Below, piece by piece: positions 1 to 64,000 of a stretch of 64,000 nucleotides of DNA. The notes under the pieces are model-generated. The model was not told the origin of the DNA and searched no databases. It saw only the letters and a list, made by a program, of their open reading frames with translations. The stretch spans positions 434,598 to 498,597 of the forward strand of contig CP134874.1 in NCBI GenBank assembly GCA_037318855.1. Direction: 5' to 3'. A program made the position numbers and the translations under genes. Positions within the stretch are counted from its first letter, which is position 1, and every line of letters begins with the position of its first letter. Source of the DNA: Candidatus Sedimenticola sp. (ex Thyasira tokunagai). GTDB lineage: Bacteria > Pseudomonadota > Gammaproteobacteria > Chromatiales > Chromatiaceae.

Positions 1-2276
1 ATGGTGTCCACATCATGACCATCTTCTGGGTAGATGCTGATACCAATACTGAAGCTCACAAGTAATTCCTGACCATCTACCTCAACCGGAACCTCCATAG
101 CCTTGATAATCTTTTGCGCCACATGTGCCGCGTCCTCCGGGTTTGTGAGGGACTCGAGTACGATTGTGAATTCATCTCCCCCCAACCTGGCCACCGTGTC
201 TCCCTCACGAACCTGAGCAACCAAGCGTCTTGCTACGGTTTGCAAAAGTTTGTCACCAACCGGGTGACCCATGCTGTCATTAATGAGCTTAAAACGATCC
301 AGATCCAAAAAAAGGACAGCAACGTTTTGTTTTTCTCTGTGTGCCCGTTGAAGAGCATGAGTACTGCGCTCCTGAAACAGTAAGCGGTTTGGTAGATCAG
401 TAAGGATGTCGTAGTGGGCCAGATGACGGATCCGCTCTTCTGAAAGTTTACGTTCACTGATATCACTAAAGACGCTGATGTATTGAACAATCTCGCCCTG
501 CTGATTCTTCACTGCACTGATATTCTGCCAGACAGGGAACACCTCACCACTCTTACGACGGTTCCAGATCTCTCCCTCCCATACTCCCCGCTCTTTCAAC
601 TGAGTCCAGAAATTCTGGTAAAAGGCCTCATCATGGCGGTCTGATTTTATGATTTTTGGAGTGGCTCCTATGACCTCTTCCATCGAATAGTCAGTAATGG
701 CGCTAAAGGCTGGATTAACTCTTAAAATGATCGCCTTATGATCGGTGATCATGATCCCTTCAGCCGTGTTAGCAAATACACTTTCTGATAGTCGCATACT
801 CTCTTCGGCCTGTTTCTCCCGGGTTATATCTCTGATCGTAGCCACCATTTCCCTGGGTCTGCCATCATCCCATTCCAGCAACTCTCCACGATGAACAACG
901 GTAATTACAGAGTCATCATCCCGAATCACCCGGTGTTCGAGTTCAAAATGAGAAAGTACCCCTTTCCGTACATTACCTATGGCCCGCTCCACAGAAGCAC
1001 GGTCGTGAGGATGAACAAAGTTGAGTATGCCGACTATAGAAGGTGGTGATGCAGATGGTTTGAGGGTAAAAAGGCGAGCACACTCAGCAGACCAGAACAT
1101 TTCATCCGTCTCCAGATTGCCGTTCCAGCTCCCCAGCTTGGCGATACTCTGGGCCTGGGTTAATCGTTCCTGATTCATCTGGAGTTCCAGAGTTTTTTCA
1201 GTGACCAGCCGTTCAGTCCGTTGCTGACGCCCCTGCAGGCTGATAATAAAGGCCAGTAACAATCCCATGAACAACACGCCACTGATCAGAACAACCATAG
1301 ATCCGTATTGGGTATGACCGGCCAGATAGGAGTCACCGGCCAGGATTTCAAACTGCCACTGACGTCCTGCAAAAGGAAATTCTGCTTTCCAGTGTAATCT
1401 ATCACCACGCAGTTCCGGGGCCACTTCCATCTGGGCACTGCTGTATAGATCGGCTCCATCATCCACAAAGAGGATTTGTTCCTCTACAGGAGCATTTATA
1501 TCCCTGAGGATTAACGTCAATTCTTCTGTGTCATGATCCGCAAGAGCCGTCGCAATCACATCACCAATACGTAACACTCCAACTGTGTATCCAGTTAGAT
1601 TATCGATATGCTCCTGAAGAGTGTTTAGAGGGCTATTCTTCTGATAGACAGGCTCAAATAACAAAACACCGTATTGGTTACCCATTTCCTGAACCAGCCT
1701 AATACGACCTGTAGCAACACTCTTTCCTGTATTACGGGCTTGTTCCAGAGCTTCTTGGCGTATTGGATTTGAAGCTACATCAAATCCCAGAGCATTTTTA
1801 TTTCCCTCCATTGGTTCAATATAAAGAACCGTTACATATTCATCACGCTGACTGGCTGGAACTAACACACCTGTCGAACTAAGTTCCTTAATCTGAAAGT
1901 TAGGAAAATTATTGGTCCTGACCTGGCTCTCAAAGGTTTCTCTTTCCTCATGAGAGATCCGTGGATTCCATGACAGAGCATGAATTCCACTATGACGTTC
2001 TATAGGAATACGAACAAAGTCATGAAATTCCTGCTGGTTAACCTCCTCAGATGCATCAAACAGGCTATGCACCGACTGAACTAACTCCAGATGTAGTTCC
2101 AGTTTTAGCTTGATTGCAACGTGAAGAGCATTTGTATGACGTAGAAACTCTAATTGTTGACGTTTCTCTTCCCCATCACGGGTATAAATATATGTCTCCG
2201 TTACAGCGAGCAATGTAATCAACAATGGCCATAAAACAGATAACCATGTTCGGAAACGAGTAGAGCCAGTATTCAT
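1..2276 (-). CDS. CHASE-PAS-PAS-GGDEF sensor protein (3' end outside window)
   Basis: Reading from an ATG at 2276, the frame stays open to the window edge (about 758 residues), so the C-terminus is missing. An N-terminal membrane segment (about residues 11-30) is followed by a periplasmic CHASE-type domain (motifs HALSWNPR, ALGFDVAS, KSVATGR), a second membrane helix (about 322-348), two PAS domains and a GGDEF domain. The GGDEF motif is intact at residues 699-703 and is preceded by an RxxD inhibitory site (REGD, five residues upstream), so diguanylate cyclase activity with product inhibition is likely. Family members often continue into an EAL domain; whether this one does cannot be seen. 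The probable role is membrane sensing of a small periplasmic ligand with cyclic-di-GMP output. Confidence 0.88.
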   Translation of the reverse strand, partial: MNTGSTRFRTWLSVLWPLLITLLAVTETYIYTRDGEEKRQQLEFLRHTNALHVAIKLKLELHLELVQSVHSLFDASEEVNQQEFHDFVRIPIERHSGIHALSWNPRISHEERETFESQVRTNNFPNFQIKELSSTGVLVPASQRDEYVTVLYIEPMEGNKNALGFDVASNPIRQEALEQARNTGKSVATGRIRLVQEMGNQYGVLLFEPVYQKNSPLNTLQEHIDNLTGYTVGVLRIGDVIATALADHDTEELTLILRDINAPVEEQILFVDDGADLYSSAQMEVAPELRGDRLHWKAEFPFAGRQWQFEILAGDSYLAGHTQYGSMVVLISGVLFMGLLLAFIISLQGRQQRTERLVTEKTLELQMNQERLTQAQSIAKLGSWNGNLETDEMFWSAECARLFTLKPSASPPSIVGILNFVHPHDRASVERAIGNVRKGVLSHFELEHRVIRDDDSVITVVHRGELLEWDDGRPREMVATIRDITREKQAEESMRLSESVFANTAEGIMITDHKAIILRVNPAFSAITDYSMEEVIGATPKIIKSDRHDEAFYQNFWTQLKERGVWEGEIWNRRKSGEVFPVWQNISAVKNQQGEIVQYISVFSDISERKLSEERIRHLAHYDILTDLPNRLLFQERSTHALQRAHREKQNVAVLFLDLDRFKLINDSMGHPVGDKLLQTVARRLVAQVREGDTVARLGGDEFTIVLESLTNPEDAAHVAQKIIKAMEVPVEVDGQELLVSFSIGISIYPEDGHDVDT

Positions 2277-2412
2277 GTTTAGCAGCCTTCACAAGATACT
2301 TAAGTCAGCATGTAGAACGATGTTTCACTCAGCAGGAGCACCAGAAGCAGGATGGGCCGCGGGTGATCGAGGGTGAGTTCCATCGCCACGACGAGTAATA
2401 GTGCGTCCTCTG

Positions 2413-2742
2413 TTACTGCAGCGCGTCGATAATCTCCTGTCTATCATAGCCACTGATCACCGTTTTGTTGATAACGATCAGGGGTACACCACGCCCGCCC
2501 AGGGCATCGTACTCCTTTCTGGCTATTTCCGACTTTTCGATGTCGTACTCAATATAGGGCACCCCCAGCCTGTCGAACAGCCTGCGTGCCTTAGCGCAGT
2601 AGCTGCACCAGGAGGCGCCGTACATTACCACTTCGCTATTGTCGCTCAGTGTAATCTGCGGCACGGGAGTCAAGTAGTCGACAATTTTTCCCATGTTGAG
2701 AAAGGCGGCAAAGAGAAGGGTAAAGACGAAAATCTTTTTCAT
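2413..2742 (-). CDS. exported glutaredoxin/thioredoxin-fold protein
   Basis: A 109-residue protein with a short hydrophobic N-terminus (about residues 1-17) that looks like a signal peptide or anchor. A glutaredoxin-like domain follows, with the active site CSYC in the context YGASWCSYCAKA, the cis-Pro region GRGVPLIVIN and a C-terminal GYDRQEI segment. It is probably a membrane-tethered or periplasmic thiol-disulfide protein; the substrate is unknown. It lies downstream of ydcF on the same strand with an 88-bp gap, and no strong ribosome binding site is visible before the ATG. Confidence 0.75.
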   Translation of the reverse strand: MKKIFVFTLLFAAFLNMGKIVDYLTPVPQITLSDNSEVVMYGASWCSYCAKARRLFDRLGVPYIEYDIEKSEIARKEYDALGGRGVPLIVINKTVISGYDRQEIIDALQ

Positions 2743-2830
2743 ATCATGGGATTGGGATTGAACGGACAGAAGTTCGACAGCTGTTTGTAGTCATGGTTGC
2801 ACCGGCTCAGCCATCTCCTCGGATAGGCTC

Positions 2831-3586
2831 CTAGTGGCTAAGACGGTACCACCAGCGGCCCAGGTACTCATGCACAGCACGGCTGCTGCTGTGTAGCTGT
2901 CCGGCGCTGGGAAGCCATTCATTGAGAGGGGGTAGATCGGTGGTGGTGTGTTCGAAGCCGGTGGGTGCGGAAATTACATCTATACCTACCCGCTCAAAGG
3001 ACTCAAGTGATCGGGGCATGTGTAGTGCGTGAGTGACCAGCAGCACTTTGCGAATACCCATCTTGCGCAGCAGTGGTGCCGTCATTTCAGCATTCTCGCG
3101 GGTAGTTCGACTCTTCTCCTCAGTGGCTGCAACTTTGACCTGAAAATCTTTTTCCAGAGTGCTGCGCATCAGAACCGCCTCCGGTGTGTCTCCCGGATAG
3201 CGGCTTCCGCCGGTGGGAATGACGGCCAAGCCGGTGGTGCGGGCGAGATGAGCCGCGTAGCGCACCCTCTCCAGGGTCGATGTGCTGACGGTACTACCCC
3301 CATACTCCGGGGCGTTCTGACGTCTGCCGCCGCCGAGCACCACGATAGCTTCTGCATCGGTGGTCTCAATCTGCCGCGGTGTCAGTGCCGGTATATGCTC
3401 CAGCGCCATCAGCAGCCTGTTTGAGGTGTAGTGAGTGCTTAGTAGGTAGAAAGCTGTCAGAGTGAGGAGCAGGATCAGTTTGCTGAAGAAGCGTTGTCTG
3501 ATCGTCAGACCAAAGAGACCCGCCAGGATCAGAACCCCCGGTGGTAGGATCAGCGTCTTCAGTGTCCAGACTATCTCCTGTTCCAT
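2831..3586 (-). CDS. YdcF/ElyC-SanA family (DUF218) membrane protein
   Basis: A 251-residue protein with two N-terminal hydrophobic segments (about 13-27 and 34-50) and a DUF218 domain (VVLGGGRR, GGSRYPGD, SRTTRENAE, VLLVTHALHMPRS). Relatives ElyC and SanA act in envelope integrity and lipid-carrier metabolism in enterobacteria; an exact reaction cannot be assigned here. Its ATG overlaps the lipA stop codon (TAATG), so it is translationally coupled to lipA at the end of the lipoylation operon. Confidence 0.82.
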   Translation of the reverse strand: MEQEIVWTLKTLILPPGVLILAGLFGLTIRQRFFSKLILLLTLTAFYLLSTHYTSNRLLMALEHIPALTPRQIETTDAEAIVVLGGGRRQNAPEYGGSTVSTSTLERVRYAAHLARTTGLAVIPTGGSRYPGDTPEAVLMRSTLEKDFQVKVAATEEKSRTTRENAEMTAPLLRKMGIRKVLLVTHALHMPRSLESFERVGIDVISAPTGFEHTTTDLPPLNEWLPSAGQLHSSSRAVHEYLGRWWYRLSH

Positions 3587-4569
3587 TAGCTCTCCCCCGG
3601 ATCAAGAAGTGGGTTGGCCTGCAGGTCGGCGTGATAGGAGGAGCGTACCATAGGTCCGCTGGCGACGCTGGAGAATCCCATCTCTTCACCACGCTCTCTG
3701 AGTTGGTCAAACTCCTGTGGTGTGACAAAGCGGGAGACCGGCAGGTGCTCCTTGCTCGGCTGCAAGTACTGGCCGAGGGTGAGCATGTTGCAGCCGTGCC
3801 GACGCAGCTCCAACATTACCTCTTCCACCTCTTCCAGGGTCTCACCGAGGCCGAGCATCAGCCCCGATTTTGTCTGTACCTCTGGGTGGCTCTGTTTGAA
3901 CTGCTGCAGTAGTTGCAGTGAGTCCTGGTAGTCCGCACCGGGACGGGCCTGAAGGTAGAGTCGGGGGATAGTCTCCAGGTTGTGGTTGAAAACATCGGGA
4001 GGAAATTGGCTGAAAGCCTCCAGCGCCACAGCCTCACGACCACGAAAGTCGGGTACCAGAATCTCTATGCGGGTATCGGGATTGCGCTCTCTCAGTGCGG
4101 CGATACACTCTGCGTAGTGCCCGGCACCACCATCCCGAAGGTCATCCCGGTCGACCGAGGTGATCACCACATATTTCAGCTGCATGGCACTCACCGCCTC
4201 CGCCAGCTGTGCAGGCTCCTGAGGGTCGAGTGGCTTGGGTTTACCGTGGGCGACATCGCAGAAGGGGCAGCGACGGGTACAGATATCACCCATGATCATA
4301 AAGGTGGCGGTGCCATGGTTGAAGCACTCCCCTAGATTGGGGCAGGCAGCCTCCTCGCAGACAGAGCTCAGCTTGCTCTCCCTGAGTATCTTCTTGATCC
4401 GAGTCACCTCGCTGCCGCCGTGATATTTAACCCGTATCCAGCTTGGCTTGCGCAGCATCTGGGTGGTGGGCTCGACCTTAACCGGTATCCGTGACAGCTT
4501 CTCTCCCCCCCGCTGATGGCTCTCAGGGGTGGCTCGGGAGGGGGCGGTGAAGTCTTTACTTTTGCTCAT
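3586..4569 (-). CDS. lipA: lipoyl synthase
   Basis: Radical SAM enzyme of 327 residues that inserts two sulfur atoms into protein-bound octanoyl groups, completing lipoate on 2-oxoacid dehydrogenases and GcvH. The auxiliary cluster cysteines are C71, C76 and C82 ([12 protein letters not shown]), and the radical SAM motif CTRRCPFC gives C97, C101 and C104. A C-terminal serine-containing segment (MVRSSYHAD) is present. Length and motifs are normal. Only seven bases separate its ATG from an array of GTTGTCA heptamers, and no Shine-Dalgarno sequence is visible there, unlike most genes nearby. It belongs with lipB, from which it is separated by an inserted gene. Confidence 0.97.
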
Positions 4570-4576
4570 ATACTTG

Positions 4577-4606
4577 AGTTGTCAGTTGTCAGTTGTCAGT
4601 TGTCAG
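4577..4606. repeat. tandem heptamer array, left arm
   Basis: Four tandem copies of AGTTGTC (4577-4604) plus AG. The array overlaps the stop codon of the four-helix-bundle gene (4603-4605) and lies just upstream of lipA. The right arm at 4987-5014 is an imperfect inverted counterpart, with one change per heptamer. The same heptamer recurs at 33483-33524. Confidence 0.9.
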
Positions 4607-4953
4607 GGTTGGGTAGTGTATTGTGACTTGATTAGGCCCACCAGCATCGCTGATATCTCTCTGGTTTCCTGTACCCATTGCTTCCCTGTGGAGTCATTTA
4701 TATATCCGATATCTAAGCCAATATATATCTGTGTTCTAAGCTCGCCACAAGAGCCTTTGGCATACTCTAAAAATCGAGCACGATCCTTCACCGAAGTTCT
4801 CTCCATTCCCTCTGCTATATTGCTAGGAATGGATAAGCTGGATCGAGTGATTTGGTCTTTGAATCCATAGTCTTTAAGCTCTCTTAGCTTTTTATAAATA
4901 TCGGTACTTAGACGAGCCGCCTTTTTCCAAACATCCAGGTTTTCAAATTTCAT
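4603..4953 (-). CDS. four-helix-bundle protein, 23S rRNA intervening-sequence (S23) family
   Basis: 116 residues from the preferred ATG at 4953 (MKFENLDVWKKA). An in-frame start at 5007 would translate the flanking repeat and is less likely. The sequence carries the family hallmarks ENLDVWKKA, QITRSSLSIPSNIAEG and FLEYAKGSCGELRTQ. Such proteins form four-helix-bundle oligomers. They are encoded within 23S rRNA intervening sequences or as free genes, and are relatives of the Avd accessory protein of diversity-generating retroelements; the cellular role is unclear. Here the gene splits the lipB-lipA operon and is bracketed by inverted heptamer arrays, which suggests mobile cargo. Confidence 0.85.
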   Translation of the reverse strand: MKFENLDVWKKAARLSTDIYKKLRELKDYGFKDQITRSSLSIPSNIAEGMERTSVKDRARFLEYAKGSCGELRTQIYIGLDIGYINDSTGKQWVQETREISAMLVGLIKSQYTTQP

Positions 4954-4986
4954 CCTTGTAATCTCGTATGTGGTAGTTAAATCATT

Positions 4987-5014
4987 CTGCCAACTGCCAA
5001 CTGCCAACTGCCAA
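4987..5014. repeat. tandem heptamer array, right arm
   Basis: Four tandem copies of CTGCCAA. Its reverse complement, TTGGCAG, differs by one base from the left-arm unit TTGTCAG at 4577-4606. The two arms therefore form an imperfect inverted pair around the four-helix-bundle gene, immediately before the lipB stop codon. Confidence 0.88.
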
Positions 5015-5015
5015 C

Positions 5016-5648
5016 CTACTGATTCATCCGTCTTCCGATAAGCTGCAGCTCAATATGTTGTACCAACCGCCGTCCTACACTGTCCAGGTCTGATGGTCCC
5101 CCTTCATCCACCAGCTGAGTGACGGCAAGTCCGGCATAACCGCAGGGGTTGATGTGGGAGAAGGGTTCCAGGTCCATGTCGACATTGAGACTGAGACCAT
5201 GAAAGCTGCAGCCGTGGCGCACACGCAGGCCCAGCGCAGCAATCTTACGCCCATCAACATAAACCCCCGGTGCCTTGGGTTCGGCATTGGCTTCGATATC
5301 GTACTCTTCCAGCAGGGCGATGATACTCTTCTCGATAAGGGACACCAGTTGGCGCACTCCAAGCTTGGCCCGTCGCAGGTCAATCAACAGGTAGGCGACC
5401 AGTTGCCCGGGGCCGTGGTAGGTGACTTGACCGCCGCGGTCGCTCTGAACCACCGGAATGCCATCGGGATCGAGAAGGTGCTCCGCTTTCCCCGCTTGAC
5501 CTTGGGTAAATACCGGCGGGTGCTCCAACAGCCAGATCTCATCTGCGCTCTCCGGGGTGCGCCCGTCAGTGAAAGCCTGCATCTCCCGCCAGACTTCGGT
5601 GTACTCGCGCCTACCAAGGTAACGGCAATGTAGTGTGTCCTGCTTCAC
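5016..5648 (-). CDS. lipB: octanoyl-[ACP]:protein octanoyltransferase
   Basis: A 210-residue cytosolic enzyme that moves octanoyl from acyl carrier protein to apo-lipoyl domains, the substrate of LipA. The signature [16 protein letters not shown] is complete. The catalytic pair is K135 ([11 protein letters not shown]) and C169 (HINPCGYAG). It starts with GTG at 5648, 12 bases after the ybeD stop. Downstream, an inserted gene with its flanking repeats separates it from lipA. Confidence 0.96.
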
Positions 5649-5660
5649 CGGGACAGGTTC

Positions 5661-5930
5661 CTAGAGGCTCATGAGGACGCGCTCACTGTCGGTCAGCGCA
5701 TGGTATATGGCATCCAGCTGGGGCTTGCTGGTGGCCTCAAAGGTCACGGTGACGGCAAGGTACTTACCTCCCTTGCTTGAGCGGCTCTTTACCGCACCTT
5801 CACTGACATTGGGTACGTGCTCCCGGACAATGCCGAGTACCACGGCGTCAAAGTCAGGTGCTGCATACCCCATCGCCTTCACTGAAAATTGGCAGGGAAA
5901 CTCCAGCAGTGTCTCTTTTTCATCGCTCAT
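5661..5930 (-). CDS. ybeD: UPF0250/DUF493 family protein YbeD
   Basis: An 89-residue small cytosolic protein with the family features FPCQFSVKAMG, VKSRSSKGGKYLAVTV and a C-terminal HALTDSERVLMSL. It has an ACT-like fold in known structures. It lies between dat and lipB, the conserved context of ybeD in Gammaproteobacteria, and a role linked to lipoylation has been suggested from that context. The biochemical function is unproven. Confidence 0.9.
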   Translation of the reverse strand: MSDEKETLLEFPCQFSVKAMGYAAPDFDAVVLGIVREHVPNVSEGAVKSRSSKGGKYLAVTVTFEATSKPQLDAIYHALTDSERVLMSL

Positions 5931-5972
5931 AGGGGTGGTTGTCCAAGTGTTCGTTCGGCAGTGGCACCGCTC

Positions 5973-6839
5973 CTACGTGGTGGTGTCGGCCTGCAATATC
6001 GCTTTGAAATCGGTGTAATAGTTTCTGATGCGCTGATAGATGGGGCCGGGAGCGCCGTTTCCAACCTGTTTCCCGTCAAGAGTGACCACTGCCATCACTT
6101 CTCGTGTCGAACTGGTGAGCCAGACTTCGTCGGCATGGCGCAACAGGGCGATGGGGATATCCTCCTCCCGGAAAGGCAATTCATGGGCCTGTGCCAACTC
6201 TAGCACCAGATTACGGGTGACTCCCGGCAATAACTGGTCACTCTCCGGCGGCGTGATGATTATACCCTTATCGACGATGAACAGATTGCTTGTTGCGCCC
6301 TCGGTAGCGTGGCCGTCACGTACCAGAATGGCATCCGCCGACCCCTGGTCCACCGCCTCTTTGCGCAGCAGTATGTTGGCCAGCAGGGTGATCGCCTTGA
6401 TGTTGCAGTGGTGCCAACGGCTGTCGTCGTGGGTGGTGGCGGTCACTCCGTTGTTGAAGGTTGCAGGGTCTGGGTAGACCACCGGCTGGGACATGGCGAA
6501 AACTGTGGGTGTGAGGTTCCGGGGTATGCCGGGATCGCGTTTGCCACTGTTGCCACGGGTGATCTGAAGGTAGATCGACTGCTCCTCTCCCGGGCGCTGC
6601 AAGGTCAGTCGCTCAATAATTTCCCTCCACGCTTCATTCGACAGAGGCTTCTTTATACCTAGGGCGCGGAGGCTCTCTGCCAGTCGCATGAGATGATGCT
6701 CGAGTCGAAACGGTCGACCGTTATAGCAGGGAATTACCTCGTAGACACCGTCGCCAAAGAGAAAGCCGCGGTCTGTCACCGAGACTTTTGCCTCCTGAAG
6801 CGGCAGGTACTCCCCATTTAGATAGACCAGGGAACTCAC
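5973..6839 (-). CDS. dat: D-amino-acid aminotransferase-like PLP enzyme (fold type IV)
   Basis: 288 residues, GTG start at 6839. It is a class IV aminotransferase: VTDRGFLFGDGVYEV at the N-terminus, catalytic lysine K148 in HHCNIKAITLLAN, and the cofactor loop EGATSNLFIV. It likely interconverts D-alanine and D-glutamate by transamination for cell-wall precursors. Branched-chain aminotransferase or aminodeoxychorismate lyase activity is possible in this fold, but the position next to dacA favours the D-amino acid role. The gap to the dacA stop is only 8 bases, which indicates an operon. Confidence 0.88.
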   Translation of the reverse strand: MSSLVYLNGEYLPLQEAKVSVTDRGFLFGDGVYEVIPCYNGRPFRLEHHLMRLAESLRALGIKKPLSNEAWREIIERLTLQRPGEEQSIYLQITRGNSGKRDPGIPRNLTPTVFAMSQPVVYPDPATFNNGVTATTHDDSRWHHCNIKAITLLANILLRKEAVDQGSADAILVRDGHATEGATSNLFIVDKGIIITPPESDQLLPGVTRNLVLELAQAHELPFREEDIPIALLRHADEVWLTSSTREVMAVVTLDGKQVGNGAPGPIYQRIRNYYTDFKAILQADTTT

Positions 6840-6847
6840 TTCTGCTG

Positions 6848-7984
6848 CTATTCAAGCCAGAGCAGGACGCTGTCTCTGGCAAGCTGCCAGATACCACCTT
6901 TTGCCACAGACTCCAGTGCAATCAGAGGTGCCTCGGCAACGTTCTCACCATTGAGGGCGACGTTGACCTTACCCATTACCTCCCCTTTGCCAACGGGTGC
7001 TGTGATCTGCGGGTTGATCGACATGGATGCTTTGAGATTTTTGTACTGTTTGCGCGGGATAGTGATAAAAAGGTCTCTGTTCAGCCCCAGCCCTAACTGC
7101 TCTTTGTCACCTTTCCAGGTGCGTACCTGGGAGAGTTTGTCTCCGGCGTTGTAGAGGCGGTGGGTCTCAAAGAAGCGGAAGCCGTAGTTGAGCAGTGCCT
7201 GGCTCTCCTTGGCTCTGGAATTTTCACTCTTGGTTCCCATAACCACCGAGATGAGTCGCATGTTGTCGCGCTTGGCTGAAGCGACAAGACAGTAGCCCGC
7301 GGCATCCGTATGGCCTGTTTTTAGGCCGTCGACGGTTTCATCACGCCACAGCAGCTTGTTGCGGTTGTGCTGTTTGATCTTGTTAAAGGTGAAATCTTTG
7401 ACGGCGTACCATTTGTAGTACTCCGGGAACTCACGGATAGTGGCAGTTGCCGCCTTCGCCATATCTCGGGCGGTGGTGTAGTGATCCTCCGCCGGCAGAC
7501 CGTTGCTGTTGATGAAGTGGGTGTTGCTCATGCCGAGGCGTCGTGCGTGCTCATTCATCAGTCCTGCAAAGCTATCCTCACTACCGGCGATATGTTCTGC
7601 CAGGGCGACACTGGCATCATTACCGGATTGGATGATCATCCCCTTTAGCAGGTTCTCCAGAGAGACCTTTTTATTGACCTCGATGAACATCCGCGAGCCG
7701 GGAGTGCGCCACGCTTTTTTGCTTACCAGCACCTCCTCGGCCAGTTTGATATTGCCCTCCTTGAGTTCACGTAACACCACATAGGCGGTCATGATCTTGG
7801 TCAGGCTGGCGGGTTCCATGCGCTCATCCGCATTCTCTTCGCTGATCATCTTGCCGCTGTCGAAGTCGATCAGCAGGTGGCCATTCGCCGCTACTTTTGG
7901 TGGTGCAGGAACCGGGCTTGCCGCCTGCGCCTGGGCAAAGGCCAGAGTGAACAGCAGAAGGAGTAAAAATGAGAGGCGATGCAT
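6848..7984 (-). CDS. dacA: D-alanyl-D-alanine carboxypeptidase (PBP5/6 type)
   Basis: 378 residues with a signal peptide ending near AQAQAA. The penicillin-binding motifs are S60-L-T-K63, S120-G-N122 and K222-T-G224. A C-terminal beta domain is followed by an amphipathic helix (WQLARDSVLLWLE) that anchors the enzyme on the outer face of the inner membrane. It removes the terminal D-alanine from peptidoglycan pentapeptides and so limits cross-linking. It follows rlpA, mltB, rodA and mrdA on the same strand. Confidence 0.96.
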   Translation of the reverse strand: MHRLSFLLLLLFTLAFAQAQAASPVPAPPKVAANGHLLIDFDSGKMISEENADERMEPASLTKIMTAYVVLRELKEGNIKLAEEVLVSKKAWRTPGSRMFIEVNKKVSLENLLKGMIIQSGNDASVALAEHIAGSEDSFAGLMNEHARRLGMSNTHFINSNGLPAEDHYTTARDMAKAATATIREFPEYYKWYAVKDFTFNKIKQHNRNKLLWRDETVDGLKTGHTDAAGYCLVASAKRDNMRLISVVMGTKSENSRAKESQALLNYGFRFFETHRLYNAGDKLSQVRTWKGDKEQLGLGLNRDLFITIPRKQYKNLKASMSINPQITAPVGKGEVMGKVNVALNGENVAEAPLIALESVAKGGIWQLARDSVLLWLE

Positions 7985-8086
7985 GGGGCGGCTTTCCTGT
8001 CGGTGGCTGTAAGTGTTAGAGACCCTGCTCAGCGAGCGAAGTTCAGCTTTATTCTAACCTGAACCGCCATGCTGCTGAAGCAGCGC

Positions 8087-8905
8087 CTAGTCGAGGACGA
8101 CTCTGGTCTCATTAATCCCAAGACGGGAGAGCTGTTGACTGAGTGTATCGGCCAGGGTGACCGAGGCCAGAGGACCCACTTGAACCCGGTATACCGGGCT
8201 TCCCTGTTGCTGTGACTGTTGAATGCGAATCGACTGATTAAGTGACATCTCCAGCCGTTGTCTTAGCTGGTGAGCATTGTGGCGACTGTTGAAGGCGCCC
8301 ACCTGGATAAACAGTCCTCGACTTATGGGTTTTTTATTCACTTTTACGGCAGCACGGCGGTTGATCGGTTGCCCCGGGTGGATCGCTCTGATCTCCACCA
8401 GACCGGTACCCTTGCCAAGGATGCCGAGCTTGGTGGCTGCAGCATAGGATAGGTCGATGATGCGGTTTTGGTGGAAGGGACCGCGGTCATTCACCTTGAC
8501 GATGGTGCGGCGACCGTTGCCGAGATTGGTGACTTCCACATAGGTGGGTAGCGGCAGGCTTTTGTGGGCTGCGGTCATGGCGTACATGTCGTAGGTTTCA
8601 CCACTGCTGGTGGTGCGGCCGTGAAATTTGGTGCCGTACCAGGAGGCGATGCCGCGCTGGCTAAAGCCGTCGCTGCTGGACATAACATGATAGCGTTTGC
8701 CCAGCACCACATAGGAGCTGGGATTGCCGCCGCGGCTGCGACGCTCTGCCTGGGGAACGGCATCGGGGATATTGTTGGGATCGAGTCTGCGTGATGGCGC
8801 GCTGTCACCATCATCGGGGAAACCGGGAATAGATGACGGGCGTATGGAGCAGGCTGCTACCAGTATGGTAATAACAAATAGTATTAAAATGCTTTTTATG
8901 TTCAC
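8087..8905 (-). CDS. rlpA: RlpA septal-ring lytic transglycosylase lipoprotein
   Basis: 272 residues, GTG start overlapping the mltB stop codon. The lipobox LVAAC near residue 19 predicts an outer-membrane lipoprotein. The double-psi beta-barrel domain (GIASWYGTKFHGRTTSSGE, then VKVNDRGPFHQNRIIDLS) is followed by a C-terminal SPOR domain (FIQVGAFNSRHNAHQLRQRL) that binds denuded glycan at division sites. Family members cleave glycan strands lacking stem peptides. Confidence 0.94.
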   Translation of the reverse strand: MNIKSILILFVITILVAACSIRPSSIPGFPDDGDSAPSRRLDPNNIPDAVPQAERRSRGGNPSSYVVLGKRYHVMSSSDGFSQRGIASWYGTKFHGRTTSSGETYDMYAMTAAHKSLPLPTYVEVTNLGNGRRTIVKVNDRGPFHQNRIIDLSYAAATKLGILGKGTGLVEIRAIHPGQPINRRAAVKVNKKPISRGLFIQVGAFNSRHNAHQLRQRLEMSLNQSIRIQQSQQQGSPVYRVQVGPLASVTLADTLSQQLSRLGINETRVVLD

Positions 8906-9912
8906 TGCTTCCCGCCTGCCCGAGACCTTTCAAGAAGCTCTTCACCCAGCTGATAGACCGCCATGGCGTAGAGATTACTATGATTGTAGCGGGTAATAAC
9001 GTAGAAGTTGTGCAGCCCGAGCCAGTACTCGTCACCTTCGGCACCCTCCAGTTGGATCAGGGTGGTAGGGGTGTCATCGCTGGGTTGTGCCTCTGCCTTG
9101 ATTCCTGCGGCACTCAGTCGGCTGAAGGGGATTGAGGGCTTCTTGGGTTTACGGCCGGTCATTTCAAAACCGGCATAGTCAGCTCTCCTGCCGGATGAGA
9201 GTGTGGTGACCTCTTCCCCCTCGCGCCAGCCATGATCCTTGAAGTAGTTGGCGATGCTGCCAATGATATCGGCATCACTGTTCCACAGGTCACGTCTGCC
9301 GTCGCCATCAAAGTCTACGGAGTAGTTGCGATAGCTGGTAGGGATAAACTGGGGTTTACCGACGGCGCCTGCATATGAGCCTTTTACCGCCTCCAGGTCG
9401 ATTCCCTCATCGCGTCCCAGAAGTAGAAATGCCTCCAGCTCTTTACGCCCGAATTTAGCCCGATCGGGGTAGTGGAATGCTTGGGTGACCAGGGAGTCGA
9501 GTACCGGGGTCTTTCCTGAGCGCCGGCCATAGTGGGTTTCGACGCCGACAATCGCCACCAGAATATGCTGGGGGATATGGAACCGCTTTGAGGCGGCTTC
9601 AAACAGGCTTTTGTGCTTATTCCAGAACTTTACTCCTTTGACGATGCGTGACTCATTGAGAAAGTTTTTCCGGTATTTTTTCCAGGCCCAGGTTCTCTCA
9701 GCCGATCTCTCGAAGCTGTCGATGATCTCCTGGCGAAACTTGCCCTTGGCAAGTAGGGTGTCTAGCTCACTCTTATCCATGCCGTGGCGGGCGACCATCT
9801 GGTCGACAAATTGTTCCATCCCCTGCTGTGGGGTCTGTGCCCCCTGGGCGGGCAGGGAGAGTATTGCCGTCAGCAGTACTGCTAACCGGCAGAAAAGTCG
9901 TAAGATGTTCAT
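8902..9912 (-). CDS. mltB: membrane-bound lytic murein transglycosylase B
   Basis: The start at 9912 (MNILRLFCRL) is preferred because AAGGAG lies at normal distance upstream; the frame is open further, to 9939, but that start has no ribosome binding site. About 336 residues. A signal sequence precedes a soluble transglycosylase domain with catalytic E125 (VGVETHYGRRSG) and the motifs GKPQFIPTSYRNY and DFDGDGRRDLW. It cleaves the MurNAc-GlcNAc bond to give 1,6-anhydro ends. No clear lipobox cysteine is present, so membrane attachment is uncertain. Confidence 0.93.
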   Translation of the reverse strand: MNILRLFCRLAVLLTAILSLPAQGAQTPQQGMEQFVDQMVARHGMDKSELDTLLAKGKFRQEIIDSFERSAERTWAWKKYRKNFLNESRIVKGVKFWNKHKSLFEAASKRFHIPQHILVAIVGVETHYGRRSGKTPVLDSLVTQAFHYPDRAKFGRKELEAFLLLGRDEGIDLEAVKGSYAGAVGKPQFIPTSYRNYSVDFDGDGRRDLWNSDADIIGSIANYFKDHGWREGEEVTTLSSGRRADYAGFEMTGRKPKKPSIPFSRLSAAGIKAEAQPSDDTPTTLIQLEGAEGDEYWLGLHNFYVITRYNHSNLYAMAVYQLGEELLERSRAGGKQ

Positions 9913-9940
9913 CGGTTCCATTCTCCTTGAATACTCCATG

Positions 9941-11077
9941 CTATGTCGATAGTAGCTTTCTGTGGGTATGGATGGACATCAGGATACCGAATCCGGCCAT
10001 GATGGTCACCAGGGATGTGCCGCCGTAACTAACCAGCGGCAGGGGTACACCCACCACCGGAAGGATGCCGCTGACCATGCCGGTGTTGACAAAAAGATAG
10101 AGGAAAAACAGCAGGGTGAGGGAGCCACCCAGCAGTCGACTGTAGGTATCCTGGGCCTGGGCGGCGATGTAGAGGCCGCGAAAAATAATGAACAGGTAGA
10201 TCAGAAGCAGCACCAGAATGCCGCTGAAACCGAGCTCTTCGGCGGCGACTGCAAAGATGAAATCAGTTGTTCTCTCGGGCAGAAACTCCAGGTGGGACTG
10301 GGTGCCGTTGAGCCAGCCCTTGCCATAGAGACCGCCGGAGCCGATAGCGATCTTCGACTGGATGATGTGGTAACCGGTATTGAGGGGGTCGCTCTCGGGA
10401 TTAAGGAAGGTGAGCACCCGATCGCGCTGGTACTCATGCATGCCCCACTTCCAGAGCGCGGCGGCAAGCGGGATTGAGATCACCACCAGGGCGCTGATAA
10501 ATCGCCAGCTGAGACCGGCCAGAAAAAGTACAAAGATGCCGGCGCCGGCGACCAGCAGGGAGGTGCCGAGGTCGGGTTGGCGTGCGATTAGCAGCACTGG
10601 TACCAGGATCAGGATTGCGGCCACCAGCAGTCGACTCCAGCGTGGCGGCAGGGACTTTTCGGCAAGGAACCAGGCGATCATCATGGGTACCGCCACTTTG
10701 ACCAGCTCTGAAGGCTGGAAGCGAAAACCGATATCGAGCCAACGCTGGGCCCCCTTGCCTTTATCTCCCGCCACCAGTACCGCGATCAACAATATGAGGC
10801 TGATGCCATAAAGCCCTGGAGACCAACGTCTCAGCTGGGTGGGATGGATCTGGGCGAGGGCGACCATGGCAAAGAAGGCGAGACCGAGACGCACCATCTG
10901 ACGCTGAATCTGCCCCATATCCTGGCCACTGGCACTGTATAGAATCAGCAGGCCGAAGCCGCAGAGCAGGATCAGTGCGGTCAATAGCGGCAGGTCAAGG
11001 TGCAGGTCGGCCAGCAGCCCATCGACGCGGGTGGGATTGGACTCGGGCAGGCCGCTGGGTTGGTAGGCGCGGCTCAT
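9941..11077 (-). CDS. rodA: peptidoglycan polymerase of the elongasome
   Basis: 378 residues with about ten hydrophobic segments, a SEDS family glycosyltransferase. The signature region GITLVTIMAGFGILMSI-like end and the extracellular loop with PEDTDFIFAVAAEELG-like sequence (here PERTTDFIFAVAAEELG) are present. It polymerises lipid II together with PBP2, encoded just upstream and overlapping it by 4 bases (ATGA). The gene order mrdA-rodA-mltB-rlpA-dacA is classical. Confidence 0.96.
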   Translation of the reverse strand: MSRAYQPSGLPESNPTRVDGLLADLHLDLPLLTALILLCGFGLLILYSASGQDMGQIQRQMVRLGLAFFAMVALAQIHPTQLRRWSPGLYGISLILLIAVLVAGDKGKGAQRWLDIGFRFQPSELVKVAVPMMIAWFLAEKSLPPRWSRLLVAAILILVPVLLIARQPDLGTSLLVAGAGIFVLFLAGLSWRFISALVVISIPLAAALWKWGMHEYQRDRVLTFLNPESDPLNTGYHIIQSKIAIGSGGLYGKGWLNGTQSHLEFLPERTTDFIFAVAAEELGFSGILVLLLIYLFIIFRGLYIAAQAQDTYSRLLGGSLTLLFFLYLFVNTGMVSGILPVVGVPLPLVSYGGTSLVTIMAGFGILMSIHTHRKLLST

Positions 11078-12918
11078 GGTCTCTCCGGGAGCAGATAGTG
11101 ATCCAGCATCTTTTTAGCGATAGGAGCGGCTACCGAGCCGCCGTGGCCGCCATTTTCCACCACCACGGCAATGGCAATTTGTGGTGCTTCAATGGGTGCA
11201 AAGGCGATGAATAGAGCGTGATCGCGCATCTTTTTTGCGACCGTCTCTTCATCGTACTCCTCCTCTTGTTTGACGGTGAATACCTGTGCGGTTCCCGTTT
11301 TTCCGGCAATGCGGTAATGGTCGCTCCTGATTCTTTTGGCGGTGCCGCGCAGGCCTTCGATCACCTGGGTCATGGCATGGATAATATCATCCCAGTTCTT
11401 TTCCGAGATGTGTGGCAGGCTGACGGTCTCCGATAATAATATCTTGTTGTCGGCCTCTTCTTCTCCCCCGGTGATATGGGTGACAATATTTGGGCGAACT
11501 CTGACCCCCCTGCCGGCGAGGGTGGCGGTGGCGCTGGCAAGCTGCAGTGGTGTTGTCAGGAAGTAACCCTGACCAATACCCATGATCAGCGTCTCCCCCG
11601 GGTACCAAGGCTTGCGACGGGTGCGCCTTTTCCACTCTTTTGAGGGCAGTAAGCCACTGTCTTCGCCGGTGAGATCAACGCCTGTCCGGCTACCAAAGCC
11701 GAAGAGGCTGAGAAAACTGTGCAGCCGTTTAATACCCATCTGTCGTGCCAGATCGTAATAGTAGACATCGCAGGACTGGGTAATTGCCTGTTTCAGGTTT
11801 ACCGCCCCATGGCCGGTCTTTTTCCAGTCCCTGTATTTATGGGAGTGGTTGGGTAGCTGGTAGTAGCCGGGACAAAATTTCTGCTGGGTATAGCTGATGG
11901 TGCCGTCCTCCAGTCCGCCAAGGCCGATAAAGGGTTTGACCGTGGATCCCGGTGGATAACGACCGCGCAGGGCACGATTGAATAGGGGTTTGTCGTCTGA
12001 CTGCTGCAGTGCTTTATAGCTTGCCGGGCTGATCCCCTCAACAAACAGGTTGGGATCGAATCCCGGCTTGCTTACCAGAGCCAAAATGCCGCCACTCCGT
12101 GGATCGATGGCGACGGCGGAGCCGTTATTCTCGCCAAAGGCTTCCATAGCCACCTGTTGCAGTCCGGCATCGAGAGAGAGTGTCAGGTCTCTGCCCGGGG
12201 TTGGTGGCTGATTTTCCAGTACGCGAATGATACGGCCAACAACGTTGGTCTCGATCCGCTGTAGTCCGACTTTGCCGTGGAGAACATTTTCATATGTCTT
12301 CTCTACCCCGCTTTTCCCGATATAGGTGGTCCCGGAGTAGCTGGAGGTATCGATCTCCTGAAGCTCCCGTTTATTAATCCGTCCGACATAGCCGAGGACG
12401 TGGGAGGTGATTGCTTTTAGTGGGTAGTCCCGCAGTAGCTTGGCTTGGATCTCAACGCCGGGGAAACGGTGCTGGTCAACGGCGAACCGGGCCACCTCCT
12501 CCTCGGTGAGACGTACTCTGATCGGGATACTGTCAAAGCGCCTGCGCTGCTTGCGCAGCCGCTCAAACCGCTTGAAATCACTCTCGCCAATGGTGATCAC
12601 TTTGCCGAGGTCGATGAGGGTCTGATCCAGATTTTTTACCTGCTCCGGGACTATTTCCAGGCTGTGGGCCGGTAGGTTTTGGGCCAGAATGGTGCCGTTG
12701 CGGTCAAGGATCAGGCCCCGGGTTGGAGGTAGCGGAGTCACTTTGACACGGTTGTCGTGAGAGAGTGTTTCGAAGTGTTCGTTTTCCAGGATCTGCAGTT
12801 TGACCAGACGTAGCACCAGGAAGAGAAGCATCAAAGTGATAAGAAGTGCAGCCACCAGCGCTCGGCTCTTGAAAAGGCGACTCTCAAGCAGGTAGTTTTT
12901 CAGTGTGCTTTGGGCCAT
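11074..12918 (-). CDS. mrdA: penicillin-binding protein 2, elongasome transpeptidase
   Basis: 614 residues, one N-terminal membrane helix (about 19-40), a non-catalytic pedestal domain and a C-terminal transpeptidase. The catalytic motif is S325-T-V-K328 (PPGSTVKPF), with TQSCDVYYYDLA and AGKTGTAQVF as second and third motifs. It cross-links the glycan chains made by RodA during cell elongation. The stop overlaps the rodA start. The same strand continues from mreBCD upstream. Confidence 0.97.
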   Translation of the reverse strand: MAQSTLKNYLLESRLFKSRALVAALLITLMLLFLVLRLVKLQILENEHFETLSHDNRVKVTPLPPTRGLILDRNGTILAQNLPAHSLEIVPEQVKNLDQTLIDLGKVITIGESDFKRFERLRKQRRRFDSIPIRVRLTEEEVARFAVDQHRFPGVEIQAKLLRDYPLKAITSHVLGYVGRINKRELQEIDTSSYSGTTYIGKSGVEKTYENVLHGKVGLQRIETNVVGRIIRVLENQPPTPGRDLTLSLDAGLQQVAMEAFGENNGSAVAIDPRSGGILALVSKPGFDPNLFVEGISPASYKALQQSDDKPLFNRALRGRYPPGSTVKPFIGLGGLEDGTISYTQQKFCPGYYQLPNHSHKYRDWKKTGHGAVNLKQAITQSCDVYYYDLARQMGIKRLHSFLSLFGFGSRTGVDLTGEDSGLLPSKEWKRRTRRKPWYPGETLIMGIGQGYFLTTPLQLASATATLAGRGVRVRPNIVTHITGGEEEADNKILLSETVSLPHISEKNWDDIIHAMTQVIEGLRGTAKRIRSDHYRIAGKTGTAQVFTVKQEEEYDEETVAKKMRDHALFIAFAPIEAPQIAIAVVVENGGHGGSVAAPIAKKMLDHYLLPERP

Positions 12919-12960
12919 ATTTTCGGCTAGCTGTCAGAAATGGTTGTGATGGTGGCAGTT

Positions 12961-13449
12961 TTACCTGACATCGAATTTCCGTCGCAGGTCTCGTAATACG
13001 ATATAGATCCAGGGCCAGAGCAGCATTCCCACCAGGGGAGGAATCCAGTAGCCCACTGTCGGTGTTGGCAGGGAGACTGCGCCCATGACCCAGAAAGAGA
13101 GCACCTTCTCGATCATCAGCAACATCAGCACGGAGAGTGACTGCTGCCACAACGGGAACAACCTTACCCGTTGATGCGACTCATGGGCAATATAGGCGAT
13201 CAGGGCGAGGGCAAGCGCGTGTTGGCCCAGTAGAGTGCCGGTTATCACATCCACCAGAATCCCGGTTAGCCAACCGACGCCGACACCCACACGTTGAGGC
13301 AGGGCCAGTATCCAGTAGATGAGCACCAGGGTGTACCACTGGGGGCGGAGCATCTGTGCCCAATCAGGAAGGGGGAGAATAGTCAGCATCAGGGCCAGGA
13401 CAAAAGTGAGGGCAATGATGGTGCCGCCGCTACGGGGGGAGAGGCTCAT
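12961..13449 (-). CDS. mreD: rod-shape determining protein MreD
   Basis: 162 residues, almost entirely hydrophobic, with about five membrane helices. The family landmarks PQWYTLVLIYWILALPQRVGVG and GWLTGILVDV are visible. It is an inner-membrane component of the MreBCD elongation complex. Its ATG overlaps the mreC stop (ATGA), and it precedes mrdA by 42 bases. Confidence 0.94.
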   Translation of the reverse strand: MSLSPRSGGTIIALTFVLALMLTILPLPDWAQMLRPQWYTLVLIYWILALPQRVGVGVGWLTGILVDVITGTLLGQHALALALIAYIAHESHQRVRLFPLWQQSLSVLMLLMIEKVLSFWVMGAVSLPTPTVGYWIPPLVGMLLWPWIYIVLRDLRRKFDVR

Positions 13450-14330
13450 TTTGTCGTCTCTCCGTCACTCTTCTCTTTCATGTCAGCCGCCGCAGGAAGC
13501 TCATCGTAAGGCTCCAGTGTCCACACCAGCAGTGCCTCACGGGTACGATCAAGGTGAGCTACCGGTTGTGCCTCGACATCGGCGAACGGCTCTCCAGGTT
13601 TGTGTATTACAGTGGTGATTCTGGCCACTGGATAACCTGCCGGAAAACGGCCGCCGAGCCCTGAAGTGACCAACAGATCACCCTCGCGGATATCCGCGTT
13701 GTTCGGTAGATTGGGCAGATCAAGGGAGTTGATACGGCCGGTTCCCATGGCGATAGTGCGCAGCCCATTACGGTTGATCTGTACCGGCAGTGCGTGGCTG
13801 ATATCGGTGATCATCAGCACAGATGAGGATGATCGGTGAACATGAACCACCTGTCCCATTACGCCACCGGCATCCAGCACCGGCTGGCCCTGGAACACCC
13901 CGGAGTTGGTCCCCTTGTTGATCATCACCTGCTGGCGATAGGGGTCCAGCTCAATTGCCATCAACTCAGCGATCAGTACTCGTTCACCTATCCTGAAGGA
14001 TGAGTCCAGCAGATTGCGCAGGCGAGTATTTTCCGATTCCAGTGCGGCCATCTTCTGTTGCTCAGCTTTGAGCAGCAGATTCTCTCTGCGCAGAGTCTCG
14101 TTTGATCTCTGCAGACTTTCCCGGGTGGTAAGGGTTTCGTCGGCCCACTCACCTACAGTACGTGGCAGATTTACGACATAGAGTAACGGTGACAGCAGAG
14201 TGGCGAGCGTCGAGCGTACAGCCTCAAGATGGTTTTGCCGGTGATCCATGATCATCAGGGCAAGCGAGAACACTACCGCGAAAATTACACGGAAAGTGAC
14301 GGAGGGCCCCTGTGTGAAGATCGGTTTAAT
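13446..14330 (-). CDS. mreC: rod-shape determining protein MreC; start uncertain
   Basis: Bitopic periplasmic scaffold that links MreB to PBP2 and RodA: one N-terminal membrane helix, a coiled coil (about residues 70-110 of the longer form) and a beta-rich C-terminal domain (GQVVHVHRSSSSVLMITD, IREGDLLVTSGLGGRFP). The first standard start codon, GTG at 14273, leaves 275 residues but cuts into the membrane helix. The frame is open upstream and encodes IKPIFTQGPSVTFRVIFA, matching the family N-terminus, and no ATG, GTG or TTG is available there. An ATT start at 14330 would give 294 residues. Confidence 0.9.
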   Translation of the reverse strand: MKPIFTQGPSVTFRVIFAVVFSLALMIMDHRQNHLEAVRSTLATLLSPLLYVVNLPRTVGEWADETLTTRESLQRSNETLRRENLLLKAEQQKMAALESENTRLRNLLDSSFRIGERVLIAELMAIELDPYRQQVMINKGTNSGVFQGQPVLDAGGVMGQVVHVHRSSSSVLMITDISHALPVQINRNGLRTIAMGTGRINSLDLPNLPNNADIREGDLLVTSGLGGRFPAGYPVARITTVIHKPGEPFADVEAQPVAHLDRTREALLVWTLEPYDELPAAADMKEKSDGETTK

Positions 14331-14435
14331 CGGTTGACCAGCCTCTTTAGTTTGGAAATCCTATACAAAGAGAGCCTCTGAATGGAGCTGTGATTTCACG
14401 TTCCGTTCAGAGGCTCCAGGAGCAGGGTGCCAATA

Positions 14436-15820
<1,385 letters not shown>

Positions 15821-16108
15821 ATGTCGTTGGAAAGGTCTGATGTAGAGAAGATCGCTCACCTTGCCCGTTTGGCGGTAAGTGAAGACGAGCTGGATTCGGT
15901 CGCCAGTGACCTCTCAAATATTCTTGATTTGGTAGAGCAGATGAGTGCGGTGGATACCACCGGGGTTGAGCCCATGGCACACCCGCTTCATATGGCGCAA
16001 CGACTGCGCGAGGATATAGTGACCGAGGGCGACCAGCGTGAACTGTTTCAGTCTATCGCCCCAGAGACCGAAGAGGGGCTCTATCTGGTGCCCAGGGTGA
16101 TTGAGTGA
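15821..16108 (+). CDS. gatC: Asp/Glu-tRNA amidotransferase subunit C
   Basis: 95 residues from the ATG at 15821, chosen for its GAGGGAG ribosome binding site and the family N-terminus [19 protein letters not shown]; an upstream in-frame start at 15782 is not needed. GatC wraps around GatA and stabilises the GatCAB complex, which converts Glu-tRNA(Gln) and Asp-tRNA(Asn) to the amidated forms. It is first in gatCAB. Confidence 0.95.
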
Positions 16109-16160
16109 GTCGGTTGATTCACAGCCTAAACTTCCGAAATTAGATAACGGATCGATTTGA

Positions 16161-17612
16161 ATGCATAGCAAAAGTATTGTCGAGCTTGCCGCCGGACTGC
16201 GTGCCGGTGATTTCTCCAGCGTAGAGCTGACCCAGGCCTACCTTGATCGTATCGCCCAGCAGAATGAACAGCTCAACTGTCTGATCACCCTGTCGGCGGA
16301 GAGCGCCCTGGAAGAGGCGGCGGCGGCGGATGTGGCGATTCGTGGTGGGGGAGCGGGACCGTTGACCGGCATCCCCATCGTTCACAAGGATATCTTCTGT
16401 ACCTCAGGTATCAGAACCAGTTGCGGTTCACGCATGCTGGATAATTTTATTGCCCCCTATGACGCCACGGTGGTGTCAAAGCTGAAGGCGGCGGGCACTA
16501 TCCTGTTGGGCAAGGCCAATATGGACGAGTTCGCCATGGGCTCTTCCAACGAGACCAGTTACTACGGCCCGGTGCGTAACCCCTGGGATACCGACGCCGT
16601 GCCAGGCGGCTCCTCCGGTGGTTCAGCGGCGGCGGTGGCGGCAAGACTTTGCGCCGCAGCGACCGGCACCGATACCGGCGGTTCCATTCGGCAGCCCGCC
16701 GCACTCTGCGGTATTACCGGTTTGAAACCCACCTACGGTCGGGTCTCCCGTTACGGCATGATCGCCTTCGCCTCGTCTCTCGATCAGGGCGGGCCGATGA
16801 CTCGCAGTGCCGAGGATGCAGCCGCCATGCTGCAGGTGATGGCGGGCTTTGACTCGCGCGACTCCACTAGTGCCGATCAGCCGGTGCCGGACTATTCGGC
16901 CGACCTCAACAGTGATATTGCCGGCCTGAAAATCGGCCTGCCGAAAGAGTATTTCGGTGAGGGGCTCGATCCCCGGGTGGCGGCTTCGATCGAAGCAGCT
17001 ATCGATGAGTACAAACGACTGGGTGCAGAAGTGGTGGAGATCAGTCTGCCCAACAGTCAGTTGGCGGTACCCACCTACTACGTGGTGGCGCCGGCGGAGT
17101 GCTCATCAAATCTGTCACGCTTCGACGGTGTGCGCTTTGGCCATCGTTGTGAAGAGCCAAAGGATCTCGAAGATCTCTATAAGCGCTCTCGGGGTGAAGG
17201 TTTCGGAGCCGAGGTGAAGCGCCGCATTATGATTGGTGCCTATGCCCTCTCGGCCGGTTACTACGATGCTTACTATTTGAAAGCTCAGCAGACCAGGCAG
17301 CTGATTTCGGACGATTTCTGTGAAGCCTTCAAGCGGGTCGACGTGATCATGGGACCGGCCACCCCCTCCACCGCATTCGCTATCGGCGAGAAGTCCGATG
17401 ATCCAGTGACCATGTACCTGTCGGACATCTACACAATTGCGGCCAATCTGGCCGGACTTCCCGGTATCTCCATTCCGGCGGCGCCGGTTGGGGGCAAGCC
17501 GGTGGGACTGCAGATTATCGGCAACTATTTCCAAGAGGCGCAGCTACTCAATGTGGCGCATCGCTTCCAGCGGGTGACTGAGTACCATAAGGCAGAGCCT
17601 ACTCGGGCGTGA
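16161..17612 (+). CDS. gatA: Asp/Glu-tRNA amidotransferase subunit A
   Basis: 483 residues, amidase-signature family. It supplies ammonia by hydrolysing glutamine. The catalytic triad Lys-cisSer-Ser is K76 (PIVHKDIF), S151 ([15 protein letters not shown]) and S175 ([11 protein letters not shown]). It lies 52 bases after gatC and 63 bases before gatB in the same operon. Confidence 0.97.
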
Positions 17613-17675
17613 ACGATCTCCCTAATTATCAGTCCCAGCCACCATGGGACACCAAAAACTCGGATAGACATCAAC

Positions 17676-19109
17676 ATGCAATGGGAAACTGTAATCGGGC
17701 TTGAGATACACGCCCAACTGGCGACCAAATCGAAGATCTTCTCAGGTGCGTCGACCGCATTCGGCTCTGCGCCCAATACCCAGGCCTGTAATGTAGATTT
17801 GGGGATGCCCGGTGTATTGCCAGTGCTCAACAAAGAGGTGGTGAAGATGGCGGTCACTTTTGGCTGTGCCATCGGTGCAGAGCTTGGGCGTCGCTCGGTG
17901 TTTGCACGTAAAAACTACTTCTATCCCGATCTGCCCAAGGGCTACCAGATCAGCCAGTTTGAGCTGCCTATCGTCGGCAAAGGTGCGGTGGAGATCCTAC
18001 TGGAGAGCGGCGATGCCAAGACGGTTGGTGTCACCCGCGCCCATCTGGAAGAGGATGCCGGTAAATCACTGCACGAGGATTTCCACGGCAAGAGCGGTGT
18101 CGATCTCAATCGCGCCGGCACACCCTTGCTGGAGATCGTCTCAGAGCCTGATATGAGCTCTGCCAAAGAGGCGGTGGCCTATGCCCGCAAGGTTCATCAG
18201 ATCGTCCAGTATCTCGGTATCTGTGACGGCAACATGGCTGAGGGTTCTTTCCGCTGTGATGCCAATGTCTCTGTCCGCCTGCCTGGTGATGAGCTGGGTA
18301 CCCGTGCCGAGCTGAAGAATCTCAACTCGTTCCGCTTTCTTGAACGCGCCATCAATATTGAGGTGGAACGTCAGATCGATGTTATCGAATCGGGTGGCAA
18401 GGTGGTCCAGGAGACTCGTCTCTACGATGCCAACAAGGATGAGACCCGTTCCATGCGCTCCAAGGAGGAGGCCAACGACTACCGCTATTTCCCCGATCCG
18501 GATCTGCTGCCGGTGGAACTGGATGACACCCTTATCGGTGCCATCACCAAGGCACTGCCGGAGTTGCCGGATGCCAAGCGGGCACGCTTCTGCAGCGATT
18601 ATGGACTCAAGCCCTACGATGCCGAGGCACTGACCGCGAGTAAATCCCTGGCGGATTACTTCGAAATGGCCGCTGCTGACGCCGATGCCAAGTTGGCGGC
18701 CAACTGGGTGATGGGTGAGCTTGCCGGTGCACTCAACAGGGAGAATCTGGATGTCGAGGCGAGCCCGGTAAGCGCGGAGTTGCTTGGCGGTATGCTGCGC
18801 AGGATCAGTGACAACACCATCTCCGGCAAGATTGCCAAAGAGGTGTTCGAGGCGATGTGGCGGGGCGAGGGTAGTGCCGATGAGATCATCGAAGCCAAGG
18901 GGCTGAAGCAGATTACCGACAGTGGTGCCATCGAATCCATTGTCGATGAGGTGTTGGCCGCTAATGCACAGCAGGTGGAGAACTACCGCAGTGCCGACGA
19001 GAAGAAGCGCCCAAAGATGATGGGCTTCTTCGTTGGTCAGGTGATGAAAGCGTCGAAAGGGAAGGCCAACCCACAGCAGGTTAATCAGTTGTTGCGGGAG
19101 AAGCTGTAA
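17676..19109 (+). CDS. gatB: Asp/Glu-tRNA amidotransferase subunit B
   Basis: 477 residues. The N-terminal kinase/amidase cradle ([48 protein letters not shown]) activates the tRNA-bound Glu or Asp. The C-terminal helical YqeY-like tail ([20 protein letters not shown]) contacts the tRNA elbow. The last 113 bases of the gene have a decayed second copy at 29457-29568, so the chemosensory genes that follow may have been inserted at the gatB 3' end. Confidence 0.97.
18997..19109 (+). repeat. direct repeat, copy 1: gatB 3' end
   Basis: The final 113 bases of gatB match 29457-29568. The first 40 and about the last 25 bases are identical, with a diverged middle. The 5' part is itself a partial palindrome, with GAAGAAGCGCCCA opposite TGGGCTTCTTC. 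This is the left boundary of the chemosensory island. Confidence 0.88.
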
Positions 19110-19349
19110 CAGCTCCCTGTGCACTGATATATCAGCCCAAGGTTTCCATTGAATGCGGTAAACTGATTGGCGATGAAGTGGTTGTGATTCAGAATGTTTG
19201 GCGCATGGACGCACCAAACAAACCAACAGATCCATCCCCCCCCGCCTGCTTCGTCCATATTCATTCAGAAGCTCTGTTAGACGGTAAAGTCTTAGCTTGT
19301 AAGTCAATGTGCCGCTACACTTAGTTAGTAGCAACAGTTGAAGAGAGCT

Positions 19350-20907
19350 ATGGAGCCATTGAGCAAAGTCCTCATCGTAGACGATAGTCACTCGATCACG
19401 CAGTTTCTCACTGCGTATATCAGTGAACATGTCGGCATCAGTTCCGAGGTCGCATCCAGCCTGGCGGAAACTCGGGAGTTGCTGAGCTCTGATCCTGCAC
19501 GCTTCTTCATTGCCGTATTGGACCTGAATCTTCCCGATGCACCGGATGGTAAGGTGGTGGATGAGGTACTGGCCATGGGCATCCCCGTCATTGTCTTGTC
19601 CGGCAATCTGAGTGACGAGATAAGGGATCAGATGCTCGAAAAGCGTGTGGTGGACTACGTGGTCAAGAGCAACGCCAATGAGATTCAGCATGTAGCCGAG
19701 ATCATCATGCGTATCCGGGAAAACCGCTCGGTAGAGATCTTGGTGGTGGATGACTCCAGGTCCTTCCGCAAGTACGTGGCCGAATTGTTGCTCGCTCATC
19801 AGTTCCAGGTTCTGATGGCCAATGACGGTCTGGAAGCGCTCGAGGTACTGAAGGAACACCCGGACGTGAGCCTGGTGCTCACGGACTACCATATGCCGAA
19901 TATGGATGGCCTGGAGCTTATCCGTGAGATCCGGCGGACCCAGGGCCGCAACGAACTGGCCATTATCGGCGTCTCGGACCGGGCCTCACCCTTGCTCTCT
20001 GCCAAATTGCTCAAGACCGGTGCCAATGACTTTGTCACCAAGCCCTTTATGCTCGAGGAGTTCTACTGCCGGGTCACCCAGAACGTGGAAACCATCCAGC
20101 ACATCCGCACCATCAAGGAGTCAGCGGTAAGAGACTACCTGACCCAGGTCTATAATCGCCGCCACCTGTTCGAGTCAGGCTACAAGCTGTACGAGAATGC
20201 AAAACGCCAAAACCTCAGCCTGGTGGCCGCCATGGTGGATATTGATCACTTCAAGAAGGTCAATGACACCTATGGTCACCATATTGGCGATGTGGCTCTG
20301 CAACGCGTGGCTGCTGCACTGGAAGACAGTGTTCGTTCATCCGACCTGCTTGGGCGCTATGGTGGTGAGGAGTTCTGTATTCTGGTTACCGCTATGCCGG
20401 ACAATCAAAGCACAGATTTTTTTGAACGTATTCGTAAAAAAATTGAAGACATCCGCATCCCTCACCAGGGGGAGGAGTTGCAATTTACCGTCGCTGATCG
20501 CCATGGAAGGCTGAAAGCCGAGGCGATTAGTCCCCGATAGGCGTAGGCGCGGTTGTATGGCCGGAATTGCGACCGGCAGGGAGCGATGTAGGGCATACAA
20601 GGAGTGCATCCGAAACGCCGTAGAGTCATTGCGGGAGTCATGATGGAGTAGTGCACAAGCAGCTTTGCTGCAATGTGCAATACGGAATCGTGACGTACGC
20701 AGGACGGTCGGGGCATAACGGCTGTCGCGTAGGCGAGTCGATTTTGGAGACTTGGATGTCCCAAAATCTTTCACGAGGTAGCGACACGCTTGGAGCATCG
20801 GGATCAGCGACACTCTTGGCGAAAATCTTGAGGAGATGATTGGCTACGCGGATGGCGCCCTCTTCGAAGCCAAAGAGTCGGGAAGGAATCGTGTCGTGGT
20901 CGCCTGA
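19350..20907 (+). pseudogene. REC-REC-GGDEF response regulator interrupted by a 301-bp element
   Basis: The start at ATG 19350 has a GAAGAGAG ribosome site (a TTG at 19338 is in frame). REC1 has its phosphorylation site at D58 and REC2 at D179 (VLTDYHMPNMDG). A GGDEF domain follows with the active motif GGEEF at 338-342 and an RxxD site (RSSD 329-332). At FTV the frame enters an inserted element and stops at 20540. The missing end of the domain is intact at 20793-20907 (SIGISDTLGENLEEM ... ESGRNRVVVA, then TGA). Deleting 20492-20792 restores FTVSIGIS exactly. It was probably a CheA-phosphorylated diguanylate cyclase; in this sequence the domain lacks its last 38 or so residues. Confidence 0.9.
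20492..20792. mobile_element. 301-bp structured insertion element, copy A
   Basis: The boundaries are inferred because removal rejoins the GGDEF reading frame (ACC GT + G AGC ATC). It begins CGCTGatcGCCATGGA and ends CACGCTTG, like copy B at 26233-26519. It encodes no protein. Visible stems are 20637-20644 with 20687-20694; TGCACA 20652-20657 with TGTGCA 20674-20679, continuing as GCAGC/GCTGC; and 20740-20751 with 20758-20768. The block at 20700-20779 is about 85% identical to copy B. There is no target duplication. The family is not recognised; lack of duplication and terminal stems recall single-strand (IS200/IS605-type) or IS110-type derivatives. Confidence 0.85.
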
Positions 20908-20912
20908 CAGCC

Positions 20913-21446
20913 ATGATCCACATAACTGACAGTGATCCCCATCGTCTCTTTCTTGAAGCCGGAGATGTCTATGCAACCCGGGAAGAGGTGTTCCTCTCCA
21001 CTCTGCTCGGCTCCTGTGTCAGTGTCTGCCTCTATGACCCCAAAACAGGGGTCTTTGGTATGAACCATTTCGTGCTGCCACGAGTACCCGCCGGCACGGA
21101 GGATGATCACTCCGGCCGGTACGGCACTAACGCCATGGATATTTTGATCCATCGAATGGTTGAACTGGGGGCGCAGCCCAGACACCTGATTGCCAAGGCC
21201 TTTGGTGGTGCCAATCTGTTTTCCGAGGAAGCCACCGGCCCCCGGCCGCCTGTAGTTGGGGAAGAGAATGCCCGGTTTATACATGCCTACCTGGCAAAAA
21301 AAGAGATCCTTCTCAATGCATCTGATCTCGGGGGAACCAAGGGCCGGAACATTCTCTTTTCAGGCAGGGATTTCAGTGTTCAGGTAAGGCGCTGTTCGGC
21401 TAGCCAAACGTTGGCAGTGGCCCACCAGGCACGCCGTTACGAATGA
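20913..21446 (+). CDS. cheD: chemoreceptor glutamine deamidase CheD
   Basis: 177 residues. It deamidates glutamines in chemoreceptor signalling domains. The catalytic cysteine is C35 ([13 protein letters not shown]) and the histidine is H52 (FGMNHFVLP); [10 protein letters not shown] is the second family motif. The ATG lies five bases after the restored stop codon of the regulator gene, so the two were probably an operon. Its 3' end overlaps the convergent cheB by 10 bases. Confidence 0.95.
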
Positions 21447-22522
21447 TTGTGATTGCGTGGTACACCCTGCATGATCGCTTTGGCCAACGCATCCAGCGGC
21501 AGGCTGGCATCTACTGCCCCACGTCTCTTCGCCTCCTTCGGCATGCCATAGACCACGCAACTGGCCTCGTCCTGAGCGATGGTTAGTGCCCCGGCATCAT
21601 GCATCTCCTTCAGGCCTGTGGCACCGTCATCACCCATGCCGGTCATGATGATGCCAACTGCATTGGGGCCGGCTGCCTGCGCTGCCGAACGAAACAGCAC
21701 ATCAACAGAGGGACGATGACGACTGATCAGGGGGCCGTCCTTGACCTCTACGCGGTACTCCCCTTTCATATTGCGAATCAGCAGGTGGGCGCTGCCGGGT
21801 GCAATCAACACCCGCCCTCGTATCACCTGGTCGTTCTGCTCCGCCTCCATCACCTCCACCTGGCAGATGCTGTTCAAACGTTCTGCAAAGGCCTTGGTAA
21901 AGCGTTCCGGCATGTGCTGCACCACCACCACTCCCGGGGCGGTGGGCAACAGCCCGGTAAGCACGATTTCCAGTGCTTGTGTGCCTCCGGTTGAGGCACC
22001 GATCACGATAAACCGTTCCCGGCCATTAAGAGCGGTTCCGACCGTTGCAGGTGCGACCATCGCATCCACGCTCAACTTTGGTGTGATGACCGGTTTGGTG
22101 GCTCCCGAAACAACCTTTACGCGCGCCATGGCTGCTGCCTTGACGGCATTGATCAGCAGGTTCCTGGACTCACCAAGAAACGCCTTCACACCCAGTTTGG
22201 GTTTGGTGATGATCTCTACAGCACCTGCCGCCATCGCCTGTATGGCCTGCTTGCCACCCTGTGTCGTCACAGAAGAGCACATTACCACCGGTGTAGGGTG
22301 CTCGGACATGATCTTTTTGAGGAAGGTGATGCCATCCATGCGAGGCATCTCCACATCCAGAATGATGACATCCGGCCACTGTTTTTTCATCTGTTGCATG
22401 GCAAATATGGGATCCTGCGCTGTGGCTATTACCTCGATCCCCGGGACACTGCTCAAGAGCTCTACCAACACCTGCCGTACTACGGCAGAGTCATCTACAA
22501 CCATGACGCCTATAGGTTTCAT
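21437..22522 (-). CDS. cheB: chemotaxis methylesterase/deamidase CheB
   Basis: 361 residues. An N-terminal receiver domain with D56 ([13 protein letters not shown]) regulates a C-terminal methylesterase domain carrying the motifs [12 protein letters not shown] (Ser), [14 protein letters not shown] (His) and [14 protein letters not shown] (Asp). It removes methyl groups from receptor glutamates for adaptation. The ATG overlaps the cheR stop codon. Confidence 0.96.
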
Positions 22523-23361
22523 TTATTATCTTCCCTGTGGGTTATTCCCCTCTTCTGGTATATGGTCGGTTTCACCAATTTCACCAGCTTTGCCTCATCG
22601 CAGATACCATGCAAAGTCTCGGAATGACCCACTATCAGATATCCACCAGGTTTCAACACGCGGGACACATTGTTCACAATGGTGCGCTTGTTTTCCCTAT
22701 TGAAATAGATCAGCACATTCCTCAGGAATATGACATCGAACGAGCCGATATTTGGCAGTTCATCCACCAGATTGATATAGCGGAAATTAACTCGCTGCCG
22801 TATCTCCCTGTCTATTAAAAGCGTATCTCCCATGCTGCGCACACCCTTGAGACAGTAGCGCCGCAGAAAGTGCTCGGGAATCTCATCACTTTGCTTGATC
22901 GGATAGATACCCGCTCGTGCACGTTCCAGCATCTCTTGGTTGATATCTGAACCCAGAACCTCCCAGGTCGTTGCAAGAAAGGTCGCTGCCATGGCCATGG
23001 CGATGCTGTAGGGCTCCTCTCCAGAGGATGAGGCGGCACTCCATATCCGGACCATGCCCCGTCGCCTCAACGGTGGCAGTACCTCTGTCTGTAGATAATT
23101 GAAGTGGGCAGGCTCCCTGAAGAAGTGGGTTTCATTCGTGGTCAACAATCCCACCATGGTCGTCAGTTCATCGGGAGCCTGCCCACTGGTAACCAGATGA
23201 AAGTACTCGTCGTAGGTGCCGAGATTGTAGTGTTTGAGGCGCTTCATCAGGCGCCCAGCCACCAGCATTTTTTTGGTTACCGAAAAATCGATACCTGCCA
23301 ACTCGTGAAACAACTGCCTGAAACAGTTGAACTGCCTGTTGGTGATGGGCTGGATCTCCAC
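22519..23361 (-). CDS. cheR: chemotaxis protein methyltransferase CheR
   Basis: 280 residues, GTG start with a GGGAG ribosome site inside the cheW end. The N-terminal helical domain is followed by an S-adenosylmethionine-binding domain ([48 protein letters not shown]). It methylates glutamates of the receptor encoded at 23938. That receptor ends in a pentapeptide of the CheR-binding type. Confidence 0.96.
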
Positions 23362-23364
23362 AAA

Positions 23365-23928
23365 TTAGCTCCCTATCAACTCCTGCTCTCCAGAGGTATC
23401 CAGGTCACCTCTTACCAGTTTATCCAGCAGCGCCAACTCAGCCACCGACAGCACATTGGAAACACTCAGCAAAATAATGAAATGATCCCCCACGCGCCCC
23501 ATGCGCTCGATGAAGTCTGTGCGGATATCAGCGCCAAAAGAGGGTGGCGCCTTTATATCCGACTGGGCTATCTCGAGAATCTCATTCACCGAGTCCACCA
23601 GCATCCCCAATAGTTGCCGGTGTTCGGCGGTCTCAATCTCGACCAGTATGATACAGCTGCGCTTTGTCAGAATACTCCGCCGGCGCCCCAGGCGCACCGA
23701 CAGGTCCACCACGGGCACTACGTTGCCACGTAGGTTGATGACCCCACGGATAAAGTCGGGAACCATGGGAACCCGAGTGACCGTGGTCACCTCGATGATC
23801 TCTTTTACGCCGGAGATACCGATGGCGAACTGCTCGTCTCCAGTGGTAAGGGTCAGATACTGGGCGACCTCTGCCGATTCGGGGATATTCTGACCACCGT
23901 CATCATGCCCTCTTGAATCGTTCATCAT
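23365..23928 (-). CDS. cheW: chemotaxis coupling protein CheW
   Basis: 187 residues with a single CheW/SH3-like domain: YLTLTTGDEQFAIGISGVKEIIE, RGVINLRGNVVPVVDLSVRLG and the C-terminal SDIKAPPSFGADI. It links receptor tips to CheA. Only three bases separate it from cheR, and nine from the receptor gene upstream. Confidence 0.94.
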   Translation of the reverse strand: MMNDSRGHDDGGQNIPESAEVAQYLTLTTGDEQFAIGISGVKEIIEVTTVTRVPMVPDFIRGVINLRGNVVPVVDLSVRLGRRRSILTKRSCIILVEIETAEHRQLLGMLVDSVNEILEIAQSDIKAPPSFGADIRTDFIERMGRVGDHFIILLSVSNVLSVAELALLDKLVRGDLDTSGEQELIGS

Positions 23929-23937
23929 TGCACCCCG

Positions 23938-25968
23938 CTAAAAGCGCTCATAATCGTCTTCATCCGCATCCAGCCCCACCAGGGGCCGGGATGACAATTC
24001 CCGAGCGCGCCACTGGTGAACTGGCTCGTTTTCATGAACCACCGACGAATGTCCTCCCCGCCTCTCCCTGGAATAGGAGTTGTTTTCACTCCCTATCCTG
24101 AAGAAAGAGACAGCCTGTACCAGTTGCTCAGCCTGACCGCTCAACTCTTCCGCCGTGGCGGCCAGTTCCTCAGATGCCGAGGCGCTGTGCTGTGTGGTCT
24201 GATCGAGTTGCCCCATGGCGAGATTGACTTGTCCCACGCCCATGGCCTGCTCTTCAGAGGCTGCGGTGATCTCCTGCACCAGGTCTGCTGTCTTGCGGAT
24301 ATTGGGCACGATCTCCTGTAACAGTGCCCCGGCCTGTTCCGCCACATCCAGACTTGAGGTGGCCAGATTGCCGATCTCCTCGGCGGTTATGCGGCTGTTC
24401 TCCGCCAGTTTGCGCACCTCGGCGGCGACTACGGTAAAGCCCTTGCCGTGTTCACCGGCACTGGCGGCCTCAATGGCTGCATTGAGTGAAAGCAGGTTGG
24501 TCTTGTAGGCAATATCCTCGATCAGGCTGATCTTTTTCGCGATCTCCTTCATGGCGGCCACGGTACGACTGACCGATTCGCCACCCTCCTGGGCCTGTGA
24601 GGCTGCGGTGGTCGCCATGCTGTCGGTAACCCGTGAGTTCTCGGCATTCTGCTGCACCGAGGCATTCAGCTCCTCCACCGAGGCACTGGTCTCTTCCACG
24701 CTGGCAGCCTGTTCCGTTGCGCTCTGGCTGATGGATTGGGAGGTCGCCGCCACCTCGTGAGAGGCGCTGGAGAGGGAGTCAGCACTGGAGAGGACGCCCT
24801 GAATACTCTGTTTGAGTCTGGCGACCATCTCCGCCAGCGCCGTCAGCAGCTGACCGGTCTCATCTTTGGCATCCGTTTCGATATGGGCAAGCAGATTACC
24901 CCGTGCCACCTCGCGGGCGACCGTCAGTGCTCGGTGCAGGGGCGTGCTGATACTGCGGGTGATGATCCAGGCAAGCAGCACCGCCAGCGCCAGGACGGCA
25001 AGAGTGATAATGAGAACCAGGCGTTGTGTCTCCACACCACTCAGTCGCATCTCCTCCTCTATCTGCCCGGTGGCCGATTCTATTCCCGCCACCAGCTTAT
25101 CCAGCAACTGCTGCACGCTATTCAGTGCCGGCGTTGTCTCTTGGTGGTAGATCCTGTCCGCCTTGAGGGTGCTGGCAATCTCCCGGGCTGCCACCTCACG
25201 CATCTGAGCCAGGATATGTTGCACGCCCTTTAGCGCCGGTTCTGTCTCGCTGACATATACGGCCTGTGCCTCCCCATGTCTCTCCTCAGCGAGCGAGCGG
25301 CTGATGCTGCGGCCGGAATCGTGCAGCCGCCGATGGGGCTCATGTAGCTGATCCATAAGCCCGGCCATCAGGGGGGTATCCTCTCGAAGGCTCATGGCGT
25401 AATCGCTGGAGAGAAACCTCCCCAGGCCACAGAGACTATGGTCGAGCTGGATATCGAGTCTGTCGGCCTTGGTCAGCAGCGCTCCTTGGGTTTGGGAGAG
25501 CCAGACCACATGATCCCGTTCCAGTTTCAGCAGCTTCTCCGGCAGCGTTGGATCTATCTCACGCCACACCTCTTTTATCCGTCCAGCGGATTTATGCAGT
25601 TGCTGGTGGGGCTCGTCGAGGCTATCCAGAGCCCCCCTCAGTTCAGGATGTTCAGTGGCCATGTGTTCTCGCTGCTCACTGTAGTACCACCTTCCTAATG
25701 CGCACTTGGTGTGATCGAGCTGTATATCCAGCTCTGTCACATGCTCATCGTGGATATAGTCGCTCAGCTTAGCGGCCCAATTCAGGTGGTCCACCTTCCG
25801 CATGAGCAGCTCTTTTTCAAGAGTGTTTGCGGCCGCCACCTGATCGCCATCATCAAGGATCAGGTCTATGCTGCTGATGGACCAGGCGGCCATCAGCAGC
25901 AGCAGGAGTACGACACCACCAAAGCCGACGGCGAGCTTGCTGCCGATTTTAAGATTTTGCCATTTCAT
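23938..25968 (-). CDS. methyl-accepting chemotaxis protein with tandem periplasmic zinc-binding-like domains
   Basis: 676 residues from the ATG at 25968, which has GGAGGT at proper spacing; an ATG two codons earlier is too close. Membrane helices lie near 14-32 and 330-350. The periplasmic part contains two CZB-like units, each with DHxxW, then HxxCxLGxW/F ([10 protein letters not shown] and [10 protein letters not shown]), then EPHxxLH. A HAMP domain and a long signalling domain follow ([27 protein letters not shown]). The last five residues, DYERF, fit the CheR/CheB tether consensus x-[HFYW]-x-x-[HFYW]. Ligand: zinc or a thiol oxidant is plausible but not shown. Confidence 0.93.
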
Positions 25969-25996
25969 TTCCATACCTCCCCAAGGAGTCCTAGCT

Positions 25997-28976
25997 TCAG
26001 TTCAATTTACCTTGTCCCGCTTCTTTCCTGCCCGGCCCCTGCCGCTTGGCGATTCGCGTCAGCGATGGCACATCCAGGATCATGGCCACCTCCCCGCTAC
26101 CCAGGACCGTCGCCCCGCTGATACCTTCAAGCCGTTGGAATATGCTCCCCAGCGGTTTGATCACCGTCTGCAATTCACCGTATAGCTCATCGACTACCAA
26201 TCCGGCACGCTCTCGTCCGCAGCGCACCACCACCGCTGCCAGCCATGGAGAGCGAAGCGAAGGCTGGTAATCCCCGGTAGCCGTGAGGCCGCACTGCTTA
26301 CCCGTCGTGCGCGCAGCGCGCCAGAGGGGAAGCAAAGTAGGCATCCGAACACGGCGTCCAGTCAATGGGAACTGACTGCGAAGCGGTAACGAGCTTGCGA
26401 TGTTATCGCGTAGCGGTCAGTGACCAGGACGGCCGGGGCACTAATAGGTTGTCGAAGGCCGAGTTGATTTTGGGGACTGGGATGTCCCAAAATCTTTCAC
26501 GAGGTCGAAGACTCGCTTAGATGCTCTCCCGCTGTATTGGCCTTTCGCCCTCAGCCTCGCACTCGGCCAAGGACTGGCCGAGGAACTCCCGCAGCCGGAT
26601 ATAGGGGAGCACCTCTTCATGCAGGCTCATGTAGTTCTGCTCGACGAACTCCACCGGAGACTCGTCCGAGAGCTCCACGCACTCGGCCACCATACTCAGG
26701 GGTATCACATAGTGCTCATTCCCCACACCCACCATGAACCCATCGATGATTGCCAGAGTGAGGGGCATGCGGATCTCAACCTTGATCCCCTGGTCCTTCT
26801 CGCTGAAGAGTTCGACGGAGCCCCGCAGGGCCTCTATGTTCTGCTTCACCACATCCATTCCCACTCCCCTGCCTGAGAGTGTGCTGACCTGCTGCTTGGT
26901 GCTCAGGCCAGGTGCGAATATCAACTGAAAGATTTCGCGGGATGAGAGGTTCTGTTCACTGCCAACCAGTCCCGCCTGCTGCGCCTTGGCAAGAATTGTC
27001 GCGGCATCCAGCCCCTTGCCGTCATCGGAGATCTCGATCACCACGCTGCCTGAGTCGTGATACGCATTGAGGTGTATTACACCCTTCCCTGGCTTACCAA
27101 GGCGTTGGCGGGTCTCCGCATCCTCGATGCCATGGTCCATGGCATTGCGCACCAGGTGCATCAGGGGGTCGCTGATCTGCTCCACCAGGGTCTTGTCCAG
27201 TTCGGTCTCACCACCACTGATCTGCAGCTCGGCCTCCTTGCCCAACTCGTTGTTCAGATCCCGCACCACCCGGCGATAGCGGCTGAAGGTGTCACCGATG
27301 GGCACCATGCGCAGTTGCAGGGTGCTTTCACGGATCTCGCTCACCAGTTTCTCCAGCTCACCTGCAGCCTCCTCGATATCCCTGAGGCCATGCTGTTTGG
27401 CCAGCATCCCGACGCCTGCATTTGCGATTACCAACTCCCCCACCAGGTTGATCAGGCTGCCAAGGCGAGCTGAATCGACCCGAATGAAAGCGGCACTCTT
27501 CTGGGCGGACTTGGCTACAGGCCTGGGAGACTCCACTCTCTTTTCCTCCTCCTCCCGGGAAGGCTTGGGTTGCGCTAGCGGCCCCTGCGTTGGGTCAGTG
27601 ATGAAGCCGTGTTGCAGCAACAGGGGTTGGAACTCCTGCTGTTGCTCCGAAGGCAACTCCTCGAGCAACGCCTCGCAGCGCGCTAGGCTATCCTCTGGTC
27701 CAAACAGTTCCACACGACAATCCTGCCCGGCATAGTCAAATATCTCCCGGATGTTCTGTTTACTTACTCTGCTCTCAAAGATGAGTAGAAAGTCCAGGTA
27801 ACAACTCTCCATATTAGGGGCTGATTCAACCGGGAAACGCTGATCCAGCACAAGGAGACTAATGATCTTTCCCATGGTTGATAGATGGTGGAGGAAGGAG
27901 AGGGGGTCGATACCGTTGTGGTAGGCGTCTTCAGTGAACGTGAGAGACAGGCACCAGATATTTCCTGCCGCTGCAGGTCGCTGCGGCTCTGTTTTCGTGG
28001 ACACATCCCCAGCTTTCTGATCGCTCTGGATGCCAGCAGTGGTGGCTGAGCCATCGAGCCTGGCAATCAGTTCGCGTCCATCTTCCAGCATCTCCTCACT
28101 GACAGAGGGCGTTCCACCACTCAGGCTCTGTTCCAGCAGGAGAGCTACGTGGTCCTTGCAGAAGAGCAGATTGCCGCACAAGTGGGAATCAATAAACCTT
28201 TTACCGCTGCGTATCCCCTCAAGCCTGGACTCGACTTGGTGGGCAAAAGAGGAGATGTCATCAAAACCGAATACGCCTGCCGATCCCTTGATCGTGTGCA
28301 TGGCGCGAAACAGGAGATTGATCTGCTCCAGATTTTTCGGATCCGACTCCAGCACCAACAGTGCCTGCTCCATGTCGTTCAACAGATCCCTGCATTCCTG
28401 AACAAAGACTTGGGCGGCCGGGTCCAGATCTGCATTTATTCCGGATTCTATAGTTGAGGTGGCTCCCGATTGCCGGGAGGCGTCTTCAACGAGCGCTGAC
28501 GAAGGGTAGGCTTCCACTTCAGCTACCGGAGTTGGAACCCCCGGAGTATGCGCAGTCTCTTCCTCTTCTGTCCGGCTGCCTGGGTTGGTCAATTGATCTA
28601 TCAGTTGCAGGCTCTTTTCATCGGCTGTACCGAGATCACTCTCGGCAGCGCCATCAACACTCTGTGCCAACAGAAGGGCAATATGGTCTTTACAGGAGAG
28701 CAGGAGAGCTATTAGATTGACATCGACCCTGCGCTCGCCAGATCTGACCAGCTCCATGGCACTTTCCATATGGTGGGCGAATTTGGAGAGACGGTCGAAG
28801 TCAAAGACGCCAGCGGAGCCCTTGATTGTATGTATCGCCCGGAACAGTGCGTTGACCTCTTCCTGATCGTTAGGATTTGCCTCCAGGTTCAGCAGGGTGG
28901 ACTCTATCTGCTCCAGCAGTTCATTACACTCCTGGACAAAAGACTGGATTAGTTGACTCATATCCATCAGGTTCAC
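25997..28976 (-). pseudogene. cheA: histidine kinase CheA interrupted by a 287-bp element
   Basis: The gene starts with GTG at 28976, overlapping the STAS gene (GTGA). There are two Hpt domains with phosphorylatable H49 and H227 (both in HTIKGSAG), then a central region, a dimerisation domain, an ATPase domain (LVRNAMDHGIED, ISDDGKGLD, STLSGRGVGMDVVK) and the start of the CheW-like P5 domain. At RESI a TAA inside the element ends the frame (26517-26519). The rest of P5 (VVVRCGRERAGLVVDEL to [18 protein letters not shown] at 25997) is intact. Deleting 26233-26519 rejoins RESIVVVRCG exactly. Without a whole P5, coupling to CheW and receptors should fail. Confidence 0.92.
26233..26519. mobile_element. 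287-bp structured insertion element, copy B
   Basis: It lies in the same plus-strand orientation as copy A (20492-20792) but antisense to its host gene cheA. It begins CGCTGccaGCCATGGA and ends ACTCGCTTA. Conserved with copy A: GCATCCGAA near 26340, and the block 26424-26505 ending TTTCACGAGGT. Stems: ACTGAC 26370-26375 with GTCAGT 26415-26420; CGGTAAC 26383-26389 with GTTATCG 26401-26407; and 26466-26477 with 26484-26494. It has no open reading frame of note and no target duplication. Confidence 0.85.
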
Positions 28977-29293
28977 CCAGCCGGAGGCAGTCCCAGTGAT
29001 CGGCGAAGAGCAGTTGACAAGTCAATAAGTGCCAGGAGTTCTGGTAGGGCTGGCCCCGGCTGGGCAGTCGTTAGAGCCAGATCCCTCATTTTCGACTCCT
29101 TTACCACCAGCAACAACAGCTGCAGGCCGGCGCAATCTATCTGGGACACCTGGCTCAAGTCCAGTTCCAGTGGTTGCCCCATATCCAGGGCCGACAGCAG
29201 CGACGTCCATAGAGATGACACCGTGTAAACGGTCATCTCATTTAAGATTCTTATCTTCGTCACCCCTGCGCCATGGATTGTGTCCAGATCCAA
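28973..29293 (-). CDS. STAS-domain protein of the chemosensory cluster
   Basis: 106 residues, TTG start at 29293 with AGGGA six bases upstream. It is a small STAS fold (ELDLSQVSQIDCAGLQLLLLVVKES) like anti-sigma-factor antagonists, including the conserved region around DCAG; the usual phosphorylated serine position is occupied by Cys-Ala, so regulation by serine phosphorylation is doubtful. STAS proteins of this kind are often the first gene of non-flagellar chemosensory operons. The stop overlaps the cheA start. Confidence 0.85.
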   Translation of the reverse strand: MDLDTIHGAGVTKIRILNEMTVYTVSSLWTSLLSALDMGQPLELDLSQVSQIDCAGLQLLLLVVKESKMRDLALTTAQPGPALPELLALIDLSTALRRSLGLPPAG

Positions 29294-29630
29294 CTTAGGT
29301 CCCTGGTGATCAGATATACCCTTGAAATTGTCTTTTGCGACCCCTTATAACTTTAGATCGGCCCACAGCTGATAACCTTTAGCTTCAAACTCGAATATGG
29401 GCGGCCGTGTCAACGGACAATGATTCGCCGGCTATCATGTTGCGGGATGGTTTCTTACGAGAAGAAGCGCCCAAAGATGATGGGCTTCTTCGTTGGGTCG
29501 TGATGGAAATATTGAAAGGGCAGGCTGATCCACAACAAGTCAATCAGTTGTTGCGGGAGAAGCTGTAGAGAGGTCCTTCCGGTACTTTCTAATGTAGCCC
29601 GTGCCGGTGCGTAAAAGTGGCGGCAGGCTG
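29294..29630. other. island right boundary, intergenic
   Basis: 337 bases between the STAS gene and the diguanylate cyclase gene. It holds the decayed gatB 3' copy (29457-29568). The promoter of the STAS-cheA-receptor-cheW-cheR-cheB operon must lie in 29294-29456, but no convincing box pair was identified. Confidence 0.6.
29457..29568 (+). repeat. direct repeat, copy 2: gatB 3' end remnant
   Basis: 112 bases matching gatB 18997-19109. The first 40 are identical, then there is a one-base shift that puts TGA in frame and a diverged middle, then about 25 identical bases up to a stop codon (TAG instead of TAA). There is no gatB sequence to its left. It marks the right end of the 10.3-kb chemosensory segment. 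Confidence 0.88.
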
Positions 29631-30683
29631 TCAGCTATCAACGGCTGATTCGATAACCACCTGATTACGACCGTGGTTCTTAGCGTAGTAGAGGGCGTTG
29701 TCGGCGCGCTCGACCAATTCGGTAGGGGTGTCACCGGGACGGAATAGCGCCACACCGGCAGAGATGGTGATCTGACCGATCGGTGTTTTGCTCTTGCTGT
29801 GAACCAAACTGGTGTCGGCAATGGTATTGCGGATATTTTCCGATAGAGCCACTGCACCTGCTGTTTCTGTTTGCGGCAGCAGCAGGGTGAACTCTTCACC
29901 GCCGTAGCGCGCGGCGGTATCTCTGCCCTTGGTACTCTTCTTCAGCGTATCGGCAACAAAACGTATCACCTTGTCACCCACCAGATGTCCGTGGGTATCG
30001 TTGACTTTTTTAAAGTGGTCAATATCCAGCATTACCAAACAAAACTTAGCACCCTCCTCTTCTGTGGCTGCGGCGATAGTATCTTCCAGGGTTTCGAAGA
30101 AGACTTTCCTGTTTGACAGTCCGGTCAGTGGATCGGTAGAGGCCTGTTGCCGTACCTGATTCAGCTCCTTGCGGAGGGTGTTCATCTCCTCACTTTTGTG
30201 GTCAAAATCGCGCTGGATTGTCTCCACCGAACTTCTCATCTGGCGGGTCTCATCCAGTACCGCACTCATCAGTCCAAGCACATCCTGCAGTGAGTTGGCA
30301 CTACCGCAACTGTTGTTGAACTCCTCCAAAACATGGCTGTAACGGTCGGTGTCTGCACTGGTGTCACGTAGTGAGCTCGATGTCTCAATGAGCGTTTTCT
30401 GCATCTTTTGACGCATATGCTGCAGGCGATCAAGATTATATTCAGAGATATAGTTGTTGAAGAGGGTGTCGTTGATGGTCGTGGAGAAAGAACCCTCCGC
30501 TTGGCGCAGTTCGTCGATGCGCTCGGTCAATGCCGGCTTGTCACCGCTGGCATAGTGGAACCAGACCGCATAGTTCTCCGGGGTTGCGGGAATACCGTAT
30601 TTACTCATCAGCGGCAGGGTCAGACGCAGTATCTCTGCGTTGGTATCGGGTTCTGAACCTGTCTGTTTATCGTGGGTAGTCAA
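29631..30683 (-). CDS. diguanylate cyclase with N-terminal helical region
   Basis: 350 residues, TTG start at 30683 with AGGAA five bases upstream. The N-terminal half (about 1-165) is alpha-helical and coiled-coil rich, with no recognised sensor domain. The C-terminal GGDEF domain has DPLTGLSNRKVF, DIDHFKKVNDTHGH and the active motif GGEEF at 251-255. The inhibitory RxxD position reads KGRD, so product inhibition is probably weak or absent. It makes cyclic-di-GMP. It is a soluble protein with no membrane segment. Confidence 0.93.
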   Translation of the reverse strand: MTTHDKQTGSEPDTNAEILRLTLPLMSKYGIPATPENYAVWFHYASGDKPALTERIDELRQAEGSFSTTINDTLFNNYISEYNLDRLQHMRQKMQKTLIETSSSLRDTSADTDRYSHVLEEFNNSCGSANSLQDVLGLMSAVLDETRQMRSSVETIQRDFDHKSEEMNTLRKELNQVRQQASTDPLTGLSNRKVFFETLEDTIAAATEEEGAKFCLVMLDIDHFKKVNDTHGHLVGDKVIRFVADTLKKSTKGRDTAARYGGEEFTLLLPQTETAGAVALSENIRNTIADTSLVHSKSKTPIGQITISAGVALFRPGDTPTELVERADNALYYAKNHGRNQVVIESAVDS

Positions 30684-30830
30684 AGGATTTCCTACTATTA
30701 CGTGTCTTCTATGGATTCTAGTACAATATCGTCCATTATCCGGGAAAGTTTAGGTGCCCGAGCCAATCGGGAGATGGGTTTTGTGGTGCCCCGGACAGTT
30801 GTTATTGGTCTCGGGTGATGTGAGCCGGTA

Positions 30831-31454
30831 TCAGGTTATGCCGGGTGCCCCTCCCTGGTGAATTTTATTGACCAGATCATTTTTCTCCTCCGTCGCTTGT
30901 ACCAGGCGACGTGCTATCTCCGCCAACTTACAGCGTTCAGAGCGTGCGTAGGCGCGCAGTGTCTCGAAGGCCATCTGCTCGGTGACATGGAAACGCTCCA
31001 TGTAGATGCCGATGGCGACGCTGATCTCCCGGCTGCGTTTGATGGCGCTGGTGAGATTGTTTTCATTCTCGTGCAGGCGTTGGAGGTCGGCTGAGCGCTC
31101 AAGTGCAGCTTCGATGGTGGGGATGAGTTGGTGGGTATCCACCGGCTTTACCAGATAACCGAGCGCACCCTCTTTTGTGGTGGCTTCCACCACTTCCCTG
31201 TCTGAGTAGGCGCTGAGAAAGATGGAGTCGATACCGGCTTGCTCACGCAGCATACCGGCCGCCTCTATGCCCTGAATTCCGGGCATTCGGATATCCAGAA
31301 TTGCCAGGTCAGGCGCTTCACTGCAACCGAGTCTGACGGCCTCTTCGCCACTGGATGCGGCTATTACCTCATAACCCGCCTGTCGTAGGCCCTTGGTCAG
31401 GGTGGTAAGTATCAGAATGTCGTCATCGGCGACAAGAATTCTATAGCCTGTCAT
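30831..31454 (-). CDS. response regulator with ANTAR RNA-binding output
   Basis: 207 residues. A receiver domain with phosphorylation site D54 (LAILDIRMPGIQG) and KPVD is joined to a C-terminal ANTAR domain (about 135-195; SREISVAIGIYMERF, AFETLRAYARSERCKLAEIARRLV). ANTAR regulators bind paired hexanucleotide-loop stems in leader RNAs and prevent termination, often in nitrogen or amide metabolism. The target RNA and the partner kinase are not in the window. Confidence 0.93.
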   Translation of the reverse strand: MTGYRILVADDDILILTTLTKGLRQAGYEVIAASSGEEAVRLGCSEAPDLAILDIRMPGIQGIEAAGMLREQAGIDSIFLSAYSDREVVEATTKEGALGYLVKPVDTHQLIPTIEAALERSADLQRLHENENNLTSAIKRSREISVAIGIYMERFHVTEQMAFETLRAYARSERCKLAEIARRLVQATEEKNDLVNKIHQGGAPGIT

Positions 31455-31844
31455 TATTGTTAGATCTCGAAACTGGCTTGTCTTATCCCTTTACCGCAGC
31501 AAACGGTTTCCCGGGAGGAGCGGGATTATATTCTGCTGTACACCAGACTATATCCTGATTACCCCTGAAACTCAGCCGGAAATGAACGCGAATAAACGCG
31601 AATATGGCGCTTCACGGATAAATTGTCTGGATGTTGTACTCAAATAATCACCAAGGGCATGTTCGGACGCTTTGTAATATGGGGAGCATTTTATATATTT
31701 GCGTTCATACGCGTTTATTTGCGGCCAAAATTGACTCATTTTCTTCTATCAGTGGCTGAGCGGGGGTAATCAGAAACTATATTGGAGCATCGCCTTTCGA
31801 TTATAAGGAGAATCTTACGATTAAACCAGGCCTGGAATATGGGA
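31455..31844. other. intergenic region with an imperfect inverted repeat
   Basis: 390 bases between the ANTAR regulator and the methyltransferase gene. Arms at about 31577-31604 and 31695-31725 are imperfect inverted copies of a sequence built from AACGCGAATAAACGCGAAT-like units, enclosing about 90 bases. No gene is seen. Such units resemble dispersed intergenic repeats. Confidence 0.65.
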
Positions 31845-32456
31845 TTATTCCGGGATCTGTGCCATTGCCACGGTGTAAGTTTTTCCCTGTTTCAGCTTCT
31901 TGTAGTTGCCGAACACTTCTATAAACGCCTTCTGGATGAATTTTCTCAGACCTGAAATAGTAACCACGTAGAAGCGTCCACCGGGATTCATTCGCTCCAA
32001 GGCATCATAGAAGTAGAGATAGTAGAGCTCTTTACCGGTTTTGGCCGGCAAGTTGGATACGATCAGATCAAAGCTCCGGTCACCCACTTCGGAGAAGCCA
32101 TTGCTAAGAATTACCTCGGCGTTGTTGATCTGATTCAACCCGGCGTTTTTCCTGCTGTACTCAACAGCGACGAAGTCCTTGTCTACCAGAAGACTATGCC
32201 CCTGTGGTGCCAGCTTTGCCAGGGTCAGGCCCAGGGGGCCATAGCCGCAGCCGAGATCCAGGGTGTCATCGCTCTCGTTGACCTCCAGGTAGTCGAGCAG
32301 CAATAGGCTCCCCTCGTCGAGATTTTTTGGCGAGAAGAGTCCCCAGGTGGTGTGATAAGTGAGGGTATGCCCTCTAGCCTCCCCGCTGAAAACGAGATCT
32401 TGGCGCAATTTGTTCAGGTAGTTTCGTTTTGCCTGATCTATTTTTGGTGCGGTCAT
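31845..32456 (-). CDS. class I SAM-dependent methyltransferase (RsmC/MTS-like)
   Basis: 203 residues. The SAM-binding motif is DLGCGYGPLGLTLAKL, with acidic post-motif LLVDKDFVAVEYSRKN. The motif IV position is SNLPAKTGKE where rRNA base methyltransferases of the RsmC/RlmG type have NPPF. The general fold and the TWGLFSPKNLDEGSLLLLDYL segment fit the MTS family. The substrate is probably RNA or a small molecule; the missing NPP tetrapeptide argues against assigning rsmC. Confidence 0.8.
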   Translation of the reverse strand: MTAPKIDQAKRNYLNKLRQDLVFSGEARGHTLTYHTTWGLFSPKNLDEGSLLLLDYLEVNESDDTLDLGCGYGPLGLTLAKLAPQGHSLLVDKDFVAVEYSRKNAGLNQINNAEVILSNGFSEVGDRSFDLIVSNLPAKTGKELYYLYFYDALERMNPGGRFYVVTISGLRKFIQKAFIEVFGNYKKLKQGKTYTVAMAQIPE

Positions 32457-32502
32457 GGTTTTTCCTGGTTGTTTCTCAATTAGTTACCTGGCTCCGAGGC
32501 AT

Positions 32503-32534
32503 GTTCTTCGCGAACAAGCTCGCGCCTACAATCG
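32503..32534. repeat. REP-like sequence
   Basis: Contains the short palindrome TTCGCGAA followed by CAAGCTCGCGCCTACA, the general form of gammaproteobacterial REP sequences that end in GCNCCTAC. It sits beside the nested inverted repeats at 32571-32715. Confidence 0.6.
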
Positions 32535-32570
32535 ACTTCGGGATTATTGTGCAGAACCATTATTGTTCCT

Positions 32571-32715
32571 GATTAGCACGAATGTTCAGCTATCGAATAA
32601 GCACCCGATGATCGCACTCGTAGGAGCGGCTTTAGCCGCGATCCATGCTTCGATTTGGCACTGATCGCGGCTAAAGCCGCTCCTACGGTCTCTTAGCTGA
32701 ACATTCGTGCTAATC
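32571..32715. repeat. nested perfect inverted repeats (REPIN-like)
   Basis: The outer arms, 32571-32592 and 32694-32715, are perfect 22-base inverted copies. The inner arms, 32619-32643 and 32663-32687, are perfect 25-base inverted copies around a 19-base spacer and contain GTAGGAGCGGCTTTAGCCGC. The inner pair has the form of a REP doublet. The whole forms one long hairpin between the methyltransferase and moeB genes. Confidence 0.92.
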
Positions 32716-32725
32716 AAGTTATTGT

Positions 32726-33472
32726 TTATACTCTGCCGCCACAGGTTGGGCAGGCGGGATCAGCTTTCAGCTTCAGGCTGCGCCACTGCATATCCAGGGC
32801 ATCGAGCAGTAGCAAGCGCCCCGTCAGTGGTTCACCGGCACCGGTAAGCAGTTTGATGGCCTCTGTTGCCTGGATGCTGCCAATGATTCCTACTACGGGT
32901 GCCAGGACGCCGTTTTCAGAACAGGTCTCTTCCTGTTCTCCACTTCCGCCGTAGAGGCATCGGTAGCAGGGGTCACCGGGCTTTCCGCTAAAGACGGAGA
33001 CCTGCCCTTCCATCCTGATGGCGGCCCCTGATACCAGCGGTATTTCAGCGGCTACGCAGGCGTCGTTGATCATAAAACGGGTAGTGAAGTTGTCGGTACC
33101 ATCGATCACCAAGTCGGCCTTGGCAACTTCGGAGGCAAGCTCATCTTCTTCCATCAGTCGGCTTATGGTCTCTATTCTGCACTCGGGATTGATCGCTTGC
33201 AGACTTTTGCAGGCAGACTCCACCTTCAGTTCACCGATTCTGTCGGTGGTGTGGATGATCTGGCGTTGCAGGTTGCTTAGGTCCACCTTGTCGAAGTCAA
33301 CAAGCACCAGCTCACCGACGCCTGCGGCCGCCAGGTACATTGCGATGGGTGAGCCCAACCCTCCCATGCCGATGATCAGCACACGGGATTGCAGCAGTCG
33401 CTCTTGGCCCTCGATACCGATGGAGGGAAGCATGATCTGGCGGCTGTAGCGCAGTAGTTGGTTGTCGTTCAT
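32726..33472 (-). CDS. moeB: molybdopterin-synthase/thiocarboxylate adenylyltransferase (MoeB/ThiF)
   Basis: 248 residues. E1-like enzyme that adenylates the C-terminal glycine of a ubiquitin-like sulfur carrier (MoaD or ThiS). The nucleotide loop is GMGGLGSP near residue 35, with the conserved RYSRQIMLP start, NLQRQI, the DGTDNFTTRF motif and the zinc cysteines CYRC and CPTCGG. It follows hemA-prfA-prmC in the order common to Gammaproteobacteria. A heptamer array separates it from prmC. Confidence 0.93.
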   Translation of the reverse strand: MNDNQLLRYSRQIMLPSIGIEGQERLLQSRVLIIGMGGLGSPIAMYLAAAGVGELVLVDFDKVDLSNLQRQIIHTTDRIGELKVESACKSLQAINPECRIETISRLMEEDELASEVAKADLVIDGTDNFTTRFMINDACVAAEIPLVSGAAIRMEGQVSVFSGKPGDPCYRCLYGGSGEQEETCSENGVLAPVVGIIGSIQATEAIKLLTGAGEPLTGRLLLLDALDMQWRSLKLKADPACPTCGGRV

Positions 33473-33482
33473 TAAAATCTTA

Positions 33483-33524
33483 AGTTGTCAGTTGTCAGTT
33501 GTCAGTTGTCAGTTGTCAGTTGTC
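33483..33524. repeat. solo tandem heptamer array
   Basis: Six tandem copies of AGTTGTC, identical to the left arm at 4577-4606, in the gap between prmC and moeB. No inverted partner or four-helix-bundle gene is present. It is followed by two copies of GGCCGATG (near 33525 and 33552). Confidence 0.92.
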
Positions 33525-33573
33525 GGCCGATGAGAGCAGGTGTTATTTCTGGCCGATGGAGTTTAACAAACTC

Positions 33574-34437
33574 CTAAGTTGGAGGCTTCATCCCCTCTGT
33601 GACACGCTCTCTCCCGCCAAGATCACGATGGGTGATAATACCCAGGAAACCACCATCTGCCATCAGTTGCCTCACGGCAGCTCCCTGATCCGGGCCGTGC
33701 TCCAGTAGCAATCTGCCTCCGGCTAGGAGGTGTGCAGGTGCCTGGTTGATGATTTGGCGTATATCGCTGAGACCGTCACTACCGGCGGTAAGTGCCCTCT
33801 GCGGCTCCCAGGGGAGACCGTTAAGCTCCAGATGCGGGTCGCCCTCAGCGACATAGGGAGGGTTGCTCAATATCAGATGGAACTGTTCTCCCTCAGGCAG
33901 TGCTTGGCACCAGCTCCCTTCTGCTGAGCGTGTATTTGTCAGATTGAGTCGTTTGAAGTTTCTCTCGGCAACCGTCAGTGCTGTGGCAGAACTATCGCAT
34001 GCGATAACTTCAGACAGTGGGCGTTCACTTGCTATCGCCGCCGCGATGGCGCCACTGCCGGTACCCAGGTCGGCTAGATCAAAGTCCATGTCTGTCGGGA
34101 TGAGTTCAAGTGCCCGCTCTACCAGGGTTTCTGTTTCCGGGCGTGGAATGAGTGTCTCCGGTGTGACCTCTAACTCCAGAGACCAGAACTCGCGCCTGCC
34201 GATGATGTAGGCGAGCGGTTTGCCGCTCCGGCGCTGTTCGATAAGTGTGTCGAGTCGGCTCAGTTGGTCGGGTGCCAGTTCCTGCTCGGGCCAGGCAAAG
34301 AGATGACTGCGCGTTTTTTTGAGTACCTCGGCAAGTAGCAGCTCCGCCTCCAGTCTCGCTTCGCTTTCAGCTATCTGACCAAGTGCCATGGATGCCTGCT
34401 TGAGAGTGTCGGCTATGGTCTGCCGCTGTGTTGTCAC
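33574..34437 (-). CDS. prmC: peptide chain release factor N5-glutamine methyltransferase
   Basis: 287 residues, GTG start eight bases after the prfA stop. It methylates the glutamine of the GGQ motif in RF1 and RF2. A helical N-terminal domain precedes the SAM domain (DLGTGSGAIAAAIASE) with the glutamine-binding motif NPPYVAEGDPHL. It is next to its substrate gene prfA, the usual arrangement. Confidence 0.96.
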   Translation of the reverse strand: MTTQRQTIADTLKQASMALGQIAESEARLEAELLLAEVLKKTRSHLFAWPEQELAPDQLSRLDTLIEQRRSGKPLAYIIGRREFWSLELEVTPETLIPRPETETLVERALELIPTDMDFDLADLGTGSGAIAAAIASERPLSEVIACDSSATALTVAERNFKRLNLTNTRSAEGSWCQALPEGEQFHLILSNPPYVAEGDPHLELNGLPWEPQRALTAGSDGLSDIRQIINQAPAHLLAGGRLLLEHGPDQGAAVRQLMADGGFLGIITHRDLGGRERVTEGMKPPT

Positions 34438-34445
34438 GGGCCTGC

Positions 34446-35531
34446 TTAGCCGTCGCTGTTGGCCAGGTCGGCAAGCAACTCAGCCTGATGTTCCTGGGTC
34501 AACGGGGTAATGACCTGCTCCATGGCGCCCGTCATCACATCATCCAGCTTGTAGATCGTCAGGTTGATACGGTGGTCGGTGATACGATTCTGCGGGTAGT
34601 TGTAGGTACGGATACGCTCTGAGCGATCGCCGCTGCCAACCTGCAGTTTACGCGCCGCCGCCTGCTCGCTGTGCTGCTGTTGCTGTAGCCCTGAGAGCAG
34701 TTTTGCCTGTAGTAGAGAGAGTGCGCGCGCCTTATTTTTGTGTTGCGAGCGTTCATCCTGACACTCCACCACAATACCGGTGGGGAGGTGGGTGATGCGG
34801 ACCGCCGAGTCAGTTTTATTGACGTGCTGGCCACCGGCACCGGAGGCGCGGTAGGTGTCTATTCGCAGGTCATTGGTGTTGATATCGACTTCGTCGATAG
34901 CATCAGCTTCCGGCAGGATGGCAACGGTACAGGCGGAGGTGTGAATGCGCCCCTGAGACTCAGTTTCAGGAACCCGTTGAACGCGGTGTGTGCCCGACTC
35001 GAACTTGAGATGTGAGTAGACATTGCGACCGCTGATGCGGCTGATGATCTCCTTATACCCCCCCTGATCGCCCTGGCTCTCGCTAATTGTCTCTGTCTGC
35101 CAACCCTGCTGCTCGGCGTAGCGAAGGTACATGCGTAGGAGGTCGCCGGTGAAGAGGGCTGCCTCGGCACCGCCGGTACCGGCACGGATCTCAAGGAAGA
35201 TGTTGCGCTGGTCGTTGGGGTCGGCGGGGAGGAGCAGTAGCTGCAGTTCCGGCTCCAGTGCTTGGCGTGCCTCCTCTGAGGTCGCGATCTCCTCTTTTGC
35301 CAGATCTGCCATCTCCGGGTCGTCGAGCATCTCGCGGGCAGCTGCGATCTCCTCTTCCAGTGACTGGTAACGGTGGTAACAGCTGACCACGGGTTCCAGT
35401 TGGGCGTACTCCCGGCTTAGGCTGCGAAAGCGATTCTGCTCCCCCTGGATCTGTGGGTCCGCGAGTAGTGCCGTGATCTCTTCGAATCGTTCGGCAAGCT
35501 GTTCAAGCTTGCCGTGAATAGATGGCTTCAT
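34446..35531 (-). CDS. prfA: peptide chain release factor 1
   Basis: 361 residues. It recognises UAA and UAG through the tripeptide P-E-T at 188-190 ([11 protein letters not shown]) and triggers hydrolysis with G-G-Q at 233-235 ([15 protein letters not shown]). The ATG overlaps the hemA stop (ATGA). Confidence 0.98.
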
Positions 35532-36781
35532 TCGTTGATTTTGAACAGGGTGTTTGCCGCATCCAGCAGTTCCGAATGGCCATCAAAACCAGCCTGACGG
35601 ATCTGTGTGCTTGGGGTGTGCAGTAGTTTATTGGTCAGGGTGTGTGCGAGGTATTGCAGCGCCTCTTCTGCGCTTTTTCCGTTCTTAAGTTGCTTCAGCG
35701 CACGCTCCAGCACTTCATCACGGGTGATTTCCGATTGGCGGCGATAGCCCTGAATAGTACCCACAGCGTCCAGTGAGCGTAGCCAGCCCATAAACTCTTC
35801 GACATGGAAATCGATGATCTCCGTTGCCTGCTCGGCTGCCTCCTGGCGGGAGCGCATGTTCTCTTCGATCACCTCCTGCAGGTCGTCAACCGTGTAAAGA
35901 TAGATGTCACTCAGCTCTGCTACTTCAGCTTCAATATCTCTCGGAACGGCGATGTCTACCATGAACATCGGGCGATGCTTGCGTTTTTTCAGTGCACTCT
36001 CAACGGTGCCTTTGCCTACTACAGGCAGCGGGCTGGCGGTAGATGAGATGACAATATCCGCCTCTGCGAGGTGGGCGGGAATTTCCGTGAGAGCGATGGC
36101 GTAGCCGCCAAACTGGTTGGCCAGATTATGAGCACGCTCAAGGGTACGATTGGCAACGATGATGCGCTGTATCCCGTGTTGGCTAAGGTGGCGGGCGGCC
36201 AGCTCGATAGTTTCACCGGCACCGATCAGCAGTGCGGTCTGCTGGGTTAGGTCGCTGAAGATCTGTCGCGCCAGGCTGACGGCGGAGAAGGCAACGGAGA
36301 CCGGGCTGTGACCAATGGCGGTATCGGTTCGTACCTGCTTGGCTACAGAGAAGGTGTGCTGGAACATACGGCCTAACAGCTTGCCCGTGGTACCGGCATC
36401 GCCGGCGGTTTGGAACGCCTGTTTCACCTGTCCCAGAATTTGCGGTTCACCGAGCACCATTGAGTCGAGGCCGCTGGCAACCCGTAGTAGATGGCGCACA
36501 GACTCCTGCTCTGTGTGAGAATAGAGATAGGGTGAGATGGTCTCGAGTTCCAGCCCGTGGAACCGGCTGAGCCAACTGCTGACATCTTCCCGCTCCGCGC
36601 CCTGTAGGTTGCAGTAAAGCTCTGTTCTGTTGCAGGTGGAGAGAATGGTGGTTTCCGTCACTCCCGGTAGCTCAGCGAGATTGCGCAGGGCGGCAACAAT
36701 GATGTCAGGCCCAAAAGTGAGGCGCTCACGTATATCGATGGGGGCTGTTTTGTGGTTGAGTCCGAGAGTGAGCAGTGCCAT
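35528..36781 (-). CDS. hemA: glutamyl-tRNA reductase
   Basis: 417 residues. It reduces Glu-tRNA to glutamate-1-semialdehyde with NADPH, the first step of C5 tetrapyrrole synthesis. The nucleophile is C50 in [10 protein letters not shown]. The NADPH motif [15 protein letters not shown] and the C-terminal dimerisation helices are present. It is first gene of hemA-prfA-prmC-moeB, divergent from the TPR lipoprotein gene. Confidence 0.97.
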
Positions 36782-37174
36782 AGGAGTCGTGTTTAGCGCG
36801 CAATATGATATCTGCCGGAATCAGTGGTCGTTTGTAACGGCCAATACGTTCTCCTCTTCACCAGAGTGGCGGGGTCAGAAGAAATATCTCCGGAATAGTA
36901 TCGTCTTTTTGCTGCAACCTCTGGCGGTGTAGGAAGGTGAAATTTTGAATTATCAAGGGCTTAAATACAAGGGGGACTTGGCTTATAGCGACCAATGCCA
37001 TAAGAATTTTTGTCGTATGAGTGCCGGTTATGCTGGATGTTTTGTTCGGAAGCCAGCTGTAACAGATTGATATTATAGGGTTATTATTTACTATCTCGGC
37101 ATGCTCGCCTTGGTGTTATGGGTTCGGTTACCATGAGCAATTCGTCAGGTTTGTCGTGGGTTACAGGGAAACTA
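36782..37174. other. divergent intergenic region, hemA / TPR lipoprotein
   Basis: 393 bases between divergent genes. It is AT-rich towards 37060-37100 (near ATTGATATTATAGGG), which suggests a promoter for the plus-strand operon, but spacing to a clear -10 was not convincing. No RNA gene or repeat was seen. Confidence 0.4.
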
Positions 37175-38905
37175 ATGCAGTTGATATTCAAATTCGTAGT
37201 GGTGTTGCTTTTTATTGTAGTTGTTGTCGGCTGCGAAAGCATGCAAAAAACGCCGGTCAGTGAGACGGCTGATGCTGAGCCGGCGGTGATGCCGTTCACT
37301 CCCGCGCCCCCGCCTGTTGAAGAGCTGACGCCACAGATTGTGTTTGACACCCTGGTGGGGGAGGTGGCGGCCCAGCGTGGAGATCTGGTTCTTGCCTACC
37401 ATCATCAGATGGAAGTGGCAATGGCGGCAGGCGATGCCAAATCGGCAGAGCGTGCTACTCGGGCCGCCCTTCATATGAAAAAAAATGAACTGGCTGAAAA
37501 GGCTGCGGTGCAGTGGGTTCGGCTGGCGCCAAATGATATTTCCGCACGGCAGCTGTTGGTGATGTTGCTGCTGCAGCAAGATAGTGAAGCGGATGTGCTG
37601 GAGCATCTGAAGGCAATTGTCAGGATCGGCCAAGCCAAGGGCGATAACGGTTTTTTAAGTGCTACAGCCGTAGTCAGTCGGGATCTGGGGCATGGTGAGT
37701 CGATTGCATTGATGCGCCGATTGGTCGCTGAGTTTCCGGGTGACCCCTGGGGGCGCTACGCTCTGGCGCTGACAGCCATGATGCATAAGGATTATGACAC
37801 CGCTGAGATCGAGGCGAAGGGACTGCTCGATCAGCGCCCGGATTGGATCAAAGCGTACCTGGTTTTAAGTCGTATCCATGTCGCCAGGGAAGATAAGGAG
37901 GCTGCAAAGGCGCTACTGGCCGATGCGGTCGGGCGGTTCCCTGAAGAGCCGCTGTTGCTTGCGGCTTATGCACGCATCTTGATAGATGTGAAGGAGTTGG
38001 AATCGGCACACTACCACTACCGTAAGCTGTGGGAAATGGAGCCGGATAATGAGACGGCAAACTACTGGCTGGGTGTTTTGAGCCTGGAGATGGAGCGTGG
38101 CGAAGAGGCGAGGGGCTACTTCGAGAAACTGATCGCTTTGGGAAAACGCAGTGATGTGGCTACCTATTTTCTTGGGCGAATCGAGGAAGATGCATCACAA
38201 CCTGATAAGGCGATCGACTGGTATCGTAAGGTACACAAGGGTGAGTTTTTTCATGATGCCCAGATCCGGATTGTTCGCCTGCTGATCGAAAGTGACCGCA
38301 TGAAAGAGGGGCGTGAGTGGCTTCAGCGGTTGCGGATCCGCATGCCGGAGCAGGCGGTTCGCCTCTATCTGGTAGAGGCGGAAATTCTGCGTGAGCAGAA
38401 TGCATTTGCCGAGGTGATGGCGCTCTATGATGGAGCGCTGGAGGCGTATGCGGACAATGAGGACCTACTTTATGCCCGGGCGCTTTTCGCCGTCACCCAA
38501 GGGCGAGTCGATATCCTTGAGGCTGATCTTAGAAAGGTCATTGCCGGCAATCCGGAGCATGCCGATGCTCTTAACGCCTTGGGCTACACCCTGGCTGACA
38601 AGACCGATAGGTATCAGGAGGCTTTGGCGCTGGTTCAGCAGGCGCTTAAGCTGAAGCCCGCCGCCCCCTCCATTCTCGATAGCATGGGGTGGGTGCAGTT
38701 TCGACTGGGCAATCACAGCCGGGCGTTAGAGTACCTCCAGCGCGCCTTCGATCAGCTGCAGGATCAGGAGATAGCCGCCCACCTGGGAGAAGTGCTTTGG
38801 GTGATGGGAGAGCAGGAGAGAGCCAAGGCGGTGTGGCGGCAGATACTCGAGAAAGAGCCTGAGAGCCACCATATTCTGGATACAATGCGCCGTCTGCTGC
38901 CATGA
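37175..38905 (+). CDS. TPR-repeat outer-membrane lipoprotein
   Basis: 576 residues from the ATG at 37175, with AGGGA just upstream; the frame extends to 37118 without support. Signal peptide and lipobox (LFIVVVVGC) place it in the outer or inner membrane facing the periplasm. The rest is a chain of tetratricopeptide repeats (for example ARILIDVKELESAHYHYRKL and the C-terminal LNALGYTLADKTDRYQEALA). It precedes ispE with a 4-base overlap. The locus is where lolB usually sits in relatives; lolB itself is absent between these genes. Specific role unknown; scaffolding is inferred. Confidence 0.88.
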   Translation: MQLIFKFVVVLLFIVVVVGCESMQKTPVSETADAEPAVMPFTPAPPPVEELTPQIVFDTLVGEVAAQRGDLVLAYHHQMEVAMAAGDAKSAERATRAALHMKKNELAEKAAVQWVRLAPNDISARQLLVMLLLQQDSEADVLEHLKAIVRIGQAKGDNGFLSATAVVSRDLGHGESIALMRRLVAEFPGDPWGRYALALTAMMHKDYDTAEIEAKGLLDQRPDWIKAYLVLSRIHVAREDKEAAKALLADAVGRFPEEPLLLAAYARILIDVKELESAHYHYRKLWEMEPDNETANYWLGVLSLEMERGEEARGYFEKLIALGKRSDVATYFLGRIEEDASQPDKAIDWYRKVHKGEFFHDAQIRIVRLLIESDRMKEGREWLQRLRIRMPEQAVRLYLVEAEILREQNAFAEVMALYDGALEAYADNEDLLYARALFAVTQGRVDILEADLRKVIAGNPEHADALNALGYTLADKTDRYQEALALVQQALKLKPAAPSILDSMGWVQFRLGNHSRALEYLQRAFDQLQDQEIAAHLGEVLWVMGEQERAKAVWRQILEKEPESHHILDTMRRLLP

Positions 38906-39768
38906 GTGGTATGGATAGTACCGATTGGCCGGCACCGGCAAAACTGAACCTGATGTTGCGGATCGTGGGGCAACGTGACGATGGTTACCACCTGTTGCAG
39001 ACCGTATTTCAGTTCCTCGATAAGGGAGACAGGCTGGGATTTCGTTTGCGTGATGATGGGAAAATTGTTCGCCTGAGAGAGGTTCATGGTGTAGCGGCAA
39101 ACGATGACCTGGTGGTGCGGGCGGCGCGGCTGCTCCAGGAGCATGCCGGCGTCGGATATGGCGTCGATATCCTGCTGGACAAACGACTCCCCATGGGGGG
39201 TGGGCTTGGTGGTGGCAGTTCTGATGCCGCCACCACCCTGGTTGCACTGAATCATTTGTGGAAAGTGGGTCTGGATTTTAGCCAACTCACAGAGTTGGGG
39301 CTCTCTCTGGGGGCGGACGTCCCTGTATTCATCCACGGTGAGGCCGCCTGGGGTGAGGGGGTGGGGGAGCGGTTGCAGACTCTTGTTCTGCCTGAACCCT
39401 GGTATTTGGTGATTATTCCACCCTGCCACGTCTCTACTGCAGATGTTTTTACAGATCCGCAATTGACACGAGACTCGCCACGGATGAAAATAGCCGACTT
39501 TCTTGCCGGAAGTGCCCGCAACGACTGCCTTGATGTGGTGGTTAAAAACTACCCTGAGGTGGCGGCTGCGCTGGAGTGGCTTGGGCAGTATGCCGAGGCT
39601 CGGCTGACGGGAACAGGGGCTTGTATTTTTGCCGCCTTTGAGTCAGAAGCCAGTGCGCAATCTCTGTTAGAGCGGTTGCCGGCCGGCAATCAGGGTTTTG
39701 TCGCCCGGGGTGTCAACCACTCCCCGCTCAAGGGTTGTCTGGAGTCCAGAGTGGCTGCCGGCGGCTAG
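38902..39768 (+). CDS. ispE: 4-diphosphocytidyl-2-C-methyl-D-erythritol kinase
   Basis: 288 residues, GHMP kinase of the MEP isoprenoid pathway. N-terminal PAPAKLNLMLRIVGQRDDGYH, ATP loop PMGGGLGGGSSDAA and the C-terminal TGTGACIFAAF are all present. It lies between the TPR lipoprotein and tRNA-Gln, the conserved position in Gammaproteobacteria. Confidence 0.97.
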   Translation: MSGMDSTDWPAPAKLNLMLRIVGQRDDGYHLLQTVFQFLDKGDRLGFRLRDDGKIVRLREVHGVAANDDLVVRAARLLQEHAGVGYGVDILLDKRLPMGGGLGGGSSDAATTLVALNHLWKVGLDFSQLTELGLSLGADVPVFIHGEAAWGEGVGERLQTLVLPEPWYLVIIPPCHVSTADVFTDPQLTRDSPRMKIADFLAGSARNDCLDVVVKNYPEVAAALEWLGQYAEARLTGTGACIFAAFESEASAQSLLERLPAGNQGFVARGVNHSPLKGCLESRVAAGG

Positions 39769-39784
39769 GCAAGAACAGAGTTAT

Positions 39785-39859
39785 TGGGGCGTCGCCAAGA
39801 GGTTAGGCATCGGGTTTTGATCCCGACATACGCAGGTTCGAATCCTGCCGCCCCAGCCA
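39785..39859 (+). tRNA. tRNA-Gln (TTG)
   Basis: 75 bases including an encoded CCA. The acceptor stem TGGGGCG pairs with CGCCCCA; the anticodon loop TTTTGAT carries TTG; the T-arm is CGCAGGTTCGAATCCTGCC. It begins 16 bases after ispE and is probably co-transcribed. Its 3' end is duplicated 182 bases downstream. Confidence 0.97.
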
Positions 39860-40093
39860 TATTTAAGAGATTGTGAGTTTGGAAATCTGCTGCGGCAGAG
39901 AAAAGTTCACAGGCTCAGGGCGGCAGGGTTCGAACCGTAAGAGGTTCGACATCTCCGCGTAGCGGAGTGAACGTTGGCTGCAAGCCAGCGGCCCCGAAGG
40001 GGCGAAGGGCGTAGCCCTGAGTCATCCTGCCGCCCCAGCCATATTTAAGAGACTACGGGCTCAGAAATCTGCTGCGGCAGAGGAAAGTGCCCA
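39842..40093. mobile_element. tRNA-Gln-associated structured element
   Basis: The tRNA 3' end and its following about 65 bases (39842-39908) recur at 40024-40088, a period of 182 bases. Between them, 39918-39936 is an antisense copy of the T-arm and 3' end (18 of 19 positions). Four small hairpins follow: 39953-39967, 39975-39987, 39991-40003 and 40006-40018, with loops GTA, GCA, GAA and GTA. The antisense copy can pair with the second tRNA 3' end, enclosing the hairpins. It is related in plan to the element behind tRNA-Tyr. A further short echo (CCCAGCCATATTT) begins at 40090. Confidence 0.85.
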
Positions 40094-40126
40094 GCCATAT
40101 TTTGAGTGTCTGTTGAGGGTCTCGCG

Positions 40127-41080
40127 GTGTCAGCCAGCGGAATGATGGTATTTTCGGGTAATGCCAACCCAGAACTAGTGGCGGAGATTATCGGCCGCTT
40201 GAATCTGCCTCTGGGGCGGGCGGTCGTTGGTAGTTTCAGCGACGGTGAAGTGATGGCCGAAATACAGGAGAGTGTCAGGGGGCGGGATGTCTACGTTATC
40301 CAGTCGACCTCACAGCCGACCAATGACAACCTGATGGAGCTGCTGGTACTGATGGACGCCCTGCGCTGGAGTTCGGCAGGTCGTATCACGGCGGTCATAC
40401 CCTACTTCGGTTATGCGCGTCAGGACCGGCGGCCGCGCTCAGCTCGAGTGCCGATCACCGCTCGTTTGGTGGCAAAGCAGCTGGCGGCCGCAGGGGCGGA
40501 CCGCGTGGTGACGGTGGATCTCCATGCAGATCAGATCCAGGGTTTTTTCGATACTCCGGTAGATAATGTCTACGCCCTACCGATCCTGCTTGGAGACGTC
40601 TGGCGGCAGAAATATTCAAACCTGATGGTGGTTTCGCCCGATGTAGGTGGCGTGGTCCGCGCCAGAGCGCTGGCAAAACAGCTGGATGACGCAGATCTAG
40701 CGATTATCGACAAGCGCCGACCAAAGGAGAATGTCTCCCAGGTGATGAACATCATTGGTGATGTTGAGGGGCGCACCTGTGTGCTGATTGACGATATGGT
40801 CGACACGGCGGGCACCCTCTGTAAGGCGGCTCAGGCACTGAAAGAACACGGTGCTGAATGCGTGGTGGCCTACTGTACCCATCCGGTGCTTTCCGGCCCT
40901 GCGGTCGAAAACATCAATAGTTCCGTGTTGGATGAGCTGGTGGTTTCCAATACCATTGCGCTCCATTCTGAGGCGCAGATGTGCGATAAGATTCGCCAGA
41001 TCAGCATTGCTGAACTGTTGGCCGAGACCATGCGGCGTATCGCTAACGACGAGTCAGTCAGCTCGCTGTTTATGGAGTGA
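40127..41080 (+). CDS. prs: ribose-phosphate pyrophosphokinase
   Basis: 317 residues from GTG 40127, which has GAGGG seven bases upstream; an ATG at 40142 and a GTG at 40106 are alternatives. It makes PRPP from ribose 5-phosphate and ATP. Motifs: [24 protein letters not shown], the ATP flexible-loop region, [13 protein letters not shown] and the PRPP loop [13 protein letters not shown]. It follows tRNA-Gln and its structured element. Confidence 0.96.
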
Positions 41081-41198
41081 AGCAACAATTTCTTTCCCCT
41101 TGACTGCACATAGTGGCAGTGGGTGGGATAAAACCAGCACCGCCATTTCTGGTCGCGGAATGGCGGTGTATTTATTAACAGATGATTTGGAGAAAATC

Positions 41199-41861
41199 AT
41201 GGAAAATGCATTTGAAGTAGAAGCGCAGCCGCGCACTGACACAGGGAAGGGTGCGAGCCGCCGCCTGCGTCAGGCCGGTCTGGTCCCAGGTATTGTTTAT
41301 GGTGCTCATCAGGATCCTGAGATGATCAGTGTGGTTCACACTGATCTGCTTCGGCGTCTGGATAATGAGGCGTTTTACTCCCGCATCCTCGACTTGAAGA
41401 TTGACGGTAAGAGTGAGCAGGTCATTCTTAAGGATCTGCAGCGCCACCCTGCCAGGCCTTATGTCGTACACGCTGATTTCCTGCGTGTCAGTGCTACAGA
41501 GAAGCTCAAGACCCGTGTGCCCCTGCACTTCATAGGTGACGATCTGTCGCCTGGCTTGAAGGCTGGAGGTGCTATCTCTCGCCACGTCACTGATGTTGAT
41601 GTTAGTTGCCTGCCGGCTGATCTCCCTGAGTTCATCGAGGTTGATGTGTCTGCTCTGGAGATAGGAGATAATATCCTGTTGTCCGGTCTGTCACTGCCCT
41701 CAGGTGTCGAGCTTGTTGCTCTGGCACAGGAAGGTGATCACGACGTACCTGTCGTCTCCGTCCACGTAATGCATACTGGTCCTGATGAGGAGGACGAGGC
41801 CGTGGGTGAAGCGGATGTAGTGGGTGAGGCGGGTGAAGTGGACGAAGCGCCGGCGTCCTAA
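41199..41861 (+). CDS. rplY: ribosomal protein L25, general stress (CTC) form
   Basis: 220 residues from the ATG at 41199 (TTGGAG ribosome site). An N-terminal L25 domain binds 5S rRNA (GKGASRRLRQAGLVPGIVYG), and a C-terminal beta domain of the CTC type plus an acidic tail (EEDEAVGEADVVGEAGEVDE) follow. It is longer than the 94-residue E. coli L25 but usual for the CTC form. The order prs-rplY-pth is conserved. Confidence 0.95.
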   Translation: MENAFEVEAQPRTDTGKGASRRLRQAGLVPGIVYGAHQDPEMISVVHTDLLRRLDNEAFYSRILDLKIDGKSEQVILKDLQRHPARPYVVHADFLRVSATEKLKTRVPLHFIGDDLSPGLKAGGAISRHVTDVDVSCLPADLPEFIEVDVSALEIGDNILLSGLSLPSGVELVALAQEGDHDVPVVSVHVMHTGPDEEDEAVGEADVVGEAGEVDEAPAS

Positions 41862-41878
41862 TTTCTCAATCCGGCAGT

Positions 41879-41904
41879 GGGCGGGGGGGCTTTCTCCCCC
41901 GCCT
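41879..41904 (+). terminator. GC-rich hairpin after rplY
   Basis: GGGCGGGGGGG and CCCCCGCC arms around CTTTCT, directly after the rplY stop and 16 bases before pth. No T-run follows, so it is more likely an attenuator, processing site or mRNA stabiliser than a full terminator. Confidence 0.5.
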
Positions 41905-41919
41905 GCTGCACACACAAAA

Positions 41920-42501
41920 ATGTCATCTCCAATTCGTCTTATCGTTGGCCTGGGCAATCCGGGTGCAGAGTATATCGATACACGCCACAATGCAGGCTTC
42001 TGGTTTATTGACCAGCTGGCACGGCGGCATGGTGGTACCTTCAAGGCGGAATCCAAGTTTCATGGGCACTGCTGTCGTATTCGTGCCGGCAGACATGAGT
42101 GTTGGCTGCTGAAGCCGACCACCTTTATGAATCGCAGTGGACAGTCAGTCTCCAGCCTCGCCAACTATTTCAAAATCCCGCTGGAGGAGATCCTGGTGGC
42201 TCATGATGAGCTGGATATGGCGCCCGGTGTCATTCGTCTGAAACAGGGTGGAGGGCATGCGGGTCATAATGGTCTGCGTGACATCATGAGTGCCATGGGC
42301 GGAAGGGACTTCTGGCGTCTGCGTATTGGTATCGACCACCCGGGAAACGCCAAGCAGGTCGTGAACTATGTCCTTGGGCGGCCGAGCCGCGACGATGCGG
42401 ATGCGATTGCCGGTGCAATCGATGAAGCGGAGTCCGCTGTTGCTGATCTCCTTAATGGTGAATTTCAGCGGGTGATGCACCGGTTGCACTCGGGGCGATA
42501 G
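41920..42501 (+). CDS. pth: peptidyl-tRNA hydrolase
   Basis: 193 residues from the ATG at 41920 (MSSPIRLIVGLGNPG). It releases tRNA from prematurely dropped peptidyl-tRNA. The active-site residues N13 and H23 lie in GLGNPGAEYIDTRHNAG, with FMNRSGQSV, AHDELDMAPG and GGGHAGHNGLRDI as further motifs. It ends the prs-rplY-pth run, followed by a clear terminator. Confidence 0.96.
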   Translation: MSSPIRLIVGLGNPGAEYIDTRHNAGFWFIDQLARRHGGTFKAESKFHGHCCRIRAGRHECWLLKPTTFMNRSGQSVSSLANYFKIPLEEILVAHDELDMAPGVIRLKQGGGHAGHNGLRDIMSAMGGRDFWRLRIGIDHPGNAKQVVNYVLGRPSRDDADAIAGAIDEAESAVADLLNGEFQRVMHRLHSGR

Positions 42502-42526
42502 CAGTAATTAGTTCTCGGTGAATGAT

Positions 42527-42565
42527 AAAACTCCCATACAGCCCCGCTCTATGGGAGTTTTGCTT
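42527..42565 (+). terminator. rho-independent terminator of the prs-rplY-pth operon
   Basis: AAAACTCCCATA (42527-42538) pairs perfectly with TATGGGAGTTTT (42550-42561), loop CAGCCCCGCTC, followed by GCTTAT. It lies 25 bases after the pth stop. Confidence 0.88.
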
Positions 42566-42994
42566 ATATGGCTCACTAAGATAGGACGCTACACTAGCCA
42601 TCTGAGATGGTGGTACCCGCTCTGACGACAGTTAAGTGTTAAGGATAACCATAATATACCCTGCAAGATATGCCTATCATATTGAATTATTAGAAATTGC
42701 TGAATAATAGAAGTACTCGGTTCGGGCTTCTATTATCGTTCTAAAAGTGTTAGAAATACGGCACAAGAAAAATAGGAGCTGGCTTTTTATGACGGAAAAG
42801 CTGTCATCGCCATGCTTCAGGTCTCTTCTGAGACAACAATTTCATGGAGCTACAGACCCACAAGGACGATGCGTCGTGAGTCGGTAATGGCCAAAAACGC
42901 ATCTATCCTCTGGCCTGTTTGTTTCTACTAAAATATAAGATTTCGCACGAAGCATAAAGCTTCGATCTGCGTACGATGTATCAAATGAGGATGG
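42562..42994. other. long leader region upstream of the LolA-like gene
   Basis: About 430 bases without a gene. A perfect 10-base inverted repeat (ATAATAGAAG near 42704 and CTTCTATTAT near 42728) forms a hairpin without a T-run. A second short stem, GTCTC-TTCT-GAGAC, lies near 42822. The stretch is AT-rich, and the promoter of the transport operon must lie here. No known riboswitch consensus was recognised. Confidence 0.5.
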
Positions 42995-43951
42995 ATGATG
43001 TTTAATAAGAAGCTTGGCGTAAAGGTGTTGGTTTGTGCGCTGTTTACCGCACCTGCTGTTTCCACCGCCGGAGTCTCTCCGGATCTCCCGTACCCCACCG
43101 GTGATGTGACTGCCGACCAGATTATCGATCAGGTCTACTTTGTAAACCACTTCTACGCATTGAAAAACTTTGCGATCACCAAAAAGGGGCGTGATATCAC
43201 CGTGCTGGTGAGTAAGGCCCAAGGCAAAAAGCCCTCAACCAACACGCTCGAACGTTATCTCAATAATAACTATAAGGACGATGCGAAGGTACGCGCCAAG
43301 GATCTGGCTATCTTCCGCTCCGGTAAACTGAAGGGTACCGGTATGTTGATCACCGACTATGATGATGATGCGAAGAGTCAGTCCTATATGATCTGGCTGC
43401 CCGCACTGCGCAAGATTCGTCGCTTTGCACAACCGGCTCACGACGATGCCTGGGGTGGCACCGACTTCACCTTCGGCGATGTGGTTTTGCGTAAGCCGCA
43501 CAACGAGACCCATGAGTTGCTGGGTAAGGCAACCTTCGAAGGTTGCCTGGGTGCCATGGATATCCCTGCAAATCAACGTTCACGCTATACCAAGAGTCTC
43601 CCTGAAGCGGCCTGTACACCGAAGGGCAAAGAGGTCTACAAGGTCAAGAGCACAACCAAATTCGAAAACTGGTGGTATGACAGTCGTATCAGCTACATCG
43701 ATACCAAGACTTTTGCCGATTACCGCACCGAGTATTTCAAAGGTGGAGAGCAGGTCAAGGTTCTGGATCGTGACTGGAAGAGCCTGAATATGAGTGATCC
43801 GCGGGCACAGGCGTGGGGCTACTGGTATGGCAAGACTACAGCCACCGGCCATGAGACCTGGGCAGTGATCCCCGATAAAGTTGTCGTTTCCAACGGCGAT
43901 TTCAAAGAGAAGTTGTGGACCGAGAAGACCCTGAGAAAGATCAAGCGCTAA
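42995..43951 (+). CDS. outer-membrane lipoprotein-sorting-like (LolA-fold) protein
   Basis: 318 residues with a signal peptide ending near APAVSTAG. The body fits the LolA-like family found beside RND/MMPL exporters: GRDITVLVSKAQGKK, MLITDYDDDAKSQSYMIWLPALRKIRRF, DDAWGGTDFTFGDVV. Members have a hydrophobic cavity and are thought to carry lipid-like molecules across the periplasm. It is first of a three-gene set with the barrel protein and the transporter. An ATG at 42998 is an equal start candidate. Confidence 0.85.
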   Translation: MMFNKKLGVKVLVCALFTAPAVSTAGVSPDLPYPTGDVTADQIIDQVYFVNHFYALKNFAITKKGRDITVLVSKAQGKKPSTNTLERYLNNNYKDDAKVRAKDLAIFRSGKLKGTGMLITDYDDDAKSQSYMIWLPALRKIRRFAQPAHDDAWGGTDFTFGDVVLRKPHNETHELLGKATFEGCLGAMDIPANQRSRYTKSLPEAACTPKGKEVYKVKSTTKFENWWYDSRISYIDTKTFADYRTEYFKGGEQVKVLDRDWKSLNMSDPRAQAWGYWYGKTTATGHETWAVIPDKVVVSNGDFKEKLWTEKTLRKIKR

Positions 43952-44023
43952 GTGCAGGTCTGTGCAGCCCGCCCCTACCTGGGGGTTGCGGCGCACCCCG
44001 ATATGTTTAGAGGATTTTTGATA

Positions 44024-45865
44024 ATGTTTAAAAGAACCCACCTTTCCCTCGCTGTGGCGGCTTTACTGGTTTTGCCTGTCGCTGCAATGGCTGAGATCGA
44101 AGTCTCCGGCTACGTAAAAAATGAAACTTCAGCATTTACCAGTAGTGGTCAAATGACTGGTCAAGGCACAACGAGAACTGATACGACTACAGCGAACGAT
44201 GCCGGCGACTTGATGAAGTTCGAAAACTCAGTTCGTCTATTCGTGAATGGCGATGTGGGCGAAGAGTCGTCCTTTCATGCCGACATCAACATGATTTACG
44301 ATAGCAAAGGCGTGAATTCAGATTATAAGGGCCATAGGAATTACACCCAGAATGATTGGATTCGAGAGCTCTATGTGGACACGACTGCTGGTGACTGGGA
44401 TTTCCGTATCGGTAAGCAGCAGGAAGTATGGGGTACAGCAGACGGTATCAAGTTGCTGGATATCATCAACCCTACTGATTTCCGTGAACTCAATCAGAAC
44501 ACCATGGAAGATGCTCGAATCCCGGTCTTTATGGTTAAGGGTGAAAGTGATGTAGGAGAGAACGGCAACGTTCAGTTCGTCATATCCCAAGCAGAAGAGA
44601 ACAAGATTGCAGGCTTGAATGCTAACGGCGACAGTGGCCATGCGTTCATTATGAAGGGTGTGGACTCCATTACCGGTCAAGTCAATGGTTTTCTGAATGT
44701 TGCACCAGAGCTAGCTACCGTTTCCGGTGCTTTTTTTGCCGCCTATGGCAGTGGCCCCGTCCTTAACAGCGTAGTAAATATGACGGTACAAAACTATGTT
44801 GACGGTGCAGGGGGTGGGTCGGCAGCTAATTTATTCGGCGTTGTAAGCGCAACAGGTGCAGTCACAAACCTAATGGATGGTACCAGTTGGGATCAGAGCG
44901 ATCCAAACTCAGCCTTTGAGTACATGAGCAATGCATCATTCTCCACCTTCGACACCTTTGTTGGAGCCACCTCCACCTACAGAGTTGACCGACCTGATGA
45001 CCCAGTGAATCTCGGACTTCGCTTTCGAAACAGCACTGATTCGGGGCTCAACTACTCCCTTAACTACCTCTATGCCTACGATTCTAACCCATCTGTCGGC
45101 ATTCACTGGGAAAACAGCTCTGGAGAAAAGCTTAGTGTAGTTAAGAGCGTTACGAGTGGTATTACCACCGTCGATTTGCAGGACAGCTCTTCCAACACCT
45201 ACGGTGGCGTCGCAGGCCTTGCGCCAATCCTGGTATTTGAGGAAAAGCACTATCGTAGCCACTATCTCGGTACCTCATTCGACACGGCTGTCGAAACTAA
45301 GGCGCTGGGACCAGTCGTCCTGCGTGGCGAGTTCCTCTACCAAAATGATGCTCGAGTCCCGGTCGTCAATCGTACCAATCTGGGGCATGGCGATCTCGTC
45401 GGAGGCCTGACCGTCGAAAAGGCCGACATGTTCAAGTATGTCCTTGGAGCGGACATTATGGTGGGAACAAACCTCATGATAAGCGGCCAGTTCATTCAGG
45501 CTATCAACCTTGATTTCGTCGATGACCGAAGCGGTTGCACTGAGGTGAACTGTGGTAGTTATACTGGTGATGCAGCGACACTCCATCTGACCAACGGCCT
45601 GCAGAAGGGTGAGGAGATCGATAATTTCTTGTCCCTATTCTTCTCCAAGCCCTTCGGTGAATCTCAGCTGGGTCGTTGGAACAATATCACTATCTATGAA
45701 GAGGGCGGTGGCTGGTGGAACCGTTTCGATGTGGAGTACTCCTTCAGTGACCAGTTGGTGGGTACGGCGGAGCTGAATACCTACTGGGGTGATGAGAACA
45801 CCACTTTCGGTCAGTTCGAAGAGTCCTCCAATATTCAGCTTGGCATCAAGTATCTCTTTGATTAA
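44024..45865 (+). CDS. DUF1302-like outer-membrane beta-barrel protein
   Basis: 613 residues from the ATG at 44024 (AGAGGA upstream); an upstream in-frame start at 43952 lacks support. A signal peptide ends at AAMA. It contains alternating beta-strand patterns, the segment WDFRIGKQQEVWGTADGIKLLDI-INPTDFRE typical of DUF1302-type porins, and a terminal ...IQLGIKYLFD strand ending in an aromatic followed by Asp. It probably forms an outer-membrane channel for hydrophobic compounds, acting with the adjacent LolA-like protein and RND transporter. A terminator follows. Confidence 0.8.
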   Translation: MFKRTHLSLAVAALLVLPVAAMAEIEVSGYVKNETSAFTSSGQMTGQGTTRTDTTTANDAGDLMKFENSVRLFVNGDVGEESSFHADINMIYDSKGVNSDYKGHRNYTQNDWIRELYVDTTAGDWDFRIGKQQEVWGTADGIKLLDIINPTDFRELNQNTMEDARIPVFMVKGESDVGENGNVQFVISQAEENKIAGLNANGDSGHAFIMKGVDSITGQVNGFLNVAPELATVSGAFFAAYGSGPVLNSVVNMTVQNYVDGAGGGSAANLFGVVSATGAVTNLMDGTSWDQSDPNSAFEYMSNASFSTFDTFVGATSTYRVDRPDDPVNLGLRFRNSTDSGLNYSLNYLYAYDSNPSVGIHWENSSGEKLSVVKSVTSGITTVDLQDSSSNTYGGVAGLAPILVFEEKHYRSHYLGTSFDTAVETKALGPVVLRGEFLYQNDARVPVVNRTNLGHGDLVGGLTVEKADMFKYVLGADIMVGTNLMISGQFIQAINLDFVDDRSGCTEVNCGSYTGDAATLHLTNGLQKGEEIDNFLSLFFSKPFGESQLGRWNNITIYEEGGGWWNRFDVEYSFSDQLVGTAELNTYWGDENTTFGQFEESSNIQLGIKYLFD

Positions 45866-45887
45866 CGATCAGCGAATCGTGTGACAT

Positions 45888-45937
45888 AAGAGAGGCGGTT
45901 GTAAGCTGAATGTTTACGGCCGCTTCTCTTTTTTTAT
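45888..45937 (+). terminator. rho-independent terminator after the barrel gene
   Basis: AAGAGAGGCGG pairs with CCGCTTCTCTT (with an inner GTAA/TTAC pairing), followed by a run of T. It may be partial, because the RND gene follows in the same direction 130 bases on. Confidence 0.82.
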
Positions 45938-46068
45938 TCAACAGGTTGTGTGACTGGATAAAGTCTCGCCTGCAGCCTGTGTCAAGTTGTCACCCTGTTT
46001 CTCTGCCGCTTTGTGTACCCAAGCTCCTGAGATAGAGATAAACCACTTATTCATAGGCGTTGAGTTAA

Positions 46069-48819
46069 ATGAGCACAGTCGAAAAAAAGACAAAACTGGC
46101 GGAACGCTATGCGGATTTTGTAATCCGTTACCGCTTTGTGATATTCATTGCCCTGATTGTATCCACCCTGTTGGGTGCGCTGCAGATTCACAAGCTGGAT
46201 GTTCGCAACGACCCCGATACCCTGCTGCCGCCGAGTAATCGCTATGTAGCGACCAATCTCTATGCTGAGCACAACTTCGGCATGGGTAATCTTATGGTGT
46301 TCGCCCTCAAAATCAATGAGGGGGATGATATCTGGCAGCCCTGGTTTATAAACAAGGTGCAGGAGATTCACCGTAAACTAGAGGCATTGCCCAATTCCCG
46401 TGCGGCAAACTTTATCGATATCGCTGCCCAGAAGATCAAATATATGGGCGCTGATGATAATGGTCTTGTATTCAAGCGCCTTATCCCAACCGAGGGGATC
46501 AGCGATGACCCGGAAAAGGCGAAGAAGCAGCTCGCCTTTCTGCGTGAGGGAGTAAAGAACAATCCAGTGATGGCACCCATGCTGGTGGCCATGTGGGATG
46601 AGAGTGGTAAGCGCTGTGCCTACGAGGATTACGATAAAGAGAGCTGTGTGGCCAAGGCCGCCTTTATCATCGCCGACTATGATGATGGGGTGAAAGAGGT
46701 CTATCTACCCTGGGTGCGTCAAGTGCGCGCCATGATGGATGAGTATGGTGAGGATGAGCGGATTGAGCTGCTGGTGGCGGGCGAGCCCTACTTCCTCGCC
46801 TGGATGCTGCAGGACCTGGTCAACAAGTGGTGGCTCTTCGTTATCTCCATTGTGATTGTGTTGATTGTATTGTGGGGAGAGTTCCGCGATTGGCGCGGGG
46901 CGGTGTTCCCGCTGCTGGGTGTCTGTATGACCATCGCCTTGACGCTTGGTCTGATGGGCTTCAGTCAGTTCAAGCTGACCACCATGATGGTGTTGACCCC
47001 TATGCTGCTGCTGGCTATCGGCATCGGTCACTCTGTGCAGGTGACGCGGCGATTTTTGCTCGAACATGCCGGGCATGGCGACTGTATGAAATCTGCGCGG
47101 ATCGCCATAGCACACACTATGGTGCCGGCCACGCTCTCTATAGTTACGGATATGGTGGGTTTTGCCACCCTCGCCACGGTGGATATCTCTTTCTACAAAG
47201 CGTATGCCTATTTTGGTATGTTCGGTATGTTGACCCTGCTGATAACTACCACCACACTGATTCCTTTGCTGTTGACTATCTTCCCTCCACCCAAGGAGTT
47301 GTGTGACACCAAAGAGGGTCATTCATGGGAGAGTGCCGCCGGTGGTTTTATCTCAAAACTGGTTGTGGGTCCGGGAAAGTGGCTCCCTATTGGCTTTATT
47401 GCGGTCATTATGGCGCTGTCGGTACACTACACCGGGATCACCGACGGCGACTCAGATGATCTGATGCCGGGTGTTGAGAAGGGTATCAACTATGCCCGTG
47501 CCGCATTCAAAGGCAGCTCCGATACCTGGAAGGATCTGGAGAAGCTCAACGACATTATGCCGGGTGTTATCTCTGTCAGTGTACCGATTCGCGGCAAGGA
47601 GGCCCTGACGCCCGAGTGTGTGGATAACTATTATCCCGACGCTGTCTACGAAATTGAATCACGTGCTGAGCGTATGCAGCAGTGCTCGATACTCAAAGAA
47701 GAGATGGGGTGTTGGGATTCGGAGGCGTGTGGGGCTCAGGGCATTATGAATGATGCCGAGGTGCTGGCCGATATCGAGTCTATGGAGAACTGGATGCGTT
47801 CCCATGAGTATGTGGGCTATACCGGCTCCTATGCTCAGTATGTTCGTCTGGTGAATATGTTGCTGACGGCAGAGCCGGGTGAGAAGCCTGCGATCAAGGA
47901 TCTGCGTATCCCAACCACAAAATACCTTACCGACATTGATCCTGATGATGACCGTGTGCCTGATGAGATAGTACAGATGTACAACGGTCTGCTGGAGACG
48001 ATGACTTCGGCGGGGGAGATGGACTCCTTCGTGTCACCTGACTGGAATGAGGGCGTTATCCTCGGTTTTGTTAATACCATGCACCCGAAGGAGACCCACC
48101 AGGTGACCATGGATATTCAGCAATATATCGAGGATCATAAAAATGATCCCGGTTTCAGCAAGGTGAACTTCGGTTTGCGTTCCGGGCCGGTTGATGATCT
48201 TGCCGGTGATACCAATGAGCTCTCTGTGGAGGGTGCCGGCTATGTGCGTCCTGCTCTGGGTGGCTTTCTTGGTGCGACCGAGGCGACTCGCGAGGTGGCA
48301 ATGGAGAACTGGCTGCTGAGTCCCCTGCAGACGGCGCTCGCCATTCTCGTTATTACGGCGCTGATGTTCCGCTCCCTCATGGTAGCCGGTATTTTGGTAT
48401 CGACACTTTTCATCACTCTTTTTGCCCAGTATGGACTTGGTGGCTACTTCACCTCGGTGGGCAACTGGTCGGGCAATCTCGCCTTCCACCTGCTGGTGAC
48501 GTTGAGCATCGCCATGGGGCTGGGTGTGGATTATGGGATCTATATGATCTCAAGGCTGCGGGAAGAGATGGCGTCGACCGGCGACAACTGGCATCAGGCG
48601 CTGCGTAATACCCTGAATACTACCGGTTCAGCGGTGCTTGTCTCCGTGGTGGTATTGCTGGGCAGCTTTATTCCTCTGTTGGGTACTGATTTGGCCAATA
48701 CTTGGGGCTTGGGTATCTTTATTGGTGAAGCGCTTATCATTGATGTATTTACCGCCTTGATGCTATTGCCAATGCTGGTCTATTGGCTTAAACCAAAGTA
48801 TGTGTTTGCCAATAAATAG
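46069..48819 (+). CDS. RND/MMPL-superfamily exporter
   Basis: 916 residues. It has the standard plan of two halves, each one membrane helix plus a large periplasmic domain plus five helices: first helix near 20-40, a cluster at about 250-420, a second at about 730-910. Sequence markers: DVRNDPDTLLPPSNRY, IGIGHSVQVTRRFLLEH in the first sensor half and GLGVDYGIYMISRLREE in the second. It belongs with the LolA-like and DUF1302-like genes upstream and probably moves hydrophobic or lipid substrates between the inner and outer membranes. Substrate unknown. Confidence 0.9.
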   Translation: MSTVEKKTKLAERYADFVIRYRFVIFIALIVSTLLGALQIHKLDVRNDPDTLLPPSNRYVATNLYAEHNFGMGNLMVFALKINEGDDIWQPWFINKVQEIHRKLEALPNSRAANFIDIAAQKIKYMGADDNGLVFKRLIPTEGISDDPEKAKKQLAFLREGVKNNPVMAPMLVAMWDESGKRCAYEDYDKESCVAKAAFIIADYDDGVKEVYLPWVRQVRAMMDEYGEDERIELLVAGEPYFLAWMLQDLVNKWWLFVISIVIVLIVLWGEFRDWRGAVFPLLGVCMTIALTLGLMGFSQFKLTTMMVLTPMLLLAIGIGHSVQVTRRFLLEHAGHGDCMKSARIAIAHTMVPATLSIVTDMVGFATLATVDISFYKAYAYFGMFGMLTLLITTTTLIPLLLTIFPPPKELCDTKEGHSWESAAGGFISKLVVGPGKWLPIGFIAVIMALSVHYTGITDGDSDDLMPGVEKGINYARAAFKGSSDTWKDLEKLNDIMPGVISVSVPIRGKEALTPECVDNYYPDAVYEIESRAERMQQCSILKEEMGCWDSEACGAQGIMNDAEVLADIESMENWMRSHEYVGYTGSYAQYVRLVNMLLTAEPGEKPAIKDLRIPTTKYLTDIDPDDDRVPDEIVQMYNGLLETMTSAGEMDSFVSPDWNEGVILGFVNTMHPKETHQVTMDIQQYIEDHKNDPGFSKVNFGLRSGPVDDLAGDTNELSVEGAGYVRPALGGFLGATEATREVAMENWLLSPLQTALAILVITALMFRSLMVAGILVSTLFITLFAQYGLGGYFTSVGNWSGNLAFHLLVTLSIAMGLGVDYGIYMISRLREEMASTGDNWHQALRNTLNTTGSAVLVSVVVLLGSFIPLLGTDLANTWGLGIFIGEALIIDVFTALMLLPMLVYWLKPKYVFANK

Positions 48820-48846
48820 CGGTTGTTCAGGGTTATAAGGTGAGAC

Positions 48847-48883
48847 AAAAAGGCGGATTCAGTTGCTCCGCCTTTTTGTTTGT
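48847..48883 (+). terminator. rho-independent terminator after the RND exporter
   Basis: AAAAAGGCGGA (48847-48857) pairs with TCCGCCTTTTT (48867-48877), loop TTCAGTTGC, followed by GTTTGT. It closes the transport operon. Confidence 0.93.
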
Positions 48884-49192
48884 CCGCCGATGCTTGCAAA
48901 CCAAGTCGTCACTGAAGCTGGGGCTATGGGCAGTGTGGTATTGATTAATTCCAGAATGTTTCACGTGGTGATATGTAACCCATTGAATATTATATGAATT
49001 TATATGGCTGAGTCGTGCTGTGATAATTGACTTGCCAGGATTTTTTGGGATTTATGCGGTTTTTCGGTTGTTGTGTACAGTAAATGGGTGGTAGTATCCC
49101 GCGGCTCCACCGTTTGGTGGTGAGATTGCTTCAGATAATTTATATAAGCTATTGACAGTCCGGCAGGGCTGCTCCAAAATAGCGGGCTTTCT
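48884..49192. other. intergenic region before the tRNA-tufB operon
   Basis: 309 bases without a gene. It contains the probable stable-RNA promoter at 49152-49180. Around 49105 a short inverted pair (CTCCACC GTTT GGTGGTGAG) is visible. Antisense open frames over this stretch and the tRNAs are not real genes. Confidence 0.6.
49152..49180 (+). promoter_or_regulatory. sigma-70 promoter of the tRNA-tufB operon
   Basis: TTGACA (49152-49157), a 17-base spacer and CAAAAT (49175-49180), followed by the GC-rich discriminator AGCGGGC typical of stringently controlled stable-RNA promoters. The first tRNA begins 12 bases later. Confidence 0.6.
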
Positions 49193-49277
49193 GGAGGGGT
49201 TCCCGAGTGGCCAAAGGGATCAGACTGTAAATCTGACGGCTCAGCCTTCGGAGGTTCGAATCCTCCCCCCTCCACCA
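49193..49277 (+). tRNA. tRNA-Tyr (GTA)
   Basis: 85 bases including CCA, with the long variable arm of tRNA-Tyr. The acceptor GGAGGGG pairs with CCCCTCC; anticodon GTA lies in GACTGTAAATC. First gene of the tufB tRNA operon. Its 3' end is duplicated 179 bases downstream. Confidence 0.97.
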
Positions 49278-49500
49278 GATTTTAGAGGTGAATATTAGGT
49301 TCATCTCGGTAGTTTTACTCCCTCGGATGAGGGGAGGTTTCGAACCGATAAGAGGTTCGACAAAATTGCGACAGCAATTTTGAACGCCGTGCAGTTCGCG
49401 GCGACCCAGAGGGGCGGAGAGCCGGTAGGCTCGGAGTAATCCTCCCCCCTCCACCAGATTTTAGAGGTGAATGTTTGAGTTCATCTCGTAGTAATTTTCT
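49259..49500. mobile_element. tRNA-Tyr-associated structured element
   Basis: The tRNA 3' end and following flank (49259 to about 49320) recur from 49438 to about 49500. Between them, 49331-49346 is an antisense copy of the T-arm (15 of 16), followed by AAGAGGTTCGACA as in the tRNA-Gln element. Hairpins follow: AAAATTGC/GCAATTTT (49362-49381), CGCCG/CGGCG (49385-49403), CCC/GGG (49405-49413) and GAGCC/GGCTC (49419-49432). It ends GAGTAATCC running into the second tRNA 3' end. It lies inside a transcribed tRNA operon. Confidence 0.85.
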
Positions 49501-49584
49501 CCTCAAAGTTGAGGAGCTTGAGCCGATAGAGAGAGATCTTGTCGGCTCTATTATGTTGCGGTTGAGCGAGTATCGCTTGGCATT

Positions 49585-49658
49585 GCGGGTGTAGTTCAAT
49601 GGTAGAACTTCAGCCTTCCAAGCTGAATACGTGGGTTCGATTCCCATCACCCGCTCCA
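49585..49658 (+). tRNA. tRNA-Gly (TCC)
   Basis: 74 bases including CCA. The acceptor GCGGGTG pairs with CACCCGC; the anticodon loop CTTCCAA gives TCC. It has an ordinary flank with no duplicated 3' end. Confidence 0.97.
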
Positions 49659-49743
49659 GTTTATATAGGGTCGAGAGGTAGTAAGTCCGGGTGCTGGGTT
49701 TTTCCCGTTCCATGAGTCTAGCGCCCAGAGCCTGAAGTTTAAG

Positions 49744-49819
49744 GCCCATGTAGCTCAGTTGGTAGAGCACACCCTTGGTAAGGGTGAGGTCAGCAGTTCG
49801 AATCTGCTCATGGGCTCCA
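49744..49819 (+). tRNA. tRNA-Thr (GGT)
   Basis: 76 bases including CCA. The acceptor GCCCATG pairs with CATGGGC; the anticodon loop TTGGTAA gives GGT. It lies 89 bases before tufB, as thrT does in enterobacteria. Confidence 0.97.
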
Positions 49820-49908
49820 GTTTGTTTGTTAGGGTCGCGTGCTTTTTGCACGTAAATTTGTCTTTAATCTATCTAAGGTAGTATAGAAATCTTTCGGAGA
49901 TTGAGTCG

Positions 49909-51099
49909 ATGTCCAAGGAAAAATTCGAACGTACAAAACCGCACGTAAACGTAGGCACCATTGGCCACGTTGATCACGGTAAGACCACGTTGACCGCAGC
50001 AATCACCAAAGTGATGGCTGAAGCTCGTGGCGGCGAGTTCAAAGACTACGCCGACATCGACAACGCCCCAGAAGAGCGTGAGCGCGGTATCACTATTGCT
50101 ACCGCACACGTTGAGTACGAGTCTGATACTCGTCATTACGCTCACGTTGACTGCCCGGGACATGCTGACTACGTCAAGAACATGATCACCGGTGCGGCCC
50201 AGATGGACGGCGCTATTCTCGTCTGCTCCGCTGCTGACGGTCCCATGCCTCAGACTCGTGAGCACATCCTGCTGTCTCGCCAGGTTGGCGTCCCATACAT
50301 CCTCGTTTATATGAACAAGGCAGACATGGTTGACGACGAAGAGCTGGTTGAGCTGGTTGAGATGGAGATTCGTGAGCTGCTCGACGCCTACGAGTTCCCG
50401 GGTGACGACACACCGATCATTGTTGGTTCAGCACTGAAAGCGCTGGAAGGCGACACCTCTGATATAGGTGTTCCCTCTATCATTAAGCTGGTTGAGGAGA
50501 TGGATGCTTACATCCCGACACCTGAGCGTGATACCGAAAAGCCGTTTTTGATGCCGATCGAAGATGTCTTCTCGATCTCTGGTCGCGGTACGGTTGTTAC
50601 CGGTCGTATTGAGCGTGGCATTGTTCACGTCAGCGACGAGATCGAGATTGTTGGTATCAAAGACACCACCAAGACCACCTGTACCGGTGTTGAGATGTTC
50701 CGCAAGCTGCTGGATCAGGGTGAAGCGGGTGACAACGTGGGCGTACTGCTTCGTGGTACCAAGCGTGAAGAGGTTGAGCGTGGCCAGGTACTGGCGAAGC
50801 CGGGTAGCATCACACCCCACACTCACTTCGAAGCCGAGGTGTATGTACTGAGCAAGGATGAGGGTGGTCGTCACACACCATTCTTCAATAACTACCGTCC
50901 GCAGTTCTACTTCCGTACAACGGATGTGACCGGTGCCTGTGACCTGCCCGAGGGTGTGGAGATGGTAATGCCGGGAGACAACGTGAAGATGCAGGTCAAG
51001 TTGATTGCACCGATCGCGATGGAAGAAGGTCTACGTTTTGCAATCCGCGAAGGCGGCCGTACTGTCGGCGCCGGCGTTGTTGCTAAGATCATCGAGTAG
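49909..51099 (+). CDS. tuf: elongation factor Tu
   Basis: 396 residues. GTPase that delivers aminoacyl-tRNA to the ribosome. G1 is GHVDHGKT, G3 is DCPGHADY and G4 is MNKADM. Domains II and III are complete ([31 protein letters not shown]). It is co-transcribed with the upstream tRNAs and sits in the tufB position; a second copy next to fusA after rpsL-rpsG would be expected outside the window. Confidence 0.98.
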
Positions 51100-51180
51100 T
51101 ATAAAAAACTGCACAAGGCAGAGGGGTGGGTCGAATTTGGAGTCGATCCGATATACATCTCTGTCTTTTGCTCCCGTTTT

Positions 51181-51256
51181 AGGCCAGTGGCTCAATTGGT
51201 AGAGCAGCGGTCTCCAAAACCGCAGGTTGGGGGTTCGAGTCCCTCCTGGCCTGCCA
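51181..51256 (+). tRNA. tRNA-Trp (CCA)
   Basis: 76 bases including CCA. The acceptor AGGCCAG pairs with CTGGCCT; the anticodon loop CTCCAAA gives CCA. It lies between tuf and secE, the usual place. Confidence 0.97.
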
Positions 51257-51292
51257 ATTTTAGGCACCTCATTATCAGGTCCTGTGGCAGGA

Positions 51293-51661
51293 ATGAACGC
51301 AAAAACAGAAGTTGTTAGTACTGGAATGGACACCGCCAAGCTGTTGCTGGCGGTGCTTCTGTTGGTCGCCGGAATAGGTGTTTTTTACTATTTTGAAGAG
51401 TCATCGCTGCTATTTCGAGTGTTGGGTCTTCTAGTGGTTGTCGGTATTGCTGTGGCGGTTGCGCTGCAGTCCGTTCCCGGACGGCAGGTATGGGCCTTCG
51501 CATCGGCTTCGCGCACAGAAGTGCGGAAAGTAGTGTGGCCTAGTCGCCAGGAGACAATCCAGACGACCCTGATCGTTTTTGCCATGGTGCTGGTAATGGG
51601 TATCGTACTCTGGCTGTTCGATATGATGCTGATGTCCATTGTTCGTTCGGTCACCGGATAG
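51293..51661 (+). CDS. secE: preprotein translocase subunit SecE
   Basis: 122 residues from the ATG at 51293, 36 bases after tRNA-Trp. Three membrane helices are predicted, as in E. coli (near 12-28, 36-55 and 92-115). The conserved cytosolic hinge is FASASRTEVRKVVWPSRQET. It stabilises SecY in the export channel. The upstream ribosome site is weak, and an internal ATG at 51326 is possible. Confidence 0.94.
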   Translation: MNAKTEVVSTGMDTAKLLLAVLLLVAGIGVFYYFEESSLLFRVLGLLVVVGIAVAVALQSVPGRQVWAFASASRTEVRKVVWPSRQETIQTTLIVFAMVLVMGIVLWLFDMMLMSIVRSVTG

Positions 51662-51670
51662 GAGATAACG

Positions 51671-52204
51671 ATGGCGATGCGATGGTATGTGGTTCACGCC
51701 TATTCCGGGTTTGAGGCTCAGGTTCAGCGCTCAATGCTTGAGCGTATTGAGCGTTACGGCATGGGTGATCTGTTTGGTCAGATTCTCGTTCCGACTGAAG
51801 AGGTTGTTGAAATGCGCGCCGGCCAGCAGCGCCGTAGTGAGCGTAAGTTCTTCCCCGGCTATGTGTTGGTGCATATGGAGATGACCGATGAGACATGGCA
51901 TCTGGTAAAAGATGTACCAAAGGTGATGGGTTTTATCGGCGGTACCGGCGACCGCCCCGCTCCGATCACTGACAAGGAAGCAGATACCATCCTGCAGCGT
52001 GTGCAGGAGGGTGTAGAGAGGCCGCAACCGAAGGTGATGTTCGAGCCAGGCGAGGTTGTACGGGTAATCGATGGGCCGTTTAATGATTTCAACGGTGTGG
52101 TTGAAGATGTCGATTATGAGAAGAGCCGTATTAAAGTGTCGGTATTGATTTTTGGGCGTTCCACCCCTGTCGATCTAGAGTTCGGTCAAGTGGAGAAAGG
52201 GTGA
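51671..52204 (+). CDS. nusG: transcription termination/antitermination factor NusG
   Basis: 177 residues, AGGAGA upstream. The N-terminal NGN domain ([34 protein letters not shown]) binds RNA polymerase; the C-terminal KOW domain ([32 protein letters not shown]) contacts Rho or ribosomal S10. It lies nine bases after secE. Confidence 0.97.
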
Positions 52205-52295
52205 GCCGCGACCGTTTGTCCAGTGGACAAACGCAGCGCGGCGAACGACCGGCCAGGGAAGGCCGGGCCGGAATGAACCCACAGGGAAGTTTGAT
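52205..52295. repeat. compound hairpin region between nusG and rplK
   Basis: GCCGCG/CGCGGC enclose GTTTGTCC/GGACAAAC. GAACGA follows, then CCGGCC/GGCCGG. There is no T-run. It is probably a read-through hairpin or a small repeat. The form hairpin-GAACG-hairpin also occurs in both tRNA-associated elements. Confidence 0.55.
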
Positions 52296-52389
52296 TGTTC
52301 TGAGTTAGAAAATATTCTGACCCGGTTTTTATTTATAAGGGGAGTCAAGGTAACCAGTCCTTGGCGTTTGTACCCAAAGCGAGGTAATC

Positions 52390-52821
52390 ATGGCAAAGAA
52401 AATCGAGGCTTACATCAAGCTTCAGGTTGCGGCCGGTCAGGCCAATCCCAGCCCTCCGGTAGGCCCTGCATTGGGTCAGCACGGTGTGAATATTATGGAA
52501 TTCTGCAAGGCGTTCAACGCCAAGACACAGGGTGTCGAGCAGGGTCTTCCTATTCCTGTCGTCATCACCGTTTACGGTGACCGTAGTTTTACATTTATCA
52601 CCAAAACCCCTCCGGCGGCAGTTCTGCTAAAGAAAGCGGCTGGTGTACCCAAAGGTTCAGGTACGCCTAATACCACTAAGGTGGGTAAGGTCAATCGTGA
52701 GCAGTTGGAAGAGATTGCTACCGTGAAGATGCCGGACCTGACCGCCGCGGATATGGATGCAGCTGTTCGCTCCATTGCCGGTACTGCCCGTTCCATGGGT
52801 CTTGACGTGGAGGGAGTGTAA
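52390..52821 (+). CDS. rplK: ribosomal protein L11
   Basis: 143 residues. It binds 23S rRNA at the GTPase-associated centre. The N-terminal proline-rich linker ([20 protein letters not shown]) and the rRNA-binding domain ([14 protein letters not shown]) are intact. First gene of the rplK-rplA pair, three bases before rplA. Confidence 0.98.
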
Positions 52822-52824
52822 GTC

Positions 52825-53520
52825 ATGGCTAAGTTGAGCAAGCGCGCACGCGCAATTAGTGAGAAGGTCGATGCTACTAAGCAGTACCCTATTGAGGAGG
52901 CTGTGTCGCTTCTGAAAGAGGTCTCGTCGGTCAAGTTCAGTGAGTCGGTTGATGTTGCTGTCAATCTCGGCGTTGATCCGCGCAAATCAGATCAGGTAGT
53001 ACGCGGTTCTACCGTGCTGCCTAACGGCACCGGTAAGACTGTTCGTGTTGCAGTATTTACCCAGGGCGCTAATGTTGAGGCCGCTAAGGAAGCCGGTGCT
53101 GATATTGTTGGGTTTGATGATCTCGCTGCTGAAGTAAAAGCGGGCAAGATGGATTTCGACGTTGTTATCGCCACACCTGACGCAATGCGTGTTGTCGGTC
53201 AGTTGGGCCAGATTCTTGGCCCACGTGGCCTGATGCCCAATCCCAAGGTCGGCACAGTTACACCCAACGTCGCTCAAGCGGTACAGAACGCAAAAGCAGG
53301 TCAGGTGCGCTATCGTACAGACAAGGCCGGTATCCTCCACTGCCCAATAGGTAAAGTGGATTTTGAGCCTGCCGCGCTGAAGCAGAACCTTGAGTCCTTG
53401 CTGGTTGATCTGAAGAAGATGAAGCCGAGCGCCGCAAAGGGCGTCTACCTGAAGAAGGTTAGCGTCTCTTCTACCATGGGTCCTGGGCTGGTGGTAGATC
53501 AGGCATCGCTTGAAGTTTAA
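52825..53520 (+). CDS. rplA: ribosomal protein L1
   Basis: 231 residues. It forms the L1 stalk and, in relatives, represses its own rplK-rplA mRNA. Family motifs: [49 protein letters not shown]. Confidence 0.98.
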
Positions 53521-53609
53521 ATCTTAGTTCACCTATTTTAGGTGTGTTGAGACAGAGATTATGAGGATGTCGCCGGTGGCGGTGTTCTTATTAAAAAGAA
53601 CTTTGGGGC

Positions 53610-53735
53610 TCCGGCATTCGTGCCGGGTGCTGTCAAAGACCGTAGGTGCATTCTCTGTTGCAGAGTCTGCTTAATTGATTGCCTACGCAGACGGAGCTCC
53701 GGACTCGGGTAGTGACCTGATGACGGTGCACGTTA
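53610..53735 (+). promoter_or_regulatory. L10 leader (rplJL autoregulatory RNA)
   Basis: The 296-base gap before rplJ contains the paired segments CCGTAGGTGC (about 53640) and GCCTACGCAGACGG (about 53681), the conserved core to which the L10-L12 complex binds to repress translation of rplJ-rplL. Flanking stems (CTCCGGCATTCGTGCCGG; CTCTGTTGCAGAG) support the multi-branched fold. Confidence 0.88.
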
Positions 53736-53816
53736 AAAGTATCGGAGTTTTATTTAAAGATTCCGGTTTTGTTAACAGAAGCGGCAATAGCCGTTTCCGT
53801 AATCAGGAGGTGACGA

Positions 53817-54344
53817 GTGCCACTCAATTTTGAGCAGAAACAAGCTGTCGTCGCCGAAATCGCTGAAGTGGCCGGTAGTGCCTATTCCGCGGTTGCCGCC
53901 GAGTATCGTGGTATGACGGTGGGTGAGATGACGGAGTTACGTGCGAAAGCGCGTGAAGCCGGCGTTGTTATCCGCGTAGTCAAGAATTCACTCGCTCGAC
54001 GTGCAATCGAAGATACAGATTTTGCCTGTATGCAGGAAGATATGACGGGTCCCCTCGTCCTCGCTTTCTCTCAGGAAGATCCAGGCTCTGCCGCCCGTGT
54101 GATCAAAGATTTTGCCAAAGAGCATGACAAGCTAGTCGTAAGAATGGCATCTGTGGGAGGTAAGCTGCTGGCAGCTTCCGACCTCGATACCTTGGCGAAG
54201 ATGCCGACTTACGATCAGGCTATCAGCATGCTTATGGCGGTCATGAAAGCACCGGTCGAAAAGCTTACACGTACCATTAATGAGGTACCTGGCAAGCTTG
54301 TTCGCACCGTTGCTGCGATCAAAGACGCGAAAGAGGCAGCTTAA
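53817..54344 (+). CDS. rplJ: ribosomal protein L10
   Basis: 175 residues, GTG start with AGGAGGTGA upstream. It forms the base of the L7/L12 stalk. The N-terminal domain (AVAAEYRGMTVGEMTELR, VVKNSLARRAIE) binds rRNA; the C-terminal helix carries L7/L12 dimers. It is regulated by the leader just upstream. Confidence 0.98.
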   Translation: MPLNFEQKQAVVAEIAEVAGSAYSAVAAEYRGMTVGEMTELRAKAREAGVVIRVVKNSLARRAIEDTDFACMQEDMTGPLVLAFSQEDPGSAARVIKDFAKEHDKLVVRMASVGGKLLAASDLDTLAKMPTYDQAISMLMAVMKAPVEKLTRTINEVPGKLVRTVAAIKDAKEAA

Positions 54345-54396
54345 GAGCTTTTACCTAATTCACTAACCGTGTTAACCAGTTATCAGGAGTTTTACA

Positions 54397-54774
54397 ATGT
54401 CCGTATCTAAAGAGGATATCCTTGAGGGCATCGCCAACATGACCGTTATGGAGGTCGTGGAGCTGATCGAGGCGATGGAAGAGAAGTTTGGCGTTACCGC
54501 TGCTGCAGCTGTTGCTGCTGCTCCGGCCGCTGGTGGTGGCGAAGCCGCTGCTGCAGAAGAACAGACCGAGTTTGATGTCGTTATGACCTCTTTCGGAGCC
54601 AATAAGGTTGCCGTGATCAAAGCCGTTCGCGGCCTCACCGGCCTGGGCCTGAAAGAAGCCAAAGCTGCTGTTGAGAGTGCACCTACTTCCGTGAAGGAAG
54701 GTGTCTCCAAAGAGGAAGCTGAGGATGTCAAGAAACAGCTGGAAGAGGCTGGCGCAGAAGCTGAGATCAAATAA
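54397..54774 (+). CDS. rplL: ribosomal protein L7/L12
   Basis: 125 residues. N-terminal dimerisation helices, an alanine-rich hinge ([20 protein letters not shown]) and a C-terminal factor-binding domain ([24 protein letters not shown]). Confidence 0.98.
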
Positions 54775-54812
54775 TTTTTGATCTCGATATCTGACAAGCC
54801 TTAGTCGGATTG

Positions 54813-54842
54813 GGCTGGTGGCGTTTTCGCCACCGGCCTTTT
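54813..54842 (+). terminator. rplL-rpoB attenuator
   Basis: GGCTGGTGGCG and CGCCACCGGCC form a strong stem around TTTT, followed by TTTT. Its position between rplL and rpoB is that of the partial terminator that lowers rpoBC expression relative to ribosomal protein genes in enterobacteria. Confidence 0.85.
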
Positions 54843-55067
54843 CCCGCTTCTAGGATATGCTTTGAAAGGTGGCTCGCAGAGCCGGTTTTGAAAGCGTTAA
54901 TCCAGTCGCAAAGTGCGACGGTTACGAAGCAGATTGAGCATATGCCTGACGAGGTTGTCGGGCGGGATTACAGCTACAGGGAGGTATTCCGGCAGGGAAT
55001 TTGAGCTGGAACCACTACGTATCATTCCGAAGACCTCCGGGGTCTTATGAAATCGAGGGACGGCAAC

Positions 55068-58000
55068 ATGGCCTATTCTTTCACCGAGAAAAAACGCATC
55101 CGTAAGGATTTTGGCAAACGCCCAACTATCCTTGACGTGCCTTTTCTTTTGGCGACGCAGATCGACTCCTACCGCAGTTTTCTACAGGCGGGGGCATCCG
55201 CTGATCAGCGTGCCGACCAAGGCCTGCATGCTGCATTTAAATCAGTATTCCCTATTGCGAGCTATTCGGGCAATGCAGTTCTGGAGTATGTCAGCTACCG
55301 ATTAGGCATACCTGTATTTGATGTGCGTGAGTGTCAACTGCGTGGCGCCACCTATGCCGCCCCTTTGCGGGTGCTCGTGCGACTGGTGATCTACGATAAG
55401 GAGGCGCCGGCAAACTCCAAGGTGGTGAAAGACATCCGTGAACAGGAAGTTTACATGGGTGAGTTGCCGCTGATGACTGATAACGGTACTTTCGTTATCA
55501 ATGGTACCGAGCGTGTTATCGTCTCCCAGTTGCACCGTTCACCTGGTGTCTTTTTCGATCACGATAAAGGCAAGACTCACAGCTCCGGCAAACTGCTGTT
55601 CTCGGCACGAGTGATTCCTTATCGTGGTTCATGGCTCGATTTTGAGTTTGATCCAAAGGATAACGTCTTTGTTCGCATTGATCGTCGTCGCAAACTGCCT
55701 GCCACCGTGCTGCTGCGAGCCCTCGGCTTCGAGACCGAAGAGATGCTGGACATGTTCTTCGAGACAGATGCTTTCACTCTGAACAAGAAGGGTGCGAAGC
55801 TGGCTTTGGTGCCTGAGCGTCTGCGTGGTGAAACCGCAAACTTCGATATCAAGGTGAAGGGTAGTGTGATCGTTGAGGCTGGGCGTCGCATAACCGCCCG
55901 CCACATCAAATTGCTGGAGAAAGCCGGTACCAAGTCTCTCGATGTGACCTACGATTATCTCTATGGCAAGGTTATCTCCACCAACCTGATCGACAAAGAG
56001 ACTGGCGAAGTTATTGCCAATGCCAATGATGAGATCACTGAAGAGCTGCTTGAGGTCCTGATAGATAAGGGCGTCAAGAGCATTGAAACACTCTTTACCA
56101 ACGATCTTGACCATGGTCCCTACCTCTCGACCACGCTGAAAATTGATTCTACCGCCAGCCAGCTTGAGGCGCAGGTAGAGATCTACCGTATGATGCGTCC
56201 GGGTGAGCCGCCAACCAAAGAAGCAGCGCAGAATCTGTTCAAGAGTCTCTTCTTCAGTCCAGACCGCTACGACCTCTCGGCAGTCGGTCGCATGAAATTC
56301 AATAAACGTCTGGGCCGTGACGAGGTCACCGGTGAGGGTATTCTCTCCAATGAAGATATCGTCATGGTGCTGCAGGAGTTGATTAACATCCGTAATGGTA
56401 AGGGTGTTGTCGATGATATCGACCATCTCGGCAACCGTCGTATCCGTTGTGTCGGCGAAATGGCGGAAAATCAGTTCCGTGTCGGCCTGGTTCGCGTAGA
56501 GCGTGCCGTTAAGGAGCGTCTGACCTTGGCTGAGTCCGAGGGTTTGATGCCCCAGGAGATGATCAATGCCAAGCCGGTCTCTGCTGCGATCAAGGAGTTC
56601 TTCGGCTCCAGCCAACTCTCTCAATTTATGGATCAAAACAATCCGCTCTCCGAGGTCACTCACAAGCGCCGCGTTTCGGCTCTTGGCCCAGGTGGTCTTG
56701 CTCGCGAACGTGCCGGTTTTGAGGTGCGTGATGTGCATCCGACTCACTATGGCCGAGTCTGCCCAATTGAGACACCTGAGGGACCGAATATCGGTCTTAT
56801 CAACTCACTGTCGGTTTATGCCAGGACCAATGACTATGGGTTCCTGGAGACTCCATATCGTAAGGTCGAAAACAGTAAGGTGACTGATCAGATCGATTAC
56901 CTCTCCGCCATCGAAGAGGGGCGTTTTGTTATCGCCCAGGCAAGTGCAGCCCTCGATGAGAAGGGGAGTCTGACTGAGGAGTTGGTCTCATGTCGGCACC
57001 AGAACGAGTTTACGCTCTCGTCACCGGATAAGATTCAGTATATGGACGTTTCACCTAAACAGATCGTTTCGGTGGCTGCGTCGATGATTCCATTCCTTGA
57101 GCACGATGATGCCAACCGTGCATTGATGGGGTCCAACATGCAGCGTCAGGCAGTGCCGACTCTGCGTGCTGAGAAACCATTGGTGGGTACCGGTATGGAG
57201 CGAGCTGTTGCTGTCGATTCCGGTGTGACGGTTGTGGCCAAACGTGGCGGTGCGATTGAATCAGTGGATGCCGCCCGTATCGTGGTGCGTGTCAATGATG
57301 ATGAAGCGGTCGCCGGTGAGGCGGGTGTCGATATCTACAATCTAACCAAGTACACCCGCTCCAATCAGAATACCTGTATCAACCAACGTCCACTGGTGCG
57401 GCCGGGCGACACGGTAACTCGTGGTGATGTCATGGCTGACGGCCCCTCTACCGATATGGGAGAGTTAGCTCTGGGCCAGAACATGCGGATCGCTTTCATG
57501 GCCTGGAACGGCTACAACTTCGAGGATTCGATTCTGATCTCTGAGCGTGTCGTTCAGGAAGATCGTTTCACCACCATCCATATCGAAGAGCTGACCTGCA
57601 TGGCGCGGGATACCAAGCTGGGTTCCGAAGAGATCACAGGTGATATCCCCAATGTTGGTGAAGCTGCACTGGCTAAGCTGGATGAGTCCGGTATCGTCTA
57701 TGTCGGCGCCGAGGTGAAAGAGGGCGATATCCTGGTGGGTAAGGTGACTCCCAAGGGCGAGACTCAATTGACCCCGGAGGAGAAACTGCTGCGAGCCATC
57801 TTTGGTGAGAAGGCTGCGGATGTCAAAGATACCTCCCTGCGTGTCTCCTCAGGTCGTGTTGGTACCGTTATCGATGTTCAGGTGTTCACTCGCGACGGTG
57901 TCGATAAAGATGCCCGTGCGATGGAGATTGAGAATGCCGAAATGAACATGGTGCGCAAGGATCTGGATGAGCAGTTGCGTATCCTCGAAGAGGACACCTT

Positions 58001-59144
58001 CCAGCGTGTTGAAAAGATGTTGGTGGGCAAGATTGCTGATGGTGGTCCGGCAGGTCTCAAGGCCGGCGCTAAGGTCACACAGGCTTATCTTGACGATCTC
58101 GAACGTGACAAATGGTTGGAAATCCGCCTGCGTGTTGAAGAGAAGGCGACCCAGCTGGAGTCGATTGCTGAGCAGATCAGGCAGCAGCGCGAAGAGTATC
58201 GCCTGCGCTTTGAAGAGAAGAAACGCAAACTGACCTCTGGTGATGATCTGGCACCCGGTGTCCTCAAGATGGTCAAGGTCTATGTGGCGGTCAAGCGCCG
58301 CATCCAGCCTGGTGACAAGATGGCTGGACGTCATGGTAACAAGGGTGTGATCTCGATGATTGTTCCTGCCGAGGATATGCCTTTCGATGAGAATGGTGAG
58401 CCGGTTGATGTAGTGCTCAATCCTCTCGGTGTTCCATCGCGTATGAATGTGGGACAGGTGCTTGAGACCCATTTGGGCTGGGCGGCAAAGGGTCTCGGTC
58501 GCAAGATCAATACGATGCTTGAGACTCAGGCAAAAATGGCCGAACTGCGTGGCTATCTGGGTAAGGTATATAACACCAGTGGCAAGCAGGAGGATCTCGA
58601 CTCTTTCAGTGATGATGAGATCATTGAGCTGGCCGGCAACCTCAGGCGTGGTGTACCGATGGCAACGCCTGTGTTTGACGGTGCAACAGAAGATGAGATT
58701 AGAGCACTGCTGGATCTGGCGGATCTCTCGACCACTGGTCAGACAACGCTTTATGATGGACGTACCGGTGAAGCGTTCGACCGTCAGGTTACTGTTGGCT
58801 ACATGTATATGTTGAAGTTGAACCATCTTGTCGATGACAAGATGCATGCTCGCTCCACTGGACCCTATAGCCTGGTCACACAGCAGCCGCTGGGTGGTAA
58901 GGCGCAGTTTGGTGGTCAGCGCTTCGGTGAGATGGAGGTGTGGGCACTGGAGGCTTATGGTGCCGCCTATACACTTCAGGAGATGCTGACAGTCAAGTCA
59001 GACGATGTCACCGGCCGTACCCGCATGTACAAAAACATCGTTGATGGAAATCATCAAATGGAGGCCGGCATGCCGGAGTCCTTCAACGTGCTGGTGAAAG
59101 AGATACGTTCACTGGCCATTAATATTGAACTGGAACGGGAATAG
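55068..59144 (+). CDS. rpoB: RNA polymerase beta subunit
   Basis: 1358 residues from the ATG at 55068 ([19 protein letters not shown]); an in-frame start at 55047 is not needed. The rifampicin region reads [31 protein letters not shown], split here as [13 protein letters not shown] and [18 protein letters not shown], wild-type in form. The C-terminal region contains the lysines and histidine of the active site (RHGNKGVIS) and [21 protein letters not shown]. Slightly longer than in E. coli (1342). Confidence 0.98.
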
Positions 59145-59220
59145 GGTCTGCTATCACTTTATTTAAAGTAATAGACAGAGTTGATATAGCAGCAAGACCC
59201 ATTAGTTAGGAGATACGATC

Positions 59221-62200
59221 TTGAAAGATCTACTAAATATGCTGAAGCAGCAGGAGCAGACCGAAGATTTCGATTCGATTCGGATTGGTCTGGCTTCACC
59301 CGATATGATCCGTTCCTGGTCCTACGGCGAAGTGAAAAAGCCGGAGACCATCAACTACCGCACCTTCAAGCCGGAGCGTGACGGTCTCTTCTGCGCCAAA
59401 ATTTTTGGCCCGATCAGTGATTACGAGTGCCTCTGTGGCAAGTACAAGCGACTCAAGCATCGTGGTGTGGTATGTGAGAAGTGTGGCGTTGAGGTAACCC
59501 TGTCCAAGGTGCGTCGTGAGCGCATGGGCCATATTGAACTGGCCAGCCCGGTAGCACATATATGGTTCCTCAAATCACTGCCTTCACGTATTGGCCTTTT
59601 GCTGGATATGACCCTGCGTGATATCGAGCGCGTGCTCTACTTTGAGTCATTTGTTGTGGTTGATCCCGGCATGACCCCGCTGGAGCGTGGTCAGCTGTTG
59701 ACTGATGAGCAGTACCTCGAAGCGATCGAGGAGAATGGCGATGAGTTTGAAGCCAAGATGGGTGCAGAGGCGGTGTTTGATCTGCTGCGCACTATCGACT
59801 TACCGCGTGAAGTCGAAATCCTGAGAGAGGAGATTCTCAATACCAACTCTGAGACCAAGCTCAAGAAGTTGAGCAAACGGGTCAAGCTGGTGGAGTCTCT
59901 TCACGAGTCTGGTAACCGTCCGGAGTGGATGGTGATGACCGTCCTGCCGGTACTGCCTCCTGAGTTGCGCCCGCTGGTGCCACTTGATGGTGGCCGTTTC
60001 GCTACCTCCGACCTCAATGACCTCTATCGGCGTGTTATCAACCGTAACAATCGTCTGAAACGTCTGCTTGATCTGAACGCTCCCGATATTATCGTGCGCA
60101 ACGAGAAGCGCATGCTGCAGGAGTCTGTTGACGCGCTGCTTGATAATGGCCGTCGTGGTCGTGCCATCACCGGCACCAACAAGCGCCCACTGAAATCCCT
60201 TGCCGACATGATCAAGGGTAAGCAGGGTCGTTTCCGTCAGAACCTGCTGGGTAAGCGTGTTGACTACTCCGGTCGTTCTGTAATTGTGGTTGGCCCAACC
60301 CTGAAACTCCATCAGTGCGGCCTGCCGAAGAAGATGGCTCTTGAGCTGTTCAAGCCGTTTATCTTCTCCAAACTACAGCTGCGCGGCCTTGCTACCACTA
60401 TCAAGGCGGCAAAGAAGCTGGTTGAGCGTGGCACCGGTGAGGTGTGGGATATCCTTGAAGAGGTTATCCGCGAGCATCCTGTGATGCTTAACCGTGCGCC
60501 GACCCTTCACCGTCTCGGTATCCAGGCATTTGAGCCGGTACTGATCGAGGGTAAGGCGATTCAGCTGCATCCGCTGGTCTGTACTGCGTTCAACGCCGAT
60601 TTTGACGGCGATCAGATGGCGGTGCACGTACCGCTCTCCATCGAGGCGCAGCTGGAAGCGCGCAGCCTGATGATGTCGACCAACAATATTCTTTCGCCTG
60701 CTAATGGTGAGCCTATCATCGTACCGTCCCAGGACGTGGTGCTGGGTCTCTACTTTATGACCCGTGAGCGGGTCAACGGCAAGGGCGAGGGCATGGTCTT
60801 CGCTAATGTCAAAGAGGTGCATCGGGCCTACGAGTCACGTGCGGTCGAACTGCAGGCCCGTGTCAAGGTGCGGTTGACTGACTCGGTAATAGGAGATGAT
60901 GGCGAGTTTACAGAGCGTACTCAGATCTGGGATACCACTGTCGGCAGGGCGCTGTTTTCCGAGATTCTTCCTAAGGGTCTTACCTTTGACCTGATCAATC
61001 AGGCTATGGGTAAACGTGCCATCTCTAATTTGATCGATGTCTGTTATCGTCGTGTCGGCTTGAAAGCGAGTGTCGTTTTTGCCGACCAGGTGATGTACAT
61101 GGGTTTCCGTCTGGCAACGCGAGCCGGTGTCTCTATCGGTATGAACGACATGACCATTCCGGAAGAGAAGGGGCCGATTTTGGCGACTGCCGAACGGGAA
61201 GTGAAAGAGATTCAACACCAGTACGCCTCGGGTCTCGTGACCAACGGTGAGCGCTACAACAAGGTGGTTGATATCTGGTCCCATACCAATGATCAGGTGG
61301 CCAAGGCGATGATGAATCACCTTGGTAAAGAGTCGGTAATCGACAGAGAAGGCAACCAGGTCGAGCAGGACTCCTTTAACTCTATCTATATGATGGCCGA
61401 CTCCGGTGCGCGTGGTTCTGCTGCCCAGATACGCCAGTTGGCAGGTATGCGTGGTTTGATGGCAAAACCTGACGGCTCCATCATTGAGACGCCGATTACC
61501 GCCAACTTCCGTGAGGGTCTTGATGTACTTCAATACTTCATCTCAACTCACGGTGCTCGTAAGGGTCTTGCTGATACTGCATTGAAAACGGCAAACTCCG
61601 GTTACCTGACTCGCCGTCTGGTTGATGTTGCCCAGGATATGGTGGTGCTGGAAGAGGATTGTGGCACCGAAGAGGGTCTTGACATGCACTCCATCATTGA
61701 GGGTGGTGATGTGGTCGAGCCGTTGGGTGAGCGTATCCTCGGCCGTGTTACCTCGGCAGATCTCTACAAGGCGGGGACGGATGAGTTGATATGTGAGGCA
61801 GGTACCCTTATTGATGAGGCTTGGGTCGAACGCTTGGAGGTGCTGGGCGTTGATCATGTAAAGGTGCGATCGCCGATTCTTTGTCAAGCGCGCGTTGGTG
61901 CCTGTGCCAATTGTTACGGGCGAGACCTTGCTCGTGGTCACAAAGTAAACATGGGTGAAGCGGTAGGTGTTATCGCTGCTCAGTCGATTGGTGAGCCTGG
62001 TACCCAGTTGACCATGCGTACCTTCCATATCGGTGGTGCCGCCTCACGTGCGGCCGCTGTTAGCAGTATTGAGGTCAAGACTCCGGGTACGGTAAAGCTC
62101 CACAATATCAAAACGATTCAGCATAAGAGTGGAAACCTGGTGGCGGTCTCTCGCTCCGGTGAGCTGACATTGATGGATAAAGATGGCCGTGAGCGTGAGC

Positions 62201-63438
62201 GCTATAAGGTGCCTTACGGTGCCAGCATTGCGGTTACTGATGGGGATGCCGTCGGTGGTGGACAGATGGTTGCCAACTGGGACCCCCACACTCATCCGGT
62301 AATTACCGAGGTGGCGGGTAAAATTGAGTTCGTTGAGTTCATTGACGGCGTTAGTGTGCAGAGTAAGGTGGACGAGGTAACAGGCCTCGCCTCTCTTGAG
62401 ATCATTGATCCAAAGCAGCGTCCGGCAGCCGGTAAGGATATGCGGCCGATGGTTAAATTGCTCGATGAGGAGGGCAAGGACCTAAATATCGCGGGGACCG
62501 ATATCCCGGCTCATTACTTCCTTCCCTCAGGGGCGGTGGTTATTGTCGGCGATGGCGCTATGGCGTTGGTGGGTGACACCCTGGCGCGTATCCCCCAGGA
62601 ATCTTCAAAAACTCGTGATATCACAGGTGGTCTTCCTCGTGTTGCCGACCTGTTTGAGGCGCGCAAACCGAAAGAGCAGGCTATTCTGGCAGAGGCGACG
62701 GGTACCGTTGGCTTTGGTAAGGATACCAAGGGCAAGCAGCGCCTGGTGATTACCGATTCTGATGGTGTGTCCCATGAGGATCTCATTCCCAAGTGGCGCC
62801 ATGTCAATGTCTTCGAAGGTGAGCATGTGGCCCGTGGTGAGGTGATCTCCGACGGCGAGTTCAACCTCCACGATATTCTGCGCTTGAAGGGAGTGATCTC
62901 TCTGGCCAACTATCTGGTGAACGAAATACAGGATGTCTACCGTCTGCAGGGTGTGAAGATCAACGATAAGCACATCGAGGTAGTTATCCGCCAGATGCTG
63001 CGCAAGGTCGAAATCACTGCGCCAGGAGACACATCGCTGCTGCGTGGCGAGCAGGTTGAGCGCGCACATCTGATGGAGGTTAACGCCAAGATGGAGTCTG
63101 AGGGTAAGCATCCTGCGCTGTGGGAGCCTATTCTGCTTGGAATTACCAAGGCATCGCTGGCCACTGAGTCGTTTATTTCAGCAGCATCGTTCCAGGAGAC
63201 TACGCGTGTCCTTACCGAGGCGGCTGTACGTGGCTCTAATGATTCGTTGATGGGCTTGAAAGAGAACGTGATCGTAGGGCGACTCATTCCGGCGGGTACC
63301 GGTTCTTCCTACCACAATGATCGGCAGCATCGTCGTCAGGGCGAAATGGAGATGGAAGCAGTGGAGGCACCGGTGGAGATGGGTGCTGACGAGGTCGCGG
63401 AGGCGATCAAACAGGCACTTAACACTGCCGATAGCTGA
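59221..63438 (+). CDS. rpoC: RNA polymerase beta' subunit
   Basis: 1405 residues, TTG start with TTAGGAGA seven bases upstream. The N-terminal zinc-ribbon is [22 protein letters not shown]. The catalytic magnesium motif is NADFDGD. Trigger loop, bridge helix and second zinc site ([17 protein letters not shown]) are present. It ends the rplKAJL-rpoBC block. Confidence 0.98.
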
Positions 63439-63755
63439 TATCTGTGTGATAAAAGTGGAAGCGGTATAACAAAAAATACTTTGGGATACCGCTTCCCGTA
63501 CTCTCGGCGTTTATTGCTTAATTTATGTTGACACTAAGCCTTACGCTCCGTAGAATACGCGCTCTTCTGAGTGGACCTGCATTAACGTGTGGGCATCAGA
63601 TTTCTTTATATCTCAGGTAGTTAAATATACTTGGGTCAGGTTTTTAAGCCTGCATTTGGACTTTCTTGTTGGTGTATGACCTACGAGAGCCCATGTGCTC
63701 GCTTTTCTGGTGCGATAGGGGCGCAAAAAGCCGACCCCTGGAGACGGAATTAAAG
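63439..63755. other. rpoC-rpsL intergenic region
   Basis: 317 bases. A hairpin at about 63459-63499 (GGAAGCGGTAT with ATACCGCTTCC) follows rpoC without a T-run. The str-operon promoter lies at 63528-63556. A later stem (GGGTCAGG TTTTTAAGCCTG region near 63635) is weak. Confidence 0.6.
63528..63556 (+). promoter_or_regulatory. sigma-70 promoter of the str operon (rpsL)
   Basis: TTGACA at 63528-63533, a 17-base spacer and TAGAAT at 63551-63556, close to consensus. The leader to rpsL would be about 190 bases. Confidence 0.78.
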
Positions 63756-64000
63756 ATGGCAACAATCAATCAATTGGTGCGCAAGCCTCGTAAGCGCAAG
63801 ATAGAGAAAAGCAATGTGCCGGCCCTTGAGGCCAGCCCGCAGAAACGTGGTGTATGTACTCGTGTTTATACGACTACACCGAAAAAACCTAACTCTGCGC
63901 TGCGTAAGGTTGCTCGTGTGCGTCTAACCAATGGTTATGAGGTGTCAAGCTACATCGGTGGAGAAGGGCACAACCTGCAGGAGCACTCAGTAGTGCTGAT
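63756..64000 (+). CDS. rpsL: ribosomal protein S12 (3' end outside window)
   Basis: The first 81 codons are visible ([16 protein letters not shown]...). The loop [17 protein letters not shown] has lysine at the position where streptomycin-resistance changes occur, so that site is wild-type; the second such site lies past the window edge. It starts the str operon after rpoC. Confidence 0.97.

Follow-up and report, generated by a model that had tools for sequence, protein, structure and literature searches.

The RtT RNA family (RF00391) is known from the tyrT operon of E. coli. At the type locus in strain K-12, three units are located behind tyrV and one more between tyrT and tyrV, and these units, which score 133–138 bits and carry the small RNA annotation rttR, present their parts in the same order as the element described here. 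Two other systems come close to it. ERIC elements, which are 127-bp palindromes without relation to tRNA, are found with an internal insert of about 70 bp, and the rrnB operon of E. coli ends in two terminators, T1 and T2, with a segment between them. REP palindromes are likewise small hairpin repeats, which carry a GTAG (or CGTC) tag at one end and are thought to move as single-stranded DNA (PMC3733652).

We analyzed a stretch of 64,000 nucleotides from Candidatus Sedimenticola sp. (ex Thyasira tokunagai), here referred to as the window. An intact tRNA-Gln gene with anticodon TTG is located at 39785–39859 (ARAGORN; 61 bits against Rfam RF00005), on the plus strand like all features of the window described below. 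A direct repeat of 71 nt, comprising the tRNA 3' end and its trailer, occurs at 39842–39912 and again at 40024–40094 with 86% identity, which gives the spacing of 182 nt recorded in the preliminary description. The sequence at 39918–39936 is an antisense copy of the T-arm and the acceptor 3' strand, matching 39835–39853 in 18 of 19 positions, also as recorded. It is followed by a sense copy of the T-arm 5' half, GGTTCG (39943–39948), and immediately thereafter by a putatively mobile core cassette, ACATC...GAGT, with four hairpins of 3-nt loops in 74 nt (39949–40022), such that the core occupies the place of the T-loop in the second tRNA 3' end. A core-only covariance model, R1, matched 39949–40023 with 56.4 bits (E 1.7e-10), and the junction between GGTTCG and the core recurs in most elements of the survey presented below. 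A short third copy of the tRNA end, CCCAGCCATATTT, at 40090–40102 is probably the stump of another unit.

Folding of the element as RNA (-82.4 kcal/mol, z -7.4) and as DNA (-43.7, z -5.9) yielded a single compact structure in both cases, and none of 200 shuffled sequences reached an energy as low in either analysis. The antisense copy provides the 5' side of the predicted stems P1 and P2. Stem P1 (39918–39927/40026–40035) pairs the antisense arm with the second tRNA 3' end and closes the structure, which continues with hairpin P2 (39930–39936/39943–39949) and then P3–P6. The core hairpins, at 39953–39967, 39972–39990, 39991–40003 and 40006–40018, have the loops GTA, GCA, GAA and GTA, so that four hairpins with three-base loops preceding a second tRNA 3' end, as first noticed, are borne out by both folds and coordinates. 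Within a 316-nt stretch that includes the element, the tRNA-Gln keeps its normal fold.

The Rfam model of the RtT RNA matched positions 39907–40041 with 54.3 bits, which is above the gathering score of 45 bits. As in RtT, the repeat lies directly 3' of a tRNA gene and ends by repeating the 3' end of this tRNA. The host is tRNA-Gln, unlike the tRNA-Tyr of the type locus, but a tRNA-Tyr host is a property of the type locus that lies outside the Rfam definition, and the many isotypes among the surveyed hosts indicate that tRNA-Tyr is not defining for the family. The window element is thus an RtT member, and a variant in that its host is tRNA-Gln. It shares with E. coli RtT the succession of tRNA 3' copy, trailer, GGATGAGAA..GGTTCG, hairpin core and GAGTAATCC..CCA, with a unit period of 182 as compared to 178 in E. 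coli. It differs in consisting of a single unit plus a stump and in its score of 54 bits as compared to 133–138 bits, and the hosts in this genome are Gln, Tyr, Lys, Ser, Arg, Pro and Met rather than Tyr alone. The model of an Aggregatibacter small RNA, AaHKsRNA22 (RF02902), also spans the window core, although its score of 38.1 bits falls under the gathering score of 39.8 and Rfam lists no relation of this family to RtT in its output. The window contains a second RtT element behind tRNA-Tyr (49193–49277; ARAGORN), with a core cassette at 49360–49438 (R1, 65.5 bits). In this element (49193–49438; sequences L003 and L131) both the antisense arm and the 3' copy fit tRNA-Tyr.

The tRNA-Gln gene and its element are located between the ORFs of ispE and prs, in a neighborhood of genes that we take, from their sequences and general knowledge, to be hemA, a TPR protein gene, ispE, prs, rplY and pth. 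No terminator was found in the interval from tRNA-Gln to prs, which makes a common transcript plausible. Thus, of the earlier proposal that the element is part of an ispE–prs transcript, the position is confirmed and the shared transcript is plausible only. In a genome of the same genus (G001), the order ispE, tRNA-Gln, prs is kept and the site is empty of an RtT element.

A survey with RF00391 identified matches in 14 of 38 relatives and in 66 of 369 genomes of the class, showing that the repeat, which had been proposed for a search at other tRNA loci of this genome and its relatives, is not confined to this locus. A tRNA or tmRNA gene was present upstream in the fetched stretch for 120 of the 146 matches, mostly at a distance of 0–80 nt. 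The hosts were tRNAs for Gln, Tyr, Glu, Arg, Val and Lys, all four tRNA-Ser types and tmRNA, to which other searches added Met, Pro and Asp. The ends of the elements follow their hosts. The 3' copy showed no mismatch in 12 positions to its own tRNA in 93 of 118 elements, whereas comparison with other tRNAs gave such a match in 1 case of 2908, and the antisense arm was nearer to the host tRNA in 72 of 85 elements (Wilcoxon p 1e-13). In genome G037, two cores that are 95% alike are located behind tRNA-Gln and tRNA-Val, with ends tailored to each host. The antisense arm often reads TGAGAACC instead of the exact antisense TTCGAACC, suggesting a constraint on this sequence.

Since the RF00391 survey is biased to tRNA-like flanks, the R1 model was built from the core alone, leaving such flanks out, and searches with it are free of this bias. 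In this genome, R1 identified 12 sites. Inspection placed all of them at tRNA genes or fragments, either within these or on one side of them, and on the same strand. The chance of finding 11 of 12 cores within 300 nt of a tRNA is approximately 1e-23, assuming 45 tRNA genes. In named genomes, which include Idiomarina, Alteromonas, Thiohalobacter, Chromatiales and Woeseiaceae, a 28-nt pattern derived from the first core hairpin occurred 47 times. Of these occurrences, 36 were no farther than 500 nt from a tRNA, and 35 of the 36 shared its strand. Counted by eye, approximately 30 followed a T-loop half, three were located in the D-arm of tRNA-Ser and four followed another core. The same pattern yielded no viral contig, and viral carriage was rejected; phage and plasmid BLAST matches include core copies of the rrn type, one of them beside murB.

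The core behaves as a discrete unit. Junctions in core-core arrays fix its ends as ACAAA...GAGT, the cassette is approximately 70–80 nt long, beginning with A-C and finishing with GAGT, and insertions in T-loops have the junction GGTTCG^...^ATCC. Of the two features that mark a MITE, terminal inverted repeats and a target-site duplication, the core shows no obvious inverted repeats, and the G^A junctions permit a duplication of at most 1 bp. Compensatory changes were observed at 13 of 16 core pairs. Cores at different tRNAs of one genome had a similarity of 0.633 against an average of 0.541 (0 of 2000 permutations). Cores at the same tRNA in different genomes showed a marginal excess of similarity over the average (p 0.046), suggesting that there is likely to be some vertical inheritance. 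The triloop type C(GNA)G accounted for 183 of 232 triloops in tRNA-linked cores and 32 of 623 in their flanks, and was not dominant in a small set of cores, most of them away from tRNAs.

Several extra tRNA copies are interrupted by the cassette. Copies interrupted in the T-loop and located beside an intact gene are three tandem ones of tRNA-Gln in genome G144, one of tRNA-Gln in G030, and copies of tRNA-Ser in this genome (L141), G144 and G258. This genome also has two tandem tRNA-Ser copies that are interrupted in the D-arm (L136). One core is nested within another RtT (L164), a single core lies in antisense orientation (L160), and some cores are located in tRNA 3' halves that begin near the anticodon loop (G000:739775, G008 and G285).

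Two further observations concern other tRNA loci. A tRNA-Arg gene (L004:822-1280) appears to be interrupted near the anticodon by some 400 nt of inserted sequence; neither ARAGORN nor Rfam reported a tRNA there, and a group I intron was rejected for lack of an Rfam match. The region G000:C1:735586-741416 (L004-L002) contains a transposase-like gene and small genes resembling a toxin-antitoxin pair between a tRNA-Lys with RtT and a core-bearing tRNA-Lys 3' half, with a similar downstream terminator at both ends.

Cores were also identified away from tRNA genes. With ERIC recognized by the published ERIC1R and ERIC2 primers, cores inside ERIC were found in G592, G703, G537 and at dxs-yajO of E. 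coli. These differ from RtT in that the antisense arm is absent and the loop types are different. In the rrnA, rrnB and rrnD operons of E. coli (L297, L295 and L299), a core sits between the terminators T1 and T2 and is followed by AACTGCCAGGCATCAAAT or a similar sequence, which in rrnB is a copy of the 5S rRNA 3' end and its trailer (18 of 20 positions). Thus, the T1–T2 region of rrnB resembles RtT in having a core (52.5 bits), then a copy of the RNA 3' end and then a second terminator, and differs from the window element in that 5S rRNA takes the place of the tRNA. The antisense arm is absent here as well. This arrangement suggests that the double terminator is the outcome of an RtT-type duplication. 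The Rfam RtT model gave no match to the rrnB copy at E 0.05, and the ERIC copies were likewise not called RtT. Cores were in addition seen within two other dispersed repeat families, in G446 (L172-L178) and G580 (L189-L195). In Idiomarina zobellii, four dispersed cores away from tRNA genes (L258, L270, L278 and L285) have shared flanks, GGGCATGTG...AAAGTAGG.

The presence of the same cassette at many tRNAs, in ERIC and between T1 and T2 of rrnB suggests that repeats hitherto unconnected share one mobile unit. We consider it likely that the core of the RtT repeat is a non-autonomous mobile hairpin cassette that favors stable-RNA genes and resides in a partial tRNA duplicate, leaving an intact copy of the gene. 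The mobility of the core is likely, judging from its distribution in the sequences rather than from an observed transposition event. The earlier suggestion that the element is mobile and targets tRNA 3' ends has gained good support from the tailored ends, the empty site in G001, the interrupted tRNA copies, the nesting and the copies in ERIC and rrn. A role of the tRNA 3' end as a template would be compatible with the host-tailored antisense arm.

The arrangement may be read as two layers. The first would be a tandem duplication of the tRNA gene end with its trailer, by which the working tRNA stays intact. The duplicated trailers reach past the terminator T-run in 10 of 13 cases, suggesting that the duplication occurs at the DNA level, and retroposition of a terminated transcript was rejected on the same observation. 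The second layer would be the cassette of approximately 70–80 nt placed at precisely the T-loop site of the second copy and preceded by the antisense copy of T-arm and acceptor, which would pair with the interrupted sense copy and close the structure. The T-loop of tRNA genes appears to be the main target of the core. A cell would not survive a clean insertion in a tRNA gene that it needs, which may explain why the insertions observed lie where duplication has preserved an intact copy. More tentatively, insertion may proceed via single-stranded DNA of the sense strand, perhaps where strong transcription of a gene exposes its non-template strand; the strong strand bias, the hairpins and the target duplication of at most 1 bp would fit such a route, whereas the clue from the C(GNA)G loops is weakened by the mostly non-tRNA cores that do not show it. 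Simple insertion alone does not explain the antisense arm, which could be a product of fold-back copying past the folded core or could have been kept for an RNA function. Mobilization by RAYT or another Y1 transposase was rejected. Genes for Y1 transposases occurred in 10 of 14 RtT-positive and 12 of 24 RtT-negative relatives, thus with no clear co-occurrence, and were missing from four positive relatives, and none of the three Y1 genes in this genome adjoins a core. The core has small hairpins in common with REP, but its ends ACAAA...GAGT lack the GTAG or CGTC tag and no dedicated Y1 gene is flanked by cores in this genome. A more far-reaching version, which is possible but on balance rather unlikely, is that a tiny hairpin cassette, as a new kind of mobile element, hits heavily transcribed stable-RNA genes at T-loops and other loops via single-stranded sense DNA, with insertion coupled to copying of the target; the duplicated RNA 3' end and a target-templated antisense arm would then result, and RtT RNA, the ERIC insert and the doubled terminator of rrnB would all be its products.

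It is possible, if on balance doubtful, that RtT is instead a structured RNA under selection that is not mobile at present, and that is excised from the tRNA transcript, regulates, or shields or times tRNA processing, with the complementarity of the antisense arm kept by function. The rttR annotation in E. coli, the strong RNA fold, the compensatory changes in the core, the adherence of both stem arms to the host tRNA and the conserved junctions TGAGAACC..GGTTCG and GAGTAATCC would all be expected from such an RNA, but less so the patchy occurrence in the class and the empty site in the same genus, the ERIC and rrn-trailer cores without an antisense arm, the nested and tandem cores and the many forms in broken tRNA copies. 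The two views overlap, as the rttR annotation suggests that an RNA role, such as the decoy or processing device proposed earlier, may coexist with mobility, and a transcribed structure with a later RNA role beside mobility is possible.

We regard as unlikely that the repeats are old and have spread solely by recombination, through slippage, unequal crossing-over and gene conversion between tRNA ends, with the cores evolving in concert in each genome. Tandem units at many loci, E. coli among them, direct repeats that take in the trailer and often pass the T-run, and the likeness of cores within a genome are consistent with this process. It does not readily account for the near-identical Gln and Val cores of G037, whose flanks share little except the GGTTCG/ATCC junction, nor for core insertions within ERIC and within another core. 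The remnant of an island of a site-specific integrase, with the duplicated tRNA 3' end as att site, is highly improbable and was rejected: tRNA 3' ends are well-established att sites and some cores lie in tRNA 3' halves from near the anticodon loop, but no integrase was recognized among the neighboring ORFs as named from sequence and knowledge, one conserved core occurs at more than 100 loci, the repeats take in trailers, and the unit is also present in rrn and ERIC.

In the open-access papers searched we found neither a connection of RtT with the ERIC insert and the rrn T1–T2 segment nor the tRNA-tailored distribution of RtT over many isotypes, and earlier descriptions of both are possible. 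RtT has so far stood alone as an orphan RNA family. If its core represents a single mobile cassette, the RtT repeats, the ERIC insert class and the T1–T2 segment of rrnB, which is a component of many expression vectors, share an origin. RtT would then represent a mobile element that chooses stable-RNA genes while an intact gene persists, and the target choice and mechanism of its core are testable in E. coli.

Follow-up and report, generated by a model that had tools for sequence, protein, structure and literature searches.

The core of RtT elements at the tRNA-Gln and tRNA-Tyr genes of a Candidatus Sedimenticola genome: kept structure and a proposed insertion module

Background

The RtT RNA family (Rfam RF00391), known as rttR at the E. 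coli tyrT and tyrV genes, is annotated mainly as a by-product of tyrT. Among other small elements, the Rickettsia palindromic elements are small palindromic insertions that are also found in-frame in coding genes, and single-strand transposition of the IS200/IS605 type leaves no target duplication, employs hairpins and depends on a fixed flanking word. PMC2965389 describes rtT-like BIMEs in enterobacteria, and covariation in RtT has already been published (PMC7657543, PMC8250186).

The window studied in this work is a stretch of 64,000 nucleotides from Candidatus Sedimenticola sp. (ex Thyasira tokunagai). The initial annotation of this DNA described a row of hairpins common to the elements that follow tRNA-Gln and tRNA-Tyr, in which the stem sequences differ and the pairing is kept, and read this as selection on structure. 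Its core point, i.e., covariation in RtT, was thus previously known and is confirmed here. We propose that the RtT core is probably a small structured insertion module that has mostly settled at tRNA loci.

Results

Two RtT elements in the window

The intact tRNA-Gln(TTG) gene, the source of the copied 3' end (39785..39859, + strand), and the intact tRNA-Tyr(GTA) gene (49193..49277, + strand), both located by ARAGORN and Rfam, each have an element 39 to 58 nt downstream, the distance varying with the start chosen. The element of tRNA-Gln (39907..40041, + strand) passes the Rfam model of RtT RNA with 54.3 bits against a gathering score of 45, and scores 96.2 bits with our own model R1, whose training set contained its sequence. 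The element of tRNA-Tyr (49317..49456, + strand) matches RF00391 over the full length at 35.8 bits, below the gathering score, and was placed by architecture and alignment; its R1 score of 98.8 bits (E 6.5e-25) likewise comes from a model with this sequence in the building set. R1 was made from 34 full elements and a second model, R2, from 51 cores, and both rank the two window elements, which were used for building, among the best in the window's genome. The layout is the same as at E. coli tyrT/tyrV. Both window elements are RtT RNAs, and the window thus holds new members of a known RNA family.

The 5' part of both elements consists of an inverted tRNA 3' end, a GAACC/GGTTC hairpin and a row of four hairpins, and the 3' part of ATCC and the remaining tRNA 3' end to CCA, beyond which lies a diverged copy of the DNA downstream of the tRNA. 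At tRNA-Gln, the outer helix P1 is formed by the inverted tRNA-Gln 3' end (39918..39927, + strand) and its partner at 40026-40035; it appears in the fold and covaries. Hairpin P2, GAACC/GGTTC (39932..39947, + strand), was located from the covariation alignment and the fold, and is followed by GA at 39948-39949. The inserted core, with P3-P6 and the linkers GAAC and GAGTC, occupies 39950..40023 (+ strand) between TTCGA and ATCC; it is the R2 match G000:C1:474545-474622 (64.6 bits), with the boundary set against the intact tRNA. Sequence reading and comparison with the tRNA put the copy of the tRNA-Gln 3' end, ATCC..CCA, at 40024..40041 (+ strand), matching its own tRNA at 18 of 19 positions. 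The Tyr core with P3-P6 (49361..49438, + strand) is seen in the fold and scores 62.2 bits with R2, in whose building it was used, and the copy of the tRNA-Tyr 3' end (49439..49456, + strand) is 19/19 identical.

Direct reading of the sequence bore out the stems of the initial annotation. The Gln stems CTCCGC/GCGGAG (39953-39958/39962-39967), GCCCC/GGGGC (39991-39995/39999-40003) and AGGGC/GCCCT (40006-40010/40014-40018) are matched in order by the Tyr stems AAAATTGC/GCAATTTT, CCC/GGG and GAGCC/GGCTC, and both elements have GAACG 3' of the first stem and end in GAGT(C/A)ATCC. Beyond that description, an extra hairpin lies between the first and second of these stems (TGGCT/AGCCA in Gln, CGCCG/CGGCG in Tyr), and the leading hairpin GAACC/GGTTC and the outer helix made from the tRNA 3' end and its inverted copy are also present.

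By eye, a hairpin with an inner TCTGC..GCAGA occurs 3' of tRNA-Gln (39862-39915) and again 3' of the Gln element (40042-40095); its outer stem is TGTGA/TCACA in one copy and GGGC/GCCC in the other, with the pairing kept. Inspection by eye of the window sequence between tRNA-Gln and the Gln element revealed no Rho-independent terminator.

Fold and covariation

Minimum-energy folds of both elements include the expected helices, the Tyr fold having an additional weak two-pair helix. Against dinucleotide shuffles the fold z was -7.4 for the Gln element and -6.0 for the Tyr element, and -3.8 and -4.5 for the isolated cores, with all 200 shuffles beaten in each comparison. The reverse complement of the Gln element gave a fold z of -6.8, near that of the forward strand, and therefore the fold alone cannot pick the strand.

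Two alignments, A1 (34 rows out of 46 candidates, hand-chosen for regularity) and A2 (51 core rows out of 73), were made by MAFFT without structure input and the structure was then counted on them. As the counted structure was drawn on the same alignments, it has an advantage over the slid controls in the following comparisons. A1, with 37 pairs and 1214 cells, had 90.5% standard pairs (shuffled 76.2%, slid 32-49%) and a covariation score of 0.364 (shuffled 0.140, with none of 500 shuffles as high; slid at most 0.097); two-sided changes were found in 175 cells against 56.9 and affected 25 of the 37 pairs. The corresponding values for A2 were 85.1% paired (shuffled 66.8%, slid at most 41.6%) and a covariation score of 0.382 (shuffled 0.136).

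A mirror test, which is blind to the structure and folds each segment at its midpoint, was applied to 111 non-redundant cores (129 places listed, 128 with sequence, 120 parsed and 8 not). It gave 0.637 against 0.378 for P3, 0.709 against 0.505 for P4 and 0.790 against 0.537 for P6, in agreement with covariation for three of the four hairpins; P5, third in the row (CCC..GGG), hardly varies and is thus uninformative in this test.

The claim of selection on structure, with differing stems and kept pairing, is therefore supported by both alignments and by the mirror test, and the check suggested with it, covariation on a larger alignment, gave a clear signal in 34 and in 51 sequences. G+C-rich stems form readily, and the hairpin row could in principle reflect chance or composition; this is hardly credible given fold z values of -3.8 to -7.4 and covariation far over the shuffled and slid controls, and we regard such an origin as refuted by A1 and A2. 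Part of the covariation of the outer helix should be read with caution, since it arises by tRNA copying: with a 3' side copied from the tRNA, the helix changes along with the tRNA in part for this reason alone.

Selection on structure is compatible with either RNA or single-stranded DNA as the folded molecule and does not say which. A decision on strand or on RNA versus DNA from wobble pairs was dropped, as the excess of G-T over A-C cells was modest (39 versus 24 and 35 versus 29) and too weak for this use. The idea of an RNase P minihelix was also rejected, the outer helix comprising only the T-stem and about three acceptor pairs, with further pairing not kept in A1.

Elements carry the 3' end of their own tRNA

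Of the 128 RF00391 places for which sequence was available, 103 are preceded on the same strand by a tRNA or tmRNA gene at most 700 nt upstream, and in 84 of these the distance is within 60 nt. The upstream genes of the 103 are Ser (45), Gln (32), Tyr (16), Arg (4), Glu (3), Val (1), Lys (1) and tmRNA (1). The element end is identical to the last 18 nt of its own tRNA in 76 of the 103, while comparison with other tRNAs gave a mean score of 6.6 and a maximum of 13 (maximum 11 within one genome, 110 pairs). The front arm also favours its own tRNA, with a mean rank of 0.81 of 1 against 0.5 by chance (97 elements), a preference that is clear in Gln and Tyr and weak in Ser and Arg. The end being a copy of the element's own tRNA, the Gln and Tyr outer helices differ in sequence yet stay paired. 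The element 30 nt downstream of the tmRNA gene matches the tmRNA poorly at its 3' end (11/19).

Precise junctions in interrupted tRNA copies

R1 found 12 copies in the window's genome at E of at most 0.001 and one weak match (E 0.31); each of the 12 is at a tRNA locus or at the remnant of a tRNA. Three of them interrupt a tRNA copy that precedes an intact tRNA-Ser, one in the T-loop, where the interrupted tRNA-Ser(CGA) copy is directly 5' of the intact gene, and a tandem pair in the D-loop. A survey of 56 places with an alignment filter of at least 18 nt on the left and 8 nt on the right against an intact partner left 12 interrupted tRNA copies. All 12 junctions are GA^A, with zero bases gained or lost, and none shows the target-site duplication that marks classical DNA transposons and MITEs. 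The core sits in the T-loop in five, in the D-loop in five (two of which are the tandem pair) and in the anticodon loop in two. Since GAA triplets in the examined Ser, Gln, Tyr and Arg tRNAs are mostly in loops (155/164), the loop position follows from the GA^A rule, and targeting of tRNA loops as such was withdrawn.

With regard to a self-splicing or archaeal-type tRNA intron, whose exact removal would restore a functional tRNA, the insertion is exact, but the interrupted copies are for the most part truncated and accompanied by an intact partner, and no intron family matched. The inverted repeats that flank the core are part of the target; terminal inverted repeats of the core's own, a further trait of transposons and MITEs, were not found by eye in the core sequences inspected. 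The core mostly begins with C and terminates in GA(A/G)T(A/C), judged by eye.

As a separate observation outside the window, a tRNA-Arg-like gene of the window's genome (L004:816-1280) is seemingly split in the anticodon region. The insert of several hundred bases may be a self-splicing intron, although it gave no Rfam match over the family cut-off.

Cores outside tRNA genes and their empty sites

In a Thioalkalivibrio genome R2 gave 28 matches, 9 with and 19 without a tRNA in the fetched stretch. Eight of these cores (one imperfect) split the palindrome CCCTCTCCCTCAGGGAGAGGG at GA^G and three split GTTACTTTTCTTG..CAAGAAAAGTAAC. Four of five Nitrococcus cores split a repeat ending (C/T)(C/G)GGA-ATCC or its diverged form. 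The non-tRNA targets read CCCTCTCCCTCAGGGA^GAGGG, CAAGCAAGA^AAAGTAAC and GCCGGA^ATCCAG, and the CCCTCTCCC sites are GA^G, departing from GA^A. The genomes that carry these cores also contain the targets in empty form, with 22 exact matches and 6 that differ by at most one letter; a control with the patterns reversed gave 0. A further 46 places comprise 25 with a same-strand tRNA at most 700 nt away and 21 with none, of which 6 have a tRNA-like end. Of 41 distinct junctions, 39 have GA on the left and 40 have A on the right, counts that are limited as evidence for GA^A by the part of the junction letters incorporated in R2. One core is nested in the P5 loop of another, and three in-frame cores (72, 72 and 75 nt) occur in a gene with a weak match to a ParB-type HTH. 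The flanks, when joined, fold better than shuffled ones in 85 of 111 tRNA-linked cases (z < -2) and in 12 of 21 dispersed cases (z <= -2).

Seven dispersed copies in one genome (G140) align over 225-491 nt around the core, and therefore a larger repeat has spread there, not the core alone; copies within REP-like palindromes may in a similar way have spread as one unit with the palindrome. Separately, the palindrome CTCCCTC(A/G)GGGAGAGGG lies at 14 places in the window's genome, 7 per strand, without a core, and has both empty and core-bearing copies in Thioalkalivibrio.

These sites bear on the explanation of RtT as a by-product of replication errors, in which template switching at tRNA palindromes or terminators makes the inverted and tandem copies and gene conversion through GGTTCGA and ATCC carries the core. 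The tandem units with their downstream flank duplicated, the inverted tRNA-end copy in front of the element and copying mainly inside one tRNA type agree with it. It leaves unexplained, however, why the core also occurs at sites that lack these two words, namely the D-loop and the anticodon loop of tRNAs, other palindromes and a coding gene, and we consider the explanation quite unlikely.

Distribution, gain and loss

The presence of RtT is patchy. RF00391 was found in 14 of 55 relatives and, across the class, in 52 of 276 genomes. R1 matched 85 of 397 genomes in a sample of the phylum; 54 of these share the class of the window's genome and 31 belong to other classes. For one subfamily, a DNA pattern occurs in at least 120 stretches; among the 80 matches listed are Alteromonas, Arsukibacterium, Dyella, Stenotrophomonas, Lysobacter, Serratia, Nitrococcus, Thioalkalivibrio and others. 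From 36 matching family genomes, 30 orthologous tRNA-Gln/prs loci were fetched, 29 with the tRNA, and RtT was present in 4 of the 29, one of which is the window's genome. In the genome from the same genus, RtT is missing at this locus and the words TTTAAGAG are retained after the tRNA. The absence from 25 of 29 loci implies that tRNA-Gln across the family does not need the element.

The classical view of RtT holds that it is a functional small RNA or a tRNA-processing element, with the released RNA acting and the spread in genomes incidental. Strong covariation and conserved unpaired linkers favour it, as do the Actinobacillus RtT RNAs detected by Northern blots (PMC4986893). Against these stand the absence beside tRNA-Gln in most of the family, same genus included, the 744 of 5426 complete E. 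coli genomes without an RtT match, and the many copies behind apparent terminators (by eye) or outside tRNA loci, and we find this view rather unlikely as an account of the element.

Nearest-neighbour cores share the tRNA type across genomes in 42 of 75 cases (expected 21.8) and lie at other tRNAs of the same genome in 6 of 40 (expected 0.8). As tRNA type outweighs genome, inheritance dominates. Strong spread within genomes was rejected, a first count of 22/63 having been inflated by unlabelled duplicates that the stricter count of 6/40 removed. In one genome the cores of the Gln and Val tRNAs are near-identical (0.95).

In addition, two RtT copies of tRNA-Lys (L004:1600-3133 and L002:1-1720) are separated by about 2.6 kb of sequence that includes a transposase-like reading frame. 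Similar sequence lies downstream of both copies, by eye an apparent segmental duplication.

Discussion

If the RtT core is a small insertion module, as we think probable, its 74-78 nt would enter exactly at GA^A without target duplication. The target would usually be capable of forming a hairpin, the outer part becoming P1, which closes the core, and the inner part being P2. In the window, that hairpin would be formed by the 3' end of the tRNA together with an inverted copy of it, the cut falling at TTCGA^ATCC; at other loci the target would be the T-, D- or anticodon loop of a tRNA or an unrelated palindromic repeat. After settling beside a tRNA, the element is in most cases inherited with it; tandem duplication occurs in some cases, and copying to a second tRNA within a genome is occasional. 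Compensatory change maintains the fold, and RtT RNA would arise through read-through of the tRNA transcript. The fold, its covariation, the copied tRNA end, the precise junctions, the empty sites and the patchy presence are all observed. Beyond these observations, the core itself would be mobile, moved by a putative enzyme, with RNA or single-stranded DNA as the presumed folded form; the genomes compared revealed neither an enzyme nor an excision product, nor any movement.

It is possible, if doubtful, that the core is the visible portion of an undescribed class of mobile element, i.e., a gene-less structured module of about 75 nt, inserted at GA^A without target duplication by a putative enzyme whose substrate would be RNA or single-stranded DNA. 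Its targets would be folded stretches such as tRNA loops, palindromes or even another core, and the module would then shape the local RNA. The literature searched on RtT spread, tRNA-end repeats and palindromic insertions gave no account of the insertion rule, with Bosl and Kersten 1991 taken from citing papers. As far as this literature goes, three points are new: the GA^A rule in tRNAs, the sites outside tRNAs for which empty versions exist, and the reading of RtT as a structured insertion. An insertion at an exact site would account for the many tRNA hosts, the own-tRNA ends and the turnover between close relatives, and would give a concrete place to seek the enzyme; the E. coli genomes without an RtT match offer a comparison of gain and loss within one species.

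Comparison with known systems

Classical DNA transposons and MITEs differ from the core in their target-site duplication and terminal inverted repeats. The core resembles IS200/IS605-type elements in the lack of target duplication, the hairpins and the fixed flanking word, and differs from them in that our analysis turned up no transposase or element ends. Rickettsia palindromic elements, likened here by description only, are similar insertions in a different lineage. Two further Rfam families scored below gathering: AaHKsRNA22, which spans the same Gln hairpins (38.1 bits against 39.8), and sX4, which matches over the Tyr tRNA and, of the element itself, only the front. REP and BIME sequences share with the core the nature of short palindromic repeats; the core differs in splitting REP-like palindromes as an insertion, BIMEs being set beside it by published description only. 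With RtT as known from E. coli tyrT/tyrV, the elements share the fold, the copy of the tRNA 3' end, the position after the tRNA, the tandem copies and the invariant words GAACC..GGTTCGA, CCCGNAGGG and GAGTA-ATCC. In contrast to RtT centred on tyrT, the elements described here stand beside Ser, Gln, Tyr, Arg, Glu, Val and Lys tRNAs and one tmRNA, with a tRNA-Pro site in the window's genome, and the core is found outside tRNA loci as well.
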